A stretch of 64,000 nucleotides of DNA, taken from positions 1,571,207 through 1,635,206 of the forward strand of contig NZ_KB905466.1 of the NCBI RefSeq assembly GCF_000381365.1, in the 5' to 3' direction. This document shows, piece after piece, positions 1 to 64,000 of the stretch. The position numbers and the translations under genes were made by a program. How positions within the stretch are numbered: the stretch's first letter is position 1; the number at the start of each line of letters is the position of its first letter. Source of the stretch: Bacteroides salyersiae WAL 10018 = DSM 18765 = JCM 12988 (GTDB lineage Bacteria > Bacteroidota > Bacteroidia > Bacteroidales > Bacteroidaceae). The notes under the pieces were generated by a model. That model worked only from the letters and a program-made list of their open reading frames with translations, did no database searches and was not told the origin of the DNA.

Positions 1-15
1 TCACTTGTTATTCAC
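1..15. repeat. cassette boundary site S0 (partial, cut by window edge)
   Basis: The conserved core end CTTG (4-7) is followed by a variable arm TTATTCAC (8-15). The arm pairs imperfectly (6 of 8) with the left arm of the next site at 463-470. The rest of the core lies left of the window, so the array continues there. Confidence 0.6.
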
Positions 16-38
16 ATAATTCCTATTTATACAAATGG

Positions 39-431
39 TTAGTCCCATTCTATTTTATCTCTTTTTTCTTGGAGGATTTTATATATTTCCTCTTCATTTT
101 CAATTAAGGAGATAATAATATTAGCAAAGCGTTTTGCTTTTTCCTCATTCTCTTCATTTTCTGCAAAGTAAGCGGCGTATGTACCAGCTTCGGGATCACT
201 ATCAATACTTTGCAAAATATCAGGTGCATTTTCAGCAAGATAGTAATTCAAGAAAGCGCCCCAATTATAGCCATTCATGTATGCTTCTCTGTTTATCTCA
301 TACATTTTTTGACCTACTGCCAAAGGCTTCTCTTTTTCGTCTTCAAAAAGCAAGACTATGTTACCATAACCATTTGTGTAAATTTGAACATACTCATATT
401 TCAAAATCTCTCTTCCTTCTGTTGCTTCCAT
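39..431 (-). CDS. Imm51-like immunity protein
   Basis: This 130-aa protein has no signal peptide or membrane segment, so it is probably cytosolic. The segment MNGYNWGAFLNYYLAENAPD (about residues 52-71), followed by DSDPEAGTYAAYF, closely resembles the Imm51 family of polymorphic-toxin immunity proteins. The family match is from memory, not from a search. Its expected role is to bind and neutralise an incoming antibacterial effector. No toxin gene is adjacent, so it would be an orphan immunity gene. It is the only gene of its cassette. The start is ATG at 431, and the upstream boundary is site S1. Length is normal for the family. The target toxin cannot be read from the sequence. Confidence 0.75.
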   Translation of the reverse strand: MEATEGREILKYEYVQIYTNGYGNIVLLFEDEKEKPLAVGQKMYEINREAYMNGYNWGAFLNYYLAENAPDILQSIDSDPEAGTYAAYFAENEENEEKAKRFANIIISLIENEEEIYKILQEKRDKIEWD

Positions 432-462
432 ATTACTTTTCTTTTTCTATTATTTTATATTT

Positions 463-518
463 GCGGATAATAGCTAAGCAGATAACGGCGTAGTCCGTTA
501 TCCCGGCTTGTTATCAAC
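463..518. repeat. attC-like cassette boundary site S1
   Basis: The left arm is GCGGATAA (463-470). The core at 471-510 holds an inverted repeat GATAACGG / CCGTTATC with loop CGTAGT, then CCCGGCTTG. The right arm TTATCAAC (511-518) is the exact complement of the left arm of S2. The core start (TAGCTAAGC) diverges from the TGGTTTGAC seen at most other sites. Confidence 0.75.
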
Positions 519-524
519 TTTATA

Positions 525-908
525 CTATAATGAACTATTATACATGCCAATATATTTAAGTCCATTGAAACTTTTCTCCTTATTTGGAATTGTAAGAGAA
601 ACATCCGTTAAGTAAAAAACAGCGTTTCCCTTTACAAGCTCCATTGCCTTACATTTTATCAGTGCATTCTTTATATCACCCATATCAATAGGTACTTGTT
701 GTAATAAAATGCTAATATCCTGTTCTTCATTGAATAGAGGAATAATACCGATAAAATCTTCATCAAATTCATCAGTATTTATATCTATACAGAATCGGCA
801 AGGAGAATCTTGGAGATTGAAGTAATCTTCATAATCTTTTTCACTTCCGGAAAAAGTTCCAATCCATATATGGACTTTTTTCATTCTTTCTAATAGACTT
901 AAATACAT
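525..908 (-). CDS. Imm22-like immunity protein
   Basis: This 127-aa acidic protein is probably cytosolic. Its N-terminus KKVHIWIGTFSGSEKDYEDYF, followed by FCIDINTDEFDEDFIGIIP, resembles the Imm22 (formerly DUF4284) immunity family: a beta strand ending in IGTF/IGNF, then an E/D-rich helix and a DEDF motif. It probably blocks a toxin delivered by contact with a neighbouring cell, and no such toxin lies nearby. It is the sole gene of the cassette between sites S1 and S2. ATG at 908 opens the frame. A second ATG at 884 (MKKVHIW) fits the family N-terminus better, so the true start may be eight codons later. The family call is from memory of the motif. Confidence 0.72.
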   Translation of the reverse strand: MYLSLLERMKKVHIWIGTFSGSEKDYEDYFNLQDSPCRFCIDINTDEFDEDFIGIIPLFNEEQDISILLQQVPIDMGDIKNALIKCKAMELVKGNAVFYLTDVSLTIPNKEKSFNGLKYIGMYNSSL

Positions 909-926
909 AACAGTTTATTTAGAGTT

Positions 927-984
927 GTTGATAATGGTTTGACGGGGAACGGCGTTAGTCCGTTATCCCGGCTTGTTAGTATTC
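927..984. repeat. attC-like cassette boundary site S2
   Basis: The left arm GTTGATAA (927-934) is a perfect reverse complement of the S1 right arm. The core TGGTTTGACGGGGAACGG ... CCGTTATCCCGGCTTG forms an imperfect hairpin (AACGG/CCGTT, loop CGTTAGT). The right arm TTAGTATTC (976-984) is the perfect complement of the S3 left arm. Confidence 0.85.
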
Positions 985-992
985 TTTTTTTG

Positions 993-1685
993 TTAGAATA
1001 GATGTTTCAAATGTTCCATGCCATTGTGTGGAATAAATTGTAGTTGTATGCGGTCAGCATAGTTTTGTTGTATATATTTGTCTATATCATCTACGTCATC
1101 CATATTTACATTAAGCCGCAGTCCACCACCATGAAAATGTATCCAAATCCCATTTTCTGACTGTTCCAATGAATATCCTTTTGTCATTATGTGATAAATC
1201 CAGCCATGACTTTTTAATAGACTTTCATTGTTTGTTAGTTCTGATTTTATCATAGGGGATAAGGAGTTGAATTGAAGTAGCATTACTCGCTGTATGCCCA
1301 TAGATTTAATTTTTAGACTTCCACAGGTAATGGCTCTTTTTACTATTTCTTTAAGGAAATCAATGTATGCTTCTTTATCATACTTCATATCGCTAATCAA
1401 ACTAAGAGGTCTGAAAGTAGTCGAACATATAATAATGAATTTTTGGTGCGAACTACCTTTATCCATTAGGTCTAATATATGCTTTCGTATGTTAGAAGAA
1501 ATTAGAGCTAAAACGTACAAATGTCTACTACAATATTCCCATACAGACTTTTTCTTGTCAAACGCACATTGCATAATAAAATCAACATCTTCCGTCATGT
1601 TCGCACTATTTTCATGTCGCTGAAACATTTGAAACAGATTATTACTCATTTCTTCCGAAATCCTTATTTTATCGTTATCATTCAT
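993..1685 (-). CDS. cassette-encoded protein of unknown function, probable immunity protein
   Basis: I do not recognise this 230-aa protein. It lacks a signal peptide. Residues about 30-150 look all-helical, with repeated short amphipathic helices. The C-terminal 60 residues look beta-rich (GIWIHFHGGGLRLNVNMDD). It fills one cassette between S2 and S3, alone. By position in an array of immunity genes it probably protects against a toxin, but nothing in the sequence proves it. The start is ATG at 1685. A remote relation to the HEAT-like helical proteins in the two paired cassettes is possible but not shown. Confidence 0.65.
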   Translation of the reverse strand: MNDNDKIRISEEMSNNLFQMFQRHENSANMTEDVDFIMQCAFDKKKSVWEYCSRHLYVLALISSNIRKHILDLMDKGSSHQKFIIICSTTFRPLSLISDMKYDKEAYIDFLKEIVKRAITCGSLKIKSMGIQRVMLLQFNSLSPMIKSELTNNESLLKSHGWIYHIMTKGYSLEQSENGIWIHFHGGGLRLNVNMDDVDDIDKYIQQNYADRIQLQFIPHNGMEHLKHLF

Positions 1686-1702
1686 AATCGCTCTATCAAA
1701 AT

Positions 1703-1760
1703 GAATACTAATGGTTCAGCGGAGAACGCTGTTAGGCGTTATCATGCGTTGTTAGCTACC
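1703..1760. repeat. attC-like cassette boundary site S3
   Basis: The left arm GAATACTAA (1703-1711) perfectly complements the S2 right arm. The core holds GAACGC / GCGTT around TGTTAG and ends GCGTTG. The right arm TTAGCTACC (1752-1760) perfectly complements the S4 left arm. The site overlaps the last codons of the 1742-2050 gene, so its C-terminus (VANNA) is partly encoded by the site. Confidence 0.82.
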
Positions 1761-2050
1761 TCTTTTGTATTCTCCAGTTCTTCAATAGTTCTCCAACACA
1801 TTCCTTTAATGCTTTTGTTTGAAGATTTTTGATATACTAAACGCAAACTATTTAGAATATCCATTCGCTGATTTTCTGTCATAGTTCCACCAAATATATG
1901 TCCGTCATTTACGTTTACTTTAGCGCAATGGTGTCCTATTCCCATTGTAATATGACTTATAGTAGGAAAATCTCTTTTCTTCAACATAACATTACAGAAT
2001 ATATCCCATACGCCATTATCTCCCATGTATCCCATTATAGAGCCGGACAT
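1742..2050 (-). CDS. second gene of a paired cassette, unknown function (paralogue of 4387-4698)
   Basis: This 102-aa protein begins MSGSIMGYMGDNGVWDIFC and has no signal peptide. It is about 70 percent identical by eye to the 103-aa product at 4387-4698. The ATG follows the TAA of the upstream gene (2051-2443) with no gap and in the same frame, so the two could be read as one 233-residue chain but for that stop. Both copies keep this stop-start junction. The last codons run into boundary site S3. It is either the second partner of a two-subunit immunity unit, translated by reinitiation, or the tail of a protein made by stop readthrough. No family recognised. Confidence 0.65.
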   Translation of the reverse strand: MSGSIMGYMGDNGVWDIFCNVMLKKRDFPTISHITMGIGHHCAKVNVNDGHIFGGTMTENQRMDILNSLRLVYQKSSNKSIKGMCWRTIEELENTKEVANNA

Positions 2051-2443
2051 TTACCGGACTATCGCACTTGAATGGTGCGAATATTGTTTTGCCATTTCAT
2101 AAGCTCGTTGTTTAAATTCCACACAAGCTTTCTCTTTTGCAAAATCTTTGGCATAACAGGAGTGATCTATGTACCTTCGGCACACCCAATACAATATTGA
2201 TAAGTACTCCCAAAGCAACTTATCTTCAGTTTCCTGATGTAAAGCCTTTATCAACTTCTCCCGGTTTTCTAAAGATAAAAACCAAGTCTGTACGCCTAAT
2301 GTGTCACACCTTTTGCCGAACAACTCACTACAAGATGCCATAGTTATAAATCTTGCACTTTTCTTTCGCTGCACTACATTTTCAGATTGTAGTCCTTCCA
2401 GTGCGACATCTAATGTTTCTTTGGCGTATTTATACTTTCTCAT
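2051..2443 (-). CDS. first gene of a paired cassette, helical repeat-like protein (paralogue of 4699-5091)
   Basis: This 130-aa protein looks all-helical, with HEAT-like periodicity (for example LDVALEGLQSENVVQRKKSARF). It is about 70 percent identical by eye to the 4699-5091 product and has the same length. It opens a cassette that starts at site S4 (2461-2469 arm). It ends in TAA directly before the ATG of 1742-2050. The shared boundary arms (TTAGCTAC/GTAGCTAA) in the two paralogous cassettes suggest they descend from one cassette that was copied or acquired twice. Function is unknown; immunity is inferred from context. Confidence 0.68.
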   Translation of the reverse strand: MRKYKYAKETLDVALEGLQSENVVQRKKSARFITMASCSELFGKRCDTLGVQTWFLSLENREKLIKALHQETEDKLLWEYLSILYWVCRRYIDHSCYAKDFAKEKACVEFKQRAYEMAKQYSHHSSAIVR

Positions 2444-2460
2444 TTTAGTTATAATTTTAT

Positions 2461-2519
2461 GGTAGCTAATGGTTTGGTGAGGAACAGCGTTTAGCTGCTA
2501 TCTCGACCTCGTTATGAAC
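2461..2519. repeat. attC-like cassette boundary site S4
   Basis: The left arm GGTAGCTAA (2461-2469) perfectly complements the S3 right arm. The core TGGTTTGG... contains GAACAGC / GCTGCTATC with loop GTTTA and ends CTCG. The right arm TTATGAAC (2512-2519) pairs 6 of 8 with the S5 left arm. Confidence 0.83.
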
Positions 2520-2540
2520 TCACTTTCTAAATAAGGAGAA

Positions 2541-3389
2541 CTAACTCAAAGAAAGTATCTCATATATTTTTGTTTTAGCTGCTTCTATCTTTGGTGACAA
2601 GGTATATTCAGTTTTTTTTAAATATGGAATGAATTTTGACAACACTTCATGTTCTATAAAGTCGATAGATTTTCCTTGCAAATAGCGATAACGCATAAGT
2701 GCAATAATTTCTATTGGAAACACACGCCATTCAGTAGAATAAAATTCATTACTTATAAACGACTCTATGTGAGCCGTTTTTCTGTGGTGTTTCATCATGT
2801 CAGAAAGAACCGAGTTTATTTCATCTTCATTATCAGAAAGGATGATATCAAATCCACGTTGATAATCTTGAATAAGCGGTTTGGTTATATATTCTTTCCA
2901 AATCTCATGGTTTGCGGCATTGGTATATGCGTCATATAGCAAGAATGCTTCCTGCAAAGTTCGATCTTGATGATTTATAGAACATTTTTTGTTCAAAGCA
3001 TCACGGATTAAACCTATTATTGCGTGGAACATTAAGTTTATCTCCTGTTCTTTTCCAAAAGAAAGAATAGATAAAAACAAAGGGACACCTTCAACTAAGG
3101 TTCTCATGTATTTCTTTTCTTTATCATACAAATACATGATATGTACAATATATGTCATTGCAAACGCATCTATTATCCCTTTGAAATCTTCCTCATTAGG
3201 ATTATACCAAAACGAATAATAATGTATTCCAAAACAAAGCATACTGGCAGAACGCCATTTATAATAATCTTGCATTTTAACCGTAGGATTATTATAAAAT
3301 TCTTGAAGGTATTCGTGTTCTTCAAGAGGCAAATTGATATATTTATTCAAATTTTTATCAATAACCTTGTCAAAAGAGTTCTTTTTCAT
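2541..3389 (-). CDS. cassette-encoded helical protein, probable immunity protein
   Basis: This 282-aa protein looks mostly alpha-helical with no signal peptide or membrane helix. The C-terminal part (HHRKTAHIESFISNEFYSTE, then PIEIIALMRYRYLQGKSI) resembles the layout of large helical immunity families such as Imm49 or PoNi: a basic HRK stretch, then a helix with an acidic E-I-I-A-L pattern. The match is too weak to name one. It is the only gene between S4 and S5, and no toxin is adjacent. The start is ATG at 3389. Role inferred from position: neutralising an effector from a competing bacterium. Confidence 0.68.
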   Translation of the reverse strand: MKKNSFDKVIDKNLNKYINLPLEEHEYLQEFYNNPTVKMQDYYKWRSASMLCFGIHYYSFWYNPNEEDFKGIIDAFAMTYIVHIMYLYDKEKKYMRTLVEGVPLFLSILSFGKEQEINLMFHAIIGLIRDALNKKCSINHQDRTLQEAFLLYDAYTNAANHEIWKEYITKPLIQDYQRGFDIILSDNEDEINSVLSDMMKHHRKTAHIESFISNEFYSTEWRVFPIEIIALMRYRYLQGKSIDFIEHEVLSKFIPYLKKTEYTLSPKIEAAKTKIYEILSLS

Positions 3390-3427
3390 ATTTGATACTT
3401 TCTATTCTGTTGGGTTCTTCTTTAGTT

Positions 3428-3487
3428 GTCTATAATGGTTTGACAAGTATCTGCGTTTAGCAGCTATCTTGGCTTGTCACCAGCTAT
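3428..3487. repeat. attC-like cassette boundary site S5
   Basis: The left arm is GTCTATAA (3428-3435). The core TGGTTTGACAAG contains CTGC-GTTTA-GCAG flanked by AAG/CTT and ends GGCTTG. The right arm TCACCAGCTAT (3477-3487) complements the S6 left arm at 10 of 11 positions. Confidence 0.84.
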
Positions 3488-4320
3488 CATTTACCTATTC
3501 GTTCATTATTTTCATTTATTCCAAAATGTTCTAACCGATATTTATTTCGCTCTTTTTCATCCAATAACAAAACTGTTTTTGGGCGTTTGATACCGCCAAA
3601 TAACATTTTGTCATAATATGTGGCATCATATAATACATTCCACGGCTCTAAGCCATAATACGCATTACATAAGTTCAACAAAGTTGAGTCTCCTATAATT
3701 CTTTTCTTTGACACTTTCGCATTTGCGAGAGGGGCTACATTAAATAGTATCTTAAATGTCTTATTACTTAAATATTCGTTGTCTGTATTTTCAATGGAGA
3801 TGATTCGACTTTCTATTAATTCTTTATATGTTACTTGGTCTGTTTTCTTTTTGATTTCAAAAAGGCAGCAGGTTGGCGATTTATGCGTCAAATGCGTGTC
3901 AATAATTTGCCCAAACATGAATGTTTCATCTTTCAGTTTTAAGCTGAATACATCTCCGACTTTCCATTTCGCAGCTTTCGGTCTTTTCCACGTTTTTAGT
4001 TTTTTGAGAATTTCCCGCTTTTCATCGTTGGATAGATAGGCTTTAAGCTTTTCTATTGTCAGATTATTTATAATCTCCACCACTTTAAAAATTGTATCTG
4101 CACTTCGACTTTCAATATAGGTATTGTCTGCTTCATAATCAATATTCGGTTTGGGTTTTAAATCCACACAATTTTTCAATTCGCTTTTTAATAAGCCAAC
4201 CGCTTCATATTGATATGTCACTCCAAAAACATTTACCAAATCTTGGAAGATTAAAAAACATCCAAGCGTTTCATTTGGAAGTACAATTTCTATATTTCCG
4301 TAATTTACTATTTCATCCAT
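3487..4320 (-). CDS. Imm26-domain immunity protein
   Basis: This protein is 277 aa from ATG at 4320; an in-frame GTG at 4338 would add six residues. Residues about 115-185 hold WKVGDVFSLKLKDETFMFGQ, followed by a cysteine-containing strand and SRIISIENTDN. This is the signature start of Imm26 (GDVF, hydrophobic strand, FGQ/FGR). The N-terminal 110 residues form a separate helical region, and the C-terminal 90 residues (NAYYGLEPWNVLYDATYYDK) are also extra, so it is longer than a bare Imm26 domain. It is the sole gene of the cassette between S5 and S6. Expected role: cytosolic immunity protein for an absent toxin. Confidence 0.76.
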   Translation of the reverse strand: MDEIVNYGNIEIVLPNETLGCFLIFQDLVNVFGVTYQYEAVGLLKSELKNCVDLKPKPNIDYEADNTYIESRSADTIFKVVEIINNLTIEKLKAYLSNDEKREILKKLKTWKRPKAAKWKVGDVFSLKLKDETFMFGQIIDTHLTHKSPTCCLFEIKKKTDQVTYKELIESRIISIENTDNEYLSNKTFKILFNVAPLANAKVSKKRIIGDSTLLNLCNAYYGLEPWNVLYDATYYDKMLFGGIKRPKTVLLLDEKERNKYRLEHFGINENNERIGK

Positions 4321-4347
4321 ATCATTCCAATTTATCACTACCCCTTA

Positions 4348-4407
4348 ATAGCTGGTAATGGGTTGACAAGGGGCTGCGTTCAGCAGCTATCTTGGCTCGT
4401 TAGCTAC
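4348..4407. repeat. attC-like cassette boundary site S6
   Basis: The left arm is ATAGCTGGTAA (4348-4358). The core TGGGTTGACAAG contains CTGC-GTTCA-GCAG and ends GGCTCG. The right arm TTAGCTAC (4400-4407) perfectly complements the S7 arm (5109-5116). The site overlaps the stop and last codons of 4387-4698. Confidence 0.84.
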
Positions 4408-4698
4408 TTCTTTTGTTTTGGACAGTTTTCCAATCGTTCTTAAGCACATTCCCTCAATACTTCTATTCGAGGAGTGTTCATAGACTGATTGTAAGCTATT
4501 GAGAATATTAGTTCGTTGGTGTTCTGTCATAGTTCCACCAAATATCTGTCCGTCATTTACGTTTACTTTAGTACAAAACCATACTATACCCAGTGTTATG
4601 TGACTGATTGTAAGGTAGTCTCTTTTCTTTGCCATAACATCGCAAAAAATGTCCCACACGTCATTATCTCCCATGTAGCCCATTATGAAACCAGACAT
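4387..4698 (-). CDS. second gene of the integrase-proximal paired cassette (paralogue of 1742-2050)
   Basis: This 103-aa protein starts MSGFIMGYMGDNDVWDIFC. It is the close relative of the 1742-2050 product and sits in the same arrangement: its ATG is immediately after the TAA of the upstream gene and in the same frame. The last residues (VANEPR) are encoded inside boundary site S6. The repeat of this odd junction in two diverged copies argues that it is functional rather than a recent nonsense mutation. No known family or motif was recognised. Confidence 0.66.
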   Translation of the reverse strand: MSGFIMGYMGDNDVWDIFCDVMAKKRDYLTISHITLGIVWFCTKVNVNDGQIFGGTMTEHQRTNILNSLQSVYEHSSNRSIEGMCLRTIGKLSKTKEVANEPR

Positions 4699-5091
4699 TT
4701 ACCTGACTATTGCACTTGAATGTTTCGAATATTGTTTCGCTATTTCATAAGCCCGTTGTTTGAACTCAACACATAATGGCTCTTTTGCAAAATCTTTGGT
4801 ATAAAAGGAAGCATCTATATACCTGTCACATACTGAATCTATTATTAACAGATACTCCCAAAGTAACTTTGGTTCAGTTTCTTGGCGTACAGCATTTATT
4901 AACTTTTCCCGGTTTTCTAGTGATAAGAACCAGCTTTGTACATTAATTGTATCACACGTCTTGCCGAACAATTCACTACGTGATGCATTGGAAATAAATT
5001 TTATGTATTTCTTTCGTTCCGCAACATCTTCGGATTGTAGTCCTTGCAGTGCTACATCTAATGTTTCTTTGGTGTATTTATACTTTCTCAT
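4699..5091 (-). CDS. first gene of the integrase-proximal paired cassette (paralogue of 2051-2443)
   Basis: This 130-aa helical protein matches the 2051-2443 product in length and in most positions (for example the shared WFLSLENREKLI and CVEFKQRAYE). It is the first cassette gene after the recombinase, about 80 bp from its stop. By integron logic it could be the most recently inserted cassette. I see no TAnnTTTG promoter in that 80-bp gap, so expression may depend on transcription reading through the recombinase gene. Function unknown; immunity inferred. Confidence 0.68.
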   Translation of the reverse strand: MRKYKYTKETLDVALQGLQSEDVAERKKYIKFISNASRSELFGKTCDTINVQSWFLSLENREKLINAVRQETEPKLLWEYLLIIDSVCDRYIDASFYTKDFAKEPLCVEFKQRAYEIAKQYSKHSSAIVR

Positions 5092-5107
5092 TCAATTATA
5101 ATTTTAT

Positions 5108-5148
5108 GGTAGCTAATGTATTAAATAACTACACATTGTGGTGTAGTT
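5108..5148. repeat. integrase-proximal end site S7 (attI-like)
   Basis: The arm GGTAGCTAATG (5108-5118) matches the cassette side of the other sites, but the conserved core is missing. What follows toward the recombinase is unrelated and carries a different hairpin: AACTACAC (5127-5134) and GTGTAGTT (5141-5148) around ATTGTG. This is what an attI-type acceptor next to the first cassette should look like. The hairpin might instead be a weak terminator of the recombinase gene, though no T-run follows. Confidence 0.55.
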
Positions 5149-5171
5149 CCTATTCTCTATTAAATCGTAAC

Positions 5172-6278
5172 TTAATCATTATCCAAACTATCCAACGGAT
5201 TAGGAATTTTGGCTTTGTAAGCATTCGACACGTGTAGGTAAATAGAGGTTGTTTTTATATCGTTATGCCCCATAAGTTCTTGAATAGTTCTTAGGTCAGT
5301 CCCTTGTTCCAGCAAATGGGTAGCGAAAGTGTGCCGGAGCATGTGCAAATGTACCCGGCGTTTTATTCCGGCTTTTCTTGCCGCTTCTTTCAATATTTTC
5401 ATCAATGCGCTGGGTGAATATTGTTCACCTGCCTGTTCGCCCTCAAAAAGCCAATTTTGTGGTCTATATTCTTTGTAATAACTCCTTAGTTCTTTGAGTA
5501 CCTTTTCTGAAAGTAGAGAGTATCTACATTTCTTCCCCTTGCCAGCTATCTTAATCAGCATCCGTTCACTAATAATATCTTTCGGGGTCAGGTTAAGAAG
5601 TTCACTACGCCGTAATCCGGCAGAGTATATCAAGGAAATCATGCACCGATGTTTCCGGTTGGTTATCTGTGTAAAGATGTTTTTCATTTCTTCCCGGCTC
5701 AACACTTCGGGTAAAGCCTTATATTCTTTGACACGGGCAATCCCGCCGTAGTATTGCCGTTTACCCTTTCTGACCTTTTCGTAGTAGAACTTAATTGCGT
5801 TGATACGCATATTTTGTTGGGTGGCAGATATATGTTTCTCCTTTACCATATAGAGCATATAGGTATTTATATCCTCGACTGTCAGCAGGTCGAGGTCACG
5901 CCCTTTGTAGTACTCCATAAAATCACTGAAATAGATTTTATAGGCTTTTATGGTAGAAGGACTGTACCGTTTTTGTTCCAGCAGTTCCAGATAACCTTTA
6001 GGTCGTATATATTCACGTTTAGGTTTCGGATGCCGAATATATACCCGGTTGTAATCAATATAGGCATGGGGAGAGTAACGTTCATAAAAAACAGGAAGTC
6101 GGAATGTAGATGCCGGCACATAGGCGCGACCATTTCCGTCCATCTCGATTTCGGTATCTTGGGATAAAGCCAAGGCAATAGCCTGACTGTTTGCATAATC
6201 TATCCCTATGTAGTCCTGTCCATTTCTTATTTCTTTGTACAAGACGATGCTTTCCCGTTGTTTCTGTACATTATCCAT
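5172..6278 (-). CDS. tyrosine recombinase of the cassette array
   Basis: This protein is 368 aa from the first ATG (6278); the open frame starts earlier with a TTG. The catalytic set is complete: Arg about 223 (GLRRSELL), Lys about 247 (GKGKK), His-Met-Leu-Arg 312-315 (HMLRHTFATHLL), His 338 (MGHND) and nucleophile Tyr 347 (SIYLHVS). The C-terminus ends PNPLDSL, like many integron-type and Bacteroidetes recombinases. The extra helix insertion typical of IntI between the Lys and HxxR motifs is not evident. About 95 extra N-terminal residues precede the core-binding domain. It is transcribed in the same direction as the cassettes, unlike classical integrons. Expected job: insert and excise cassettes at the flanking sites. 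Confidence 0.9.
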   Translation of the reverse strand: MDNVQKQRESIVLYKEIRNGQDYIGIDYANSQAIALALSQDTEIEMDGNGRAYVPASTFRLPVFYERYSPHAYIDYNRVYIRHPKPKREYIRPKGYLELLEQKRYSPSTIKAYKIYFSDFMEYYKGRDLDLLTVEDINTYMLYMVKEKHISATQQNMRINAIKFYYEKVRKGKRQYYGGIARVKEYKALPEVLSREEMKNIFTQITNRKHRCMISLIYSAGLRRSELLNLTPKDIISERMLIKIAGKGKKCRYSLLSEKVLKELRSYYKEYRPQNWLFEGEQAGEQYSPSALMKILKEAARKAGIKRRVHLHMLRHTFATHLLEQGTDLRTIQELMGHNDIKTTSIYLHVSNAYKAKIPNPLDSLDND

Positions 6279-6324
6279 GTTGCTGAAAATAGGTTCATGC
6301 TCCAAAGATAGGGAAAACAACAAG

Positions 6325-6346
6325 AAAACGAACGCTCATTCGTTTT
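6325..6346. promoter_or_regulatory. inverted repeat, possible TetR operator
   Basis: Perfect 8-bp arms AAAACGAA (6325-6332) and TTCGTTTT (6339-6346) flank CGCTCA, between the TetR gene and the recombinase gene. The half CATTCGTTT recurs at 7450-7458 upstream of the TetR gene, suggesting one regulator binds both. Binding is inference. Confidence 0.45.
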
Positions 6347-6376
6347 TATTTGACCCAAATCAGTAAAAAATGAAAA

Positions 6377-6985
6377 TCACGCTTTTAATAATGAATATAT
6401 ATAGCGAAAATTGCTTGCCAGTTCTTCCACATCAAGCCCATTTAAATAAGCCTGCTCGTATGATAAGCCGAAATACATTTGTCTGAACATGGTAGCAGCC
6501 CTTTTAACATCCGTATCGGGGCGTATTTCTCCGTTATTCTTTGCTTTCTGTATGATATTCATCCAAAGGTCGTAATCCTGTTTGAAAAAATGTGCAGTCT
6601 TTTCCTGAATATCAGGGTAGTACATTCTAACTTGCGTAAAAAAGTGGTAATAATAAAAATTAGGGCTACATCCATAGGGATTATTGCCATCGTCCATAAG
6701 TTCCACCAACCGTTTCATGGTGATATTTACCCCCTTTATATACTGTTCGATAAACTCTGCCAGCGTACATTCAGTACTATCGAATTTATTTTTCGGGTGA
6801 TGTGTTTGAAATATGAATTTATCCACCACAGCCACAAACAAGTCTTGTTTGTGAGGGAAATAATGAACAATGCCAGTCCTTGCCAGCCCGCAGGCTTTGG
6901 CAATTTCTGTAAAGCTCGCTTTCTCATAGTTCATCTTCACAAAAACTTTAAATGCGTTTTCCAGCACTTCATCCCGGTTAGTTAT
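6377..6985 (-). CDS. TetR/AcrR-family transcriptional regulator
   Basis: The protein is about 202 aa from ATG 6985; the open frame begins at GTG 7018. The N-terminal helix-turn-helix spans about residues 5-50 (FTEIAKACGLARTGIVHYFPHKQDLF), the classic TetR DNA-binding pattern. The rest is the helical ligand-binding and dimer domain, with no recognisable ligand. A -7-like element (TATCTTCG on the minus strand, 7021-7028) would start transcription just upstream of the ATG, favouring the shorter protein. It lies 98 bp upstream of, and in line with, the recombinase ATG, with an inverted repeat between them. It may therefore control the recombinase and the cassette genes downstream. That role is inferred from position only. 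Confidence 0.87.
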   Translation of the reverse strand: MTNRDEVLENAFKVFVKMNYEKASFTEIAKACGLARTGIVHYFPHKQDLFVAVVDKFIFQTHHPKNKFDSTECTLAEFIEQYIKGVNITMKRLVELMDDGNNPYGCSPNFYYYHFFTQVRMYYPDIQEKTAHFFKQDYDLWMNIIQKAKNNGEIRPDTDVKRAATMFRQMYFGLSYEQAYLNGLDVEELASNFRYIYSLLKA

Positions 6986-7166
6986 CATATCACATACAGA
7001 TTTTATATTTTCAATCACGAAGATACACTTTTTCTCCTGTTTTATTAGCAGCTAATAAAACATTCTGTAAAGCTATTTTAGGACAAGTCAAAAGTTAGGT
7101 GCAAGGTGCAAGCATATATTTATATATATAGCTTGCACCTAAGTTGAAATATTAATAATCAAACAC

Positions 7167-7197
7167 TTGCATAATTCAAAATGATTGCGTACTTTTG
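7167..7197 (+). promoter_or_regulatory. Bacteroides-type promoter of ncRNA copy 1
   Basis: TTGC (7167-7170) and TACTTTTG (7190-7197) are 19 bp apart, matching the -33/-7 pattern of the primary sigma factor. The equivalent position in copy 2 (TATTCTTTTG) is a poorer match. Confidence 0.6.
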
Positions 7198-7203
7198 AAC
7201 CCA

Positions 7204-7393
7204 AGATAAATGGAGACAGACATCTGCCAAAAGCAGACAGAAACCTATAAAAAAGTTAGTATCCAAATCGTACCCCCTCAAAAGGGTAAGGATAGATAAA
7301 ATATTGATATTTAGGATAGTGAACCGGATAGGTTAAAGACCCAGGCGGATCACTGAAAACAAAATTAAGCCTCTGATTTTCAGGGGCTTTTTT
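7204..7393 (+). ncRNA. candidate structured small RNA, copy 1
   Basis: About 190 nt between the promoter at 7167-7197 and an intrinsic terminator (7367-7393: 10-bp stem AAGCCTCTGA/TCAGGGGCTT, then T6). There is no ORF. Internal stems are TCTGC/GCAGA near the 5' end and AACCTAT/ATAGGTT enclosing TATCC/GGATA. The corresponding stems in copy 2 have different bases but can still pair, which suggests conserved structure. GCGGATCACTGAAA near the 3' end is identical in both. The size would fit 6S RNA, but I cannot confirm that. Confidence 0.5.
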
Positions 7394-7420
7394 CTTACCC
7401 TACGGCTTTACTCCCCCATT

Positions 7421-7674
7421 ATATTTATCAAACGATATTCCTAAACATTCATTCGTTTAATAATCCATTCACGTAAAAAGGAATACCCCTCAGTAGTAGT
7501 AAATAGAAACAGATACAATTTGCGCAATATTAGCAGGTACAGATTTTCGGAACCAAGCATTAGCATAACACTATTCAATTCAAAGGAATACTTTAGAAGT
7601 GTTCTATGAACTTTCACCACTACTAAGCTAAAAGAATGTATTTCAAAAACATACTATCATTATATTTAATTGTC
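7421..7674. other. intergenic region before the DUF1016 gene
   Basis: No ORF. TAAACATTCATTCGTTTA (7442-7459) has 5-bp inverted ends and shares CATTCGTTT with the inverted repeat at 6325-6346, so it is a possible second operator for the TetR regulator. I see nothing else. Confidence 0.35.
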
Positions 7675-7682
7675 TACCTTTG
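7675..7682 (+). promoter_or_regulatory. -7 promoter element of the DUF1016 gene
   Basis: TACCTTTG is an exact TAnnTTTG match 17 bp before the ATG at 7699. It lies downstream of the earlier in-frame ATG (7636), so it decides for the later start. Confidence 0.6.
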
Positions 7683-7698
7683 CAAAAAACAAAAGTAC

Positions 7699-8793
7699 AT
7701 GAAAGATAATCCTATTATTACAATAGATAGTGAATATATAGAGTGGCTAAAAGCCATCAAACAGCAAATTCGTTCTACTAAAATACGAATGATAAAAACA
7801 GCTAATACAGAGTTGATACACTTTTATTGGCGGTTAGGACAAATAATCTCTCTAAAACTGAAAGAACAAAATTGGGGTGATAAGGTAATAAACAAGCTTT
7901 CAATAGACTTGCGCAATGAGTTTCCTGATATGCAGGGCTTTTCTCGTCAGAACCTATACTACAGTAAGAATTTTTATGAGTTTTATGCAAGACAAATGCA
8001 TATTTCACCCAATAATTCAATTGTCCCCCAAGTTGAGGGACAATTACAAATAGCTGATAATTATAAGATTATCTTTGATATTCCTTGGGGACACCAAAAG
8101 GTGATAATTAGCAAAGCTCAAAATATAGAAGAAGCATTGTTTTATGCACATCAAACTCTATCTAACAGTTGGAGCAGAAGCATTTTAGAAAATCAGTTCA
8201 AGCAACAATTCTACGAACATTACAGACAAGGACAAACAAACTTCTCGCACACCTTACCAACCCTAACAGCGGATATGGCACAGGAAGTAGTAAAAGACCC
8301 ATATTGGTTTGATTTTGTGTCTGTATCTCAAAAAGCACGAGAGCGGGATATAGAAAAACAACTTGTAACTCACATCACCCAGTTTCTTCTTGAATTGGGT
8401 AAAGGGTTTGCATTTGTAGGGGAGCAATATTGTTTGAACTTGAACAACAAGGAGTATTTCTGCGACCTCTTGTTCTATCATATACCTTTGAGAGCTTACG
8501 TCGTTATAGAGCTTAAAAATGGAAACTTTAAACCTGAACACTTGGGACAGCTAAACTTCTATCAAAACCTTATCAACAACACGCTAAGAGGAGAATATGA
8601 TAATCCGACCATAGGGATGCTACTCTGTCGAGATAAAGATAGGATTGAAGTAGAATATGCATTACAAAATATATCCTCTCCAATTGGGGTTAGCGAGTTT
8701 AATGTAAAGGAACTATTACCTGAAAACTTAAAAAGCAAGCTGCCAACAGTTGAAGAAGTTGAGGAGGAATTGAATAAATTAGTAGAAAACTAA
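7699..8793 (+). CDS. DUF1016 (YhcG-like) PDDEXK nuclease
   Basis: This 364-aa protein has two domains. Residues about 10-165 form the helical DUF1016 N-terminal domain (FYWRLGQIISLK, then FSRQNLYYSKNFYEFY). Residues about 200-345 are a PDDEXK nuclease-like domain. Its likely metal-binding residues are Asp 256 (FCDLLFYH) and the pair Glu 271 and Lys 273 (VVIELKNG), in the classic D...ExK arrangement. The family is common in restriction and defence islands, often as a solo gene; its substrate is not settled. The downstream TIR gene starts 11 bp after the stop, so the two are probably one operon. The start at 7699 follows a promoter at 7675-7682. Confidence 0.86.
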   Translation: MKDNPIITIDSEYIEWLKAIKQQIRSTKIRMIKTANTELIHFYWRLGQIISLKLKEQNWGDKVINKLSIDLRNEFPDMQGFSRQNLYYSKNFYEFYARQMHISPNNSIVPQVEGQLQIADNYKIIFDIPWGHQKVIISKAQNIEEALFYAHQTLSNSWSRSILENQFKQQFYEHYRQGQTNFSHTLPTLTADMAQEVVKDPYWFDFVSVSQKARERDIEKQLVTHITQFLLELGKGFAFVGEQYCLNLNNKEYFCDLLFYHIPLRAYVVIELKNGNFKPEHLGQLNFYQNLINNTLRGEYDNPTIGMLLCRDKDRIEVEYALQNISSPIGVSEFNVKELLPENLKSKLPTVEEVEEELNKLVEN

Positions 8794-8804
8794 TATAATA
8801 TTTC

Positions 8805-9656
8805 ATGGAAAATAAAAAATGGGATGCTTTTATATCTCATGCATCAGAGGATAAAGATAGTATTGTTAGAGAATTAACAACAGAATTACAAAAATTTCAT
8901 CTAAAAGTTTGGTATGATGAATTTTCCTTAAATGTAGGGGACAGCCTATCTAAATCTATTGATGAAGGATTAATATATTCAAATTTCGGTATTATTATTA
9001 TATCTCCTGATTTTTTAAAAAAGAGATGGACTGATTACGAATACAGATCTCTCCTCTCCAAAGAAATCGATGGACAAAAAATTATACTTCCTATTTGGCA
9101 CAACATTACAAAAGAAGAAATACGGAAATACTCACTCTATCTATCTGATAAATTTGCATTAGACTCATCTAAAGAATCAACTAGACAGCTCACAATAAAA
9201 CTATTGAAAGTTATTAGACCTGATATTTATCAAGATTTATGCCGCTACATTTCATTTAAAAAGTTAATAGCAAATAGTGAATCAGTCGTTGTAAATAGAA
9301 GTGAACTTAAACATCCCAAAGAAAGAAACAGTATACTATCTAAACAATTACTAGTTCGAGCTAAATCTATATTTTATGGAATCGGACAGAATTTATCCAT
9401 GTCTCTCAATGAAAGTATATATAACTATGAATTGGATATTAGACCTGAAAGAGAGATACAAACATGGGAAATTATGAACAGTTGCTATCTAGAATTTATC
9501 CATAAGCACAACATTAGTGATCTAGTAATAAAAAAAGAAATAACTAAAGTACTGGTGACCTTCTCTATTGGTAAAATACCTTCAACAACTATCTTGTCAG
9601 AAGAACAAATAATAGAAATTACAAAACTGTGGAGTAACAATATTTACGAATATTAA
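8805..9656 (+). CDS. TIR-domain protein, putative NADase defence effector
   Basis: The 283-aa protein has an N-terminal TIR domain at about residues 5-125: WDAFISHASEDKD (strand A and box 1), VWYDEFSLNVGDSLSKSIDEGL, then IIIISPDFLKKRWTDYEY. Glu 79 sits where catalytic TIRs have their NAD-hydrolysing glutamate. The C-terminal 150 residues are helical and unrecognised, possibly a sensor or oligomerisation region. In bacteria TIR proteins often kill or stall infected cells by consuming NAD. Here it follows a DUF1016 nuclease with an 11-bp gap, inside a block flanked by direct repeats. A joint anti-phage role is inference. Signals for secretion are absent. Confidence 0.85.
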   Translation: MENKKWDAFISHASEDKDSIVRELTTELQKFHLKVWYDEFSLNVGDSLSKSIDEGLIYSNFGIIIISPDFLKKRWTDYEYRSLLSKEIDGQKIILPIWHNITKEEIRKYSLYLSDKFALDSSKESTRQLTIKLLKVIRPDIYQDLCRYISFKKLIANSESVVVNRSELKHPKERNSILSKQLLVRAKSIFYGIGQNLSMSLNESIYNYELDIRPEREIQTWEIMNSCYLEFIHKHNISDLVIKKEITKVLVTFSIGKIPSTTILSEEQIIEITKLWSNNIYEY

Positions 9657-9658
9657 TT

Positions 9659-9973
9659 TTAGGTGCAAGGTGCAAGCATATATATATATGTATATATAGC
9701 TTGCACCTAAGTTGAAATATTAATAATCAAAGACTTGCGTATTTTTAAAAGAATGTATTCTTTTGAACCCAAGATATAAGCAGACAGGCACTGGACAGAA
9801 GTGGACAGTTTTTTAGGACTAAAACGTGATAGGTACAAAGCTTATAACTCCAAAGATATTGATTTATAGGAGAATATACCGCTTGGTTCATGAACCAAGC
9901 GGATCACTGAAATAAAATTAAGCCTCTGAATTTCAGGGGCTTTTTTCTTACCCTACGGCTTTACTCCCCCATT
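9659..9973. repeat. long direct repeat, copy 2 (partner 7095-7420)
   Basis: About 315 bp. The first ~80 bp and last ~70 bp are nearly identical to copy 1. The middle is alignable but diverged, and includes a perfect 24-nt palindrome (9879-9902; half-site CCGCTTGGTTCA) where copy 1 has only a weak stem. Confidence 0.9.
9770..9946 (+). ncRNA. candidate structured small RNA, copy 2
   Basis: Same layout as copy 1: a 5' stem (CACT/AGTG replacing TCTGC/GCAGA), a central ACTCC/GGAG stem, the palindrome at 9879-9902, the shared GCGGATCACTGAAA block and an identical terminator (stem 9920-9942, then T-run). Its -7 element is weaker than in copy 1, so it may be expressed differently or be a decaying copy. 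Confidence 0.42.
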
Positions 9974-10140
9974 CCGGATTCTCGTCTTCTCTCCATAATA
10001 CAAAAACGTTCTGTTTCGATTTCAGATTAAAGTACAGTCAAAGAAAAAGTATAAAAAGAAAGTTTTTTATATTGAAAATACAAGACATACGAAGATCCAC
10101 ACAATCAACTAATTATCAATAAATTATAAAAACCTCCATT

Positions 10141-10219
10141 TCCTCTACGAGAATCGACTCGATTCTCGTAGACAAACACATCGATTCTCGTAGAGTTCCG
10201 AGTCGTTTCTCGTAGAGGA
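10141..10219. repeat. cluster of CTACGAGAA palindromic repeats
   Basis: Four copies of a CTCGTAGAG-type element occur in 79 bp. CTACGAGAATCG (10145-10156) and CGATTCTCGTAG (10160-10171) form a 12-bp inverted repeat with a 3-nt loop. CGATTCTCGTAGAG recurs at 10182-10195 and CGTTTCTCGTAGAGGA at 10204-10219. It lies ~300 bp upstream of the GH84 gene in a gene-free stretch (9974-10519) in which I see nothing else. Confidence 0.75.
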
Positions 10220-10519
10220 GTGAACTAAATATCCATAAGATACAACAACCAATGCAAGCAAGAAAAACATATCCGACCGGAATTTGTAATAAAAACAACT
10301 CAGATTTTGATTTAAGACAACTTTTAATAGAGTGAAAATCCGATATATTTGCACATCATCTGCTAATCATAGCATAAATTAAGTGCAAATACTAAAAAAA
10401 CAAAATTATTATCATATCCCAGAACGCTCAATTGTATTATAATTAAGAGACTTTCAGTTATCCACAGAAAGTTAACGGCAATAAAGCTCAAACGAAATTT
10501 GATTTTAAATATATACTAC

Positions 10520-13093
10520 ATGAAAATGGTAAATCACAAAAACACACTGTATGCAGGAATTGCATGTATATTGATGTGCGGTAATCTATCGGCGCAAGAG
10601 ACTAATTTCGATCTGTCTTCCCAACGTTCAGAAAAACAAGATGTTTTGGCAGTGCCCGGGGAGAAAGTAGACCACCGGGGAATAATCATTAATCCTACTC
10701 CCCAAAAGCTGGTATTTAACGGAAATAGTAAATTGAATATTTCCCAAGGATTCATATTGAAAGACAAACAGAAAAAATTCACAAAAGATCTGGAGTTTGT
10801 TACGCTTAATAAGAAAGGTATAAAGTTGTCTATTGATTTTGGAAAGAAAGTAGCGGCAACACAAAATGTAAAAGAAGTATCGGGAGCTTATGCCTTAACT
10901 ATCAGCTCTAAAGGTATCTCCATTATCGGTTATGATGAAAGAGGTGCATTTTATGGTATTCAAACCTTACGGCAATTAGCAGAAAGCCCGGCAACCGTAA
11001 ACGGACAATTGCCCTACCTGGAAATCAACGATTATCCGGACTTGCCTAATCGTGGAGTAGTAGAAGGATTTTATGGCACTCCATGGTCACACGAAGTACG
11101 GATGTCTTTAATAGACTTCTACGGAAAATTCAAGATGAACACTTATCTGTACGGTCCAAAAGACGATCCTTATCACAGTTGCCCTAACTGGCGTCTCCCC
11201 TATCCGGAGAAAGAAGCCAAAAACATCCGGCAATTGATTGAGGCCTGTAACCGGAACCGCGTAGATTTCGTGTGGGCCATTCACCCGGGACAGGATATCA
11301 AATGGAATGAAGAAGATTATAACAACTTAATCAACAAATTCAATGGGATGTACGATCTCGGCGTACGCCACTTTGCTATTTTTTTCGATGACATCTCAGG
11401 GGAAGGAACTAACCCGTTGAAACAGACTGAACTATTAAATAGGTTGACCGATGATTTTGTGAAGGTAAAAGGTGATATCACTCCACTCACGGTATGCCCG
11501 ACTGATTATTCCAAACTTTGGGCAAATCCGACTCCGGAAGGAAGTCTTGCCATTTACGGTAAAACATTGTATCCGGAAATAAAAGTATTCTGGACAGGCG
11601 ATGTAGTCTGTAGCGACCTGACAAAAGAGACATTGGAATTTGTAAACTCACGAATCAAGCGTCCTGCATATTTCTGGTGGAACTATCCGGTGACAGATTA
11701 TGTGCGCAACATTCTCCTGCAAGGTCCGGTTTATGGCCTAAACACCTCATTAACAGAAAAAGATGTTTGTGGAGTCATCAGTAACCCAATGGAACATGGC
11801 GAGGCTTCCAAACTGGCACTATATGGTGTAGCTGACTACACTTGGAATATGGCAGCCTACAATGCAATCGACAACTGGGAAAGAGGGTTGAGCGAACTAA
11901 TACCGCAAGCAAGAGAGGACTACCGGAGATTTGCCATCCACTCAAGTGATACGGAAACCGGTTATCGCCGTGACGAATCTTGGGAAACAAAAACATTCCG
12001 ACTTACTGATTGGACGGAGGAAACCGCACAAGCCTTAGAAGAAGAATTCAAGAAGATAGAAAACGTACCCGCCAATCTGGAAAAAGGATGTACCAACAAG
12101 AAGTTACTGAAAGAATTGCGTCCGTGGTTGACAGAATTCGGCAAATTGGGAACGAGAGGAAAGCGGGCTATAGAACTTGCACGTATCTATCGTTCCAACC
12201 AGGATGACGCACTCTTCTGGAGTAAATTCGTACAAAACCTAATGACGAAAGAGGAACGTAAGAACTACGATGCTCATAAGTCGGGCACCATGAAATTACA
12301 ACCTTTTTACGAAAATACGATGGATGACATGGCACATGGATTCCTGAAAAAACTGAGCGGTGAGATTCCGATGGATTACAAAGGTATCGGTTCGTTCGCA
12401 AATTCCGGTACAATCCAGACCAAATTGATGCTTGACAGAGACACCACTACTTATTATACTTCCGGCATGGCTCAAAAAGCCGGAGACTGGATTGGTGTCG
12501 ATTTAAGAACCATCCGTGATGTATCTGAGATATCCATCCTCCAAGGAAGAAATTCAGTGGATGATGTCGATTATTTCGACCACGCCATATTAGAATGTTC
12601 AGAAGACGGAAAGACTTGGAAGCCTTTGACAGAAGAGTTAAAACAACAATATATTATCCAATGGCAAGGAGGAGCTGTAAAAGCCCGTTATGTCCGGTTG
12701 AGAAGATTGGATTCCAAACGTACAAACTATGCTTCCATCCGCTCGTTTGAGGTAAATCCACTTCGCATAGAGGATTTAAGATTCAAGTTGCAAACAGAAA
12801 ATCCAGAACAGGCACTTTATGCATTTGATAAGAACTTAGGTACATCATTCAAATCCAAGGACCAAGATTGCCTGGAATTCGAAGTAGCAAAAGGCACGAA
12901 AGCATATACTCTGCTAATGAATGAACTTCCGATGCCACTGAAATGTAAACAGTTTGATGTAAAAGGGAAACTCGTGTCAGAAACATCAATCGACTCTCCT
13001 TATGCCAAGATTGAGTTATCCGGCAAAGATGTAGCAAAAGTCAGCATAGAGGGAGCGGCAGAAATATTCGAGATTATTGCCGAATCAGAATAA
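10520..13093 (+). CDS. GH84 beta-N-acetylglucosaminidase (O-GlcNAcase-like)
   Basis: The protein is 857 aa from ATG 10520; the frame is open from 10499. A signal peptide ends near CGNLSAQ. A GH20b/GH84 N-terminal domain (about 50-170) precedes the catalytic domain, which opens VVEGFYGTPWSHEVR. The paired catalytic aspartates are in FFDDISGEG (about residues 290-291 from this start). KDDPYHSCPNWRLPYP, VWAIHPGQDIKW and WTGD are further GH84 active-site motifs. After a helical region, an F5/8-type (CBM32-like) domain lies near 650-760 (GVDLRTIRDVSEISILQGRN). It is probably periplasmic or surface-exposed and removes terminal GlcNAc from host glycans. It is longer than the well-studied B. thetaiotaomicron GH84 (737 aa). 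It is monocistronic, with a terminator after the stop. Confidence 0.93.
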   Translation: MKMVNHKNTLYAGIACILMCGNLSAQETNFDLSSQRSEKQDVLAVPGEKVDHRGIIINPTPQKLVFNGNSKLNISQGFILKDKQKKFTKDLEFVTLNKKGIKLSIDFGKKVAATQNVKEVSGAYALTISSKGISIIGYDERGAFYGIQTLRQLAESPATVNGQLPYLEINDYPDLPNRGVVEGFYGTPWSHEVRMSLIDFYGKFKMNTYLYGPKDDPYHSCPNWRLPYPEKEAKNIRQLIEACNRNRVDFVWAIHPGQDIKWNEEDYNNLINKFNGMYDLGVRHFAIFFDDISGEGTNPLKQTELLNRLTDDFVKVKGDITPLTVCPTDYSKLWANPTPEGSLAIYGKTLYPEIKVFWTGDVVCSDLTKETLEFVNSRIKRPAYFWWNYPVTDYVRNILLQGPVYGLNTSLTEKDVCGVISNPMEHGEASKLALYGVADYTWNMAAYNAIDNWERGLSELIPQAREDYRRFAIHSSDTETGYRRDESWETKTFRLTDWTEETAQALEEEFKKIENVPANLEKGCTNKKLLKELRPWLTEFGKLGTRGKRAIELARIYRSNQDDALFWSKFVQNLMTKEERKNYDAHKSGTMKLQPFYENTMDDMAHGFLKKLSGEIPMDYKGIGSFANSGTIQTKLMLDRDTTTYYTSGMAQKAGDWIGVDLRTIRDVSEISILQGRNSVDDVDYFDHAILECSEDGKTWKPLTEELKQQYIIQWQGGAVKARYVRLRRLDSKRTNYASIRSFEVNPLRIEDLRFKLQTENPEQALYAFDKNLGTSFKSKDQDCLEFEVAKGTKAYTLLMNELPMPLKCKQFDVKGKLVSETSIDSPYAKIELSGKDVAKVSIEGAAEIFEIIAESE

Positions 13094-13123
13094 TTAAAAT
13101 AGAAAAAACAATAGAAGATAATC

Positions 13124-13154
13124 AAAAAAGGGGATGTTTAAAAACTCCCCTTTT
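13124..13154. terminator. bidirectional intrinsic terminator
   Basis: The stem AAAAGGGG / CCCCTTTT, with A-run before and T-run after, lies between the convergent GH84 and methyltransferase genes and can serve both. Confidence 0.7.
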
Positions 13155-13209
13155 AACACACCTTCTTCCTCTAAGAAATCAATTTTAAATACTTCTCCAT
13201 CAGTATTGG

Positions 13210-13983
13210 CTATATTTTCTTCCCAATGTAAAACACATACCCATAAAACTCCTTATATTTATAATACAATTGAGTTTCATACCGCTGATTAGCAATAAAA
13301 TCTTCAGCAACCTTATTACCAGCATATCTCCTTAAGAATATTTCTTGTGCTTCCACTTGAGGAGCATAAAAATGTTCTATCCAGCAGTTTTCCGGTAAAA
13401 TAAAACTGGCAACAGGAACATAACCGGCTTTTTGCATCTGACCGGCCTTATTGGGAATAGTATCAATCTCGGGATAGGCATCCATCCAAAAGTCGTTAAT
13501 TTCCGCAGGACGCCAGTCGGTAAACCATGAAACTTCCGAAACAGCTACGTAACCACCTTTCTTCAAATATTCCCGCCATTCATTCAGTCCACGCTGAAAA
13601 CCGATATTGTAGATTGCCCCTTCCGACCAGATTAAGTCCAACGTCTCTTTTTCAAATGGCAGATCGTCCATTGACCCGACAATGCCTTTTATCCGATTTT
13701 GCAAATGATGCAACCCTGCATTGCGATTCAAAATATCAATAAAATCGGGAAACAAATCCAGACCAAAAATCTCTCCCGGAACATGCTCACCCAACAGGAT
13801 GGTTTGCCAGCCGGTACCACAGCCAAGATCGGCAATACGAGAATGCTCATTCAGATTATCAATAAAGCTAAGAGCCTTGAGAGTCACCTCCCGGCTACCG
13901 GGTCCCTGCCGTTCGACACTGGCAAAATATTCACAGATTAAATTAAAGTCGAATTCGTGAATTGATTTATTTTCGTTACTCAT
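13210..13983 (-). CDS. class I SAM-dependent methyltransferase
   Basis: This 257-aa cytosolic protein has the SAM-binding motif I at about residues 56-64 (IADLGCGTGWQT). The acidic ribose-binding residue is in IFGLDLFPDF, and motif IV-like residues are in LDLIWSEGAIYNIGF. The substrate is unknown; the WSEGAIYNIGF stretch is typical of a Bacteroides/Firmicutes subgroup of small-molecule methyltransferases. It stands alone, convergent to the GH84 gene, and its upstream region (13984-14300) holds no other gene. The start ATG at 13983 is followed by a hydrophilic N-terminus that fits the family length. Confidence 0.87.
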   Translation of the reverse strand: MSNENKSIHEFDFNLICEYFASVERQGPGSREVTLKALSFIDNLNEHSRIADLGCGTGWQTILLGEHVPGEIFGLDLFPDFIDILNRNAGLHHLQNRIKGIVGSMDDLPFEKETLDLIWSEGAIYNIGFQRGLNEWREYLKKGGYVAVSEVSWFTDWRPAEINDFWMDAYPEIDTIPNKAGQMQKAGYVPVASFILPENCWIEHFYAPQVEAQEIFLRRYAGNKVAEDFIANQRYETQLYYKYKEFYGYVFYIGKKI

Positions 13984-14270
13984 GATGTTTTAATTTTATA
14001 ATTAAAAAAATAAAGGACAATACCCACGTAGGGTTATTGCTGATTAATTGATATATAAATATGAAAATAACTCTGACAAGAACATGCCTAAGTCAAATAA
14101 CGGATAACCTTAAGCAGAAAGCACAAAGGTTATTTACTTCACGGAATCCTTCTTAAATTTAAACATCCAAACTTTTTTAACTGTCACAAAGATAAGAACC
14201 TTTTTTATTCCGGCAAAATCTAACGATAAAAGTAGAAAAATTTAGTTCCTTTAAAAAAGACATTCCGGAA

Positions 14271-14302
14271 TTTGGTTGTCACGAAAACAATGCCCAACTT
14301 TG
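14271..14302 (+). promoter_or_regulatory. candidate Bacteroides-type promoter
   Basis: TTTG (14271-14274) and CAACTTTG (14295-14302, one mismatch to TAnnTTTG) are 20 bp apart. A terminator-like hairpin begins about 65 bp further on. Confidence 0.4.
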
Positions 14303-14308
14303 CACCGC

Positions 14309-14418
14309 AAAAATAAAGACAGACATATAATTCCTCATCGGAGGGCATTATCACAATAGTCATAGTGCCGGATAAGATGAATGGTGGAAAATCATTCGTC
14401 TTATCCGGCATCATTTTT
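14309..14418 (+). ncRNA. candidate small RNA or attenuated leader
   Basis: A possible ~110-nt transcript from the promoter at 14271-14302 ends at a strong hairpin (14365-14412, arms ending GCCGGATAA / TTATCCGGC), followed by a run of T. No convincing ORF exists on this strand. It may be a stand-alone sRNA or an attenuated leader for the small ORF and acyltransferase just downstream. Confidence 0.4.
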
Positions 14419-14470
14419 TAGAATAAGACAGAACGGTATAGAGTAAACTGAAAATTAAATATTTAAAGAA

Positions 14471-14587
14471 ATGAAAAAGGTAACCAGTAACAGTACAACA
14501 CCTGCGAAGCCAAGCTTTGCCTTTGTAAAAGCAATGACTGTCAAGTTCATTCCAAGCTTCTATACGTCCTCATGTATAACGATTTAA
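14471..14587 (+). CDS. small 38-aa peptide upstream of the acyltransferase
   Basis: The start ATG at 14471 follows an A-rich AAAGAA. The peptide begins MKKVTSNSTTPAKPSFAFVK and ends FYTSSCITI. Its stop is 10 bp before the acyltransferase ATG, so they are probably co-transcribed. The basic, proline-containing N-terminus and Ser-Ser-Cys C-terminus could suit a modified-peptide precursor or a small regulatory peptide, but I recognise no family. Evidence is the good start context, operon-like spacing and lack of an alternative explanation. Confidence 0.45.
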   Translation: MKKVTSNSTTPAKPSFAFVKAMTVKFIPSFYTSSCITI

Positions 14588-14597
14588 ATAATGTGCT

Positions 14598-15530
14598 ATG
14601 ACTATCCTATACTTCGTCGCATACTCCTTTTGCTACATGGTATCCCTACTTCCCTTCTGGGTATTATACCGGATATCAGACCTGTTTTATGTTCTGCTTT
14701 ATCACATTATTAAATATAAAAGAAAAGTAGTCCGTAACAACCTCCGCATCTCTTTTCCCCAAAAAGGAGAAAATGAGATTCTCGCCATAGAAAAGAAATT
14801 CTATGCTTTTTTGTGTGACCAGTTTGTCGAAACGATCAAGCTATGCTCCATCACAGAGAAAGGAATAAACAAACGTATGGCTTTTGAAGGATTACCCGAA
14901 ATGGTAAGTGAATTAGAAAATGAAAACAAAAATTTCGCTTTCCTCTACATGGGACATTACGGCAATTGGGAATGGCTGTCACTGTTGGCCACTAAAGTAC
15001 AAGAACATAACTCAAAAATGGTCAATGGCTATATCTATTATCCGTTAAAGAATAAGATTTTTGACAGAATCCTTTTGAAACTACGAAATCGGTTAGGTGG
15101 AAAAAGCATCGCTATAAAAGATACGATCCGCCGGATCATCGAGTTGGAAGAGAATTCCCGGAAGGCAATAATCGCCTTTGTATCCGACCAGGCACCCCTG
15201 TGGAGTGGAAAATATCATTGGAGCTATTTCTTCCAATGGGAAACACCGGTATTCACCGGTGCCGAACAGATGGGTAAACATGTGGATGCACTTATCTTTT
15301 ACGCAGAGATGGAACGTACCCGGAGAGGATACTACCGATGCACAATCAGCCGTATGGTAAATGATATACAACAGCATGCCGATTATGAAGTCACCGACTT
15401 ATTCATGCGCAAATTGGAATGTACTATCAATAAAGCTCCCTCCTACTGGTTGTGGACACACGACAGATGGATACGGACACGGGAAGAGATCATAGTTTGG
15501 TATAGACAATTCACACATAAGAAAGAGTAA
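14598..15530 (+). CDS. LpxL/HtrB-like lysophospholipid (lipid A) acyltransferase
   Basis: This 310-aa protein has an N-terminal membrane anchor (about residues 5-35). The LPLAT active-site motif HYGNWEW (about 119-125) gives the His-x4-Glu pair of this family. A second conserved block, FVSDQAPLWSGKYHW, follows near 195-210. The expected reaction is transfer of a secondary acyl chain to a lipid A-type or related acceptor at the inner face of the inner membrane. The gene is preceded by a 38-aa ORF and followed after 5 bp by a MATE exporter, suggesting one unit that makes and exports an acylated product; that link is inference. The exact acceptor cannot be read from the sequence. Confidence 0.85.
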   Translation: MTILYFVAYSFCYMVSLLPFWVLYRISDLFYVLLYHIIKYKRKVVRNNLRISFPQKGENEILAIEKKFYAFLCDQFVETIKLCSITEKGINKRMAFEGLPEMVSELENENKNFAFLYMGHYGNWEWLSLLATKVQEHNSKMVNGYIYYPLKNKIFDRILLKLRNRLGGKSIAIKDTIRRIIELEENSRKAIIAFVSDQAPLWSGKYHWSYFFQWETPVFTGAEQMGKHVDALIFYAEMERTRRGYYRCTISRMVNDIQQHADYEVTDLFMRKLECTINKAPSYWLWTHDRWIRTREEIIVWYRQFTHKKE

Positions 15531-15535
15531 GATTG

Positions 15536-16897
15536 ATGAAAGAGTTAAATCTGACACAAGGAAGCGTTCCAAAGGTATTGCTCCAATTTGCAGTACCTTT
15601 CTTAGTAGCCAATATCCTCCAGGCACTCTATGGAGGAGCAGACCTTTTTGTTGTAGGACAATATGACGATTCGGCAGGAGTAGCAGCCGTAGCGATCGGC
15701 AGCCAGGTGATGCAAACCATTACAGGTATCATCCTCGGCATCACAACAGGTACTACCGTACTGATTGCCATAGCAACCGGTGCCAAAGATAACCGGAAAG
15801 TGGCTTCAACCATCGGATCCTCCATCTGGCTGTTTTCAATTACCGGTATCATACTGACCCTGCTCATGATACTTCTTCACAGTCAGATAGCAGAATGGAT
15901 GCATACCCCGACAGAAGCGATGTCCGACACTAAAAGTTATATCTTAGTGTGCTCCACCGGAATACTGTTCATTATAGGATACAATGTGGTATGCGGTATC
16001 CTGCGTGGATTGGGCGATTCAAAAACGCCCCTTTACTTCATAGCGTTAGCATGTATCATCAACATCGTTCTCGATTTTATATTAGTCGGGTATTTCCATC
16101 TCGGAGCCACCGGAGCAGCAATTGCCACCGTGACGGCACAAGGGGTCAGTTTTGCCACCGCACTCTGTTTCCTTCACCGGAAAGGTTTTCATTTCGAATT
16201 TACACGCCGCGACATCCGATTGAACGGTGTCCTATCCAAACGAATCCTGGCGTTAGGTGCCCCTATTGCATTACAAGATGCACTGATCAATGTCTCCTTT
16301 CTGATAATCACTGTTATTGTGAACCAGATGGGAGTCATCGCATCAGCTTCTTTGGGTGTTGTCGAGAAAATTATTGTTTTTGCCATGTTGCCCCCAATGG
16401 CCATATCCTCTGCCGTAGCCACAATGACGGCACAAAATTATGGTGCCGGACTCATACGGAGAATGAACCAATGCCTTCTTTCCGGCATCGGGCTCGCTCT
16501 CATTTTCGGAGTTACGGTCTGCCTGTACTCGCAATTCTTGCCGGAAACACTTACGGCCTTTTTCTCCAAAGACCCTGCGGTAATATCGATGGCAGCAGAA
16601 TATTTGAAAGGATACAGCATCGACTGTGTCATCGTCAGCTTTGTGTTCTGTATCAATTCTTATTTCAGCGGGCAAGGCAACTCACTGTTTCCAATGATAC
16701 ACAGTTTGATAGCGACTTTCCTGTTTCGTATTCCGCTTTCATACTGGTTCAGCCAAATAGACAGTTCCTCACTGTTTATCATGGGATTTGCACCCCCGCT
16801 CTCAACAATCGTATCACTCCTGATATGTATATGGTATTTGAGATACACAAAAGATAAAAGATCAACAACTCATCCTTGTTATTCACAACCCAGTTAA
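15536..16897 (+). CDS. MATE-family efflux transporter
   Basis: The 453-aa integral membrane protein has about 12 hydrophobic segments in two similar halves, starting KELNLTQGSVPKVLLQFAVPF, the usual MATE N-terminus. Further family signatures are QALYGGADLFVVGQY, YNVVCGILRGLGDSKTPLYF and QNYGAG. It exports small organic molecules, often drugs, in exchange for sodium or protons; the substrate is not evident. The start is ATG 15536, five bases after the acyltransferase stop, so they are co-transcribed. The stop codon lies in the loop of a 14-bp hairpin. The mid-part carries a conventional Gly/Ala-rich pore without frameshift. Confidence 0.92.
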   Translation: MKELNLTQGSVPKVLLQFAVPFLVANILQALYGGADLFVVGQYDDSAGVAAVAIGSQVMQTITGIILGITTGTTVLIAIATGAKDNRKVASTIGSSIWLFSITGIILTLLMILLHSQIAEWMHTPTEAMSDTKSYILVCSTGILFIIGYNVVCGILRGLGDSKTPLYFIALACIINIVLDFILVGYFHLGATGAAIATVTAQGVSFATALCFLHRKGFHFEFTRRDIRLNGVLSKRILALGAPIALQDALINVSFLIITVIVNQMGVIASASLGVVEKIIVFAMLPPMAISSAVATMTAQNYGAGLIRRMNQCLLSGIGLALIFGVTVCLYSQFLPETLTAFFSKDPAVISMAAEYLKGYSIDCVIVSFVFCINSYFSGQGNSLFPMIHSLIATFLFRIPLSYWFSQIDSSSLFIMGFAPPLSTIVSLLICIWYLRYTKDKRSTTHPCYSQPS

Positions 16898-16913
16898 CCG
16901 GGTTGTGAATAAC
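16878..16913. repeat. 14-bp perfect hairpin around the MATE stop codon
   Basis: The arms at 16878-16891 (GTTATTCACAACCC) and 16900-16913 are perfect inverted repeats with an 8-nt loop containing the TAA stop. No T-run follows, so it is a poor intrinsic terminator. It may act as a 3' RNA-stabilising or protein-binding site. Confidence 0.6.
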
Positions 16914-17131
16914 AAACAAGAAAACCAACAAACAGACAGAATATCAATAAATTAACCTGTTGATAACTTTGTTTAAAGAGAGACTTTATCTTGTAATGAT
17001 TAAGTAAACCGATCGTTACGAAGTCATAAATGATTTTACAAAAAGTCCGTATATACCCAAAAGCTCCGGAAACTGAACTTTCTCCATACCCGGTATGTTA
17101 TAATAGCATAAACAATAAAAACATTGAGGTT

Positions 17132-17371
17132 ATGGAAAAATATCTAATTCACAGTAATGAGCTGCATCTGATTGATAAAGCTAAAATCCATCAAGCAGTA
17201 GAAAAGATGGTAGAGTCTCTCGATATGGCAGCCGGGTCTACCTCTTGTTTCGACCTCTACAAAGTGGTGGAGACTTATTTTACAGACTTGGAAAAAAGAA
17301 AAAAGATGAACCAACTTCTGGGCATAACAGATGCAACAGAAGAGATAGAAGAAGAGTTCGGCGTGTGTTAA
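17132..17371 (+). CDS. small hypothetical protein
   Basis: 79 aa from ATG 17132 (MEKYLIHSNELHLIDKAKIH); the frame is open from 17030 but the upstream part is unlike a protein N-terminus. It looks helical and acidic at the C-terminus (ATEEIEEEFGVC). There is no signal peptide or recognised domain. A strong terminator follows at 17439-17480. It is likely a real small gene because of the coherent amphipathic helices, the good start and the terminator, but function is unknown. Confidence 0.55.
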   Translation: MEKYLIHSNELHLIDKAKIHQAVEKMVESLDMAAGSTSCFDLYKVVETYFTDLEKRKKMNQLLGITDATEEIEEEFGVC

Positions 17372-17438
17372 CGTCCTAAAACAGAAAATATAAGTTGTCA
17401 TAAAGAAGGGCTCCCCCCTTATTTATTTTCAAAAAAAT

Positions 17439-17480
17439 GGAGCCACGGAGGTTATAGCACCTGCCGTGGCTCCGTCTTTT
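17439..17480. terminator. bidirectional intrinsic terminator
   Basis: The stem GGAGCCACGG / CCGTGGCTCC has A-run on the left and GTCTTTT on the right, between the small ORF and the convergent mscS gene. Confidence 0.8.
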
Positions 17481-17495
17481 ATATATACAACAAAT

Positions 17496-18398
17496 TTAAT
17501 TTCCCTGATGAACCGTAAGTTGCGGGAACGGGAAGTTGATACCTTTTTCGTTGAAAGTATTATAAATAGCCTTATTCGTATCAAAATAAACACCCCAGTA
17601 ATCCCCGGTCTTTACCCATACGCGAACAATCACGTTCACACTGCTTGCATCCAATGCATGAAGGGCAATAAAAGGCTCCGGAGTATTCAATACCCGGCTA
17701 TCGGCTGCCAAGACTTCACGTATCACACGTTCCACTTTGTCATAATCCTCACCGTAATCCACACCGAATACCCATTCCACACGGCGGGTTTCCTGCGTAT
17801 TATAATTCGTCACCACACCACTGCTCAATGAACCGTTCGGTACATAAACCAGTTTGTTATCTCCTGTAGTCAGAATAGTATGGAATATTTGTATCTCCCT
17901 CACAGTACCCGAGAAACTCTGGCTTTCAATCCAATCGCCCACCTTATAGGGTTTAAACAACAAGATGACCAACCCTCCTGCAAAGTTCTGAAGATTACCC
18001 GACAAAGCCATACCGATGGCCACACCGGCAGATGCCAACAATGCAGCAAATGAAGTAGTCTCTACTCCCAATGCACCGACAACCGAAATAATCAGAAGAA
18101 CTGTCAGCAGGATATTGACAAGGCTTTTGACAAATGTCTTGATACTTATATCCACATGTCGCTTATCCATCATCCGGGCGGTCAGCTTGTTCAACATCGA
18201 AACAAGGAAACGACCTACTATGAAAACAAGTATCGCCTTTAAGATACTTGCACCGGCATGCACACCGGCATCGAGCAATTGCTGAGTGATAAGAGACAAC
18301 TTATCAAGGCCATCCGCATTCGCAATAGCCTGATCCAAATTGTCGGCTGCAACCTGTAAAGAGTCGGCAACAGCCTGAGTAACTTGTAATAGTAGCAT
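17496..18398 (-). CDS. MscS-family small-conductance mechanosensitive channel
   Basis: This 300-aa inner-membrane protein has an N-terminal coiled leader (about 1-45) and three membrane helices at about 50-75, 90-115 and 118-145. The pore helix carries the Gly/Ala packing pattern FAALLASAGVAIGMALSGNLQNFAGG. The beta domain (FKPYKVGDWIESQSFSGTVREI) and the C-terminal alpha/beta domain follow. Length and order match E. coli MscS (286 aa). It releases solutes on hypo-osmotic shock. It is monocistronic, divergent from the thiamin operon, with a TAnnTTTG promoter on the minus strand at 18458-18465. Confidence 0.93.
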   Translation of the reverse strand: MLLLQVTQAVADSLQVAADNLDQAIANADGLDKLSLITQQLLDAGVHAGASILKAILVFIVGRFLVSMLNKLTARMMDKRHVDISIKTFVKSLVNILLTVLLIISVVGALGVETTSFAALLASAGVAIGMALSGNLQNFAGGLVILLFKPYKVGDWIESQSFSGTVREIQIFHTILTTGDNKLVYVPNGSLSSGVVTNYNTQETRRVEWVFGVDYGEDYDKVERVIREVLAADSRVLNTPEPFIALHALDASSVNVIVRVWVKTGDYWGVYFDTNKAIYNTFNEKGINFPFPQLTVHQGN

Positions 18399-18457
18399 AA
18401 TTTAGTTTATTATTTTAAGTAAATAAATCGTGATTTTAATTCAATCTTAACAAGTTG

Positions 18458-18465
18458 CAAAGTTA
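18458..18465 (-). promoter_or_regulatory. -7 element of the mscS promoter
   Basis: On the minus strand this reads TAACTTTG, an exact TAnnTTTG match about 60 bp before the mscS ATG. Confidence 0.55.
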
Positions 18466-18493
18466 CTTTGTTCCAAGCAAATATAAAAGTTTT

Positions 18494-18525
18494 TTTGCTT
18501 TCTTCGTCTGAAAGCACTAATTTTG
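18494..18525 (+). promoter_or_regulatory. promoter of the thiamin operon
   Basis: TTTG (18494-18497) and TAATTTTG (18518-18525) are 20 bp apart, an exact Bacteroides -33/-7 pair. The riboswitch starts just after. Confidence 0.7.
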
Positions 18526-18530
18526 CCGGC

Positions 18531-18616
18531 GATTTCACGAGATAGGGGGTGCCTTAACATGACGGGCTGAGAACATACCCATAATACCTGAACCGGGTAA
18601 TGCCGGCGTAGAGAAC
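18531..18616 (+). promoter_or_regulatory. TPP riboswitch (THI box)
   Basis: The conserved TPP aptamer elements appear in order: GGGGTGCC, GGGCTGAGA (CTGAGA at 18567-18572), the ATACCC hinge, ACCTGA (18586-18591) with the GGGTAATGCCGGCGTAG 3' half, and a closing stem. It ends about 15 bp before the receptor ATG, so control is probably at translation initiation: TPP binding would hide the start region. Confidence 0.93.
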
Positions 18617-18630
18617 GAATAAACTGCAAA

Positions 18631-20904
18631 ATGAAAAAGAATTTATCGGCTGCCGTCTTCCTGTTGGCAGCCAGCGCAAATGCCTTTGCACAGACCAGTG
18701 CCAAAGACAGTTTGAGAGTAGTCAACCTGCAAGAGGTGCAGGTAGTATCCACCCGTGCCACTTCTAAGACTCCGGTGGCATACAGCAACATTTCCCAAAA
18801 AGAGATTCAGAAACAGAACTTCGGGCTCGACCTTCCGTTTCTACTGACGGCTACCCCCTCGGTACTCACCACATCAGATGCCGGTAGCGGAGTAGGCTAC
18901 ACCAGCATCCGTGTACGCGGAACAGATGCCACACGCATCAACATTACCGCCAACGGGATCCCGATGAATGATGCCGAGAGTCATTCCATTTTTTGGGTAA
19001 ACACACCGGACTTGGCTTCTTCACTCGAAGACATGCAAATACAACGTGGAGCAGGAACTTCAACCAACGGTGCAGGAGCTTTCGGCGCCAGCATCAATCT
19101 GCGTACAGCCGGTATCCCCTCCAAAGCCTATGCCGAAGTTTCCGGTTCTTACGGTTCATTCAATACACATAAAGAGACCGTGCGTGTCGGTTCGGGATTG
19201 TTGGGCAATCATTGGGCTTTCGATGCCCGCATATCGAATATCCAAAGCGACGGATACCGCGACCGCGCCACATCCGACTTAAAATCCTACTTCCTGCAAG
19301 GAGGGTATTACGGTGAAAACACCACACTGAAATTGATCGCTTTCGGTGGCAAAGAGAAAACCTATCATGCCTGGGACGGTATCAGCCGGGAACAACTGAA
19401 AACAGACCGGACGTATAATCCGAATGGAGCCATCAAAGACGATAACCTGAACAAAGGAAACATTATCGGCTTCTATGACGACCAGACTGACAATTACGAG
19501 CAGACGAATTATCAATTGATATTCAACCACTTGTTTTCACCGGAATGGCATCTGAACATCGCTTTGCACTACACCGACGGATTCGGATATTATCAAGAAT
19601 ACAAAAACGGACGTACACTGGAAGAGTACGGATTAAAGCCTTTCTATCTTTCGGAAAATACAGAAGCCCAAACCAAAACCAATCTGGTACGTCAGAAACT
19701 GGTGGACAGTGGTTTCGGCGGCGGGGTATTCTCAGTCGATTATAAAGATGAAAAATTAAGCGCTTCTTTAGGAGGAGGATTGAATCATTACAGTAATGAC
19801 CACTACGGTAAGGTAATATGGGTGAAGAACTACACGGAACCATTGAATCCGGACCACGAATACTATCGTAACAATGGCAGCAAAACAGACGGAAACATCT
19901 ATGCAAAAGCCAATTACCAAATTACAAAAGGGCTGCATGCCTATGCCGACCTGCAATACCGATACATCAGTTACAAGATAGAAGGAGACAATGACAAATG
20001 GGATTGGACGGCCGATCCGGGACACCTGCAATGCCTGAACGTAAACGAAGACTTCAGTTTCTTCAACCCAAAAGCCGGTTTGTTCTGGCAATTCAACCCG
20101 AATCACAGCGCCTATGCTTCCTTTGCGGTCGCGCAGAAAGAACCCACCCGCAACAACTATACCGACGGGCTCTTCGACGAGCTTCCCCGTCCGGAGAAAA
20201 TGCTGGATTACGAGCTGGGATATACCTTCCGCAACAGCCGTTTCACAGCCGGTGTAAATCTCTATTATATGGATTATACCGACCAACTGGTGCTGAACGG
20301 AAAAGTAAACGACATCGGAGAGGCAATGGCGGAAAACGTAAAAGACAGTTACCGTATGGGTATAGAACTCTCTTTGGGCGCCCGCATCACAGACTGGTTA
20401 CGCTGGGATCTCAACGGAACATGGAGCAAGAACCGGATCAAGAATTATACCGGCTATATGAGCGACTATAACCAGAACTGGAAAGAACTCTATACACAAA
20501 CGGCCATCTATGCCGGCGACACTCCGATCTCCTTTTCCCCGTCGTTCATGGGGAACAGCCTGATCAGTTTCAACAACAAAGGCTTTGATGCATCTTTGCA
20601 ATCACAGTATGTCAGCCGCCAGTATCTCGATAACTTCGGTATAGACGAGAATTCTCTCGATCCCTATTTTGTAAACCATCTCAGTCTGGCGTATAGCTTT
20701 AAACTGCCATCCGTGAAACAGATCACCGTAGGTGCCACAATCTATAACCTCTTCAACACCCGATATGAGACGAACGGTTATTCGCAAAATGCCGCCGTCT
20801 ACGAAGGAGGCGACAAGAATCAGAAAGCGGTCATCTCTTACGACCCTCGTTTCTATCCAATGGCGGGAACCAATGTATTGGCGCACATAACCGTCAGATT
20901 CTAA
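18631..20904 (+). CDS. TonB-dependent outer-membrane thiamin receptor (OMR)
   Basis: The 757-aa protein has a signal peptide ending near NAFAQ. The TonB-box-like segment LQEVQVVSTRA is at about 30-40. The plug domain (about 45-150) carries SIRVRGTDATRINITANGIPMNDAE. A 22-strand barrel follows, ending in a terminal Phe (HITVRF). It lacks the carboxypeptidase-like N-terminal extension and SusD partner of glycan receptors. It lies directly under a TPP riboswitch and upstream of pnuT and thiamin pyrophosphokinase, so its cargo is almost certainly thiamin or a phosphorylated form. This operon type is known in Bacteroides. Confidence 0.93.
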   Translation: MKKNLSAAVFLLAASANAFAQTSAKDSLRVVNLQEVQVVSTRATSKTPVAYSNISQKEIQKQNFGLDLPFLLTATPSVLTTSDAGSGVGYTSIRVRGTDATRINITANGIPMNDAESHSIFWVNTPDLASSLEDMQIQRGAGTSTNGAGAFGASINLRTAGIPSKAYAEVSGSYGSFNTHKETVRVGSGLLGNHWAFDARISNIQSDGYRDRATSDLKSYFLQGGYYGENTTLKLIAFGGKEKTYHAWDGISREQLKTDRTYNPNGAIKDDNLNKGNIIGFYDDQTDNYEQTNYQLIFNHLFSPEWHLNIALHYTDGFGYYQEYKNGRTLEEYGLKPFYLSENTEAQTKTNLVRQKLVDSGFGGGVFSVDYKDEKLSASLGGGLNHYSNDHYGKVIWVKNYTEPLNPDHEYYRNNGSKTDGNIYAKANYQITKGLHAYADLQYRYISYKIEGDNDKWDWTADPGHLQCLNVNEDFSFFNPKAGLFWQFNPNHSAYASFAVAQKEPTRNNYTDGLFDELPRPEKMLDYELGYTFRNSRFTAGVNLYYMDYTDQLVLNGKVNDIGEAMAENVKDSYRMGIELSLGARITDWLRWDLNGTWSKNRIKNYTGYMSDYNQNWKELYTQTAIYAGDTPISFSPSFMGNSLISFNNKGFDASLQSQYVSRQYLDNFGIDENSLDPYFVNHLSLAYSFKLPSVKQITVGATIYNLFNTRYETNGYSQNAAVYEGGDKNQKAVISYDPRFYPMAGTNVLAHITVRF

Positions 20905-20915
20905 AACCTCCCGGT

Positions 20916-21509
20916 ATGGCAATGAATTATCTTGAAATCATCGGTACCATTATCGGACTGCTCTATCTGTGGTTGGAATACCGGGCAAGCATTTATTTAT
21001 GGATAGCGGGCATCATTATGCCTGCCATCTATATCTTTGTATATTATAAAGCCGGATTATATGCCGATTTCGGCATCAACATCTACTACCTGCTGGCAGC
21101 CGTCTACGGGTGGATAATCTGGAAATACGGCAGCAAGAAACAGGAAAAAGCAGAATTGCCGATCACCCGTATCCCATTGAAATATCTTCCGCCATTAACA
21201 GCCGTATTCATAATCGCCCTTTTGGGCATTGTCTGGATACTGATAAACTTTACCGACAGCACTGTTCCCTGGCTCGACTCTTTCACCACAGCATTGAGCA
21301 TTGTCGGCATGTGGATGCTCGCCCGTAAATATGTAGAACAGTGGTGGGCATGGATACTGGTAGATATCGTTTGCTGCGGACTCTATATCTATAAGGAATT
21401 GTATTTCACTTCCGGACTTTACGGACTTTATTCGATTATAGCTATCTTTGGCTACTTGAAATGGAAAAAAATGATGCACGGACAATCATCGCCGACAGAG
21501 CCATGTTAA
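20916..21509 (+). CDS. pnuT: PnuT, PnuC-family thiamin transporter
   Basis: The 197-aa inner-membrane protein has about seven hydrophobic helices. It opens YLEIIGTIIGLLYLWLEYRA and contains the WxxW-type motif (YGWIIWKYG) common to PnuC vitamin transporters. The start may be ATG 20916 or 20922. It is 11 bp after the receptor stop, in the TPP-controlled operon, so the substrate is thiamin, taken in by facilitated diffusion and trapped by the downstream kinase. Confidence 0.92.
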   Translation: MAMNYLEIIGTIIGLLYLWLEYRASIYLWIAGIIMPAIYIFVYYKAGLYADFGINIYYLLAAVYGWIIWKYGSKKQEKAELPITRIPLKYLPPLTAVFIIALLGIVWILINFTDSTVPWLDSFTTALSIVGMWMLARKYVEQWWAWILVDIVCCGLYIYKELYFTSGLYGLYSIIAIFGYLKWKKMMHGQSSPTEPC

Positions 21510-21539
21510 ATGTGCATCCGGTATTTCCGCAACCAATCA

Positions 21540-22154
21540 ATGAATATGACAACAGAAGCAGTAATTCTTGGTAATGGCGACTATCCCTCGCATCCCTATC
21601 CTCTGAACGTATTGCGGCAAGCTCCCTACGTAGTATGCTGTGACGGTGCAGCCGATGAATACATCCGTCACGGCTTTCTCCCGGATGCAATCATCGGAGA
21701 CGGTGATTCGCTCTCATCCGAAAACCGGGAAAAGCTTGCGACAATCTTTCATCAGATAAAAGACCAGGAAACGAACGACCAGACCAAAGCCGTCCGCTTT
21801 CTGAAAGCACAGGGAAAACGGCAAATAGCCATCATCGGCGGCACAGGCAAACGGGAAGATCATACATTGGGGAATATCAGCCTGCTGATGGATTACATGC
21901 AGGAAGGACTGCAAGTACGAATGATAACGGATTACGGCGTATTCATCCCATCTTGTGATACACAAAGATTCGACGCCCACCCCGGACAACAAGTTTCCAT
22001 TTTCAACTTCGGCGCTACCGGATTACAAGGGGAAGGATTGGCCTATCCGCTAAGCGATTTCAACAATTGGTGGCAAGGAACGTTAAACGAGGCAACAGGA
22101 GAGGAATTCTGCATTCATGCCACAGGCAAATACCTCGTATTTATTAATTTCTGA
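21540..22154 (+). CDS. thiamin pyrophosphokinase
   Basis: The protein is 204 aa from ATG 21540; the frame opens at 21510, directly after the pnuT stop, but those extra residues are not family-like. It converts thiamin and ATP to thiamin diphosphate and AMP. The N-terminal Rossmann-like domain shows CCDGAADEYIRHGFLPDAIIGDGDSL (split here over its DGAA and GDGDS motifs), then DQETNDQTKAVRFL and GGTGKREDHTLGN, all typical of TPK. The C-terminal beta domain binds thiamin. It is the last gene of the riboswitch operon and closes the salvage pathway: import by OMR and PnuT, then pyrophosphorylation. Confidence 0.92.
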   Translation: MNMTTEAVILGNGDYPSHPYPLNVLRQAPYVVCCDGAADEYIRHGFLPDAIIGDGDSLSSENREKLATIFHQIKDQETNDQTKAVRFLKAQGKRQIAIIGGTGKREDHTLGNISLLMDYMQEGLQVRMITDYGVFIPSCDTQRFDAHPGQQVSIFNFGATGLQGEGLAYPLSDFNNWWQGTLNEATGEEFCIHATGKYLVFINF

Positions 22155-22432
22155 ATTCCAAAATAAGAAAGAGCTTCAACAGGGACATATCCGTTTTTTA
22201 TGAACCGTCCTAAATCCCCCTAAGAACGGTGCTTGGGTGTGCCAAGCACGGTGCATATGAACGGTATGAACGGTCTTGCAGGAACATAGGCATCCTGCTT
22301 ACGATTATCAACCTTCCGATTGTTTTTTCCCAATGGAACTTCACCCTGTATCGCCCATGAATAAAGGGATTCTTCCAAAAAAGTGAAGAGGATGAAAGGG
22401 GTAAAAACAAACGGAATAACAGCAGTTTTACA
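22155..22432. other. intergenic region between convergent genes
   Basis: No convincing gene. A hairpin GTGCTTGG / CCAAGCAC (22229-22249) is followed by near-repeats of GAACGGT (around 22224, 22259 and 22268). Short ORFs here have no supporting features. Confidence 0.5.
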
Positions 22433-22479
22433 AAATAAAAAAAGATGTAGCACTTTCTGAGGAAAAATACTACATCTTT
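22433..22479 (-). terminator. intrinsic terminator of the threonine operon
   Basis: The perfect 10-bp arms AAAGATGTAG (22441-22450) and CTACATCTTT (22470-22479), read on the minus strand, are followed by a run of T, 25 bp after the thrC stop. Confidence 0.78.
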
Positions 22480-22503
22480 GAGAGATAATTCCGGTACCGG
22501 ATA

Positions 22504-23805
22504 TCAAAGAGAAAGCAGGTATTTCTTAAAATCCGCAAACTCTTTTGTCATCGGCAGACTCTTTTTTTCGCCTTTCATAAATGCCTGCAATTTTGCAGGA
22601 ATCTCTACTTTATCGCCAATAATACCTTCTACCGTATCGAGGAACTTGGCCGGATGAGCTGTTTCAAGAAATACACCGGTTTCTCCGGGCTGCAATCCCT
22701 CTTCAAGTGCCCGATAACCGCAAGCGCCATGCGGATCGAGCAGGTAATGCGTATCTTCGTAGGTCTTCTTCACCGTTTCGCGTATCTGTTCGTCGGTATA
22801 AGCAGCTCCTGTTATCCCGGCCGAGATAGCAGCATGCGAAGCTCCATAAAGATCGAGCACACGGGCAAAGTTACTCGGATCGCCCACATCCATGGCATTG
22901 GCAATCGTAGCAACGGACGGGCGCGGGCTATACTGTCCGGTCTGCAAATACTGATAAAAGATATCGTTCTTATTATTGGCAGCGATAAAACGCTTTACGG
23001 GCAATCCCATCTTCTTGCCGAACAGCCCGGCAGTGATATTACCGAAGTTTCCACTGGGAACACAAATAACGGCATTGTCCGCTTTTCCGGCCTTCTTCAA
23101 CTGGGCATAAGCATAGAAGTAATAAAATGCCTGTGGCAGGAAACGGGCTACATTAATGGAATTGGCACTGGTAAGTTGCAGGTGTTCATTCAAATCTTTG
23201 TCCATAAAAGCAGATTTCACAAGCGCCTGGCAATCATCAAAAGTACCCTCTACTTCAAGAGCGGTGATATTCTGTCCCAACGTAGTAAATTGCTTTTCCT
23301 GTATTTCGCTCACCTTGCCTTTGGGGTAAAGTACATACACATGAATTCCCTCTACACCAAGAAAACCATTCGCTACGGCACTACCGGTATCGCCGGAAGT
23401 GGCCACAAGCACATTTACCTGCCGCTTGCCCTCCTTACGGATAAAGTAACCCAACAGACGTGCCATAAAACGGCCGCCTACATCCTTAAACGCGAGTGTA
23501 GGGCCATGAAACAGTTCAAGAGAGTAAATGCAATCTTTCACATGCACCAATGGCACATCAAAATTCAACGTATCGTAAACAATCTGTTTCAAGGTTTCTG
23601 CCGGGACATCTTCGCCAAAGAAAGCATCAGCCACACGATAAGCAATCTCCTGGAAAGAAAGCGTTTCGATCGTATCATAAAATTCCTGTGGCAACGGTTT
23701 GATCGTTTCGGGCATGAAAAGCCCCTTATCGGCAGCAAGGCCCTTCACTACGGCTTCTTCAAGTGTAGCGACAGGTGCCTGACGGTTAGTGCTGTAATAT
23801 TTCAT
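22504..23805 (-). CDS. thrC: threonine synthase
   Basis: This 433-aa PLP enzyme converts O-phosphohomoserine to threonine. The PLP lysine lies in GPTLAFKDVGGRFM (about residue 107). The phosphate-binding loop is GDTGSAVANGF, and NSINVARFLPQAFYYFYAY is another family block. The N-terminus YYSTNRQAPVATLEEAVVKGLA matches bacterial ThrC of this length (about 430 aa). It is the last gene of the thrA-apgM-thrC operon, with a terminator after its stop. Confidence 0.95.
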   Translation of the reverse strand: MKYYSTNRQAPVATLEEAVVKGLAADKGLFMPETIKPLPQEFYDTIETLSFQEIAYRVADAFFGEDVPAETLKQIVYDTLNFDVPLVHVKDCIYSLELFHGPTLAFKDVGGRFMARLLGYFIRKEGKRQVNVLVATSGDTGSAVANGFLGVEGIHVYVLYPKGKVSEIQEKQFTTLGQNITALEVEGTFDDCQALVKSAFMDKDLNEHLQLTSANSINVARFLPQAFYYFYAYAQLKKAGKADNAVICVPSGNFGNITAGLFGKKMGLPVKRFIAANNKNDIFYQYLQTGQYSPRPSVATIANAMDVGDPSNFARVLDLYGASHAAISAGITGAAYTDEQIRETVKKTYEDTHYLLDPHGACGYRALEEGLQPGETGVFLETAHPAKFLDTVEGIIGDKVEIPAKLQAFMKGEKKSLPMTKEFADFKKYLLSL

Positions 23806-23931
23806 AATTTAAACAATGTGCTCAAATGCCAATACATGAGTCAGCAGGGCACTCTTTTTTAATTAATTGATTAATCCTCTTATTTACCAACGGATACACC
23901 CGTACATTCGGCAAAGTATCGCATCGGCACG

Positions 23932-25143
23932 TTACTCATTCATAAATGTCTTTATGAATTCATCTTCTTTCATCAGCCCGTAGACGCCATTGCAAGCGGC
24001 TACCTCATCATACGTCTGCACCTCGTCCGGTTCGATGCCCGGATACCAGATAAGAAACGGAATCGGTTCATTGGTATGTGTACGAAGTTCACAAGGAGTA
24101 GGATGGTCGGGAAGCACGGCAATGGCTACCGGTTCGTCCCAGTCCTTTACCGCCTCATAAATCGGCCCTACGGCACGTTTATCCAGATTCTCTATCGTAA
24201 GAAGTTTCAAAGGGATATCTCCTTCGTGTCCGGCCTCATCGCTCGCTTCGATATGCAGATAAACAAAATCATCGGTTTTCAATGCTTCCAATGCGGCAGC
24301 CACTTTATTTTCATAATTGGTATCATATAGCCCTGTCGCCCCCTCTACTGCAATCCGGCGCAACCCGGCATAGTAACCGATACCGTTTATCAGATCGACG
24401 GCAGAGATAACAGCCCCCTTTTTTACTTGCGGGAAAGTATCGGAAAAGGTTTCCATCTGCGGACGATATCCCGGACTCCAAGGCCAGATGCTATTGGCGG
24501 GGTCCTTACCTTCGGCTATACGCTTCAAGTTCAACGGATGATTCTTCAGTAAATCCTGTGATCTTAAAATCAGGTCATTGATAAGAGCAGCTGTCTCTTC
24601 CGCCTCCGGAACCAACGGTTTTACCATCAACGGCCGGAAAGGTTTCAATGGGACATCATGGGGAGGAGTGCAATCCAATTGCTTGTTTCCTCCTTTGATA
24701 ACCAGCAGATGCCGGTATTGAACACCGGTGTGGAAACGTACCCGGTCAGAGCCCAAATGCTCCTGCAAATATTGAATCAGGACATCAGCCTCTTCAGTTG
24801 AAATATGCCCGGCAGAATGATTCTTTATATGATCTCCCTCCATACAAATAATATTGCAACGCATCGCCATCTCTCCCGGTTGCAAGTCTACCCCGATGCT
24901 TGCCGCTTCGAGCGGGCCACGCCCTTCGTACACTTTCGGAAGATCGTATCCGAGTACTGACATGTTTGCCACCTCACTACCGGGATGAAAACCAACGGCA
25001 ACTGTCTTCAGCCTGCCATTACGCCCCATGCGGGCCAATTTATCCATATAAGGCGTTTTCGCATATTGCAGGAGCGTCTTGTCCCCCAATGATTTTACCG
25101 GCCAATCGGCCATTCCATCACCTAATATAATAATATGCTTCAT
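23932..25143 (-). CDS. ApgM-family phosphoglycerate mutase-like protein, probable homoserine kinase
   Basis: The 403-aa alkaline-phosphatase-superfamily protein begins IIILGDGMADWPVKSLGDKT, the metal-binding N-terminus of archaeal-type cofactor-independent phosphoglycerate mutase. Metal ligands include the Asp in LGDGMAD, HIEASDEAGHEGD and VLPDHPTP. It lies between thrA and thrC, and no ordinary thrB is visible. In Bacteroidetes this family member is considered the functional analogue of homoserine kinase, so homoserine phosphorylation is the likely job, despite the usual annotation as a mutase. The pathway logic is strong, but the reaction is inferred from context and earlier predictions. 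Confidence 0.88.
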   Translation of the reverse strand: MKHIIILGDGMADWPVKSLGDKTLLQYAKTPYMDKLARMGRNGRLKTVAVGFHPGSEVANMSVLGYDLPKVYEGRGPLEAASIGVDLQPGEMAMRCNIICMEGDHIKNHSAGHISTEEADVLIQYLQEHLGSDRVRFHTGVQYRHLLVIKGGNKQLDCTPPHDVPLKPFRPLMVKPLVPEAEETAALINDLILRSQDLLKNHPLNLKRIAEGKDPANSIWPWSPGYRPQMETFSDTFPQVKKGAVISAVDLINGIGYYAGLRRIAVEGATGLYDTNYENKVAAALEALKTDDFVYLHIEASDEAGHEGDIPLKLLTIENLDKRAVGPIYEAVKDWDEPVAIAVLPDHPTPCELRTHTNEPIPFLIWYPGIEPDEVQTYDEVAACNGVYGLMKEDEFIKTFMNE

Positions 25144-25146
25144 AAT

Positions 25147-25317
25147 AGTTGAAAGTTGAGAGTTGAAAGTTGAGAGTTGAAAGTTGAAAGTTCTATTCAG
25201 TTGAAAGCTTTATTTAGTTGAGAGTTGAAAGTTGAGAGTTATAAGCTAAAACCAGAAAGAGCAAGTATAGCCACCACTGCGCAGCAACTTTCAACTTTCA
25301 ACTCTCAACTTTCAACT
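25147..25317. repeat. GTTGAAAGTTGAGA tandem and inverted repeats
   Basis: Degenerate tandem 7-mers (GTTGAAA / GTTGAGA) fill 25147-25191 and 25199-25240. Their reverse complement (TTTCAAC / TCTCAAC) fills 25284-25317. Together they can fold into a long hairpin between thrA and the ApgM-like gene inside one operon. Confidence 0.85.
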
Positions 25318-25320
25318 AAA

Positions 25321-27756
25321 TCAAACGTTTGCTATACTCATTATGTCTGCAAAGACCCCGGCAGCAGTTACACCCGCTCCGGCACCGTATCCCTGAATCA
25401 TCATCGGATATTCTTTGTAACGTTCTGTTGTCAAAAGGATAATATTATTACTTCCCTCCAAACCGTAGAACGGATGATTGGCCCCTACCTCCTGCAGGCC
25501 GACAGAGGCTTTCCCGTTTTCCAGTTTGGCAACAAAACGCCAATGCTTATTCTCCTTTTCCAATATCTGCCGACGGGCTTCGAAGTCCGCATCCAGACTC
25601 GGTACGCGTTTCCAAAAATCATCCAGCGAGCCCTCAAAGAAATCATTCGGCACAAAAAGATTCTTTTCCACATCTTCCTGCTCCAAAGTATATCCCGCTT
25701 CACGTGCCAGAATAACAAGTTTACGGATTACATCTTTCCCGCTCAGGTCGATACGCGGATCAGGCTCGGAATACCGTTCCTCCTGCGCCATCTTTATCGT
25801 GCGGCTAAACGGAATATCGGCACTGATTTTGTTAAAGATATAATTCAATGTACCGCTTAAGACAGCCTCTATTTTCAGAATCTTATCACCACTATGAATC
25901 AAATCATTTATGGTATTGATAATAGGAAGTCCCGCTCCCACATTCGTTTCAAACAAGTATTTTACACCCCGTTGACGGGCTATCTGCTTCAGTTCACGAT
26001 AATTTTCATACTTGGAAGAAGCAGCTATCTTATTGGCAGCCACCACGGACACATTGTGCAGCAACAGATCTTTATAAAGAGAAGCCACCCCCTCGCTCGC
26101 CGTACAATCCACAAAAACGGAATTAAAGATATTCATGCCGATAATCTCGTCACGCAATGATTCGAGAGTACTCTCTGTTCCTTTTTCTTCCAGTTCCTGA
26201 CGGTAGTTTGCCAAGTCGAAACCGTCACGGCTGAACATGGCTTTCGTAGCATCGGCAATACCCACCACATGAAGTTTCAATCCGTTTTCCACTTTCAGTT
26301 TCTCTTGCTGACAACGAATCTGTTCGATCAGGCTACCTCCTACCGTACCGATACCGCAAATAAAGAGATTCAATACTTGATACTCCGACAGGAAGAAGGA
26401 ATCGTGAATAACGTTCAACGACTTGCGCAGTGATTTGGAATCGACAACAAACGAAATATTCGTTTCCGATGCTCCCTGTGCACAAGCTATTACATTTATA
26501 CCGTTACGCCCTAACGTACCGAACAGTTTACCGGCTATTCCCGGGGTATGCTTCATATTCTCACCGACAATAGCTACGGTAGCCAAGTTCTTCTCCGCTT
26601 GAATAGGAGAAATCTCACCCATCTCTATCTCTTTCACAAACTCCTCGTTCAGCACCTCGCAAGCCAAATCGGCGTCGGCATTACGCACACCGATAGAAGT
26701 ACTGTTTTCCGAAGAAGCCTGCGACACAAGAAATACACTGATACCATTCTTTGCCAAAGCTTTGAAAATGCGGTAGTTCACACCGATCACCCCCACCATT
26801 CCAAGCCCCTGAACGGTAATCAGGCTGGTGTCATTGATGGAAGAGATACCTTTAATGGCTTTCGTACGCGGATCGGACACTTCTTGCTTGATCACCGTTC
26901 CCGTACCTTCCGGATTGAAAGTATTCTTTATTAATATAGGTATATTCTTGTGGCAAACCGGATAGATGGTAGGCGGATAAACTACTTTGGCGCCGAAATT
27001 ACAGAGTTCGGTTGCCTCCACATAACTCAGTTCGTTGATGGTATAAGCAGTAGAAATAACCCGTGGATCAGCAGTCATAAAGCCATCCACATCAGTCCAT
27101 ATCTCCAGACTGGCAGCATCGAGGGCTGCAGCAATCACAGCCGCCGTATAATCCGAGCCGCCACGACCAAGATTCGTAACGTTTCCTGTCAGCTTATCCG
27201 ATGAAATGAATCCCGGCACCAACGATACTTTCGGAATCTCCCGGAATGCCTCTTTCACCAACCGGTGGGTCAGTTCCGTGTCGAGAGTATGTTTGGAATG
27301 TTTCCGTTCCGTCTTTATAAAAGTACGCGAATCAAACCATTGGGCTCCTTCAATCAACTCAGCCACAATAATGGAAGACAACCGTTCACCATAGCTCACA
27401 ATGGTATCCGATGTTTTCGGGGAAAGGTCTTTAATCAGATAAATTCCCTGGAAGATGTCTTTCAACTCATTAAGCAGTTCCCCTACCCGACGCTGCAAAG
27501 AAGCTTGTCTTTCACCCACCGGGATCACCTCTTTGATCATCTCTACATGACGATAAACAATCTCACGGAATTCTCCCTCATAAGCCGCATCGCCTATGGC
27601 AGCCATCTTCGAGGTGTTAATCAACTTATCGGTAATGCCGCCTAATGCGGAAACGACTACAATAACCGGTTCACCGGCCGACTCTACTATTCTCTTTACG
27701 CTTAAAATGCTGTTCACGGAACCTACGGATGTTCCGCCGAATTTCATTACTTTCAT
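25321..27756 (-). CDS. thrA: bifunctional aspartokinase / homoserine dehydrogenase
   Basis: The 811-aa protein catalyses the first and third steps of threonine synthesis. The aspartokinase domain (about 1-280) starts MKVMKFGGTSVGSVNSI and holds GRGGSDYTAA. Two ACT regulatory domains follow (about 300-455; VGVIGVNYRIFKAL and IVGENMKHTPGIAGKLF). The homoserine dehydrogenase domain (about 465-811) has the NAD(P) loop CGIGTVGGSL and ends GYGAGAGVTAAGVFADI. Length matches E. coli ThrA (820 aa). Expect feedback inhibition through the ACT domains. It is first in the thr operon, behind a leader with a Thr-rich peptide. Confidence 0.96.
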   Translation of the reverse strand: MKVMKFGGTSVGSVNSILSVKRIVESAGEPVIVVVSALGGITDKLINTSKMAAIGDAAYEGEFREIVYRHVEMIKEVIPVGERQASLQRRVGELLNELKDIFQGIYLIKDLSPKTSDTIVSYGERLSSIIVAELIEGAQWFDSRTFIKTERKHSKHTLDTELTHRLVKEAFREIPKVSLVPGFISSDKLTGNVTNLGRGGSDYTAAVIAAALDAASLEIWTDVDGFMTADPRVISTAYTINELSYVEATELCNFGAKVVYPPTIYPVCHKNIPILIKNTFNPEGTGTVIKQEVSDPRTKAIKGISSINDTSLITVQGLGMVGVIGVNYRIFKALAKNGISVFLVSQASSENSTSIGVRNADADLACEVLNEEFVKEIEMGEISPIQAEKNLATVAIVGENMKHTPGIAGKLFGTLGRNGINVIACAQGASETNISFVVDSKSLRKSLNVIHDSFFLSEYQVLNLFICGIGTVGGSLIEQIRCQQEKLKVENGLKLHVVGIADATKAMFSRDGFDLANYRQELEEKGTESTLESLRDEIIGMNIFNSVFVDCTASEGVASLYKDLLLHNVSVVAANKIAASSKYENYRELKQIARQRGVKYLFETNVGAGLPIINTINDLIHSGDKILKIEAVLSGTLNYIFNKISADIPFSRTIKMAQEERYSEPDPRIDLSGKDVIRKLVILAREAGYTLEQEDVEKNLFVPNDFFEGSLDDFWKRVPSLDADFEARRQILEKENKHWRFVAKLENGKASVGLQEVGANHPFYGLEGSNNIILLTTERYKEYPMMIQGYGAGAGVTAAGVFADIMSIANV

Positions 27757-27885
27757 GCAGATACTTTATATTTAGCAATGCTCCCTTTCACGGAAAGCAA
27801 TGGTTTATTTACAACTAAAATAATTAAAATTGAATTTGCTTACTTCCTGCAAGCGTGATTCACGTAGAAACACAAATACTATCCC

Positions 27886-27951
27886 TCAACCCCTAAGGGT
27901 CATGGTGCACATGGATGTGACTGTATGCGGATAGTACTTCATCATAGTCAT
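27886..27951 (-). CDS. thrL: thr operon leader peptide
   Basis: A 21-codon ORF begins MTMMKYYPHTVTS and has five threonine codons (ACT, ACA, ACA, ACC, ACC) and five methionine codons. It lies between the thr promoter and thrA. The RNA segment TACTATCC, inside the Tyr-Tyr-Pro codons, can pair with GGATAGTA just after the stop, so ribosome position would alter folding. This is how a translation-coupled attenuator works; the mechanism is inferred. Confidence 0.6.
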   Translation of the reverse strand: MTMMKYYPHTVTSMCTMTLRG

Positions 27952-27981
27952 TGTTTCTCGTTACTGTTTGATAAGATGTCG

Positions 27982-27989
27982 CAAAAGTA
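27982..27989 (-). promoter_or_regulatory. -7 element of the thr operon promoter
   Basis: On the minus strand this reads TACTTTTG, an exact TAnnTTTG match about 30 bp upstream of the leader peptide ATG. Confidence 0.6.
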
Positions 27990-28153
27990 ACAATAAAAAC
28001 GTTCAATCTATCACTTTTTACGATTATTTTCTAATAAAAAGATTTTCAGTTATCCGAACCCGTCGAGAGTCAGCCATCAGTTTTCTGACATTTTGTTAGA
28101 ATATATAAGATATATAATTATCTTTGCAGTAAATAATCGCACAAGAAACGCTT

Positions 28154-29191
28154 ATGACCCCTTCAAATACTTCCGTATTGCTAATTTACACCGGTGGTAC
28201 GATTGGAATGATAGAAAATACAGAAACCGGAGCGCTTGAAAACTTCAACTTCGAGCAGTTGCAAAAACATGTCCCCGAATTACGGAAATCTAACTGCACG
28301 ATCGACTCTTATCAGTTTGATCCTCCCATGGACTCATCAGACATGGAACCGGAGGCATGGCGCAAACTGGTAAAGATCATTTGTGATAATTACGACAGGT
28401 TCAACGGCTTTGTTATCCTTCACGGTACGGACACAATGGCATATACCGCCTCGGCACTGAGCTTTATGCTTGAAGGACTGGACAAACCGGTCATCCTCAC
28501 CGGCTCGCAACTCCCCATCGGTGTGCTGCGCACAGACGGCAAAGAAAACCTGATGACAAGCATTGAGATAGCATCCGCCCAGGATGCCGACGGAAAACCG
28601 CTCGTACCCGAAGTATGCATCTTTTTCGAAAACCATCTGATGCGTGGCAATCGAACCACCAAAATGAATGCAGAAAACTTCAACGCTTTTCGCTCTTTCA
28701 ACTATCCTGTGCTGGCGGAAGCAGGCATACACATCAAATATAACCATTCGCTGATTCATCACACCCGTGAAAAACAGGAATTAAAACCTCACTACCTGTT
28801 GGATACCAATATAGCCGTATTGAAACTCTTTCCCGGTATACACGAAAATGTAGTGGCAGCTACACTCTCCATAGACGGATTGCGTGCGGTGGTGCTGGAA
28901 ACCTACGGTTCGGGCAATGCCCCCCGTAAACAATGGTTTCTTCGCCTGCTGCGCGAAGCAAGCGCACGGGGCATCGTGATCGTCAATGTCACCCAATGTA
29001 GCGCCGGAACAGTGGAAATGGAACGGTACGAAACCGGCTATCACTTATTACAATCCGGCATTGTCAGCGGATATGACAGTACGACGGAATCAGCAGTCAC
29101 CAAATTAATGTTCCTGTTGGGACACGGCTACACCCCTGAAGAAATCCGCGAAAGGATGAGTCGTCCGATAGCCGGAGAAATCACTTTATAA
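28154..29191 (+). CDS. ansA: type I (cytoplasmic) L-asparaginase
   Basis: The 345-aa enzyme hydrolyses asparagine to aspartate and ammonia. The first catalytic Thr is in LIYTGGTIGM (about residues 11-20). The second catalytic block is VILHGTDTMAYTASALSFML (about 87-106), with the Thr-Asp pair. The lack of a signal peptide and the homology pattern fit the cytoplasmic type I enzyme. It is divergent from the thr operon, so aspartate supply and threonine synthesis share a control region. A 20-bp perfect hairpin follows the stop. Confidence 0.93.
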   Translation: MTPSNTSVLLIYTGGTIGMIENTETGALENFNFEQLQKHVPELRKSNCTIDSYQFDPPMDSSDMEPEAWRKLVKIICDNYDRFNGFVILHGTDTMAYTASALSFMLEGLDKPVILTGSQLPIGVLRTDGKENLMTSIEIASAQDADGKPLVPEVCIFFENHLMRGNRTTKMNAENFNAFRSFNYPVLAEAGIHIKYNHSLIHHTREKQELKPHYLLDTNIAVLKLFPGIHENVVAATLSIDGLRAVVLETYGSGNAPRKQWFLRLLREASARGIVIVNVTQCSAGTVEMERYETGYHLLQSGIVSGYDSTTESAVTKLMFLLGHGYTPEEIRERMSRPIAGEITL

Positions 29192-29204
29192 TCCGATAAG
29201 ATTG

Positions 29205-29257
29205 TACAGATCGGCACAGATTATGCTTTTTAAGAAAATAATCTGTGCCGATCTGTA
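29205..29257. repeat. 20-bp perfect inverted repeat after ansA
   Basis: The arms at 29205-29224 and 29238-29257 are exact complements (core ACAGATCGGCACAGATTAT) with a 13-nt loop, and a further AATCTGTGC follows. It lacks a clean T-run, so it is a long stable hairpin rather than a classic terminator. Confidence 0.75.
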
Positions 29258-29314
29258 TAATCTGTGCTGTAATATCCTTATTTTTGCCCATCTTATAAAA
29301 GAAGGACAAAGAGA

Positions 29315-30682
29315 ATGGCAAAAGAGAAGACCGTATATGTGTGCAGTAACTGCGGACAAGAATCCCCAAAATGGGTAGGAAAGTGTCCGTCGTGTGGCGA
29401 ATGGAATACGTATGTAGAAGAAATAATACGCAAAGAACCTGCCAACCGGAGACCGGTATCAGGCATTGAAACGGCTAAAGCCAAACCGGTCACTTTAAGT
29501 GAAATAGAAGCGGACGATGAACCGCGCATCGACATGCACGACGAAGAGTTGAACCGGGTGTTGGGCGGTGGGCTTGTGCCGGGCTCTTTGGTCCTGATAG
29601 GCGGCGAACCGGGCATCGGAAAATCGACCCTTGTACTCCAAACCGTACTACGTATGCCCGAAAGACGAGTTCTGTATATTTCCGGTGAAGAAAGTGCCCG
29701 GCAATTAAAGTTACGCGCCGACCGCCTGACAAGTGCATCCAGCGATTGCCTTATCGTTTGCGAAACTTCTCTGGAACAGATTTATGTTCATATCAAAAAT
29801 ACCCGTCCCGATTTAGTCATCATCGATTCCGTACAAACCATTTCTACGGAAAACATCGAATCGTCTCCCGGTAGCATCGCCCAAGTGCGTGAGTGCTCGG
29901 CCTCCATCCTCCGCTTCGCCAAAGAGACACATACCCCGGTATTACTGATCGGACATATAAACAAAGAAGGCAGTATCGCCGGTCCTAAAGTACTGGAACA
30001 CATCGTAGACACCGTGCTCCAGTTTGAAGGTGACCAGCATTACATGTACCGCATCCTGCGAAGCATCAAGAACCGTTTTGGAAGTACTGCCGAATTGGGT
30101 ATTTACGAAATGCGCCAAGACGGACTCCGACAGGTCAGTAACCCGTCGGAACTATTGCTTTCACAAGATCACGAAGGCATGAGTGGCGTAGCCATTGCAT
30201 CTGCCATCGAAGGGGTACGTCCGTTTCTCATCGAAACCCAGGCACTGGTAAGTTCTGCCGTATACGGCAATCCGCAACGCTCGGCCACAGGTTTCGATAT
30301 CCGACGGATGAACATGTTGCTGGCAGTACTCGAAAAGCGGGTAGGGTTCAAATTAGCACAGAAAGATGTATTTCTCAATATAGCCGGAGGGTTGAAAGTC
30401 AATGATCCGGCCATCGACCTCGCCGTAATCAGCGCCATCCTCTCATCTAATATGGATGCCGCTATCGAGCCGGAAGTTTGCATGGCAGGAGAAATCGGCT
30501 TATCCGGAGAAATACGCCCGGTGAACAGAATCGAACAACGCATCGGGGAAGCCGAAAAGTTGGGCTTCAAACGTTTCCTATTGCCCAAATATAATTTGCA
30601 GGGAATCGAAACAAAGAAATTAAAAATAGAGTTAGTGCCGGTACGAAAGGTGGAAGAAGCGTTCCGCGCACTATTCGGATAA
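29315..30682 (+). CDS. radA: DNA repair protein RadA
   Basis: This 455-aa protein processes branched recombination intermediates. It starts with a C4 zinc finger (CSNCGQESPKWVGKCPSCGEW). The Walker A loop is GGEPGIGKSTL (about 92-102), and Walker B is in LVIIDSVQT. The RadA-specific KNRFG motif follows near 250. The C-terminal Lon-like domain (about 285-450) closes the protein. Domain order and length match RadA/Sms. The downstream FAD-dependent gene begins 7 bp after the stop, so they are likely co-transcribed. Confidence 0.96.
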   Translation: MAKEKTVYVCSNCGQESPKWVGKCPSCGEWNTYVEEIIRKEPANRRPVSGIETAKAKPVTLSEIEADDEPRIDMHDEELNRVLGGGLVPGSLVLIGGEPGIGKSTLVLQTVLRMPERRVLYISGEESARQLKLRADRLTSASSDCLIVCETSLEQIYVHIKNTRPDLVIIDSVQTISTENIESSPGSIAQVRECSASILRFAKETHTPVLLIGHINKEGSIAGPKVLEHIVDTVLQFEGDQHYMYRILRSIKNRFGSTAELGIYEMRQDGLRQVSNPSELLLSQDHEGMSGVAIASAIEGVRPFLIETQALVSSAVYGNPQRSATGFDIRRMNMLLAVLEKRVGFKLAQKDVFLNIAGGLKVNDPAIDLAVISAILSSNMDAAIEPEVCMAGEIGLSGEIRPVNRIEQRIGEAEKLGFKRFLLPKYNLQGIETKKLKIELVPVRKVEEAFRALFG

Positions 30683-30689
30683 TCATATT

Positions 30690-32309
30690 ATGACAGAAGA
30701 GTATCAACTGAGAGTATTGCCGGAAATTGCCGCCAGCGAGCAACGATTGAAAGAATACTTATCAAAGGAAAAAGGTCTTACCTTACAGAGCATTACCGCA
30801 ACGCGTATTCTGAAACGAAGTATTGATGCGCGGCAGCGTACTGTCTTCATTAATCTGAAAGTACGGGTGTACATCAATGAAATACCGACAGACAACGGGT
30901 ATGAAGAGACCATATATAATAATGTGGAAGGTAAACCGCAAGTGATTGTAGTAGGTGCGGGTCCCGGAGGATTATTTGCCGCCTTGAAATTGATAGAATT
31001 AGGGTTTCGCCCTGTCATCGTAGAACGTGGTAAAAATGTACGTGAACGCAAAAAAGACCTTGCACAGATCAGCAGGGAACATACCGTCGACCCGGAATCG
31101 AATTACAGCTTCGGCGAAGGCGGTGCAGGCGCTTATTCAGACGGTAAGCTCTATACCCGAAGTAAAAAACGCGGCAATGTAGATAAAATCTTAAATGTAT
31201 TCTGCCAGCATGGAGCATCTGAAGCCATTCTTGCCGATGCCCACCCGCATATCGGTACGGATAAATTGCCACGGGTAATCGAGAACATGCGGAATACCAT
31301 TATCGATTGTGGTGGAGAAGTTCATTTTCGTACCCGGATGGATGCCCTGATTATCGAAAATGAAGAAGTCAAAGGAATCGAAACCAATACGGGACGGACA
31401 TTCCTTGGCCCCGTGATACTGGCAACAGGACATTCGGCACGGGATGTATATCGCTGGTTAGCAGCAAACAACGTAACGATCGAAGCAAAAGGAATTGCCG
31501 TTGGCGTTCGTCTGGAACATCCGGCCGAATGGATAGACCAGATACAATACCATTCCAAAAACGGTCGGGGAAAATACCTGCCGGCTGCCGAATATAGTTT
31601 TGTCACTCAAGTAGAGGGCCGTGGCGTATACAGTTTCTGCATGTGCCCCGGAGGATTCATCGTTCCTGCTGCCAGTGGACCGGAACAAGTGGTAGTCAAC
31701 GGAATGTCTCCCTCCAATCGCGGATCACGATGGAGCAACTCGGGGATGGTAGTAGAAATACAACCGGAGGACTTACTTTGCGGACAATGGGGAATGAACA
31801 ACGGACAACAGGCAACATCCTCCAATGACTCCCGCTTTTCCTCTTCCAATTCCCGGCTTTTGCAAGTTATGCATTTCCAAGAAGAACTGGAACGGCAGTG
31901 CTGGTTGCAAGGCGGCATGAAACAGACAGCACCGGCGCAACGTATGGCGGACTTTACACGAAAAAAACTCAGTTATGACTTGCCGGAGTCTTCTTATAGT
32001 CCGGGATTGGTGTCTTCTCCCCTACACTTCTGGATGCCGGAATTTATCAGCAAACGTCTGTCACAGGCATTTTTACAATTCGGGCGAATGAGCCACGGCT
32101 TTTTGACCAATGAGGCGGTTATGATCGGGGTAGAAACCCGGACTTCTTCTCCCGTTCGTATTGTCCGCGACAAGGAGACCCTTCAACATATTACCATACG
32201 CGGGCTGTTTCCTTGCGGTGAAGGAGCCGGCTATGCCGGTGGTATCGTTTCGGCCGGGGTGGATGGAGAACGATGTGCCGAAGCAGTAGCAAACTATTTA
32301 AATCGATAG
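30690..32309 (+). CDS. FAD-dependent oxidoreductase (COG2509-type)
   Basis: The 539-aa protein has an N-terminal ~80-residue alpha/beta domain. A dinucleotide-binding fold follows: VIVVGAGPGGLFAALKLIELGFRP (shown here only as its GAGPGG core). The SFGEGGAGAYSDGKLYTRSKK block and the C-terminal CGEGAGYAGGIVSAGVDGE FAD motif are typical of this uncharacterised dehydrogenase family. Its substrate is unknown. Residues about 366-393 (GMNNGQQATSS, then SRFSSSNSRLL) look like a low-complexity insertion absent from most relatives. It probably shares an operon with radA and the downstream LuxR-type gene. Confidence 0.88.
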   Translation: MTEEYQLRVLPEIAASEQRLKEYLSKEKGLTLQSITATRILKRSIDARQRTVFINLKVRVYINEIPTDNGYEETIYNNVEGKPQVIVVGAGPGGLFAALKLIELGFRPVIVERGKNVRERKKDLAQISREHTVDPESNYSFGEGGAGAYSDGKLYTRSKKRGNVDKILNVFCQHGASEAILADAHPHIGTDKLPRVIENMRNTIIDCGGEVHFRTRMDALIIENEEVKGIETNTGRTFLGPVILATGHSARDVYRWLAANNVTIEAKGIAVGVRLEHPAEWIDQIQYHSKNGRGKYLPAAEYSFVTQVEGRGVYSFCMCPGGFIVPAASGPEQVVVNGMSPSNRGSRWSNSGMVVEIQPEDLLCGQWGMNNGQQATSSNDSRFSSSNSRLLQVMHFQEELERQCWLQGGMKQTAPAQRMADFTRKKLSYDLPESSYSPGLVSSPLHFWMPEFISKRLSQAFLQFGRMSHGFLTNEAVMIGVETRTSSPVRIVRDKETLQHITIRGLFPCGEGAGYAGGIVSAGVDGERCAEAVANYLNR

Positions 32310-32315
32310 CAGATC

Positions 32316-32909
32316 ATGAACCAAAAACCAGAAATTGCCATTATCGAACCGAACACCCTTACTGCTCTCGGTTTGAAAAGCATATTAGAGAAGATCATCC
32401 CGATGGCAGTCATTCGTACATTTCACAACTTCGGCGAATTAGTGGATGACACACCCGATATGTACGCCCACTATTTTATAGCTGCTCAGATATATGTAGA
32501 GCATAATACTTTCTTCCTGCCCAGAAAGAAAAAGACAATCGTTCTGGCAGGAGAAAGCCAACCGTTCCAGTTATCTGCCGTACGGACACTGAACATTTAC
32601 CAACCGGAAGAATCATTGGTCAAAGATATTCTGAAACTCCACCAACATGCCCATCACGACGGATATCCGGTGGAAGTCGCACCTCCGGTGCCAACCGTCG
32701 AACACGAATTATCCGCACGAGAAATTGAAGTACTTGTCTTGATCACCAAAGGACTCATCAACAAGGAAATAGCCGATAAGTTAAATATCAGCCTGACTAC
32801 CGTTATCACCCACCGGAAAAACATTACGGAAAAATTAGGTATAAAATCAGTTTCCGGGCTTACCATTTATGCCGTAATGAACGGATACATAGAGGCCGAC
32901 CGAATTTAA
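32316..32909 (+). CDS. LuxR-type HTH regulator with degenerate receiver domain
   Basis: The 197-aa protein is built like a NarL-type response regulator. An N-terminal receiver-like region (about 1-110; IAIIEPNTLTALGLKSILE) precedes a C-terminal LuxR helix-turn-helix (about 132-190; LSAREIEVLVLITKGLINKEIADKLNISLTTVITHRKNI). The acidic pair and the phospho-acceptor Asp expected in the receiver are missing, so control by phosphorylation is unlikely. It begins 6 bp after the FAD gene. Its stop overlaps that of the convergent PAP2 gene by 3 bases. Targets unknown. Confidence 0.85.
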   Translation: MNQKPEIAIIEPNTLTALGLKSILEKIIPMAVIRTFHNFGELVDDTPDMYAHYFIAAQIYVEHNTFFLPRKKKTIVLAGESQPFQLSAVRTLNIYQPEESLVKDILKLHQHAHHDGYPVEVAPPVPTVEHELSAREIEVLVLITKGLINKEIADKLNISLTTVITHRKNITEKLGIKSVSGLTIYAVMNGYIEADRI

Positions 32910-33673
32910 AAACAGACAAAAACCCTTCCACCATATGTTTTTGAAAAGTGATCATAAAAAGGAGAAGCTACCAGATTTACAGTACTCTTCTTATCCAATC
33001 CCAATAATTTTCTTTCGTAAGGTAAAAGCCAATACCCAATTCGTGCGCTGAGTATACCTATACCTGCACCGGCCAAAATATCATTGCACCAATGCCGTTC
33101 GTTATAGAGCCGTAAAAAAGCAACTCCACAAGCTATAGTATATGCACCTATACCATAAAGCCGAGAAGTATCTTTATATTCCATTCTCACTAACTCGGCT
33201 CCCATAAAAACCGTAGCCGTATGTCCTGACGGAAAAGAGTTAAAAGCTGTTCCATCCGGACGTTGTTCATCCACTATCCACTTCACCCCGTTAACCATAA
33301 TTCCCATAGCAGCATAAGAAGTAGCGGTAATCAGAACACGGTCCACATAACTGTGCCGGGCTTTTGCTCCTAATAAACTCAAGCCGAAATTAGCAATTAC
33401 CGGTACGTATTGTATATAATCATCTGCATGAAAATAACGTCCGTCACGCCATTCCGCCAATCCATCACGTACTTCTCTATTTAAAGACCTAAACCAGGGA
33501 GTGGAAACGCCCACTGCGCCGACAGCGATAAGAGATGCAGGAAGTATTAATTGGGTAGTACGGAAACCATGACTCCGTTTCATGATTTCAAGAGAATCTG
33601 CAGAAGCATTTTGTGCCCGGAAATGAAACGGACACAGCAATAATATAAGAAGAAAAAATAATCTGATTTTCAT
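32906..33673 (-). CDS. PAP2-family membrane-associated phosphatase
   Basis: The 255-aa protein has a signal peptide ending near CPFHFRAQ. The three phosphatase motifs are present: KWIVDEQRPDG (K-x6-RP), FPSGHTATVF (PSGH), and RLYNERHWCNDILAG (R-x5-H-x3-D). The catalytic histidines are in SGH and RHW. It probably dephosphorylates a lipid or polyprenyl phosphate at the periplasmic side. It is convergent with, and just overlaps, the LuxR-type gene, and seems monocistronic. Confidence 0.9.
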   Translation of the reverse strand: MKIRLFFLLILLLCPFHFRAQNASADSLEIMKRSHGFRTTQLILPASLIAVGAVGVSTPWFRSLNREVRDGLAEWRDGRYFHADDYIQYVPVIANFGLSLLGAKARHSYVDRVLITATSYAAMGIMVNGVKWIVDEQRPDGTAFNSFPSGHTATVFMGAELVRMEYKDTSRLYGIGAYTIACGVAFLRLYNERHWCNDILAGAGIGILSARIGYWLLPYERKLLGLDKKSTVNLVASPFYDHFSKTYGGRVFVCF

Positions 33674-34422
33674 CTTTCATTGTTGTAAATAAGTTGAATA
33701 CTGAATGTTATCTTAACTGTGCATTTCTGTATCAGAGACGCAACAGGTACACATCCAATTCCAACTTTCACAACAATCCGGGAAGAAAGCAAAAACAAGA
33801 TCTGCCCCATTGCATTCCTCCGGTCATATAAAAATATTTTGGTCGTTTTTTCTATAAGAGAAATGCAAATGAGTTATTTCTAACTGCGATATGTCACTTA
33901 ATCTGATTTATACCATAGGCTATATTATTTAAAGGGTGATTAATAAAAAAAGTGTGTTCCCGACAATATCCAGACTATAGTTAGGTACGACCAAGAACCT
34001 ATGACCGACTGAATATATCGATGGAACACACCCTGTTTCAGGGCGCATTCACAAAGCATATTCTTTCGGTCAGTTAAAATTGGTCGTTTTACTATAGAAA
34101 GAATGACAATGTAAACACTCTGTATCTTGTTTTCTTAATTCAAATAAAGCCGCTACTTTTATTTCATGTCTATTTGAAAGACAAAAATAAGAATATCTTT
34201 CTTCATAGACAAACTTTATTTTGCATTATCTTATAAACCGGACACAAGAATAAATTCGCCCTAACTCTGGTTATAAATAAACAAACAGAAGTTATATCTC
34301 TATATTTAATAAGGAATAAACACAGAATATGTTTAGAATCCGGCTACATTTTACCATAATCCTAATAAATGAGGATTGTGTAACCGAGAAGTTTGCCGTT
34401 CCTTTGCAAGCAAAATAATAAT
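33674..34422. other. long intergenic region with a structured element
   Basis: No ORF is supported. GTGTGTTCC (33952-33960) and GGAACACAC (34023-34031) are perfect 9-bp arms about 60 nt apart. They enclose TAGGT/ACCTA (33982-33986, 33997-34001) and are followed by CCCTG-TTT-CAGGG (34031-34043). TTGGTCGTTTT occurs before (about 33839) and after (about 34079) this fold as a direct repeat. It is possibly a structured RNA or a small inserted element. Confidence 0.5.
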
Positions 34423-36843
34423 ATGATGAAAAGAAACTGCATTCTCATGGCCTTAACCTTTTTAACAACGGGTAATATTTGGGCCGAAGAGATTCCTAAA
34501 GACACGATCAAGGTAGTAGACGTAGAAGAAATTCTCATTATTGCTTCACCGAAAGAAAATCGTAAATTACGCGAACTCCCGACAGCCAGCACTCTCTTGT
34601 CACAACAGGACATGCAGGCAAACCAAGTGACTAACTTAAAAGGACTGAGTACATTAGTCCCCAATATATTCATTCCTGATTACGGTTCCAAACTGACATC
34701 GGCTATTTACATCCGTGGTATCGGTTCGCGCATCAATACACCATCGGTAGGATTATATGTCGATAATGTTCCCTATATAGACAAGTCCGCTTTTGACTTC
34801 AATTATTCCGATATCGAACGTATCGACGTGCTTCGCGGACCACAAGGTACCTTATATGGACGTAATACAATGGGAGGCCTCATCAAAGTACATACAAAAT
34901 CACCTTTCAGCTATCAGGGCACCGATTTACGTTTAAGCGCAGGAACGTACGGAAATTACAATGCATCGGTTACCCATTATCATCGGATGTCGGAACAATT
35001 CGCTTTTTCTGCCGGAGGTTTCTATGAACATGCAGACGGATTTTTCAAGAATGCAGCCAAAAACAATCAAAAGACCGACCGTATCAATGCCGGCGGCGGG
35101 CGTATCCGTGCCATCTATCTGCCAACAGAAAATTTAAAACTCGATTTTAACGTGAACTATGAGTACAGTGATCAAGGTGGATATCCCTATTTCTATACCG
35201 GAAAAGTCAATGAAGAAGAAAAAAAGAACGATCCACGGCAAGATAAAATAGGTCTGATCTCCTATAATGATGAAAGCAGTTATTATCGCAGTCTGCTGAA
35301 TGCCAGCGCTAATATCGAATATCAAACACAACATTTCACGCTGAGTGCCGTAACCGGTTATCAACATTTAAAAGATCGTATGCTACTCGATCAGGATTTC
35401 ACGGAGAAAGATATATTTACTCTTAATCAACAGCAGAGACTGAATACCTTATCTGAAGAGATCGTAATGAAGTCGAAGCCCGGAGGAAATTGGCAGTGGG
35501 CCAACGGCATATTCGGATTCTACCAATGGCTGAACACGGATGGTCCGGTTGAATTCAAAAAAGATGGAGTAACAGAAGTCATTGAAAATAATGCCAACAA
35601 CAATTTCCCAAATTCTCCTGCCGCGCCAACCATGAAGCTGACTATCAACAACCCGACATTGAATGTGAGCGGCAATTTCGACACCCCGACATTCAGTGCT
35701 GCCATCTATCATCAATCAACTTACAATAATTTCCTGATAGACGGATTATCCATAACGGCAGGGCTACGTCTCGATTATGAAAAAATGTCGATGAACTACA
35801 ATTCGGCCTCCACTCCGATGGACTTCAATTTTAAATTTTACATGCAGATGCCCCCCCCAAGACCGACTATCGATCTTGAAAGTAAAAACATGATAGCTCC
35901 GGCCGGCATCAACGGCAAATTATCAAATGATTATCTGCAATTACTCCCCAAATTTGCTATTCAGTACGAATGGAAAAAGGGGAACAATGTATATGCCACC
36001 GTTTCACGCGGTTATCGTTCGGGAGGATATAATGTCCAGATGTTTTCTGATCTGATACAGTCGGAATTGAAAAATTCGATGAAGGCTGCCATGATAGCAA
36101 ATAAAGATTTTGCATCCATAGCGAATATGATTGAAATGATGATGCCGGAAGAAGACATTGACATAAAAGCCTCTACCACTTACAAACCCGAATATTCATG
36201 GAACTACGAGATCGGTTCACATCTCACTTTGTGGGAAGGCCGTTTATGGGCCGACCTTGCTGCATATTACATGGATACCAAAGACCAACAGATTTCCCAG
36301 TTTGCCGAGAGTGGCTTAGGACGTATCACCGTCAATGCCGGAAAGAGCCGCAGCTATGGAGCGGAGGCTGCCTTACGCGCCAGCATCACCGATGCATTCA
36401 GTATGAATGCATCCTATGGATACACCTATGCCACATTTACCGATTATGTTGTGAAACAAAAAGATAAAGACGGAAACTTACAGGATAAAGAAAATTATAA
36501 CGGCAACTATGTTCCTTTCGTCCCCAAACATACACTCAATGTAGGAGCACAATATATTTTCCGGATCGCCCCCCGTCACTGGTTCGACCGCATCCAAGTA
36601 AATGCTAACTTCAATGCCGCCGGACGCATCTATTGGACAGAAGCGAATAATGTCAGCCAGGCATTTTACGGTACACTGAACGGGCGTGTCAGCTTAGAAA
36701 AAGGGAATGGTGCTATTGCCTTCTGGATACGCAACGCGCTGGATAAAGAATATCAGGCATTCTATTTCGAAACAATGGGCAACGGATTTATGCAGAAAGG
36801 ACGGCCCATGCAATTAGGAGTGGACGTACGCTGCCGATTTTAA
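34423..36843 (+). CDS. TonB-dependent outer-membrane receptor
   Basis: The 806-aa protein starts at ATG 34423 (MMKRNCILMALTF), with a signal peptide ending around GNIWAEE. The plug domain (about 50-165) holds the TonB-receptor signature IYIRGIGSRINTPSVGLYVDNVPY and IERIDVLRGPQGTLYGRN. The barrel ends in LGVDVRCRF. There is no SusD partner or carboxypeptidase-like extension, so it resembles siderophore, heme or vitamin receptors of the FyuA-like kind rather than glycan receptors. Cargo is not evident, and no riboswitch or Fur-type site was recognised upstream. It is monocistronic. Confidence 0.9.
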   Translation: MMKRNCILMALTFLTTGNIWAEEIPKDTIKVVDVEEILIIASPKENRKLRELPTASTLLSQQDMQANQVTNLKGLSTLVPNIFIPDYGSKLTSAIYIRGIGSRINTPSVGLYVDNVPYIDKSAFDFNYSDIERIDVLRGPQGTLYGRNTMGGLIKVHTKSPFSYQGTDLRLSAGTYGNYNASVTHYHRMSEQFAFSAGGFYEHADGFFKNAAKNNQKTDRINAGGGRIRAIYLPTENLKLDFNVNYEYSDQGGYPYFYTGKVNEEEKKNDPRQDKIGLISYNDESSYYRSLLNASANIEYQTQHFTLSAVTGYQHLKDRMLLDQDFTEKDIFTLNQQQRLNTLSEEIVMKSKPGGNWQWANGIFGFYQWLNTDGPVEFKKDGVTEVIENNANNNFPNSPAAPTMKLTINNPTLNVSGNFDTPTFSAAIYHQSTYNNFLIDGLSITAGLRLDYEKMSMNYNSASTPMDFNFKFYMQMPPPRPTIDLESKNMIAPAGINGKLSNDYLQLLPKFAIQYEWKKGNNVYATVSRGYRSGGYNVQMFSDLIQSELKNSMKAAMIANKDFASIANMIEMMMPEEDIDIKASTTYKPEYSWNYEIGSHLTLWEGRLWADLAAYYMDTKDQQISQFAESGLGRITVNAGKSRSYGAEAALRASITDAFSMNASYGYTYATFTDYVVKQKDKDGNLQDKENYNGNYVPFVPKHTLNVGAQYIFRIAPRHWFDRIQVNANFNAAGRIYWTEANNVSQAFYGTLNGRVSLEKGNGAIAFWIRNALDKEYQAFYFETMGNGFMQKGRPMQLGVDVRCRF

Positions 36844-36881
36844 GCAAAAATGCAACTATAACAAGCTGATAATCAAAGCAT

Positions 36882-36945
36882 AAAAGAGTATATACTTTTG
36901 TCATACAAGAGTATATACTCTTACTATATAAAAGTATACATTCTT
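36882..36945. repeat. three tandem AGTATATACT palindromes
   Basis: Imperfect palindromes GAGTATATACT (36886-36896) and GAGTATATACTC (36909-36920) and a third, AAGTATACATT (about 36932-36942), are spaced about 23 bp apart, in the gap between the receptor gene and the convergent lipoprotein gene. Spacing near two helical turns suggests a protein-binding array. Confidence 0.6.
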
Positions 36946-37025
36946 ACCAGACAAAGGTTTATAGTTTAACTTTACAGTTTCTTTCAACTGCACGACTAAG
37001 ACACAAGGTATCATTAACAAGCCAA

Positions 37026-38054
37026 TCATTCATTGATCGCCCCGCAATGAGGACAGATACCTTTATCGTGCAACTTTTCTCCACAATACCCGCAACGATA
37101 CTTATAACCGCTTCCTTTACGAAGTTTCTTTAAAAATAAAACAACAAAACAAAGCAGAAAGAGATAGCCTATATAAAATTGTGTAGTAAGGATGAAAAAG
37201 AAGTAACAGAAAATACAGCAGGAAGTCAATCCGAGCAGATAGAAAACAGCCGCCGCCGGCGTAAGTTGCCGGAACAGATCATCGAGTACTGCCAGAAAAA
37301 CAATAAGAAACACCCAGATACTCAACAAAAATACCGACAAGACAAACGGTACCTTGAAAGGTGAAAGCGTAGGATTAAAATAAAAATGCTGCCAGGTATC
37401 CGGAAAAAACACCTGCATCGATTCATAGATAGTGGCACTAAAAGCCATCAACAGACAAAGGAACAGCGGATAAACACTATCGATGTCATTAAAATAGACC
37501 ATTTGTAACTGCTTACGACGGAAAGCCCGAAACAGATAAGCACCCATAAACAGGGCAAAGACAATGACAAAATACGAAGCATGCGTATCGCTGAATAAAT
37601 AAATAAACTGCGAAATGCTATCCGTAGGAACAAACGAATGAATCAGATCCTTTTCACGTATCCAACCTTGTGCCTCCTGTGAATGGGCAAGTTTCACCCA
37701 AACACTGTCTACGCTATCTGCCGGATGAATAGCAAACTCAGCCACAACTACCCGATCCCCACGGTAAAGACTGATAAAAGAATCTTTAACCGGAAGCCGC
37801 TCTAAAACAACAGAATCCGCTTGTACTTCAAAATTTGTATTATAAGTATAATGCCGCTCGGCAAGATAGGTTAACGAATCCTTCACCTGATCGCTCATCC
37901 CTTCTTTCTGAAGATCCGGCCGGGGATAGTGACAAGCAGTAAACAGCAGAAGACAAACCACAGAATAGCACAAAACACCCCAGAGCCGTTTCACATCCGG
38001 TTTCATATCCGGCTCCATCACGCATCGCATCGCTCTATGGTAAAACGTTCTCAT
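37026..38054 (-). CDS. lipoprotein with SH3-like domain, membrane helices and C-terminal zinc ribbon
   Basis: The protein is 342 aa if translated from ATG 38054, whose ATGA overlaps the stop of the U32 gene. A lipobox-like LLLFTAC near residue 42 is preceded by a hydrophobic stretch, though the N-terminal extension is long. A start nearer 38006 would give a standard lipoprotein. Residues about 85-150 look like a bacterial SH3 domain (YRGDRVVVAEF, then QGWIREKDLI). Four or so membrane helices follow. The C-terminus is a zinc ribbon (CGYCGEKLHDKGICPHCG). Function unknown. It is third in the metA-U32 operon. Confidence 0.75.
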   Translation of the reverse strand: MRTFYHRAMRCVMEPDMKPDVKRLWGVLCYSVVCLLLFTACHYPRPDLQKEGMSDQVKDSLTYLAERHYTYNTNFEVQADSVVLERLPVKDSFISLYRGDRVVVAEFAIHPADSVDSVWVKLAHSQEAQGWIREKDLIHSFVPTDSISQFIYLFSDTHASYFVIVFALFMGAYLFRAFRRKQLQMVYFNDIDSVYPLFLCLLMAFSATIYESMQVFFPDTWQHFYFNPTLSPFKVPFVLSVFLLSIWVFLIVFLAVLDDLFRQLTPAAAVFYLLGLTSCCIFCYFFFILTTQFYIGYLFLLCFVVLFLKKLRKGSGYKYRCGYCGEKLHDKGICPHCGAINE

Positions 38055-39880
38055 TGTGCGGCACTCACTTTCATCTGGCAATTTTTACAATCAAATGACA
38101 AACGGAACTTCTTTCCATCCGTCCCTACCAAATAATAAGGTTCCTTATAAGGTGAACGCTCGCGCTGGTGAATAGGACACCACCCCATACTGTAGCGCAG
38201 ACAGTGCTTACAAAACATCAGTACGGCAGCTTCCACCGGTTGCTTTTCGTAAGCCGGTTCCACCTCTTTCACTCCATGATCCTGATAAAAAGAGGCGGCA
38301 CGGGTATTCATTACATTACCTAAATAAGAAAGTGTTTGCTGCGGAAAAGCATGAGTAGTAGGTTTCCATACAGCCAATTCACGACGATAATTCACTTTAC
38401 GGGCTATGATCAGTTGTTCAACGAGCTGCCGCCGTAATTCAGAAAGTACGGAAGCCGGAATAAACCAATTCTCCGAGAAGTCAATATCGATCCGTTCCGC
38501 TTCAAAAGGAGTGTTTCCCAACTTCGCAAGTTGATTTTTGAGATTATCCGCTTGCGGAGTGCGGGCCGGTTCCCGGTCTCGGGGTAAAGTTAATGTCACA
38601 CTGTTGTCATCTTCATCCGTCATAGTAAGTGAAAAGCCGAAATTATTCTCCGCCAACAAGATACATACTGCTATTTTTCTTTCGGATGACTTACGGGCAA
38701 GAATTCGTTCAAACTCCTGGTCGAAATTCCGATACAGCATCGTGCGGGGTTTGATACGAGGCATTTCCTGCGGATAAAGTTTATTTCCATCCACACGGTT
38801 GATTCGGAATCCCTGCAAACGTCCTTGTTCGTCAAGATAGCAAACACCGTCACCGTTACTAAACGACTTCACACCAGCCACCGTCAAGTAGTTTCCCCGG
38901 CTCTCTTTCATCGTCCCCATCTCTTCTCCCAACGATTTCGGAGTGTCAAAAGAGAAAATATCTTTGCTCCTTCCGTGCAGAAAATAACGGGTAAAGCCAC
39001 GACTGAAACTCTTATCCAACTGCGGTTTAAAATCAAAACGACATTTTCCGGAAGAAGCACGGGTATACTCTTTACGCCGCGCAAAAATAGCATCGAGCTT
39101 CTGTCGGTAGGCAGCCGTAACATTCTTGACGTAAGAAACATCTTTCAACCGTCCCTCGATCTTCAAAGAGGAAGCCCCCGCATCCAATAACGCTTCCAAC
39201 TCCTCACTCTGATTAAGGTCCTTCAGTGAGAGTAAATGTTTGTCTTTCGCTATCATTTTCCCTTCCGCATCTACCAGACTGAACGGCAGGCGACAGAACT
39301 GTGCGCATTCTCCACGATTGGCGCTGCGCCCGAAACAGGCCTGACTGACATAACATTGCCCGCTATAACTGACACACAAAGCTCCATGCACAAAAACTTC
39401 AAGCGGAGTATCGGGACATGCCTCATGTATTTTGCCAATCTCCCGCAACGACAGTTCACGCGCCAATACCACTTGCCGAAAACCCGCATCACGGAGAAAT
39501 TTCACTTTATCTACAGTCCGGTTATCCATTTGCGTACTTGCATGAAGCGGTATAGGAGGTAATTCCAGTTTCGCAATGGCCATATCCTGCACAATCAATG
39601 CATCCACCCCTATTCGATACAATTCCCGGATCATCTCCTCCGTCTCTTTCAGCTCCTCTTCTTTCAGGATGGTATTGACAGTGACATAAATGCGTGCATT
39701 GTATAAATGTGCATATTCCACCAGAGCCGCAATATCCTCCAACGAATTAACGGCGGCAGCACGGGCTCCAAACTTCGGAGCACCGATGTATACCGCATCT
39801 GCCCCATGATTGATCGCTTCGATACCACACTCCAAATTCCTGGCCGGAGCCAGAAGTTCTATTTTACGCTGCTTTATCAT
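38051..39880 (-). CDS. U32-family peptidase-like protein (RlhA/TrhP type)
   Basis: This 609-aa protein starts [34 protein letters not shown], a TIM-barrel opening shared by the U32 family (written here in parts: LLAPAR and GADAVYIG). The signature is [17 protein letters not shown], followed by the cysteine-rich [16 protein letters not shown]. Members that have been studied modify RNA (23S rRNA C2501 hydroxylation by RlhA, tRNA by TrhP) rather than cleave protein, so an RNA-hydroxylation role is plausible. A second Cys cluster lies at the C-terminus ([17 protein letters not shown]). Its ATG overlaps the metA stop (ATGA), and its own stop overlaps the next gene, so the three are translationally coupled. 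Confidence 0.9.
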
Positions 39881-40794
39881 TTAATGTCGTCGATATTGTA
39901 AGGAGTTTCCTGATAAACAAAGTAATTCAGCCAATTGGAAAACAACAGGTTGGCATGACCCCGCCAACGAACAAGCGGCCCTTTTTCCGGATCATTATCA
40001 ACATAATAATTACGCGGCATTTCAATCGGAAGACCTTTTGCCAAATCCCGTCGATACTCCGTATCGAGCGTTAAGGGAGAGTATTCCGAATGACCGGTAA
40101 CAAAAAATTCACGCCCGCCACGAGCCATCACCATATAGACCCCCGACTCCTCCGATTCAGAAAGCAACGTTAATTCCGGAACTTTCAGAATATCTTCTTT
40201 CCGCACCTCCGTATGGCGGCTATGGGGTACATAAAACACATCATCAAACCCTCTGAAAATAGAATGAAGCGGATCGAGCGTGCGATGCTCGAAAATTCCG
40301 AACATCTTTTTATCCAACGCATATTTAGGCACTCCATAATGATGATACAATCCGGCTTGAGCAGCCCAACAGATATATAGCGTCGAAGTGACATGCGTAC
40401 GCGCCCAATCGAATATTTCCATGATTTCACTCCAATAACTTACTTCTTCAAAATCCATCTGTTCCACAGGAGCACCGGTGATAATCATACCGTCGTATTT
40501 CTCACCGCGCATCTTATCGAAATCAGTATAAAAAGCCTTCATATGCTCGACCGGCGTATTTTTGGAAGTGTGGCTTTTTATCTTCATGAATGAAATCTCT
40601 ACCTGAAGAGGAGTGTTAGACAACAACCGGACCAAATCCGTCTCCGTAGTAATCTTCAACGGCATCAAATTCAGAATCACAATCCTCAACGGACGGATAT
40701 CCTGTTGGGTAGCACGCGAGTTATCGATCACAAAGATATTTTCCTCTTTCAGCAGTTCTATCGCAGGTAATCTATCAGGTAAATTTAATGGCAT
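39877..40794 (-). CDS. metA: homoserine O-acyltransferase (MetA/MetAS)
   Basis: The 305-aa enzyme activates homoserine by O-acylation, the first committed step to methionine. The catalytic Cys is in [12 protein letters not shown] (about residue 142). The catalytic His is in [10 protein letters not shown] or its equivalent, with the Glu in TGHSEYSP. The N-terminus [21 protein letters not shown] is typical of MetA. Whether it uses succinyl- or acetyl-CoA cannot be settled by eye. It heads a three-gene operon with ATGA overlaps, and pairs logically with thrA, which supplies homoserine. Confidence 0.94.
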
Positions 40795-40955
40795 GGGGAT
40801 GTTTACTATTTAACGATTTACAAATTATGATTTGCCATCCGGCAAATTCTTTGCAAAAATAACGATTTCGCCACAGAGTAGCACAGGGTTTCACAGAGTT
40901 TTATCTCTTTTGAACATATTTCCCCATGAATTTCAAGATTATGTGTATGATCAGC

Positions 40956-41657
40956 CTATTCAAAGTAGAAAGTCAACACAATCATACGAGACTTCACCTT
41001 GTCCAAAGATTCGGTAAATTTCATTAACGACTTATCGGTAAGATCGTTACGGTTTTTGTCTAACAGATTCGCTAACCCAAAACAAAACTTCAGTTCCGGT
41101 ATCAGCTTAAAGAAAGGAAGATAAAAGTCACAACCCAACCCCACTTCTATGTAGCAGTCGAAAGGTTTGACCAAGAGTGGACGAGATTTTTTCACACTTA
41201 AATCATAAGTAGGGCTTAAACCGACCATTGCATAAGGACGATAATTATTGAATCGCTCCGCACTGAATTTCAAATCGACAGGAAAAGCCAGATAGGCGGA
41301 TTTCACATTCTGCGATTCGGTTTCTCCACTCGTCTGCTCACGAAAAATAACTTTTTTGTCTCCAAAGTGAAGCGTAGGCACCAAGCGGAGAGACATATAC
41401 TTGTTTAAGTACAATTCTCCCAACACGCCTACCGAAAAACCCGGAGAATACTCGGGCACATCGGCAAACCAGACTTGACCGTCCTCCGTGACATACCCAT
41501 TATTGACAAACTTGAGATCCTGCATGTGAATACCGGCCAAAAAGCCATAGTGCCAGATCCGCTGATCGATATACGGGCGGTTCTGCACCTTACGCGTCTG
41601 GCCGGAAGCACCGGCAACCAGCAGCGAAACAATGAGAAGTAACACAAAGCGTTTCAC
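40956..41657 (-). CDS. porT: PorT-family outer-membrane beta-barrel protein
   Basis: The 233-aa protein has a signal peptide ending near GASGQ. Residues 30-233 form an eight-stranded barrel-like pattern (alternating hydrophobic strands, terminal VLTFYFE with aromatic end). The sequence pattern (RPYIDQRIWHYGFLAGIHMQDL, then YAMVGLSPTYDL) matches PorT, first known as a type IX secretion component in Porphyromonas and widespread in Bacteroidetes. Secreted proteins with T9SS-like tails occur at 42149 and after 50.5 kb in this window. The porT symbol is by family resemblance. Confidence 0.8.
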   Translation of the reverse strand: MKRFVLLLIVSLLVAGASGQTRKVQNRPYIDQRIWHYGFLAGIHMQDLKFVNNGYVTEDGQVWFADVPEYSPGFSVGVLGELYLNKYMSLRLVPTLHFGDKKVIFREQTSGETESQNVKSAYLAFPVDLKFSAERFNNYRPYAMVGLSPTYDLSVKKSRPLLVKPFDCYIEVGLGCDFYLPFFKLIPELKFCFGLANLLDKNRNDLTDKSLMKFTESLDKVKSRMIVLTFYFE

Positions 41658-41763
41658 ATCAATAAAAACGATTTTATAGTTAAATTATTGTTTCTCTTAT
41701 TTAGAAGGGATACAAATTAAAGGAATTTAATCAAGAATAAGTGCAACTAATGAATAAAACATG

Positions 41764-41771
41764 TATTTTTG
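41764..41771 (+). promoter_or_regulatory. -7 element of the ferredoxin promoter
   Basis: TATTTTTG is an exact TAnnTTTG match 40 bp upstream of the ferredoxin ATG. Confidence 0.55.
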
Positions 41772-41810
41772 TCCAAGAAATTAGTACTAATAATTTAAAT
41801 ATTAAAGAAA

Positions 41811-41981
41811 ATGGCTTACGTAATTAGTGACGATTGTATTGCTTGCGGAACTTGTATCGACGAGTGTCCGGTAGAAGCTATCTCTGAAGGTGATATCTAT
41901 TCTATCAACCCGGATGTATGTACTGACTGCGGTACTTGCGCAGATGTTTGTCCTTCTGAAGCAATTCACCCGGCTGAATAA
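41811..41981 (+). CDS. 2[4Fe-4S] ferredoxin
   Basis: This 56-aa electron carrier has two clusters, each with C-x2-C-x2-C-x3-C-P: CIACGTCIDECP (about residues 9-20) and CTDCGTCADVCP (about 38-49). It starts MAYVISDD, the usual clostridial-type ferredoxin N-terminus. The promoter just upstream and the strong terminator after it indicate a single-gene transcript. It likely serves pyruvate:ferredoxin oxidoreductase and related anaerobic enzymes. Confidence 0.96.
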   Translation: MAYVISDDCIACGTCIDECPVEAISEGDIYSINPDVCTDCGTCADVCPSEAIHPAE

Positions 41982-42003
41982 TACAATCAAGAAAGAAAAA
42001 TCC

Positions 42004-42039
42004 AAAAAGGCTGCTTCCATCGATGAGGCAGCCTTTTTT
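42004..42039 (+). terminator. intrinsic terminator of the ferredoxin gene
   Basis: The stem AAAAAGGCTGC / GCAGCCTTTTT with T6 lies 23 bp after the stop. Confidence 0.88.
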
Positions 42040-42148
42040 CATTTGTAACCTTTATTACCCTTAAAAAAGAATACTCCGGCTAAGTGTTTTTTCCCCTGTC
42101 ACTGTTTTACTAACAAAGACCTTTTATTCACTTAATAAAACATACTTT

Positions 42149-44425
42149 ATGAGAAACTTATTTTTATCTCTTTTTTTGATTTCGTCTGTTGTCTGTTCCG
42201 CTCAGGACACGGATATCAATAATTTCAAACCGGATAACCAGAAAGTCAAATTCACAGAAACAAATCTCCCGATCGTTTTCATCGATACCCAACACCAAGT
42301 GATCGAACGTGAAAACCGCATCACCGCCAAAATGAAAATTATCGATAATGGAGAAGGGCAATTGAACCATATGGATACCCTCTTGTATCCGAATCAAACA
42401 GTAGACTATAGCGGCTATATCGACTTGAAATACCGGGGCAACTCTTCTTTTACCAATTCCGACAAAAAACCATATGCCATTCGTGCACTGGACAAACCTC
42501 TGGAAGAAGGAGGTAAGAAACAAAAAGTATCCCTATTGGGAATGGGCAAAGACAACGATTGGGCATTGCTGGCTCCTTATGCGGACAAAAGTATGATCAG
42601 AGACGTATTTGCGTTTACTCTGGCCAGACCCTTCTTCGAATACGTACCCACAGGAAAATATTGTGAAATGATCATGGACGGCACCTATTACGGTGTCTTT
42701 ATCCTTTCCGAAAGAGTTAGAAAAGGCAAGAACCGCCTGGACTTACCGGATCCGGGAGACAGTGGCGATGCATTGACAGGAGGTTACCATCTGGAAGTGG
42801 ACAGAGACGATGAACCGGTTTATTACTCCAAACACTCACCCGTAGATTCAAAAGGTAACCCCATCCGTAATAAAAAAATATCTTTCCAATATAAGAACAT
42901 GGACCAGGATGAATTTTCCAAAGCCCAACTGGATTATATACACGGATACATCGATGCATTCGAAGATAACTTAGCCTCCGCAGATTACAAGAACCCGGAA
43001 ACAGGATACAGAAAGTACATCGACGTCACCTCTTTCATCGACTATATGCTCTCAACAGAATTCTGCCATAATGTAGACGGTTATCGCCTAAGTACTAATT
43101 TATATAAGTATAGAGACAGCAAAGATCCCAGATTCAAAACATCCTTATGGGATATGAATTTAGGTTTCGGCAACGCTGATTATAATAATGGTTGGAGAAC
43201 AGACACTTGGGCATACAACTTTAATGACATAGCATCCGGTGATAACCAGTTGGTTCCTTTCTGGTGGTATAAGTTGCTTAAAGACGATGCATTTATGAAA
43301 GAAGTGAAAGAGCGTTGGGAACTATATCGTGAAACAAGTTACTCGGACAAGAACATAGAACTTACCATTGACTCGTTAACTACCTTATTAAATGCTAAGG
43401 GAGCACAAGAACGCAACTCACAGGCTTGGCCAAGATGGGGAAGATACGTATGGCCCAATCAATACGTGGCCCAATCTTATGATGATGAAATTTCTTATTT
43501 AAAGAGTTGGATCAAAGAACGGTTGATTTTCATGGACAGGGCCTTACTCGATAAAGAGCCCGAACCGGTAGAGTATACCCAACTGACCGTCACATCAGGA
43601 TTTAATGAAGATGTCATAGCCGAGCAACGTCCTGCCGTCAACTATTCTACAGCTTCCCTCGATAACCAAGGTTGGATTTATTATACATCAGGAGTACAAG
43701 AACAAGGCTCTCTGCCAACCGATAGAAATATCACTTCCAGCACCGGCGTTCAATATCGCCTTGCCGCATATGACAAGCCCAATGCAGCAACTCTGATCAA
43801 AGAAAATGCAGCTACCCTGCAATTCGACGGTTCTCACCAAACGGGAGCCCTTTATTTGCTTTCGACCTGTACCGATGGTAGTTCCACAGTAGATGTAACC
43901 GTATATTATGCCGATGAAACCAGTTCTACTCCTAAAAGCATAACAATAGGCGACTGGTATAGCGAAGTTTCTACAGGAAAAGCGGTACATGGACTAAGCA
44001 GGATCACACGGTCGAACGACCAAATGGACGGACGATACAATTTCTGCCTGTATGAACATAAAATAAATACCGATAAAAATAAAGTAATTGCATCGATAAA
44101 GATAGAAAACACAGGAAAGGGACACCCGGCCATATTTGCTGTCACCAAAGAAGGAAAAGAATCCGGCGTAGGTGTAGAGAATGTCAGCAACGAAAAGCAG
44201 ACCAAGGTTTATCCCCGCCTCATTGCAAATGGAGAGGTATTGACCGTTGAGTCTCCTGCCAACTCCACTATCCGGTTGATGACAATGCAAGGCAGTGTTA
44301 TAATGCAACAGGAAACAACAAACAGTTTTACCCGATTACCGATCAACGGATTATCCCAAGGCATCTATTTGTTGACAGTAGTCAATGCAAGTAACCAACA
44401 GACATTTAAGGTTATTGTAAAATAG
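42149..44425 (+). CDS. secreted CotH-family protein with T9SS-like C-terminal domain
   Basis: The 758-aa protein has a signal peptide ending near SVVCSAQ. The CotH kinase-like domain (about 40-450) shows YRGNSSFTNSDKKPYAIRAL, LLAPYADKSMIRDVFAF, TYYGVFILSERV and the DMNLGFGNADY motif that carries metal-binding acidic residues. A beta-rich segment follows. The C-terminal ~70 residues (VYPRLIANGEVLTVESP, then LPINGLSQGIYLLTV) resemble a type IX secretion sorting domain. CotH-type proteins can phosphorylate proteins in other bacteria; here the substrate is unknown. It is monocistronic, with a hairpin after the stop. Confidence 0.88.
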   Translation: MRNLFLSLFLISSVVCSAQDTDINNFKPDNQKVKFTETNLPIVFIDTQHQVIERENRITAKMKIIDNGEGQLNHMDTLLYPNQTVDYSGYIDLKYRGNSSFTNSDKKPYAIRALDKPLEEGGKKQKVSLLGMGKDNDWALLAPYADKSMIRDVFAFTLARPFFEYVPTGKYCEMIMDGTYYGVFILSERVRKGKNRLDLPDPGDSGDALTGGYHLEVDRDDEPVYYSKHSPVDSKGNPIRNKKISFQYKNMDQDEFSKAQLDYIHGYIDAFEDNLASADYKNPETGYRKYIDVTSFIDYMLSTEFCHNVDGYRLSTNLYKYRDSKDPRFKTSLWDMNLGFGNADYNNGWRTDTWAYNFNDIASGDNQLVPFWWYKLLKDDAFMKEVKERWELYRETSYSDKNIELTIDSLTTLLNAKGAQERNSQAWPRWGRYVWPNQYVAQSYDDEISYLKSWIKERLIFMDRALLDKEPEPVEYTQLTVTSGFNEDVIAEQRPAVNYSTASLDNQGWIYYTSGVQEQGSLPTDRNITSSTGVQYRLAAYDKPNAATLIKENAATLQFDGSHQTGALYLLSTCTDGSSTVDVTVYYADETSSTPKSITIGDWYSEVSTGKAVHGLSRITRSNDQMDGRYNFCLYEHKINTDKNKVIASIKIENTGKGHPAIFAVTKEGKESGVGVENVSNEKQTKVYPRLIANGEVLTVESPANSTIRLMTMQGSVIMQQETTNSFTRLPINGLSQGIYLLTVVNASNQQTFKVIVK

Positions 44426-44440
44426 CCCTTTACAACCCAA

Positions 44441-44497
44441 AGCCTGCTTTAATTTTACTCAGTATTATTTTGAGAGGACAATTAATTAAAGCAGGCT
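44441..44497 (+). terminator. hairpin after the CotH gene, likely terminator
   Basis: The perfect 14-bp arms AGCCTGCTTTAATT (44441-44454) and AATTAAAGCAGGCT (44484-44497) lie 15 bp after the stop. Confidence 0.6.
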
Positions 44498-44513
44498 CTA
44501 AATCAACCCTAAT

Positions 44514-44559
44514 AAAAAAAACTGTATCGATACAAATCAAAACGATCTGTCCGATACAG
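44514..44559 (-). terminator. intrinsic terminator of the aminotransferase gene
   Basis: The stem CTGTATCG/CGATACAG (44522-44529, 44552-44559), read on the minus strand, is followed by T7. Confidence 0.65.
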
Positions 44560-44604
44560 GTTTATTTTTTACATCCGCCATTGCCCGGCAAACACAAACT
44601 ATCT

Positions 44605-45798
44605 TTATTTCAGTTTCGCCAATGCTTCCTTAATCCGGCGGATAGCTTCAACAATGTTCTCATCACTGGTAGCATAACTCATACGAATACATTCAGGCGC
44701 ACCAAAAGAAGCACCACCCACACAAGCCACATGAGCCACTTCCAACAGATACATAGCCAGATCATCCGAATCCGCAATCTTACGGTCGCCTGCTGATTTT
44801 CCAAAGAAAGAACTACATTTAGGGAACAAATAGAAAGCGCCTTCAGGAACATTCACCTCAAAGCCCGGGACTTCTTTTGCCAACTTCACAATCAGGTCGC
44901 GGCGACGCTCGAACGCCTTACGCATTTCTTCTACCGGAGCTTGAGAACCCGTATAGGCGGCTTCAGCAGCCTTCTGAGAAACAGAGCAAGGCCCCGACGT
45001 ATATTGTCCCTGCAATTTATTGCAAGCTTTCACAATCCATTCCGGTCCGGCAATAAAACCGATTCTCCATCCGGTCATCGCATAGGCTTTCGACACACCG
45101 TTTACGATCACTGTCCGTTCTTTCATTTCCGGGAACTGTGCAATGCTCTGATGTTTACCTATATAATTGATATGCTCATAAATCTCATCTGCAATTACCA
45201 CTACCTGCGGATATTTCGCCAACACGGCAGCTAAACCGGCTAACTCTTCCTTACTATAAACCGAACCGGTAGGATTCGACGGAGAACAGAGTATCAATGC
45301 CTTTGTTTTCGGGGTAATGGCGGCTTCCAACTGTGCGGGAGTAATCTTAAAATCCTGTTCGATCCCGGCAGTTACAATCACCGGAGTACCTTCTGCCAGT
45401 TTCACCATTTCCGGATAACTTACCCAATACGGTGCAGGCACGATCACTTCATCACCCGGATTAACCAATACCATGATTGCATTACATACAGATTGCTTCG
45501 CACCATTGGCACATGAAATCTGAGCGGCTGTATATTCCAGACCATTCTCTTTTTTCAGTTTCTCTACGATGGCGTTGCGCAATGCCGGATACCCGGGAAC
45601 GGGAGAATAACGCGAAAAGTTGTCATCGATAGCTTTCTTTGCAGCTTCTTTGATGTGGTCGGGAGTATTAAAGTCGGGTTCTCCCACACTCAGATTAATA
45701 ACATCAACGCCCTGTGCTTTGAGTTCATTACTCTTCTGCGACATAGCAAGTGTCGCCGATGGCGACAAGCTGTTCAAACGGTCTGATAACTGATTCAT
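44605..45798 (-). CDS. aspC: aspartate aminotransferase (class I PLP enzyme)
   Basis: This 397-aa enzyme moves amino groups between aspartate and 2-oxoglutarate. The PLP Lys is in VNGVSKAYAMTGWRIGF (about residue 238). The cofactor-binding stretch NGAKQSVCNAIMVL and the SPSNPTGSVYS and DEIYEHINY blocks are standard for the bacterial Ib aspartate transaminase. The N-terminus SPSATLAMSQKSNELKAQGVDVINLSVGEPDFNTP is full length. It ends with a terminator and begins about 80 bp from ribBA, so it may have its own promoter. Confidence 0.94.
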   Translation of the reverse strand: MNQLSDRLNSLSPSATLAMSQKSNELKAQGVDVINLSVGEPDFNTPDHIKEAAKKAIDDNFSRYSPVPGYPALRNAIVEKLKKENGLEYTAAQISCANGAKQSVCNAIMVLVNPGDEVIVPAPYWVSYPEMVKLAEGTPVIVTAGIEQDFKITPAQLEAAITPKTKALILCSPSNPTGSVYSKEELAGLAAVLAKYPQVVVIADEIYEHINYIGKHQSIAQFPEMKERTVIVNGVSKAYAMTGWRIGFIAGPEWIVKACNKLQGQYTSGPCSVSQKAAEAAYTGSQAPVEEMRKAFERRRDLIVKLAKEVPGFEVNVPEGAFYLFPKCSSFFGKSAGDRKIADSDDLAMYLLEVAHVACVGGASFGAPECIRMSYATSDENIVEAIRRIKEALAKLK

Positions 45799-45880
45799 TT
45801 TGTATCTACTTTATTGTCGTTTAGTGAAATTAGTTGCAAAATAAGCTATAATATTTGATATATGAAAGTAAAAGCGGATT

Positions 45881-47095
45881 TTACTTGTTAAAATGTAGCG
45901 TATGTCCCATTCGTTCTTTCTTGGTCTTTAAGTAACGTTCATTGTAAGGATTAGGGGTAATCTCGATACCTACATTTTCTGTTATTTCCAAACCATATGC
46001 TTCCAGACCGATACGCTTCACAGGGTTATTGGTCATCAACTTCATTTTTGCCACTCCTACCTCACGCAAAATCTGCGCACCGACTCCATAATCACGTTCA
46101 TCGGCATCGAAACCCAGATGCAGATTCGCATCTACCGTATCATATCCTTCTTCCTGAAGTTTGTATGCGGCAATCTTATTCATCAGTCCGATGCCACGTC
46201 CTTCCTGGTTCATATATACAATGACCCCCTTTCCGGCAGCCTCGATCATCTCCATCGCCTTATGAAGCTGTTCTCCACACTCACAACGACAAGAGCCGAA
46301 AATATCACCCGTCATACATGAAGAATGCACACGTACCAAAATCGGCTCATCTTTATCCCAGCTACCTTTAATCAATGCAATATGCTCCATTCCATTTGAT
46401 TTCTGACGGAACGGAATCAGACGAAAATGTCCGTATTGGGTAGGCATATCCACCTCTACTCCTTTCTCCACAATCGACTCTAATTGCACACGATAAGCAA
46501 TCAAGTCCTTAATCGAGATTATTTTAAGCCCAAAACGTTTGGCCACTTCCACCAATTGAGGCAAACGTGCCATAGTCCCGTCTTCATTAATAATTTCGAT
46601 CAGAGCAGCAGCCGGGTATAGTCCGGCCAGTTTTGCCAAATCCACACTCGCTTCCGTATGACCGGCACGACGGAGTACTCCACGCGAACGGGCACGCAAC
46701 GGATTCACATGTCCCGGACGCCCGAGATCAGCCGGTTTCGTTTTAGGATCGGCCAAAGCACGGATAGTCGCTGCACGATCGTGCATAGATACTCCGGTAG
46801 TACAACCTTCAAGGAGATCGACAGTCACAGTAAACGGTGTCTCATAAATAGAAGTATTTGCAGTAACCTGCATATCCAGTTCCAATTCGGCGCAACGCTC
46901 CTCCGTAATAGGAGCACACAACACACCCCGTCCGTGTGTCATCATAAAATTCACTTTCTCAGGAGTTATTTTTTCAGCCGCAATAATAAAATCACCTTCG
47001 TTCTCGCGATCTTCATCGTCCACTACAATTACGAAATTCCCTTCTCTGAAATCGGCAATAGCCTCATCGATTGTATTCAGTCTGATCTCTTCCAT
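45881..47095 (-). CDS. ribBA: bifunctional DHBP synthase / GTP cyclohydrolase II
   Basis: The 404-aa protein makes both riboflavin precursors. The RibB half (about 1-205) has [25 protein letters not shown] and the [14 protein letters not shown] substrate loop. The RibA half (about 210-400) has [15 protein letters not shown] with the zinc cysteines CRCECGEQL, and [18 protein letters not shown]. No FMN riboswitch is seen upstream. The gene follows the LptF/G-like permease after 7 bp, so they are probably one transcript. Confidence 0.96.
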
Positions 47096-47102
47096 ACTTA
47101 TT

Positions 47103-49004
47103 CTATAAATTATGATTCTCTTTTATTATGAATTGAATATCTTCGTTGGTCTTTATAACCTTCTCTATATCCCGTACAAGTCGTATACGGAATATCCAGA
47201 TACGGAAATAAAAGAACAATCCTATCGGCACAATGGCTCCCGCCAACAGGTTCAACCAATATACATGAAACGGCCGCACATGAGCAGCCACAGGTATAAT
47301 GGGATAATTATTCAAAGTTGTCAGCAAAGTAAACGATCTTGAATTCGATAACTCTTCAATCAACGTTTCCAGACGCTCATTGATCGCTTTCACTTCATCA
47401 TCTTCGCCGGTAGACATCCAAAGTTTAAAATAATTGGGTGCTTTCTTCAGTTGGTGTTTACTTATATATGCGCGACACTCTGTAGTGAGAGCAGTAAGTT
47501 CCGCAGAAATCTTCGAATAATCCGGATCATGGATAATAACCTCTTTCTTAAACAAATGGCGCACACCACGGATACCTATCACCCGTTTGATCCAGGAAGT
47601 ATAAGCATCCGCATTCAGCACCACCGAATCATTATTGGATTTATAAGTAAGAAATGCCCCCAACGGCGCCAGGATGGCAGAACTGAGCCACATCCCCATC
47701 CATACAATCCATTTACCGTCTCGTGCCATCTTGTATCCACTATTATCTATCACATAATAAACGATAAACACAAGCACAGATACTATCACAGGCATCCCCA
47801 ATCCGCCTTTACGGATAATGCCGCCGAGCGGCGCTCCAATAAAAAAGAAAAGCAGACAGGAAAGAGAAATCGTTATCTTCTTGTGCCATTCCGTTCCATG
47901 CCGGCGGATCTGATAATCATTTTCTCTCATGTTGTAAATCTTAAAGCCATAATCTCCTTGCAGACTTTCGGCACGGTTTGCAGCAGAAGAGAGAATCTTT
48001 TGTTTCTGCATCAGCGTTGCGGCTTCGAAAAGACTGTCTACATTGTAAGATCCGATATCGGCCTGTGTAATCTTTATCGTATCTTCTTTTGACAATCCAC
48101 CGGGATTGCTATATACCCCGCCAATGGCCTCTTTATAATACTGGCGTCCGATACTGTCTCCCACATGTTCCATCGAGTCGATGGAAACCTGTAACGTCTG
48201 CATACTTTTCGTAGTGGCCTGATTGCTCATTATACTCGCATCGGCCATATTAAAGTCCGAATTAAACTCGATAATAGTATGTTTCTCCTTGAAAGATTCC
48301 CGCCGATACGGCACATTTTGCGCCTTCACATTCTGGCTCTTCAAATTTTCGAACAGCTCACCGCTATACAGATGTAGATACAAGTGTTGTTTATCCGCCG
48401 TCATCTCCATACGTCCGGAATCGGCATAAATAATATGCGCATTTTCCGCCCCGTCTTTAAAATTATAGATCAACACATCGTATAGCATACCGGTCTTACG
48501 ATCTTTCTTCCGCACTTTAAGGTTATAATCGGGAATTTCCGAATAGAACACCCCCTCCGGTATATCTACCTCCGGAGATTTCTGTTTCATAGAAATCAGC
48601 AACGTTCCCAATTTTCCTTGCGCTATGGGACCGATCACGTTCTGAAAATAAAAGGAAATTCCACAAATGATACAGACAAGCATGATGAGAGGACGCATGA
48701 TTTTAAGCAAAGAAATGCCCGCCGCTTTCATGGCGAGCAATTCATAACGTTCTCCAAAATTTCCAAAAGTAATAAGGGATGCCAACAATACGGCCAGCGG
48801 AAGTGACAAAGGCACCAGACTCAATGCCGAATAAAAGAAGAACTGAGCCATCACACTCATCTCCAATCCCTTTCCGACCAGTTCGTCCACATATCTCCAC
48901 AAAAACTGCATCATGAAGATGAAGAGACAAATGAAGAATGTACCAATAAAGAGCAGTAAAAAACTCTTTACTATAAATATATCTAATCTTTTTATGCGTA
49001 GCAT
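47103..49004 (-). CDS. LptF/LptG-family lipopolysaccharide export permease
   Basis: The 633-aa membrane protein starts [32 protein letters not shown] (here in the LptF/G N-terminal pattern; first helix about 10-30). It has three N-terminal helices (to about residue 130), a large periplasmic beta-jellyroll region (about 130-365), and three C-terminal helices beginning near 370. These features define the YjgP/YjgQ family that pulls LPS from the inner membrane. The protein is far longer than E. coli LptF (366 aa). A cytoplasmic coiled region and an extra membrane pair (about 570-610) are appended, a Bacteroidetes variation. It precedes ribBA by 7 bp. Confidence 0.9.
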
Positions 49005-49083
49005 CTTATAATACGTTTCGTGCGATTGAGATGCAAAATTAGCACAAAAAAAGGAGTGCAGAAAGTTTTTAGTTGAAAGTTAA

Positions 49084-49470
49084 CTAAAAACCACAAGTTC
49101 TTCTCAACTTATTAACCTGAGAGTCCCACAATTCTTTCATGTCGTCTACTTCATCCGGCTCTGCGAAATCAGTAATTTCCAACACAAAATCACCTGTAAG
49201 TTCATTATAATTCATTTTAATTTCAAAATAGTCTCTTTCGTTCTCATCGTCCAGCCAACGGAAACGGATAAAAGAATAAGCGCGTATGGCCGTAATTTCG
49301 GCATCACGTTGCTCCGTTTTCCCCCAATGAAATTCCACTATTTTATCATTCGACACGACTTTATCTGCAAACCAGTCCTCCAAACCGGTCGGTGTGCTGA
49401 TTGCTGACCAAAGAATGTTTTTAGAGGTCGCATTCAGAAGATACTCCAAACGTATTTTCTCTCTTTTCAT
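49084..49470 (-). CDS. START/AHA1-like domain protein
   Basis: The protein is 128 aa from ATG 49470; a longer frame from 49542 lacks promoter support, because a -7-like TATCTTGG (minus strand, about 49498-49505) lies inside it. The fold pattern KIRLEYLLNATSKNILWSAISTPTGLEDWFADKV, here recognised by its ISTPTGLEDWFA motif, fits the START/Bet v1-like AHA1 family. The helix ending ELWDSQVNKLRR closes the cavity. Ligand unknown. It stands alone between the LptF/G-like gene and tRNA-Met. Confidence 0.85.
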   Translation of the reverse strand: MKREKIRLEYLLNATSKNILWSAISTPTGLEDWFADKVVSNDKIVEFHWGKTEQRDAEITAIRAYSFIRFRWLDDENERDYFEIKMNYNELTGDFVLEITDFAEPDEVDDMKELWDSQVNKLRRTCGF

Positions 49471-49695
49471 AGCTATATTCACCTTAAATTGTGTGTGCCA
49501 AGATAAATACTTTTTTCTAATTACGCAGTATAAATCATGCACTTTATTTTCTTTCTTTTTTTATTTTCCACTCTCAATGTATCTATTTATGATAACTCAA
49601 AGAGCCGATCCTTAAATAAAAAACAGAAAAAAACGACAAATGTTTTGGAGAATAAAAAAAAGTATCTATCTTTGCACCCGCAATCGAGAAACGAT

Positions 49696-49772
49696 GGCGG
49701 GATAGCTCAGCTGGTTAGAGCGCATGATTCATAATCATGAGGTCCCCGGTTCAATCCCGGGTCCCGCTACCA
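49696..49772 (+). tRNA. tRNA-Met (CAT anticodon)
   Basis: A 77-nt cloverleaf includes CCA: acceptor GGCGGGA / TCCCGCT, D arm GCTCAGCTGGTTAGAGC, anticodon stem-loop with TTCATAA loop, and T arm CCGGTTCAATCCCGG. The anticodon stem lacks the three G-C pairs of initiator tRNA, so it is probably the elongator. The CCA is encoded. Confidence 0.95.
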
Positions 49773-49919
49773 AAAGAAAATTAGCGTTTGGGAGGCTTCC
49801 ACTCTTAGGCGCTTTTTTATTCCCCAAAACTGATCGATTTCTGTAGTGCTGTAAGAAAGGGATCAACGTGAAAAAACGATTAAAGATATTTCAATGATTC
49901 AGAATCGTAACCACTCTCT

Positions 49920-50179
49920 TTATCCACTTAAATAATATCAATTATTCACACTGTTATTAACAGGGTTATTAACAAGTATACACAAAGTTATTAACAAGAT
50001 AATCCCCTGATCATTAAAGAATCTCAAATAGAGAAAGGAAAGTCGAAAAGAGTACCCCCGGATAAAGAATAATCCTCACGGCTATTTTCAATGATCAAAA
50101 AGCCTGTATCTATCTACAAGACATTATCAACATCGTTACCAACAGGGTTATCAACAGATAATCACCTTAGTTATCAACA
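49920..50179 (+). other. cluster of ten DnaA-box-like 9-mers (candidate oriC or DnaA-binding locus)
   Basis: Nine-mers close to TTATNCACA/TTATNAACA, all on the plus strand, start at 49920 (TTATCCACT), 49942 (TTATTCACA), 49954, 49966 and 49988 (TTATTAACA), 49976 (GTATACACA), 50124, 50148 and 50171 (TTATCAACA) and 50136 (TTACCAACA). Spacing is often 12 bp. The DNA to the right (50180-50420) is very AT-rich. The gap 49773-50515 has no gene. The clustering and shared orientation are typical of a replication-origin-type DnaA array. Confidence 0.6.
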
Positions 50180-50424
50180 GGATAACTCAATGATTTACAA
50201 TCAATTGATTAATTTATTCACTTAATATATTTAATTGTTTTATAACAGACACCTTTGTTATCGTACAATTGAAGTATATAAATATCCGATACAAGACTTC
50301 CCAATTCATTTATATCCTCAATCTACATTATATATTTCTCAGTTTTACTATACACTTTTATAGCGAAAGCATCAGATAATTCAAATATCGAAATTAACCG
50401 TGATTTATAAGGTCAGCTATTTTG

Positions 50425-50476
50425 AAAAAACAGAAAAGGAAGGCATGTCATTTTTTCTATTCTGACACACCTTCCT
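50425..50476 (-). terminator. intrinsic terminator of the secreted-protein cluster
   Basis: On the minus strand a 14-bp stem (50463-50476 with 50437-50450, AGGAAGG/CCTTCCT ends) is followed by TTTTCTGTTTTTT, 40 bp after the 50516 gene stop. Confidence 0.75.
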
Positions 50477-50515
50477 GGTATTTACTTCAATTCCCCCTTA
50501 GAAAATCCATAAAAC

Positions 50516-52432
50516 TTATCTTACAAACTTTGTATCATAAGATCGCCCTTCCGTATCCGAGACCTGTAAACCATACATACCTTTCTCCAATGAACTTATA
50601 TCAATGATATTATTGTCAACCTTGCCTTCTCTTACTATCATTGAATGATTCAAGTCTAACACTCTATAATCTATTAACGCCCTGTCATCCAAGCTTCTTT
50701 TACGGCCTTTCTCTAATTTCAAGGACAAAAGGCCACCATTTACTTGTGAATTTAGAGTGTATGTTGCCGGCACTAATGGAGCAACAATTAATTGTTCACT
50801 AACAGTTTCTCCATATTTATTCATGGCACGCAATTTAAAAGTAGTACTATACTCCTTATCCACCGAAGCTATAAAATAGCCATCTCGCACATCCTCAACA
50901 TAATAAGTAAAAGGAACAGGAGATCCTTCTTCTAATTGTTCAACCAAAATTTTTTCTGTTCCTTCCACATTCTTAAATCCTATTTTCACATCCACATAGT
51001 AATCGTCCGCAACAGTCCTCGTCTGTGGCATTACTTTAGAAAAAGCCATCTCCGGTTTTTGAGGGAGGTAATCTAAAAGAAAATAGCGAGCCAATCTATT
51101 TACTTCTACAGGATAACTTGTATAATTAACCCGACAACGTAAATATCCATCACTGGAACGTGCATATTGATCTGCCTTATTCACATCAATAGAAGATGGC
51201 ATAAATGAAACCTCACTTTCATTCCACGAAGAAGTAGATGGTATAATTTCCCAAGTACCGTCTTTACGTAAAACACTGACCACCCATCCATACAGTATGT
51301 CACCATCATCATCTAACGCATAAGAACTATGTTGCCATATATACTTATCCACATCATCTTTATCAACAACTTCCTCATTTCTTAAAGCGACATTATAATT
51401 CAAACTTTTTTGAGGATTAGAGAAAGTACACACTTCATCATACCTTTTAGCCTTATCTGTAGAAGTAGAAGTTACAGTAGGCTCTCCACCACCGCCACCA
51501 CCAACAGCTGTATAGTGGACCCAATCAATTGCCTTTAAGAAGCCTTTAAACCATCCACCGATATTGCGTATAGAAGTACCACGAGGTAAATCGGGTTGCA
51601 TCAGCCTCGTTTCATTATCCGTCTCATCCGGTTTAAAAAAACATAAAGAACGTCCATACTCAAATATAGTAGGAGAATATAAACCATATGGCCCAAAACC
51701 GCCAACCGACAAGGTTGCTTTATTTGATGTAGCATAACTATATGCCTTAAAAGGATCAAGCACTTGGTTTCCTAAAACAACCAAATCAAAAGGAAATAAA
51801 GAATTTCTATCAAATTCAATTACCTTTGTTGCATTATCTCCCCGAGCACTAAAATAAAATCCCATTATTTTGCAAAGTTCACGCAATGCTACCGTTACAA
51901 AATCATACTTGTCTTCTTGGACATCATTTAGTGAAAACGAATATATATCATCACTATTAAAAATTATCTCGCCATCAGGTTTATCAAAAAAGCTCATCCC
52001 AACTTTAGCATTTCCAAGCCCTAAATCTTTAAATTTCCACTTTATCGTAGATCGCCAAGCTCTGGAAAGATCGTCACGCGGATCCATTTTGCAAGAATCC
52101 GTATGAAGAGTTGTTTTAGCAATTACATTACTTCCCCTCAACTTTCCGAACTTAACTTTCACCTTAATGGGTAAAGCGGTAGGCAACTGTTCTTCAAAAA
52201 TACGGCAGGCATGTTCAAAAGCATTCTTCCTATCTAAATTTTGTTCCCACTCATTACCCTCATATATTACTTGAATAATTGTTCCGCCAACAACTTCTCG
52301 TACTATTGGTTTGAGAATACTCTCCTTACGAAAGAAGTCTCTCCCCAGACTAATCACCTCAGTTCCGTCCTCTTGAGCATAAGCGAATCCCACACACCCC
52401 AAAAACAAGAATAATAGTAATAATTTTCTCAT
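50516..52432 (-). CDS. secreted protein with degenerate metalloprotease-like domain and C-terminal sorting-type domain
   Basis: The 638-aa protein has a signal peptide ending near GFAYAQ. Residues about 40-240 look like a zincin-type secreted domain (ACRIFEEQLPTALPIKVKVKFG, then FVTVALRELCKIMGFYFS). Where an active enzyme would have HExxHxLG there is RELCKIMGF, so zinc binding and catalysis are probably lost. Immunoglobulin-like beta segments follow, and a C-terminal ~60-residue domain (ISSLEKGMYGLQVSDTEG) resembles a T9SS sorting tail. It is downstream of two related genes. Role unknown; perhaps a surface binding protein. Confidence 0.72.
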   Translation of the reverse strand: MRKLLLLFLFLGCVGFAYAQEDGTEVISLGRDFFRKESILKPIVREVVGGTIIQVIYEGNEWEQNLDRKNAFEHACRIFEEQLPTALPIKVKVKFGKLRGSNVIAKTTLHTDSCKMDPRDDLSRAWRSTIKWKFKDLGLGNAKVGMSFFDKPDGEIIFNSDDIYSFSLNDVQEDKYDFVTVALRELCKIMGFYFSARGDNATKVIEFDRNSLFPFDLVVLGNQVLDPFKAYSYATSNKATLSVGGFGPYGLYSPTIFEYGRSLCFFKPDETDNETRLMQPDLPRGTSIRNIGGWFKGFLKAIDWVHYTAVGGGGGGEPTVTSTSTDKAKRYDEVCTFSNPQKSLNYNVALRNEEVVDKDDVDKYIWQHSSYALDDDGDILYGWVVSVLRKDGTWEIIPSTSSWNESEVSFMPSSIDVNKADQYARSSDGYLRCRVNYTSYPVEVNRLARYFLLDYLPQKPEMAFSKVMPQTRTVADDYYVDVKIGFKNVEGTEKILVEQLEEGSPVPFTYYVEDVRDGYFIASVDKEYSTTFKLRAMNKYGETVSEQLIVAPLVPATYTLNSQVNGGLLSLKLEKGRKRSLDDRALIDYRVLDLNHSMIVREGKVDNNIIDISSLEKGMYGLQVSDTEGRSYDTKFVR

Positions 52433-52467
52433 GATTTATCCTTTCTTTTATAATGGTTAGTACAGCT

Positions 52468-53469
52468 CTATTCTTTCATCATCTTAAAGATCGCTTCTCC
52501 TTGAGAAGATTTATTTCTATATAAAACAAAATATACACCTTGTATAAGGTTCGAAACATCAATCTCACTCATCGGAACTCCCACATATTTCACAAGCCGT
52601 CCTCTGGAATCGTATATAGATAAAGGAAAAATATCACTCATACCATCTTGCACAAACAAAATATTTTCTACCGGATTCGGATAGAATGGCGCATTCTCCA
52701 TTTTAACAGAGGGAGGGATAGATGTAGCCACTTTCGCAGTGTATAAAGTGTCTTCACACTCAACTGTTCCACTAAAATTATAGGAAAAAAAGCGAAAACA
52801 ACGATCCCCATCATAAAAAGGCAAAAGACCAATTCCTTTGTCCGCATCAACGTCAGCCGTAAAGAACGAAGACACTGCATGGCCTGTAAAAGACACATCT
52901 TGCTCCAAACAATAAATATTTTCCATTCTATCAGAAGTAATCTGTATCGTCATGTATGCGTCATCATATATATTCCATTGGGCATCGTAGTTACTCCAGG
53001 TTACATCCAACACTCTAACCTTCGGTAAAGAGGGAAGTAAATTTATATAAAAGTCTCTATCAAGTTGTATTTTTCGTCCTTGATACTCTCCCGAAAAGGT
53101 TACTTTCCCTTTAAAATAAACTGAGCTATCATTTTCTATCGTGTATCTTCGATACTTGGGATCAGAATATCCATATCCTGCCAATGAATTTATCACAATC
53201 CCATAATCCAATGAAGCTGCATCTTTCACTTTCACGTAATTTCCCTGCTCTACTTCGACCCCAAAACCCCATTCGCAAACATTCGGAATTATGATCTTCC
53301 CCCAATTATCTACAACATGAAAAGCACAACTATCATCCAGTAATAAAGCTCCGTACTCATCTAAAGAGATATCACTCGATTTTATTACAGTTCCAGAAAG
53401 AGTATAATTATTTTGCGTATAGACACTCAAAGAACAAGTAACAATCAATATAAAAACCAAACATTTCAT
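52468..53469 (-). CDS. secreted protein with T9SS-like C-terminal domain
   Basis: The protein is 333 aa from ATG 53469, whose ATG shares one base with the TGA of the upstream gene (TGATG), so the two are coupled; an open frame upstream is not used. The signal peptide MKCLVFILIVTCSLSVYTQ is clear. The body is beta-rich with no known catalytic motif. The C-terminus (FYPNPVENILFVQDGMSD, then IYDSRGRLVKYV and LIQGVYFVLYRN) is a standard Por-secretion-type sorting domain, predicting export through the outer membrane. Function unknown. Confidence 0.75.
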   Translation of the reverse strand: MKCLVFILIVTCSLSVYTQNNYTLSGTVIKSSDISLDEYGALLLDDSCAFHVVDNWGKIIIPNVCEWGFGVEVEQGNYVKVKDAASLDYGIVINSLAGYGYSDPKYRRYTIENDSSVYFKGKVTFSGEYQGRKIQLDRDFYINLLPSLPKVRVLDVTWSNYDAQWNIYDDAYMTIQITSDRMENIYCLEQDVSFTGHAVSSFFTADVDADKGIGLLPFYDGDRCFRFFSYNFSGTVECEDTLYTAKVATSIPPSVKMENAPFYPNPVENILFVQDGMSDIFPLSIYDSRGRLVKYVGVPMSEIDVSNLIQGVYFVLYRNKSSQGEAIFKMMKE

Positions 53470-55184
53470 CACTGACACATTTTTCGGGTTACTGTTTTGC
53501 CATTCGTATATGTAAGTGTTACGATGTATATTCCTTTTGACAAACAACTAACAGATTCATAATTATCTGTTCGAAGAACTATTCTCCCCTGTATATCCCT
53601 TACTTCTATTTGTGCAATTTCTGAGTTTATAACCTCTTCTTGTATTAAAGTAGAATGATTTAAGAGTTCCATCTGATTTGGAATTTCTACAGTATAATAT
53701 ACTTTTCCCTCATTATTACTTAATTCCATATCAACCCAAGACATTCCTATCATAAAAATACGTTTAAACCTGAGATGAGCAATATAAGGTTCATAATAAA
53801 AGTGCGTATTGACTATATCTCCAAATTCTTCAGACTGTTCTACATAAAGATAATCAGCCCCATCATATATCACAGTGATATCAAGATTATAATATCTTGT
53901 TCCAGAAATTGGAGTTATAGAATCCACTTTCACAGAGATAAAGGTTGGTTTAGTACTAAGATACACATGAAATACTTTAGACACCTCCTTACCACCAACA
54001 ATAGCATTCAAGCTTATTTTACCCTTAATATCACCGTTTACATTTTTCCTATATTTAGCTAATTCATCCACTTTATCTATTGCAAACTCAGAAGATTCTC
54101 CCTTTTTTATGAGAACATAATCCATCTCGTTATTCAACAATTCATATTTCCACGAATACTTTATTATATTTCCGGAAGGAATCTCCGCACGAAAACTATA
54201 ACCTCGCGTCGCAGAAGCCATCCCCGTATTATCAATACCATCTGCTACAATTTTCAACCCTTTTTCCGGTTCTTTCCAACCAATTGTCTCAAGAACTTCC
54301 TGTGTTTTTCTATCTACTTGCTGATTCTTGTCTCCAATTCTCATATTGTATGACATCAAATCCCCTGTTGTATCAAAATAACTTAGATAATTATAGCCCT
54401 GAAATTCCGGTGAAGCATATAATTTAAGATTCTCATTATTAGTAGTTTTATAATAAACATTGTTTCCTGTTACAAATGAAACAAGTTCCTGACTCGTACG
54501 TCCATTATTAGGCATTTCATTTAAACACACGTTATTGGAATTTATAACAAAATCATCAAAAGGAGAAAAGCATCTTCTTACAAAAAAAGTAATACCTTTC
54601 GTAGAATTATCAATGACAGATGATCCAAATCCTAATGACATCGCAATAGCACGTAACATTGCCGTTGTAAGATTCTTCTTATTTATTGTTTCTCCACTAA
54701 AGCTATAATCCCAATCCACATCGTCATTTATTTTAATTATAGCATCCTCTACATTTCTTTTATCATCTGACAAAAAGTTCATAAAATAGCTCTGAGAATA
54801 CATTTTAGTAGTACCTAACAAAGACGTATATCGTACCTGAGCCTCAAAATCCTCTGCTCCCACCCCCATTTTCTCTTTCTCAAATTTTAGAACAACTTTC
54901 TTAGGGATATACAACTTTTCTTCCCACAATTGTGCAGCAACTTTTATACAGCATTGCATTTCTTCGCTCATTCCCGCTTCACATTGTACTTCAATAATCC
55001 CTCCAAAATCACTATTAGAACGTTCTGTTCGTAACAAGCAAGGCTTTATGGTTTGCAAAGCTGTTGGAGCAGTATCAAGACGCCCTTTAAAAACCAAAAT
55101 CGTATCTTGTTGAGCTATCAACAAACCGATGCTCTGTGCCATCAATAGAACGATTAATATCGGCAAATGCTTCTTCATCATCAT
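53469..55184 (-). CDS. secreted protein with degenerate metalloprotease-like domain and T9SS-like tail
   Basis: The 571-aa protein has a signal peptide ending near IGLLIAQ. It is a paralogue, in layout, of the 50516 gene product. The segment LTTAMLRAIAMSLGFGSSVID stands where active relatives read T-V-A-L-H-E-I-G-H-x-L-G-F. The His-Glu-His triad is absent, so it is probably a non-catalytic fold. Beta domains follow, and the C-terminus (EVRDIQGRIVLRTDNY, then LSKGIYIVTLTYTNG) is a sorting domain. It is the first gene of a two-gene coupled pair; the DUF3244 gene lies 75 bp upstream. Confidence 0.75.
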   Translation of the reverse strand: MMMKKHLPILIVLLMAQSIGLLIAQQDTILVFKGRLDTAPTALQTIKPCLLRTERSNSDFGGIIEVQCEAGMSEEMQCCIKVAAQLWEEKLYIPKKVVLKFEKEKMGVGAEDFEAQVRYTSLLGTTKMYSQSYFMNFLSDDKRNVEDAIIKINDDVDWDYSFSGETINKKNLTTAMLRAIAMSLGFGSSVIDNSTKGITFFVRRCFSPFDDFVINSNNVCLNEMPNNGRTSQELVSFVTGNNVYYKTTNNENLKLYASPEFQGYNYLSYFDTTGDLMSYNMRIGDKNQQVDRKTQEVLETIGWKEPEKGLKIVADGIDNTGMASATRGYSFRAEIPSGNIIKYSWKYELLNNEMDYVLIKKGESSEFAIDKVDELAKYRKNVNGDIKGKISLNAIVGGKEVSKVFHVYLSTKPTFISVKVDSITPISGTRYYNLDITVIYDGADYLYVEQSEEFGDIVNTHFYYEPYIAHLRFKRIFMIGMSWVDMELSNNEGKVYYTVEIPNQMELLNHSTLIQEEVINSEIAQIEVRDIQGRIVLRTDNYESVSCLSKGIYIVTLTYTNGKTVTRKMCQ

Positions 55185-55258
55185 ATTATTATTAAAAGGT
55201 AGTACACTAAAATTAAAAAGAACTATTTCAATTCAAACCATCCATAGATATATCCACC

Positions 55259-55621
55259 TTATGAATTTGAAAGTTCCAATAAATAAACTCCGGGAGTATA
55301 AGCATCAATAGGAATACAATATTTCCCAGGAATATCGATCAAAAGGGAATGAGAAAGAAGTATTTGATTCTTGCCGACAATGGTCACTGTAATATCACTA
55401 CCCACTTCCATAAATTCTAATATGAGAATGTCTTTTTCAAGAGAAGCAATGACAGGTATATAAGGAATAGAACGATGGTCACCTTCATCTCCAAAATCAT
55501 CGCCTTTCCAATGACCATCTAAATTGATTTTCCCAAACGATGTAATAACAGGATTATTCCTTTGTGCAAAAGCCGTACAGTTAAGACAAATCAATAATAA
55601 TAGAATAGCACGTGTTTTCAT
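55259..55621 (-). CDS. DUF3244-family small secreted protein
   Basis: The 120-aa protein has a signal peptide ending near NCTAFAQ. The body matches the DUF3244 pattern of Bacteroides: a first strand ending GHWKGDD, then HRSIPYIPVIASLEKDILIL, then VGSDITVTIVGKNQILLS and a final Tyr-Leu-Leu-Glu strand. This is a small immunoglobulin-like beta sandwich of unknown function, often encoded beside TPR-type regulators and secreted proteins, as here. Confidence 0.82.
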   Translation of the reverse strand: MKTRAILLLLICLNCTAFAQRNNPVITSFGKINLDGHWKGDDFGDEGDHRSIPYIPVIASLEKDILILEFMEVGSDITVTIVGKNQILLSHSLLIDIPGKYCIPIDAYTPGVYLLELSNS

Positions 55622-55759
55622 TTCTTCAGTGTTTTTTAATTATGCTACAAAGCTAAGTAATTAATCTGTACCTATCGCAAACACAGAGGTAGACAGGTTA
55701 TAATACTATAAATCAAAACATTGTGTCCAATAAATACATATTTAGTGGACAATTTCAAT

Positions 55760-56089
55760 TTAGCTTTCTTGCATTTTTTGAAGAAATTCATTTAAAGATT
55801 CCTCTTTCTTTAGCCTCAAGCGCTCTTTCAGCCGGGATTTTGCTTTGAAAATAGTACGAATATCCTTACTATCAAAAACGACCATCAACTCTTTAGAGGT
55901 AAATCCTAATAATATAAACGCCAAAAGTTCAATATCATGTTTTGTCAATTGATTATGTTCTTCTTTCAATTTAACGAGAAGATCTGCATGTAAGCAATTT
56001 GCCAAATTAAATATTTTATCCCATTCTTTAGAAGTCAGTTTTTCGGCTATGACGGTTCCATTCTTCAATATCTTCATAAGTTCGCTCAC
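55760..56089 (-). CDS. C-terminal DNA-binding fragment of a frameshifted TPR regulator
   Basis: This 109-aa frame starts with a GTG and has no start site of its own. Its reading frame continues upstream without a stop (KVRDLTYQINRLAQENVELR) to the A-tract at 56179-56184. It holds LTSKEWDKIFNLANCLHADLL and LTKHDIELLAFILLGFTSKELM, the helix-turn-helix-like C-terminal domain usual in Bacteroides TPR regulators. It is best read as the tail of the 56146-57453 gene, separated by a one-base frameshift. Alone it would lack sensor and membrane parts. Confidence 0.7.
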   Translation of the reverse strand: MSELMKILKNGTVIAEKLTSKEWDKIFNLANCLHADLLVKLKEEHNQLTKHDIELLAFILLGFTSKELMVVFDSKDIRTIFKAKSRLKERLRLKKEESLNEFLQKMQES

Positions 56090-56145
56090 ATCTACTTTAC
56101 TACGAAGTTCTACATTTTCCTGAGCAAGTCGGTTTATTTGATAGG

Positions 56146-57453
56146 TCAGGTCTCTGACTTTGGAATCCGTCTCCTTTGTTTTTTATCGTCCTGTTGTTTA
56201 TACCTGTTTATTTCATTCAAAAACACAGCAATCTGCCTGTTGTTTTTCTCCAATGATTTTTCGATCTGTTTTATTTGTAATTTCGCTCGCCAATACCTAT
56301 TATAAAAATAATACGTTACACCCAAAAATAAAATGGATACCACTATAGATCCCAATTGCAATATCCTGTTTTCCAATTTAATCTGTAGCTTTTCTTTTTC
56401 TAATCTCTCTCTCTGATATCCTGTTTGAAGACGCATCAGGTCTTCCCTTTTTTTCTCATTTTCAGCAATATATAATAGTGAATCGGACTTTTCTTTCAAA
56501 GTTAAAGCTTGTTCATAGTCATGTCTGGTTTTGGCTAACCCGGCCAAACAGGCATAAGCGTCAGAACGGGTAAACAAACTGCGGCTATCCAGACAGCATT
56601 TTAAATATTCTTCCGCCAACTCTTTCTGCCCCATCAGTTGATATAAACGCCCCAAAGACATATAGTGCATTGTAAGTCTATCTTCGCGAGGTTCTTCATC
56701 AATTATTTTTAGAAAAATTTCTTCGGCTTTAAGATATTCTTTTTGAAAGCTATACATCATTCCCAACATTTTAGAAGCCCCTATTCTCAACAAGACGGGA
56801 TTATCCGAAAGTAGTTGCAAACTCTTTGTCGCGCACTGATAGACACTATCCATCTCCTGTTTTAGAAAAAAAGAACTTCCCATCGTCTGATAGGTATAAG
56901 CAACCCCCAATGTATCTTTTGCCCGATAATAGTAAACAATAGCCAGCCTGCAGGTATTGATAGCCTCATCATAAAGCGATTGTTCACGATTTAAAATCGA
57001 TATATCTGTAAGCAGTAATCCCATGATTTTGTATTCCTCCGTTTTTTCCAAAATGTGCCGGGCATCCAAAAAAGTTTTCATTGCCCGTGACGTTTCCCGC
57101 TTTCCTTGAAGCACCCGCCCGTAATAATACAACGCTTTGCCGTACTTTCGTTTATTACCGTTTTTCTTGAAATAATCAACAGCAAAAGTGATGGAAGAAT
57201 CGACAGACATATCCATATAATTTTTATCACGTGCCTGTGTCAACAACAACACATAATCTGCCCGTTTTTTGTCAGACAAATCATCAGGATCGGATATTCC
57301 ACTCAACAAATGCCAAGCACTGTCCGGATACATTTCCATACACGATTCTGCCCGTTGAAGAGTCGTCACAATCTCATCCGGCCTGGAGACACACGACCAG
57401 AAAGCTACAATAAAAAGAGATAAAAGGGTAATGGTGCTTCCGTTCTGTTTCAT
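56146..57453 (-). CDS. TPR-repeat membrane regulator, N-terminal part (frameshifted)
   Basis: The 435-aa protein has a lipobox-like signal (FIVAFWSC) and about six TPR-type repeats between residues 60 and 330 (for example YEQALTLKEKSDSLL). One membrane helix lies near 365-385 (SIVVSILFLGVTYYF), then a coiled coil. The usual family member continues into a cytosolic helix-turn-helix domain, for a total near 570 aa. Here the frame ends early in RRRIPKSET. One additional A in the T6/A6 tract at 56179-56184 would join it to 55760-56089. It may sense envelope signals and control the adjacent secreted genes; this is inference. Confidence 0.78.
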   Translation of the reverse strand: MKQNGSTITLLSLFIVAFWSCVSRPDEIVTTLQRAESCMEMYPDSAWHLLSGISDPDDLSDKKRADYVLLLTQARDKNYMDMSVDSSITFAVDYFKKNGNKRKYGKALYYYGRVLQGKRETSRAMKTFLDARHILEKTEEYKIMGLLLTDISILNREQSLYDEAINTCRLAIVYYYRAKDTLGVAYTYQTMGSSFFLKQEMDSVYQCATKSLQLLSDNPVLLRIGASKMLGMMYSFQKEYLKAEEIFLKIIDEEPREDRLTMHYMSLGRLYQLMGQKELAEEYLKCCLDSRSLFTRSDAYACLAGLAKTRHDYEQALTLKEKSDSLLYIAENEKKREDLMRLQTGYQRERLEKEKLQIKLENRILQLGSIVVSILFLGVTYYFYNRYWRAKLQIKQIEKSLEKNNRQIAVFLNEINRYKQQDDKKQRRRIPKSET

Positions 57454-57709
57454 TTGTGCATTGCATTAATTATTCCAACACTACAAAAATATAAAAAACG
57501 GAACAAACCTCCTCCTTTATCTCCAATTTATCTCAATATATGTATGACAATGATTATAGATTATAAAAGAACAAACAGCATTTTTTCACCAGACAAAAGA
57601 AAGTTTATATTCAAAGAAAAGGAGGTTTCCCCTTGATGCCTTGTAGAAACCTGTTAGTGTAGTCCGATACCCGGCACTTAAGGCGAAACGACATAGGAAT
57701 AGTCCCGAA

Positions 57710-59149
57710 TCATGCCTTTAACCGGATTACAAATCGGCTTCCTTTCCCCAGCTCACTCTGTACAGTCAGAGTTCCGCCATGCGCTTCTACAAAATCTTTA
57801 GAAATAGACAGTCCTAATCCACTCCCTTGTACCTTTGTTCCGGGCACACGGAAATAACGGTCGAAAATACTTTGATGATAACGCGGATCGATACCTTTAC
57901 CAAAATCCTGTACATAAAGTTCCACATAATTTCCATCCTGTTGTGCACCGATAACGACACGGCCATTTTCTTTAGAATAACGGATGGCATTGCTCAGCAA
58001 ATTGGTAAGCACCCAAGCTATCTTCTCACTATCTACGAACAGTTTACTAATTTTCTCTTCCGGATATTCCACCTCAATCTGTATATTAAATTTATCAGCT
58101 TGCACCTGATTTGCCTTGATTGCATATTCTATCAGTTCAATAGGCTTAGTGATTTTAGGCATCATTTGCAATTTTCCGGCTTCCACTTGCGTCATATTCA
58201 GCAACTCTCCGGTGATTTCAAGCAGACGCTGGCTATTTTCCTTAATGCTTTTAGATAATTGCCCCTGTTCTTCATTCAAAACTCCCACACGTTTGTCCTC
58301 CAACAACTGAAGACTCATCATGATAGCGGAAATAGGAGTTTTCAATTCATGGGAGATCGTAGAAATAAAGGTGGTTTTAGCAGAATCCAATTCTTTGAAT
58401 TCCGTAATATTCTTCAAAAGAATGACATCCCCCAACCTATGAGGTTCACCTTGCCCAACACCGGTATTATTAATAGGAATATAGGAAGCCTTGAAATAAC
58501 TTTCTTTATTGTCGGCATATATCTTTAATGGTTCTTCCTTATTTCCGGGAGTTACCAGTTCACGAATCAAACGGCGGAGCAGGTCATTCTTCAATGATAA
58601 TTCCTCTGCCGACTTACGAATGACATTTTCCCTTTTCAAGTTAAGAACATTCAATGCTTCATTATTAATGAAAAGAATCTCGCGTTCGGTATTCAAACCG
58701 ATGATCGGTTCATTGATACTATTTACAATAGCTTCCAAGAACTTTTTGGCTGCAAGAATATCGGCCAAAGTGCTGGCCCGGTATTCAGTCAAACGTTCCG
58801 CCATGCGATTGAAACTGTCGGCTACTTCACGAAATTCTTCATTTCCTTTCATCTCGAGCCGTTTCTCATAATTATGGTTGGCTATCTCAAGAATTCCCTG
58901 TTTAAGTTCTTTTATAGGCCGACTGATGGAGCGAGGAAGCCAAAACAACAAAAAAAGTCCCGTCAGGATGCAAATTCCTCCCGTGACAGAAACCCACAGC
59001 AAAGCGCGTTCCAGCCCGGGCATAGCTGCCGGACTATCGGGCTCGGTAGCTGTCAATATCTGCAAATTAACAACAGAAAGCGTCACCAGCAGGATAATCA
59101 TGCCTGCCAACATTCCAATACCCAAAAGTAATTTCGTTTTTATATTCAT
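57710..59149 (-). CDS. sensor histidine kinase of the kdp locus
   Basis: The 479-aa protein has two membrane helices (about 7-29 and 50-75), a HAMP domain (to about 130; RSISRPIKELKQGILEIANH) and a PAS-like domain (about 135-250). The HisKA domain has phospho-acceptor His in TFISTISHELKTPISAIM (about residue 275). The HATPase domain has N (LLSNAIRYS), G1 (VQDFGKGID) and G2 (GSGLGLSISKDFVEAHGG) boxes. It sits just after the separate KdpD sensor gene, so it probably provides the kinase half that E. coli KdpD carries in one chain. No response regulator is visible in the window. Confidence 0.9.
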   Translation of the reverse strand: MNIKTKLLLGIGMLAGMIILLVTLSVVNLQILTATEPDSPAAMPGLERALLWVSVTGGICILTGLFLLFWLPRSISRPIKELKQGILEIANHNYEKRLEMKGNEEFREVADSFNRMAERLTEYRASTLADILAAKKFLEAIVNSINEPIIGLNTEREILFINNEALNVLNLKRENVIRKSAEELSLKNDLLRRLIRELVTPGNKEEPLKIYADNKESYFKASYIPINNTGVGQGEPHRLGDVILLKNITEFKELDSAKTTFISTISHELKTPISAIMMSLQLLEDKRVGVLNEEQGQLSKSIKENSQRLLEITGELLNMTQVEAGKLQMMPKITKPIELIEYAIKANQVQADKFNIQIEVEYPEEKISKLFVDSEKIAWVLTNLLSNAIRYSKENGRVVIGAQQDGNYVELYVQDFGKGIDPRYHQSIFDRYFRVPGTKVQGSGLGLSISKDFVEAHGGTLTVQSELGKGSRFVIRLKA

Positions 59150-59221
59150 AATAAATAATTTAGTAATGTGTCAAATATGCCAATGTGCCAATTAAAGAAA
59201 TCGGGTACATCTGCACATTAT

Positions 59222-60349
59222 CTATTCCACTGCAAGTATAATCAAATCTACGTTCGCTTGTGCTAAATCAGCTAAAAACTTTTTATAACCGAATACGGTA
59301 GAAAAGACTTTCGGTATACGGAGATTCGGGCTCCCCATACAAATTGTGGTAATCTGCTTTTCACGGCAAACATCGACAATACTTTTCAATATGTCTTTCG
59401 ATTGTACCTGCACAACCTCGCCTCCCAATTCCGCCACCAATTTAAAATGATTCAACAGATATCGTTGGCTTGCTAAATCAATTCGATCCATACTCTCACG
59501 CGGAGTCTGCACATAAAGTGCAATGAAAGAGGTATTATAACGGGTAGCGAGCCGCGCCACCTTACGAATGATCCGTCTCGGACTTTTTTCATGGCTACTG
59601 ATGCAAGCCATAAAACGTTCATGCCGTATCCCGACGCTGGCTACCACCTCATTTTCCACTTTCTTCTCGACACGCAATGCTACCTCTTTTAATGCCAACT
59701 CCCGAAGCTGAAGAATGTTCTCGGTTTTAAAGAAATTATTCAAGGCCATCTCTATTTTTTCCGGACGATAGATTTTTCCGGCCTTCAAACGGGTTATCAG
59801 CTCTTCGGCAGTAAGGTCGATGTTCACCACTTCATCCGCTTCTTGCAACACACTATCGGGCACCCGTTCTTTCACCTCAATGCCACAAATATCCTGTACT
59901 TCTTCATTTACACTTTCAATATGCTGAATGTTAATAGCAGAAATCACATTTATGCCTTCGTCAAGCAGAGTCATTACATCCTGCCAACGTTTTTCATTTA
60001 AACTCCCTTCCACATTAGTGTGGGCAAGTTCATCCACAACAACAATCTCCGGGTGGATACGAATGATGGTTTCCAAATCCATCTCTTCCAGTTCTTTACC
60101 CTTATAAAAGATTTTCCTCCGGGAAATCACCGGTAGACCTTCCAACATTGCCTCCGTACCGGCACGCCCATGTGTCTCCACATAACCAATCCGCACATCC
60201 ACACCATTATCAAGCAGTTCACGCGCTTCTTGCAACATTCGATAAGTTTTACCTACCCCGGCAATCATTCCGATGTAAATTTTGAACTTCCCCCGGCGCG
60301 ACTTCTTTATCAGGTCCAGAAAATGTTGTACACTTTCTTCTCTCTCCAT
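59222..60349 (-). CDS. kdpD: KdpD N-terminal sensor protein (KdpD and UspA-like domains only)
   Basis: The protein is 375 aa from ATG 60349; longer starts at 60373 and 60385 are possible. The KdpD domain has a Walker A-type loop IGMIAGVGKTYRML (about 27-40), GYVETHGRAGTEAM, and VVVDELAHTNVEGS. The UspA-like domain (about 240-375) has the VASVGIRHERFMACI start. The membrane region and histidine kinase half of E. coli KdpD are absent. They are encoded separately at 57710-59149. It would sense low potassium or turgor and control kdpABC. Confidence 0.88.
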   Translation of the reverse strand: MEREESVQHFLDLIKKSRRGKFKIYIGMIAGVGKTYRMLQEARELLDNGVDVRIGYVETHGRAGTEAMLEGLPVISRRKIFYKGKELEEMDLETIIRIHPEIVVVDELAHTNVEGSLNEKRWQDVMTLLDEGINVISAINIQHIESVNEEVQDICGIEVKERVPDSVLQEADEVVNIDLTAEELITRLKAGKIYRPEKIEMALNNFFKTENILQLRELALKEVALRVEKKVENEVVASVGIRHERFMACISSHEKSPRRIIRKVARLATRYNTSFIALYVQTPRESMDRIDLASQRYLLNHFKLVAELGGEVVQVQSKDILKSIVDVCREKQITTICMGSPNLRIPKVFSTVFGYKKFLADLAQANVDLIILAVE

Positions 60350-60452
60350 CCTATATCTATTTAAGAATGACATAGCCCGTAACAATAATCACTATTGCTA
60401 CGAGCCCTACAACTAATTCATGAGATTCTCAAAAAAAATGTTGAAATCACAA

Positions 60453-61214
60453 TCAAGGTCTCAACGTTATCCCAAATACCAAATGGGCATCCTCCATGCG
60501 GGGATTCCAGATGGCCTGCGCAAAAACAGGTAATGAGAATTTATCCGTAAGCCGAATGGCCGTAGTTCCTTTCAATGCTACATTAGTTACAGCAAAACCA
60601 TTACAATTATATTGTCGAGCCGCCTTGTAAGGAACAATACCACAAGTTACATTCAAATCTACTGATTTTAAAGAAAACGGATAATTGAATTCGACATAAG
60701 AGGAGTAATTCTGCTTTTCCTCACCTTTGTCGTTCAGTTTCTTGTCCATACCAGCAAACATGGTATACCATGCAATAGATAAAGGAAACTTTTCGACCGG
60801 TAACGTGTAAGCTAACCCAGCCTCAAAATGGTGAGCCGTTTCATGACTTTTAAAGTTAAAATACTTTCCACGTCCTTGACCTGCCCACCAAAGATCGGCA
60901 ACCGAGAGAGTAAGACCACTTTCACCAAATGTATAAGCAGCTGTCAGATCAATCTCTTTATTTGCCATCCCTTCGGTGGATGCATACCCGTCAAAATCAG
61001 TAGATCCCCAAGCTGTCAGCGAAAATCCCCCAACACTGAATGCCAAGGTCGGTTGAAAACTCGCTCCTGTCTGATACATACCACGCCAAACATAAGAACT
61101 GACAAGATCTCCCTGAACTGTAAATTCCTGTGCATTCGCATTTGTTATCCCCATGAAACCAGATACTGTAACAGTTAATAAACTAACAACTAATTCTTTA
61201 CTAAAAATCTTCAT
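60453..61214 (-). CDS. TorF-like predicted outer-membrane protein in the kdp operon
   Basis: The 253-aa protein has a signal peptide ending near NANAQ. The body opens FTVQGDLVSSYVWRGMYQTGASFQPTLAF and alternates aromatic strands to a terminal VFGITLRP. This resembles the TorF family of putative porins (recognised by the YVWRG motif). It lies 9 bp after kdpC and before kdpD, so it is co-expressed with the potassium pump. Its job could be an outer-membrane route for potassium, but this is inference from location. Confidence 0.8.
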   Translation of the reverse strand: MKIFSKELVVSLLTVTVSGFMGITNANAQEFTVQGDLVSSYVWRGMYQTGASFQPTLAFSVGGFSLTAWGSTDFDGYASTEGMANKEIDLTAAYTFGESGLTLSVADLWWAGQGRGKYFNFKSHETAHHFEAGLAYTLPVEKFPLSIAWYTMFAGMDKKLNDKGEEKQNYSSYVEFNYPFSLKSVDLNVTCGIVPYKAARQYNCNGFAVTNVALKGTTAIRLTDKFSLPVFAQAIWNPRMEDAHLVFGITLRP

Positions 61215-61222
61215 ACCTTAAA

Positions 61223-61795
61223 CTATTTTTTTGCTTCTTCCAAAGCTACATTCAACTTTAATACATTTACTTTCTCTGTCCCAAAAAGCCCCAACAAAGG
61301 TTTTTCCACGGATTTATCTACAATCGCCCTTACCGCTTCTTCGCTTAAGCCACGTGCCTGGGCCACTCTTTTTACTTGTACGTAGGCACAAGCCGGAGTA
61401 ATATTGGGGTCCAAACCCGAACCACTGGCCGTCACCATCTCAGCAGGCACCTCACTACGCTTCAAATAGGGATGATGAATCAGGAAAGAATCGATACGTG
61501 CCTCTACTTCGGCCAAATACTCAGGATTAGTAGGCCCCTTGTTGCTACCACCGGAACTGGCAGCGTCATAACCATCGCCGGCACACGAAGGACGGCTCCA
61601 AAAATAAATATCTTTTGTAAAAGCCTGCCCTACATTAGCAGCTCCGACAACTTCACCATTTAATGTTACAACTTCCGCATTACCGTTGTTAGGGCCGGCA
61701 AATTGTGCAAACAGCCACAAGATAAAAATGTAAAACACAGAAAAAAATATACAGAAGGCAAGAGTTATTTTTAATGATTTCAATAAAGTTTTCAT
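61223..61795 (-). CDS. kdpC: KdpC, subunit of the potassium-transporting ATPase
   Basis: The 190-aa protein has one N-terminal membrane helix (about 10-32) and a periplasmic domain with the family motifs IYFWSRPSCAGDGYDAASSGGSNKGPTNP (recognised in its SRPS and SGGSN parts) and ASGSGLDPNITPACAYVQ. It stabilises the KdpA/KdpB complex. It is 12 bp downstream of kdpB in the operon. Confidence 0.95.
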   Translation of the reverse strand: MKTLLKSLKITLAFCIFFSVFYIFILWLFAQFAGPNNGNAEVVTLNGEVVGAANVGQAFTKDIYFWSRPSCAGDGYDAASSGGSNKGPTNPEYLAEVEARIDSFLIHHPYLKRSEVPAEMVTASGSGLDPNITPACAYVQVKRVAQARGLSEEAVRAIVDKSVEKPLLGLFGTEKVNVLKLNVALEEAKK

Positions 61796-61806
61796 TACTA
61801 CACGAT

Positions 61807-63855
61807 TTAGAAGAATATACTAACCACCATATCTATTAATTTAATACCCACAAAAGGTACGATCACGCCACCCAAACCATATATAAGCAGGTTACGGCGA
61901 AGTAACGCACTGGCGCCTATCGGTTTGTATTGTACTCCTTTCAAAGCCAACGGAATCAAAATCGGAATAATAATCGCATTAAATATGACAGCCGAAAGAA
62001 TGGCGCTTTCAGGACTGTGCAATCCCATAATATTCAATGCAGCCAATTCAGGGATGGCCACCATAAACAATGCAGGAACAATTGCAAAGTATTTGGCAAC
62101 GTCATTGGCAATGGAGAAAGTAGTCAGCGTACCCCGAGTCATCAACAACTGTTTTCCGATTTCCACGATTTCGATCAATTTAGTAGGATCATTATCAAGG
62201 TCAACCATATTTCCAGCCTCTTTTGCTGCCTGTGTACCGCTATTCATTGCCACTCCCACATTGGCTTGTGCCAAAGCAGGAGCATCGTTCGTTCCGTCTC
62301 CCATCATCGCTACCAATTTACCGGATTGCTGCTCTTTTTTAATATATTCCATCTTGTCTTCCGGTTTGGCTTCTGCTATAAAATCATCTACTCCGGCTTT
62401 CTCTGCAATGTATTTAGCAGTCAAAGGGTTGTCACCTGTCACCATTACAGTCTTCACTCCCATTTTACGCAGACGTTCAAAACGTTCCTGAATACCCGGT
62501 TTAATAATATCCTGCAATTCGATGACACCATTCACTTTCTGGTCTACACAAACCACTAACGGCGTACCACCATTACCGGAAATAGATGCAATTACCTCTT
62601 CCACTTCTTTCGGAAATTTATTTCCGGCTTTCTCTACCATCTGACGAATCGCATCAAAAGCCCCCTTACGGATCTGAGTCCCATCGGCCAGATTAACACC
62701 CGAACATTTGGTCTCGGCTGTAAATTTAATCATATGAGCACCCGTCGTATTCAGATTTCTCATTCGGAGTCCGGATTCGCGCCCCAACTCTACGATGGAT
62801 TTTCCCTCCGGAGTCTCATCGGATAAGGATGCCAATAAACAAACTTCAATAAAGCTACGCTCATTGATACCGGGAGCTGCGTGAAATCTGGTCGCTTTCC
62901 GGTTACCTATGGTAATTGTCCCGGTTTTGTCGAGCAGCAAGGTATCGATATCCCCTGCCGTCTCAACAGCTTTACCCGACTTCGTAATCACATTTGCCCG
63001 CAAAGCACGATCCATCCCGGCAATACCGATAGCGGACAATAAACCGCCAATAGTAGTGGGAATCAAACAAACGAACAAAGAAATAATTGCGGCAATGGAA
63101 ATCGTTGTGCCCGGATGGTCGACATTCGTATAATCGGCAAAAGGGATCAAGGTTATACAGACAATTACGAAAACCAATGTAAAACCTGCCAATAAAATAG
63201 TCAATGCAATTTCATTCGGCGTTTTCTGACGGGTAGCACCTTCTACCAATGCAATCATTTTATCTAAAAAGCTCTCTCCGGGTTGTTGTGTAACCAACAC
63301 TTTAATGTTATCAGAAAGCACTTTCGTACCACCGGTTACAGAACTTTTATCACCTCCGGCCTCTCTGATTACCGGTGCCGATTCTCCAGTGATCGCACTC
63401 TCATCGATAGAAGCCAACCCATCGATTATTTCACCATCGGCAGGAATCGTATCCCCTGCCTCGCAAATGAAAATATCACCTTTCTTCAATTTCGAACTGC
63501 TTACTGTCTGTACTTTATCTCCTACGAGTACCTTTGCGGGAGTCTCTTCACGGGTCTTACGCAAACTATCGGCTTGCGCCTTTCCTCTTGCTTCGGCAAT
63601 AGCCTCGGCAAAATTGGCAAACAATAAGGTAATGAACAGTATCACAAACACGACAAAATTGTATCCGAAAGTACCGTATTCCGTTGTTCCCAATGAAAGG
63701 ATCGTGACAGCGAGCATAATGGCAGTCACTATCTCCACGGTAAACATAATCGGATTCTTTATCATCATCCGTGGGTTCAATTTCACGAACGACTGCTTCA
63801 AGCTTTCCATAACTTGCTCCTTTTGAAATAAAGAAGCGGATTTATTATTTTTCAT
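61807..63855 (-). CDS. kdpB: KdpB, ATP-hydrolysing subunit of the potassium pump
   Basis: The 682-aa P-type ATPase energises high-affinity potassium uptake. It shows [11 protein letters not shown] (phosphorylated Asp at about 309), [35 protein letters not shown] and [13 protein letters not shown] (hinge). N-terminal helices are at about 35-80. The start could be as annotated or an internal Met at 63810 ([13 protein letters not shown]). KdpB usually has about 680 residues. It follows kdpA by 24 bp. Confidence 0.96.
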
Positions 63856-63879
63856 ACTTTTCTTTCTCCTTTTTACTTT

Positions 63880-64000
63880 TTATAAGCTAAAATGTTCGGC
63901 AATCGTGCTCAATGCGTGTACCGGGAAGAATGACAAAGCAGCCACAATGAAAATAACAGCAAAAGTCATAACACCAAAAGTTGCCGTATCCGTTTTCAAA
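63880..64000 (-). CDS. kdpA: KdpA, C-terminal end only (gene continues beyond the window)
   Basis: The last 39 codons (LKTDTATFGVMTFAVIFIV, then SFFPVHALSTIAEHFSL) match the KdpA C-terminal membrane helix, the potassium channel-like subunit. The stop is TAA at 63880-63882 on the minus strand. It is cut by the window edge. Confidence 0.88.
   Translation of the reverse strand, partial: LKTDTATFGVMTFAVIFIVAALSFFPVHALSTIAEHFSL

What the first reader, a model, noticed from the sequence alone, without database searches (positions are those of the whole stretch)
49920..50420. Ten DnaA-box-like 9-mers beside AT-rich DNA: candidate oriC or DnaA-titration locus
All boxes share orientation, many at 12-bp spacing, in a gene-free gap next to tRNA-Met and followed by an AT-rich stretch. 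Gene orientation does not switch here (genes on both sides mostly face left), which is unusual for an origin and leaves a titration or regulatory DnaA site as an alternative.
Basis: partly seen in the sequence, partly recalled or inferred. Interest (0 to 1): 0.7.

Follow-up and report, generated by a model that had tools for sequence, protein, structure and literature searches.

The report
tRNA-linked DnaA-box array, not the origin
A tight array of binding sites resembling those of the replication starter DnaA lies just behind a methionine tRNA gene in a Bacteroides chromosome, far from the likely true origin, and its conservation in relatives suggests a locus that soaks up or switches off DnaA, much like E. 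coli datA.

Summary
In detail: seven same-strand TTATNMACA 9-mers in a 743-bp gene-free gap (shuffles: mean 0.16, maximum 2), mostly in two 12-bp-spaced arrays, the best such site in the genome. It is very unlikely to be oriC: GC skew flips 853 kb away, beside a DUF4294/HHH/SpoU-methylase/NadA gene set that carries its own 12-bp-spaced boxes in 14 congeners. The array is a conserved element of part of the genus Bacteroides. It lies behind elongator tRNA-Met in 6 genomes (window, B. nordii, B. fragilis strains, others) and behind initiator tRNA-fMet in 15 others; none of 16 genomes where both could be examined has both. In 10 of 12 placeable genomes it lies on the same chromosome arm, 604-977 kb from oriC. 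All 24 arrays aligned end in one cap, AGTTAYYAACARGNTAA, a box merged with an IHF-consensus-like site. E. coli datA shares this layout: behind a tRNA operon, DnaA boxes plus an IHF site, about 0.1 genome from oriC. Best reading: a datA-like DnaA sink or inactivation locus. DnaA binding, ATP hydrolysis and any effect on initiation are inferred, not shown.

The parts
49696..49772 (+). Elongator-type tRNA-Met (anticodon CAT), upstream neighbour of the array
   Evidence: ARAGORN, Rfam RF00005 69.9 bits; elongator-type is my reading of the anticodon stem
49783..49819 (+). Intrinsic terminator of the tRNA (12-bp stem, T-rich tail) between tRNA and array
   Evidence: (first fold)
49942..50002 (+). 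Array A: boxes at 49942, 49954, 49966, weak 49976, 49988, ending in the cap at 49986-50002
50124..50185 (+). Array B, a second copy: boxes at 50124, 50136 (TTACCAACA), 50148, 50171, ending in the cap at 50169-50185
49920..49928 (+). Outlying 1-mismatch box TTATCCACT
50169..50211 (.). Cap of array B plus IHF-consensus-like sites (TAAnnnnTTGATW): 1 mismatch at 50172-50184 (-), 0 mismatches at 50199-50211 (-). Candidates only
   Evidence: at 1 mismatch such sites are common in this window (88 found, 76 expected by chance)
50190..50440 (.). AT-rich flank, 74.9% AT
50516..52432 (-). Convergent ORF that closes the gap; no Pfam hit; first of a block of genes that varies between species at this tRNA

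Best explanation
The locus is a DnaA-binding regulatory array outside the origin, working like E. coli datA. Head-to-tail boxes 12 bp apart let DnaA assemble a short oligomer, and the last box is fused to a site resembling that of an IHF/HU-family bending protein (the cap). It lies about 0.16 genome from oriC on one arm, so it is duplicated fairly soon after initiation and then holds or inactivates DnaA, helping to prevent re-initiation. Because it starts just behind a Met-tRNA terminator, leaky tRNA transcription could reach it and tie its occupancy to growth. Shown here: the array, its conservation, the tRNA link, the arm and distance, the skew switch elsewhere, and similar 12-bp boxes at the oriC locus. 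Inferred: that DnaA binds, that a bending protein binds, that initiation is affected, and whether this is titration or stimulated ATP hydrolysis.
For: Not chance; best site in the genome. The skew switch marks oriC elsewhere in this genome and in G021, where sampled skew changes sign between 4.03 and 4.09 Mb with the same DUF4294 gene at 4.069 Mb. A 12-bp triple of boxes (2 mismatches allowed) gave 53 matches in 36 of 158 congeners: 14 at that oriC locus, 20 behind a Met tRNA, 19 elsewhere, against 16 for the reversed control. One oriC-adjacent cluster (L429) holds an exact TTATCCACA. In a tRNA census, arrays (score 6 or more) lie behind tRNA-fMet in 14 of 52 genomes and tRNA-Met in 5 of 44, plus G014 beyond an island and G155 outside the census; no antisense control row exceeded 4. 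Conservation peaks on the boxes: 31 of 42 core columns at 80% or more in the fMet alignment, 21 of the next 60, 4 of the 60 after. All 24 aligned arrays end in the cap; in all fetched DNA, which is biased towards these loci, the cap has 23 distinct contexts, 22 of them tRNA-linked arrays, reversed control 0. Arm and distance: 10 of 12 placeable genomes. The next gene is convergent at six of seven loci whose ORFs were listed: window, G014, G021, G063, G076, G091, not G072, so a promoter role is not obvious. E. coli datA lies downstream of tRNA glyV-X-Y, has DnaA boxes plus an IHF site, and responds to tRNA read-through (PMC10950094, abstract and part of the introduction). One DnaA-family match in this genome, so no Hda-like paralogue at E 0.001.
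Against: No binding or replication data. The boxes read TTATYAACA rather than TTATCCACA. Of 41 genomes with both Met tRNAs examined, 26 have no array at either (for some only the first 1.5 kb was seen), so it is not general in the genus. Array-less genomes can also have tRNA-fMet on the left arm (G084, G074), so a tRNA there does not imply an array. Two placeable genomes break the distance rule: G180 (0.31, flipped) and G179 (0.53). IHF-consensus matches partly overlap the box itself and are common by chance; G030, G000 array A and G091 array A lack one at the cap. No tRNA was found at the 19 other box-pair loci fetched, 14 of them from other families. The tRNA switch may be a single event and the node placing the B. 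nordii/window pair has almost no support (0.008), so the arm correlation is not many independent cases.
Confidence: 0.6

Rival explanations
1. It is the chromosomal origin or a second active origin: DnaA opens the AT-rich flank and replication starts here.
For: Box array beside a 75% AT stretch; head-to-tail 12-bp boxes as at the oriC locus.
Against: Skew does not switch here and switches 853 kb away. The DUF4294 locus is the skew switch in a second genome too. Gene orientation does not diverge here. dnaA is on another contig, but it is not beside the skew switch either.
Confidence: 0.04
2. It is a relic of the replication or attachment region of a mobile element that once integrated at the tRNA 3' end; the boxes were the element's own sites.
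For: tRNA 3' ends are classic integration sites (recalled). G014 has an island with a phage-type integrase inside this tRNA, with the array beyond it. G072, G162 and G091 carry two arrays flanking cargo, and in G072/G162 the second follows what looks like a degenerate terminator copy. Genes beyond the array vary between species.
Against: One copy only of the tRNA 3' end in the window (20-mer, up to 4 substitutions). No similar DNA among 72,556 plasmid and 50,697 phage records and no exact match to a three-box pattern in viral contigs. Boxes are conserved across many species while flanks turn over. Arm and distance are conserved.
Confidence: 0.13
3. DnaA, or another protein, bound here acts locally as a transcription or replication road-block behind a head-on tRNA gene, insulating the convergent gene or the fork rather than controlling DnaA supply.
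For: Directly behind the tRNA terminator in all but G014 and G080, boxes in tRNA sense orientation. In the 10 same-arm genomes the strand and arm of the tRNA make it head-on to the fork (my deduction). Mostly convergent neighbours.
Against: Does not explain why only one of two head-on Met tRNAs carries it, or the constant arm; many congeners lack it.
Confidence: 0.13
4. The 9-mers are bound by a protein other than DnaA (for example an IHF/HU-type or lineage-specific factor) and the DnaA-box likeness is incidental.
For: Sequence is TTATYAACA, not TTATCCACA; the cap fits an IHF-type consensus in 21 of 24 arrays.
Against: Similar 12-bp box series lie at the skew-switch oriC locus, and an oriC-adjacent cluster holds TTATCCACA. 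The genome's DnaA is a canonical DnaA.
Confidence: 0.1

Closest known systems
E. coli datA (DDAH locus)
   Same: Non-coding DnaA-box cluster away from oriC (94.7 against 84.6 map minutes), directly downstream of a tRNA operon, with an IHF site (PMC10950094). Here: behind a Met tRNA terminator, 0.116-0.161 genome from oriC in the 9 same-arm genomes with a usable length, box plus IHF-like cap.
   Different: Boxes are uniform head-to-tail 12-bp arrays, sometimes duplicated; the tRNA is Met or fMet, not Gly; different phylum; homology to datA was not tested; DnaA-ATP hydrolysis unknown.
E. coli DARS1/DARS2
   Same: Non-coding control loci for DnaA at conserved relative distances from oriC (PMC5010248 passages).
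   Different: DARS reactivate DnaA; the tRNA link and IHF-like cap point to datA. Box geometry of DARS was not compared.
DnaA-box clusters for titration in B. subtilis and Streptomyces (recalled, not looked up)
   Same: Clusters outside oriC that bind DnaA and limit initiation.
   Different: Not known to me to be tRNA-linked.
Bacteroides oriC (DUF4294/HHH/SpoU-methylase locus found here)
   Same: 12-bp-spaced boxes of the same type.
   Different: oriC copies lie at the skew switch beside the start of the HHH gene and continue ...AACAGATA or ...AACAGACA; none of the 23 cap contexts is at oriC.

Membership tests
datA-type locus | Cluster of DnaA boxes outside oriC | tested here: met
   (boxes by sequence only; binding untested)
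datA-type locus | Immediately downstream of a tRNA gene | tested here: met
   Window: tRNA-Met 49696-49772, array from 49942; relatives:
datA-type locus | Conserved relative distance from oriC | tested here: met
   10 of 12 placeable genomes on one arm, 0.116-0.161 in the 9 with a usable length; G179 and G180 differ
datA-type locus | IHF-binding site | tested here: inconclusive
   Cap matches TAAnnnnTTGATW with 0-1 mismatch in 21 of 24 arrays (4 with none), but it overlaps the box and such matches are common by chance
datA-type locus | Stimulates DnaA-ATP hydrolysis; deletion causes untimely initiations | not testable with these tools
   needs biochemistry and genetics
oriC | Located at the GC-skew switch | tested here: not met
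   switch at C1:2.473-2.475 Mb, array at C1:1.621 Mb
oriC | DnaA boxes beside an AT-rich element | tested here: met
   not sufficient for an origin
Integrated mobile element | Second copy of the tRNA 3' end and an integrase | tested here: not met
   one copy of the tRNA 3' end in the window; no integrase among the six proteins scanned between the array and 57453

The most novel reading that the evidence does not exclude
Bacteroidota independently evolved a tRNA-coupled DnaA-inactivation locus: a compact box array fused to an IHF/HU-type site and placed so that tRNA-Met transcription read-through gates its activity. Selection keeps it on one replication arm about one-seventh of the genome from oriC, so that when the two Met tRNAs exchanged arms the array ended up behind the other tRNA.
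Probability: 0.25. Interest if true: 0.8.

Novelty: new variant of a known kind. Interest (0 to 1): 0.6.

Why it matters
Seven searches of the paper library listed nothing, by title or abstract beginning, on a DnaA control locus outside oriC in Bacteroides. This names a concrete non-coding candidate with orthologues in B. nordii, B. fragilis strains, B. acidifaciens, B. xylanisolvens and others, plus a likely oriC to measure it against. If it acts like datA, the pairing of a tRNA gene with a DnaA sink arose in two phyla, which would make a link between tRNA output and replication testable as a general principle.

Tried and rejected
oriC at this locus: rejected by skew. Mobile-element relic: not excluded, but no plasmid, phage or viral match and no second att copy in the window. 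Promoter regulation by DnaA: unlikely at the loci whose next gene is convergent. A swap of arms by inversion with a breakpoint between tRNA-Met and the array: not supported, because both flanks of tRNA-Met (START_2/LptF and the histidine-kinase block) are shared between the window, G021 and G012. A general tRNA link across the order: of 20 loci fetched (19 chosen from the pair hits, five of these congeners and 14 from other families, plus G098 taken around its own tRNA-Met), only G098 shows a tRNA; its cluster score is 5, below the cut.

Own errors and limits: the triple-box pattern had a wrong offset and found nothing (redone); one search held a useless 10-base stretch; the fMet expression was wrong (redone); the second fold covered tRNA rather than terminator and is not used. 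In the tree, G122, G134, G175, G177 and G026 are labelled none although their tRNAs were not examined, and G071, G093, G096 and G104 were examined at one tRNA only. One search dropped tRNAs with under 300 bases of downstream sequence (for example tRNA-Met of G009, G001 and G071); 15 fMet and 9 tRNA-Met genomes had a row with under 2 kb. One search's list was cut after G120. The distances treat the contigs of G030, G063, G072, G179 and G180 as closed circles, and use the tRNA position for G030 and G076.

Full report
Setting. The window is C1:1571207-1635206 of a 5.31-Mb, six-contig genome. Its START_2 protein is 98% identical to that of Bacteroides nordii JCM 12987, so this is a close Bacteroides relative; the species was not determined.

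The observation. From 49850 to 50450 there are 14 nine-mers within 2 mismatches of TTATCCACA on the + strand and none on the - strand. Seven are strict TTATNMACA; 2000 dinucleotide shuffles of the gap gave mean 0.16, maximum 2. They form two arrays: 49942/49954/49966/49988 and 50124/50136/50148/50171. In the whole genome the 12-bp pair TTATNAACA-N3-TTATNAACA occurs exactly once, here, and three of the five 1-mismatch hits are also here; at 2 mismatches there are 35 matches in all against 19 for the reversed control.

Not the origin. Skew on C1 was sampled in 20 stretches of 20 kb and in the window. It is negative in nearly all stretches up to 2.42 Mb (0.002 at 1.12 Mb and +0.067 at 1.50 Mb are exceptions) and positive in the three samples from 2.64 Mb on. 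At 5-kb resolution the switch falls at 2.473-2.475 Mb, although skew dips negative again at 2.58-2.625 Mb. The switch lies beside genes for a helix-hairpin-helix protein, a 201-aa DUF4294 protein, a SpoU-type methylase (called TrmH in my scripts) and NadA. In G021 sampled skew changes sign between 4.03 and 4.09 Mb, with the DUF4294 gene at 4.069 Mb. Of 50 DUF4294 loci, 18 have a box-cluster score of 5 or more just upstream on the gene's sense strand (the window genome scores 7) and none on the antisense strand. An oriC-adjacent cluster in G004 contains TTATCCACA. dnaA lies on contig C3, not beside the switch.

Where 12-bp arrays occur. A triple of boxes 12 bp apart, 2 mismatches allowed, gave 53 matches in 36 of 158 congeners, 16 for the reversed control. 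By gene content or tRNA, 14 are at the oriC locus (G001, G009, G012, G030, G063, G065, G068, G069, G070, G122, G155, G157, G162, G180), 12 are behind tRNA-fMet and 8 (four genomes, two each) behind tRNA-Met. The other 19 are scattered, about as many as the control gives.

A tRNA-linked element. I scored the DNA downstream of both Met tRNAs in congeners (boxes TATYMACA, 1 mismatch allowed, within 100 bp). With 6 as the cut, tRNA-fMet carries an array in 14 of 52 genomes (13 within 1.4 kb, G080 at 1.5 kb) and tRNA-Met in 5 of 44; no antisense row exceeds 4. Outside that count are G014, where an integrase island separates the tRNA from its array by about 12.5 kb, and G155, whose fMet array came. 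Of the array-bearing genomes the other Met tRNA could be examined in 16 (10 fMet-type, G179, 5 Met-type); none carries an array at both. Of 41 genomes with both examined, 26 have an array at neither. G072, G162 and G091 carry two arrays with one to several genes between them; in G072 and G162 the second follows what looks like a degenerate terminator copy. The window's arrays A and B look like the same duplication without cargo.

Anatomy. The boxes are the conserved part: in the fMet alignment 31 of 42 core columns are at least 80% identical, 8 of 9 in the outlying TTATTCACA, 12 of 29 before it, 21 of 60 after the core and 4 of the next 60. All 24 arrays aligned (14 fMet, 10 Met) end in AGTTAYYAACARGNTAA. 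In all DNA fetched, 3.4 Mb with redundancy and biased towards these loci, this cap has 23 distinct contexts: 22 tRNA-linked arrays and one further site in this window at 16.95 kb; the reversed control has none. The cap was defined from the arrays, so this shows shared structure, not function. Its reverse complement fits the IHF consensus TAAnnnnTTGATW quoted in PMC10950094 with at most 1 mismatch in 21 of 24 arrays (exceptions G030, G000 array A, G091 array A), 4 of them without a mismatch (G021, G180, G001, G091 array B). The window has 88 such sites at 1 mismatch against 76 expected, and the consensus overlaps the box, so this is suggestive only.

Position. In 12 genomes array and DUF4294 gene can be placed on one contig. 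In 10 the array lies on the same side (left when the DUF4294 gene reads +), 604-977 kb away, 0.116-0.161 of the genome in the 9 with a usable length. G179 (0.53) and G180 (0.31, flipped) differ. In the 8 genomes with both Met tRNAs placed, the array-less one lies on the other arm at 0.10-0.18. In G072 and G076 the arrayed left-arm tRNA is tRNA-Met; in G021, G063, G069, G080, G062 and G030 it is tRNA-fMet. So among these the array follows the arm, not the tRNA. Against over-reading: array-less G084 and G074 also have tRNA-fMet on the left arm, and on the tree of three oriC-linked genes the arrayed genomes lie in one part of the genus, the switch may be a single event, and the node that places the B. 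nordii/window pair has support 0.008.

Mechanism. E. coli datA lies downstream of tRNA glyV-X-Y, combines DnaA boxes with an IHF site, promotes hydrolysis of DnaA-bound ATP, and loses IHF as tRNA transcription reads through (PMC10950094; abstract and first part of the introduction read). It lies at 94.7 min against oriC at 84.6 min. Passages of PMC5010248 report conserved relative distances of datA and DARS from oriC, perturbed control when they are moved, and that transcription through them is detrimental. The Bacteroides array matches the layout: boxes, tRNA terminator, distance, possible bending site. The genome shows one DnaA-family match at E 0.001; DnaA itself scores against the Hda model, so an Hda-like paralogue should have shown. 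I therefore commit to a datA-like sink or inactivation locus at 0.6. Membership is not claimed: ATP hydrolysis and an initiation phenotype are untested, and the IHF site is inconclusive.

Literature. Seven paper searches listed no paper, by title or abstract beginning, on a DnaA-binding locus outside oriC in Bacteroides. Of the papers, PMC10950094 was read in part and PMC5010248 in passages; the rest were seen only as listings.

Noticed in passing
window 16870-16975: A second small box site on the minus strand, with the same cap (AGTTATCAACAGGTTAA) and an inverted repeat (14-bp perfect arms) of two TTATTCACA boxes, in the gap after a MatE transporter gene; ARAGORN finds no tRNA there.
   Followed up: partly
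G000 C1:2473400-2475500 (L120:13400-15500): Likely oriC: skew switch with boxes partly inside the 5' end of a helix-hairpin-helix gene, beside DUF4294, SpoU-methylase and NadA genes; dnaA is on another contig.
   Followed up: partly
L129:9599-14040 (G014): Island with a phage-type integrase in the tRNA-Met 3' end, rebuilding the tRNA end in front of the box array.
   Followed up: partly
L228:5860-7445 and L229:6363-12430: Two same-orientation arrays flanking cargo genes behind tRNA-Met; in L229 the cargo includes a GMP synthase C-terminal part. May mark past insertions.
   Followed up: partly
window 50516-57453: Block of genes on the minus strand (type IX sorting tails, DUF3244, TPR protein) that differs between species at this tRNA.
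   Followed up: no
G030 genome: Six 267-aa frames with weak DnaA-family matches scattered over the chromosome, probably transposon helper ATPases (the guess is mine).
   Followed up: no
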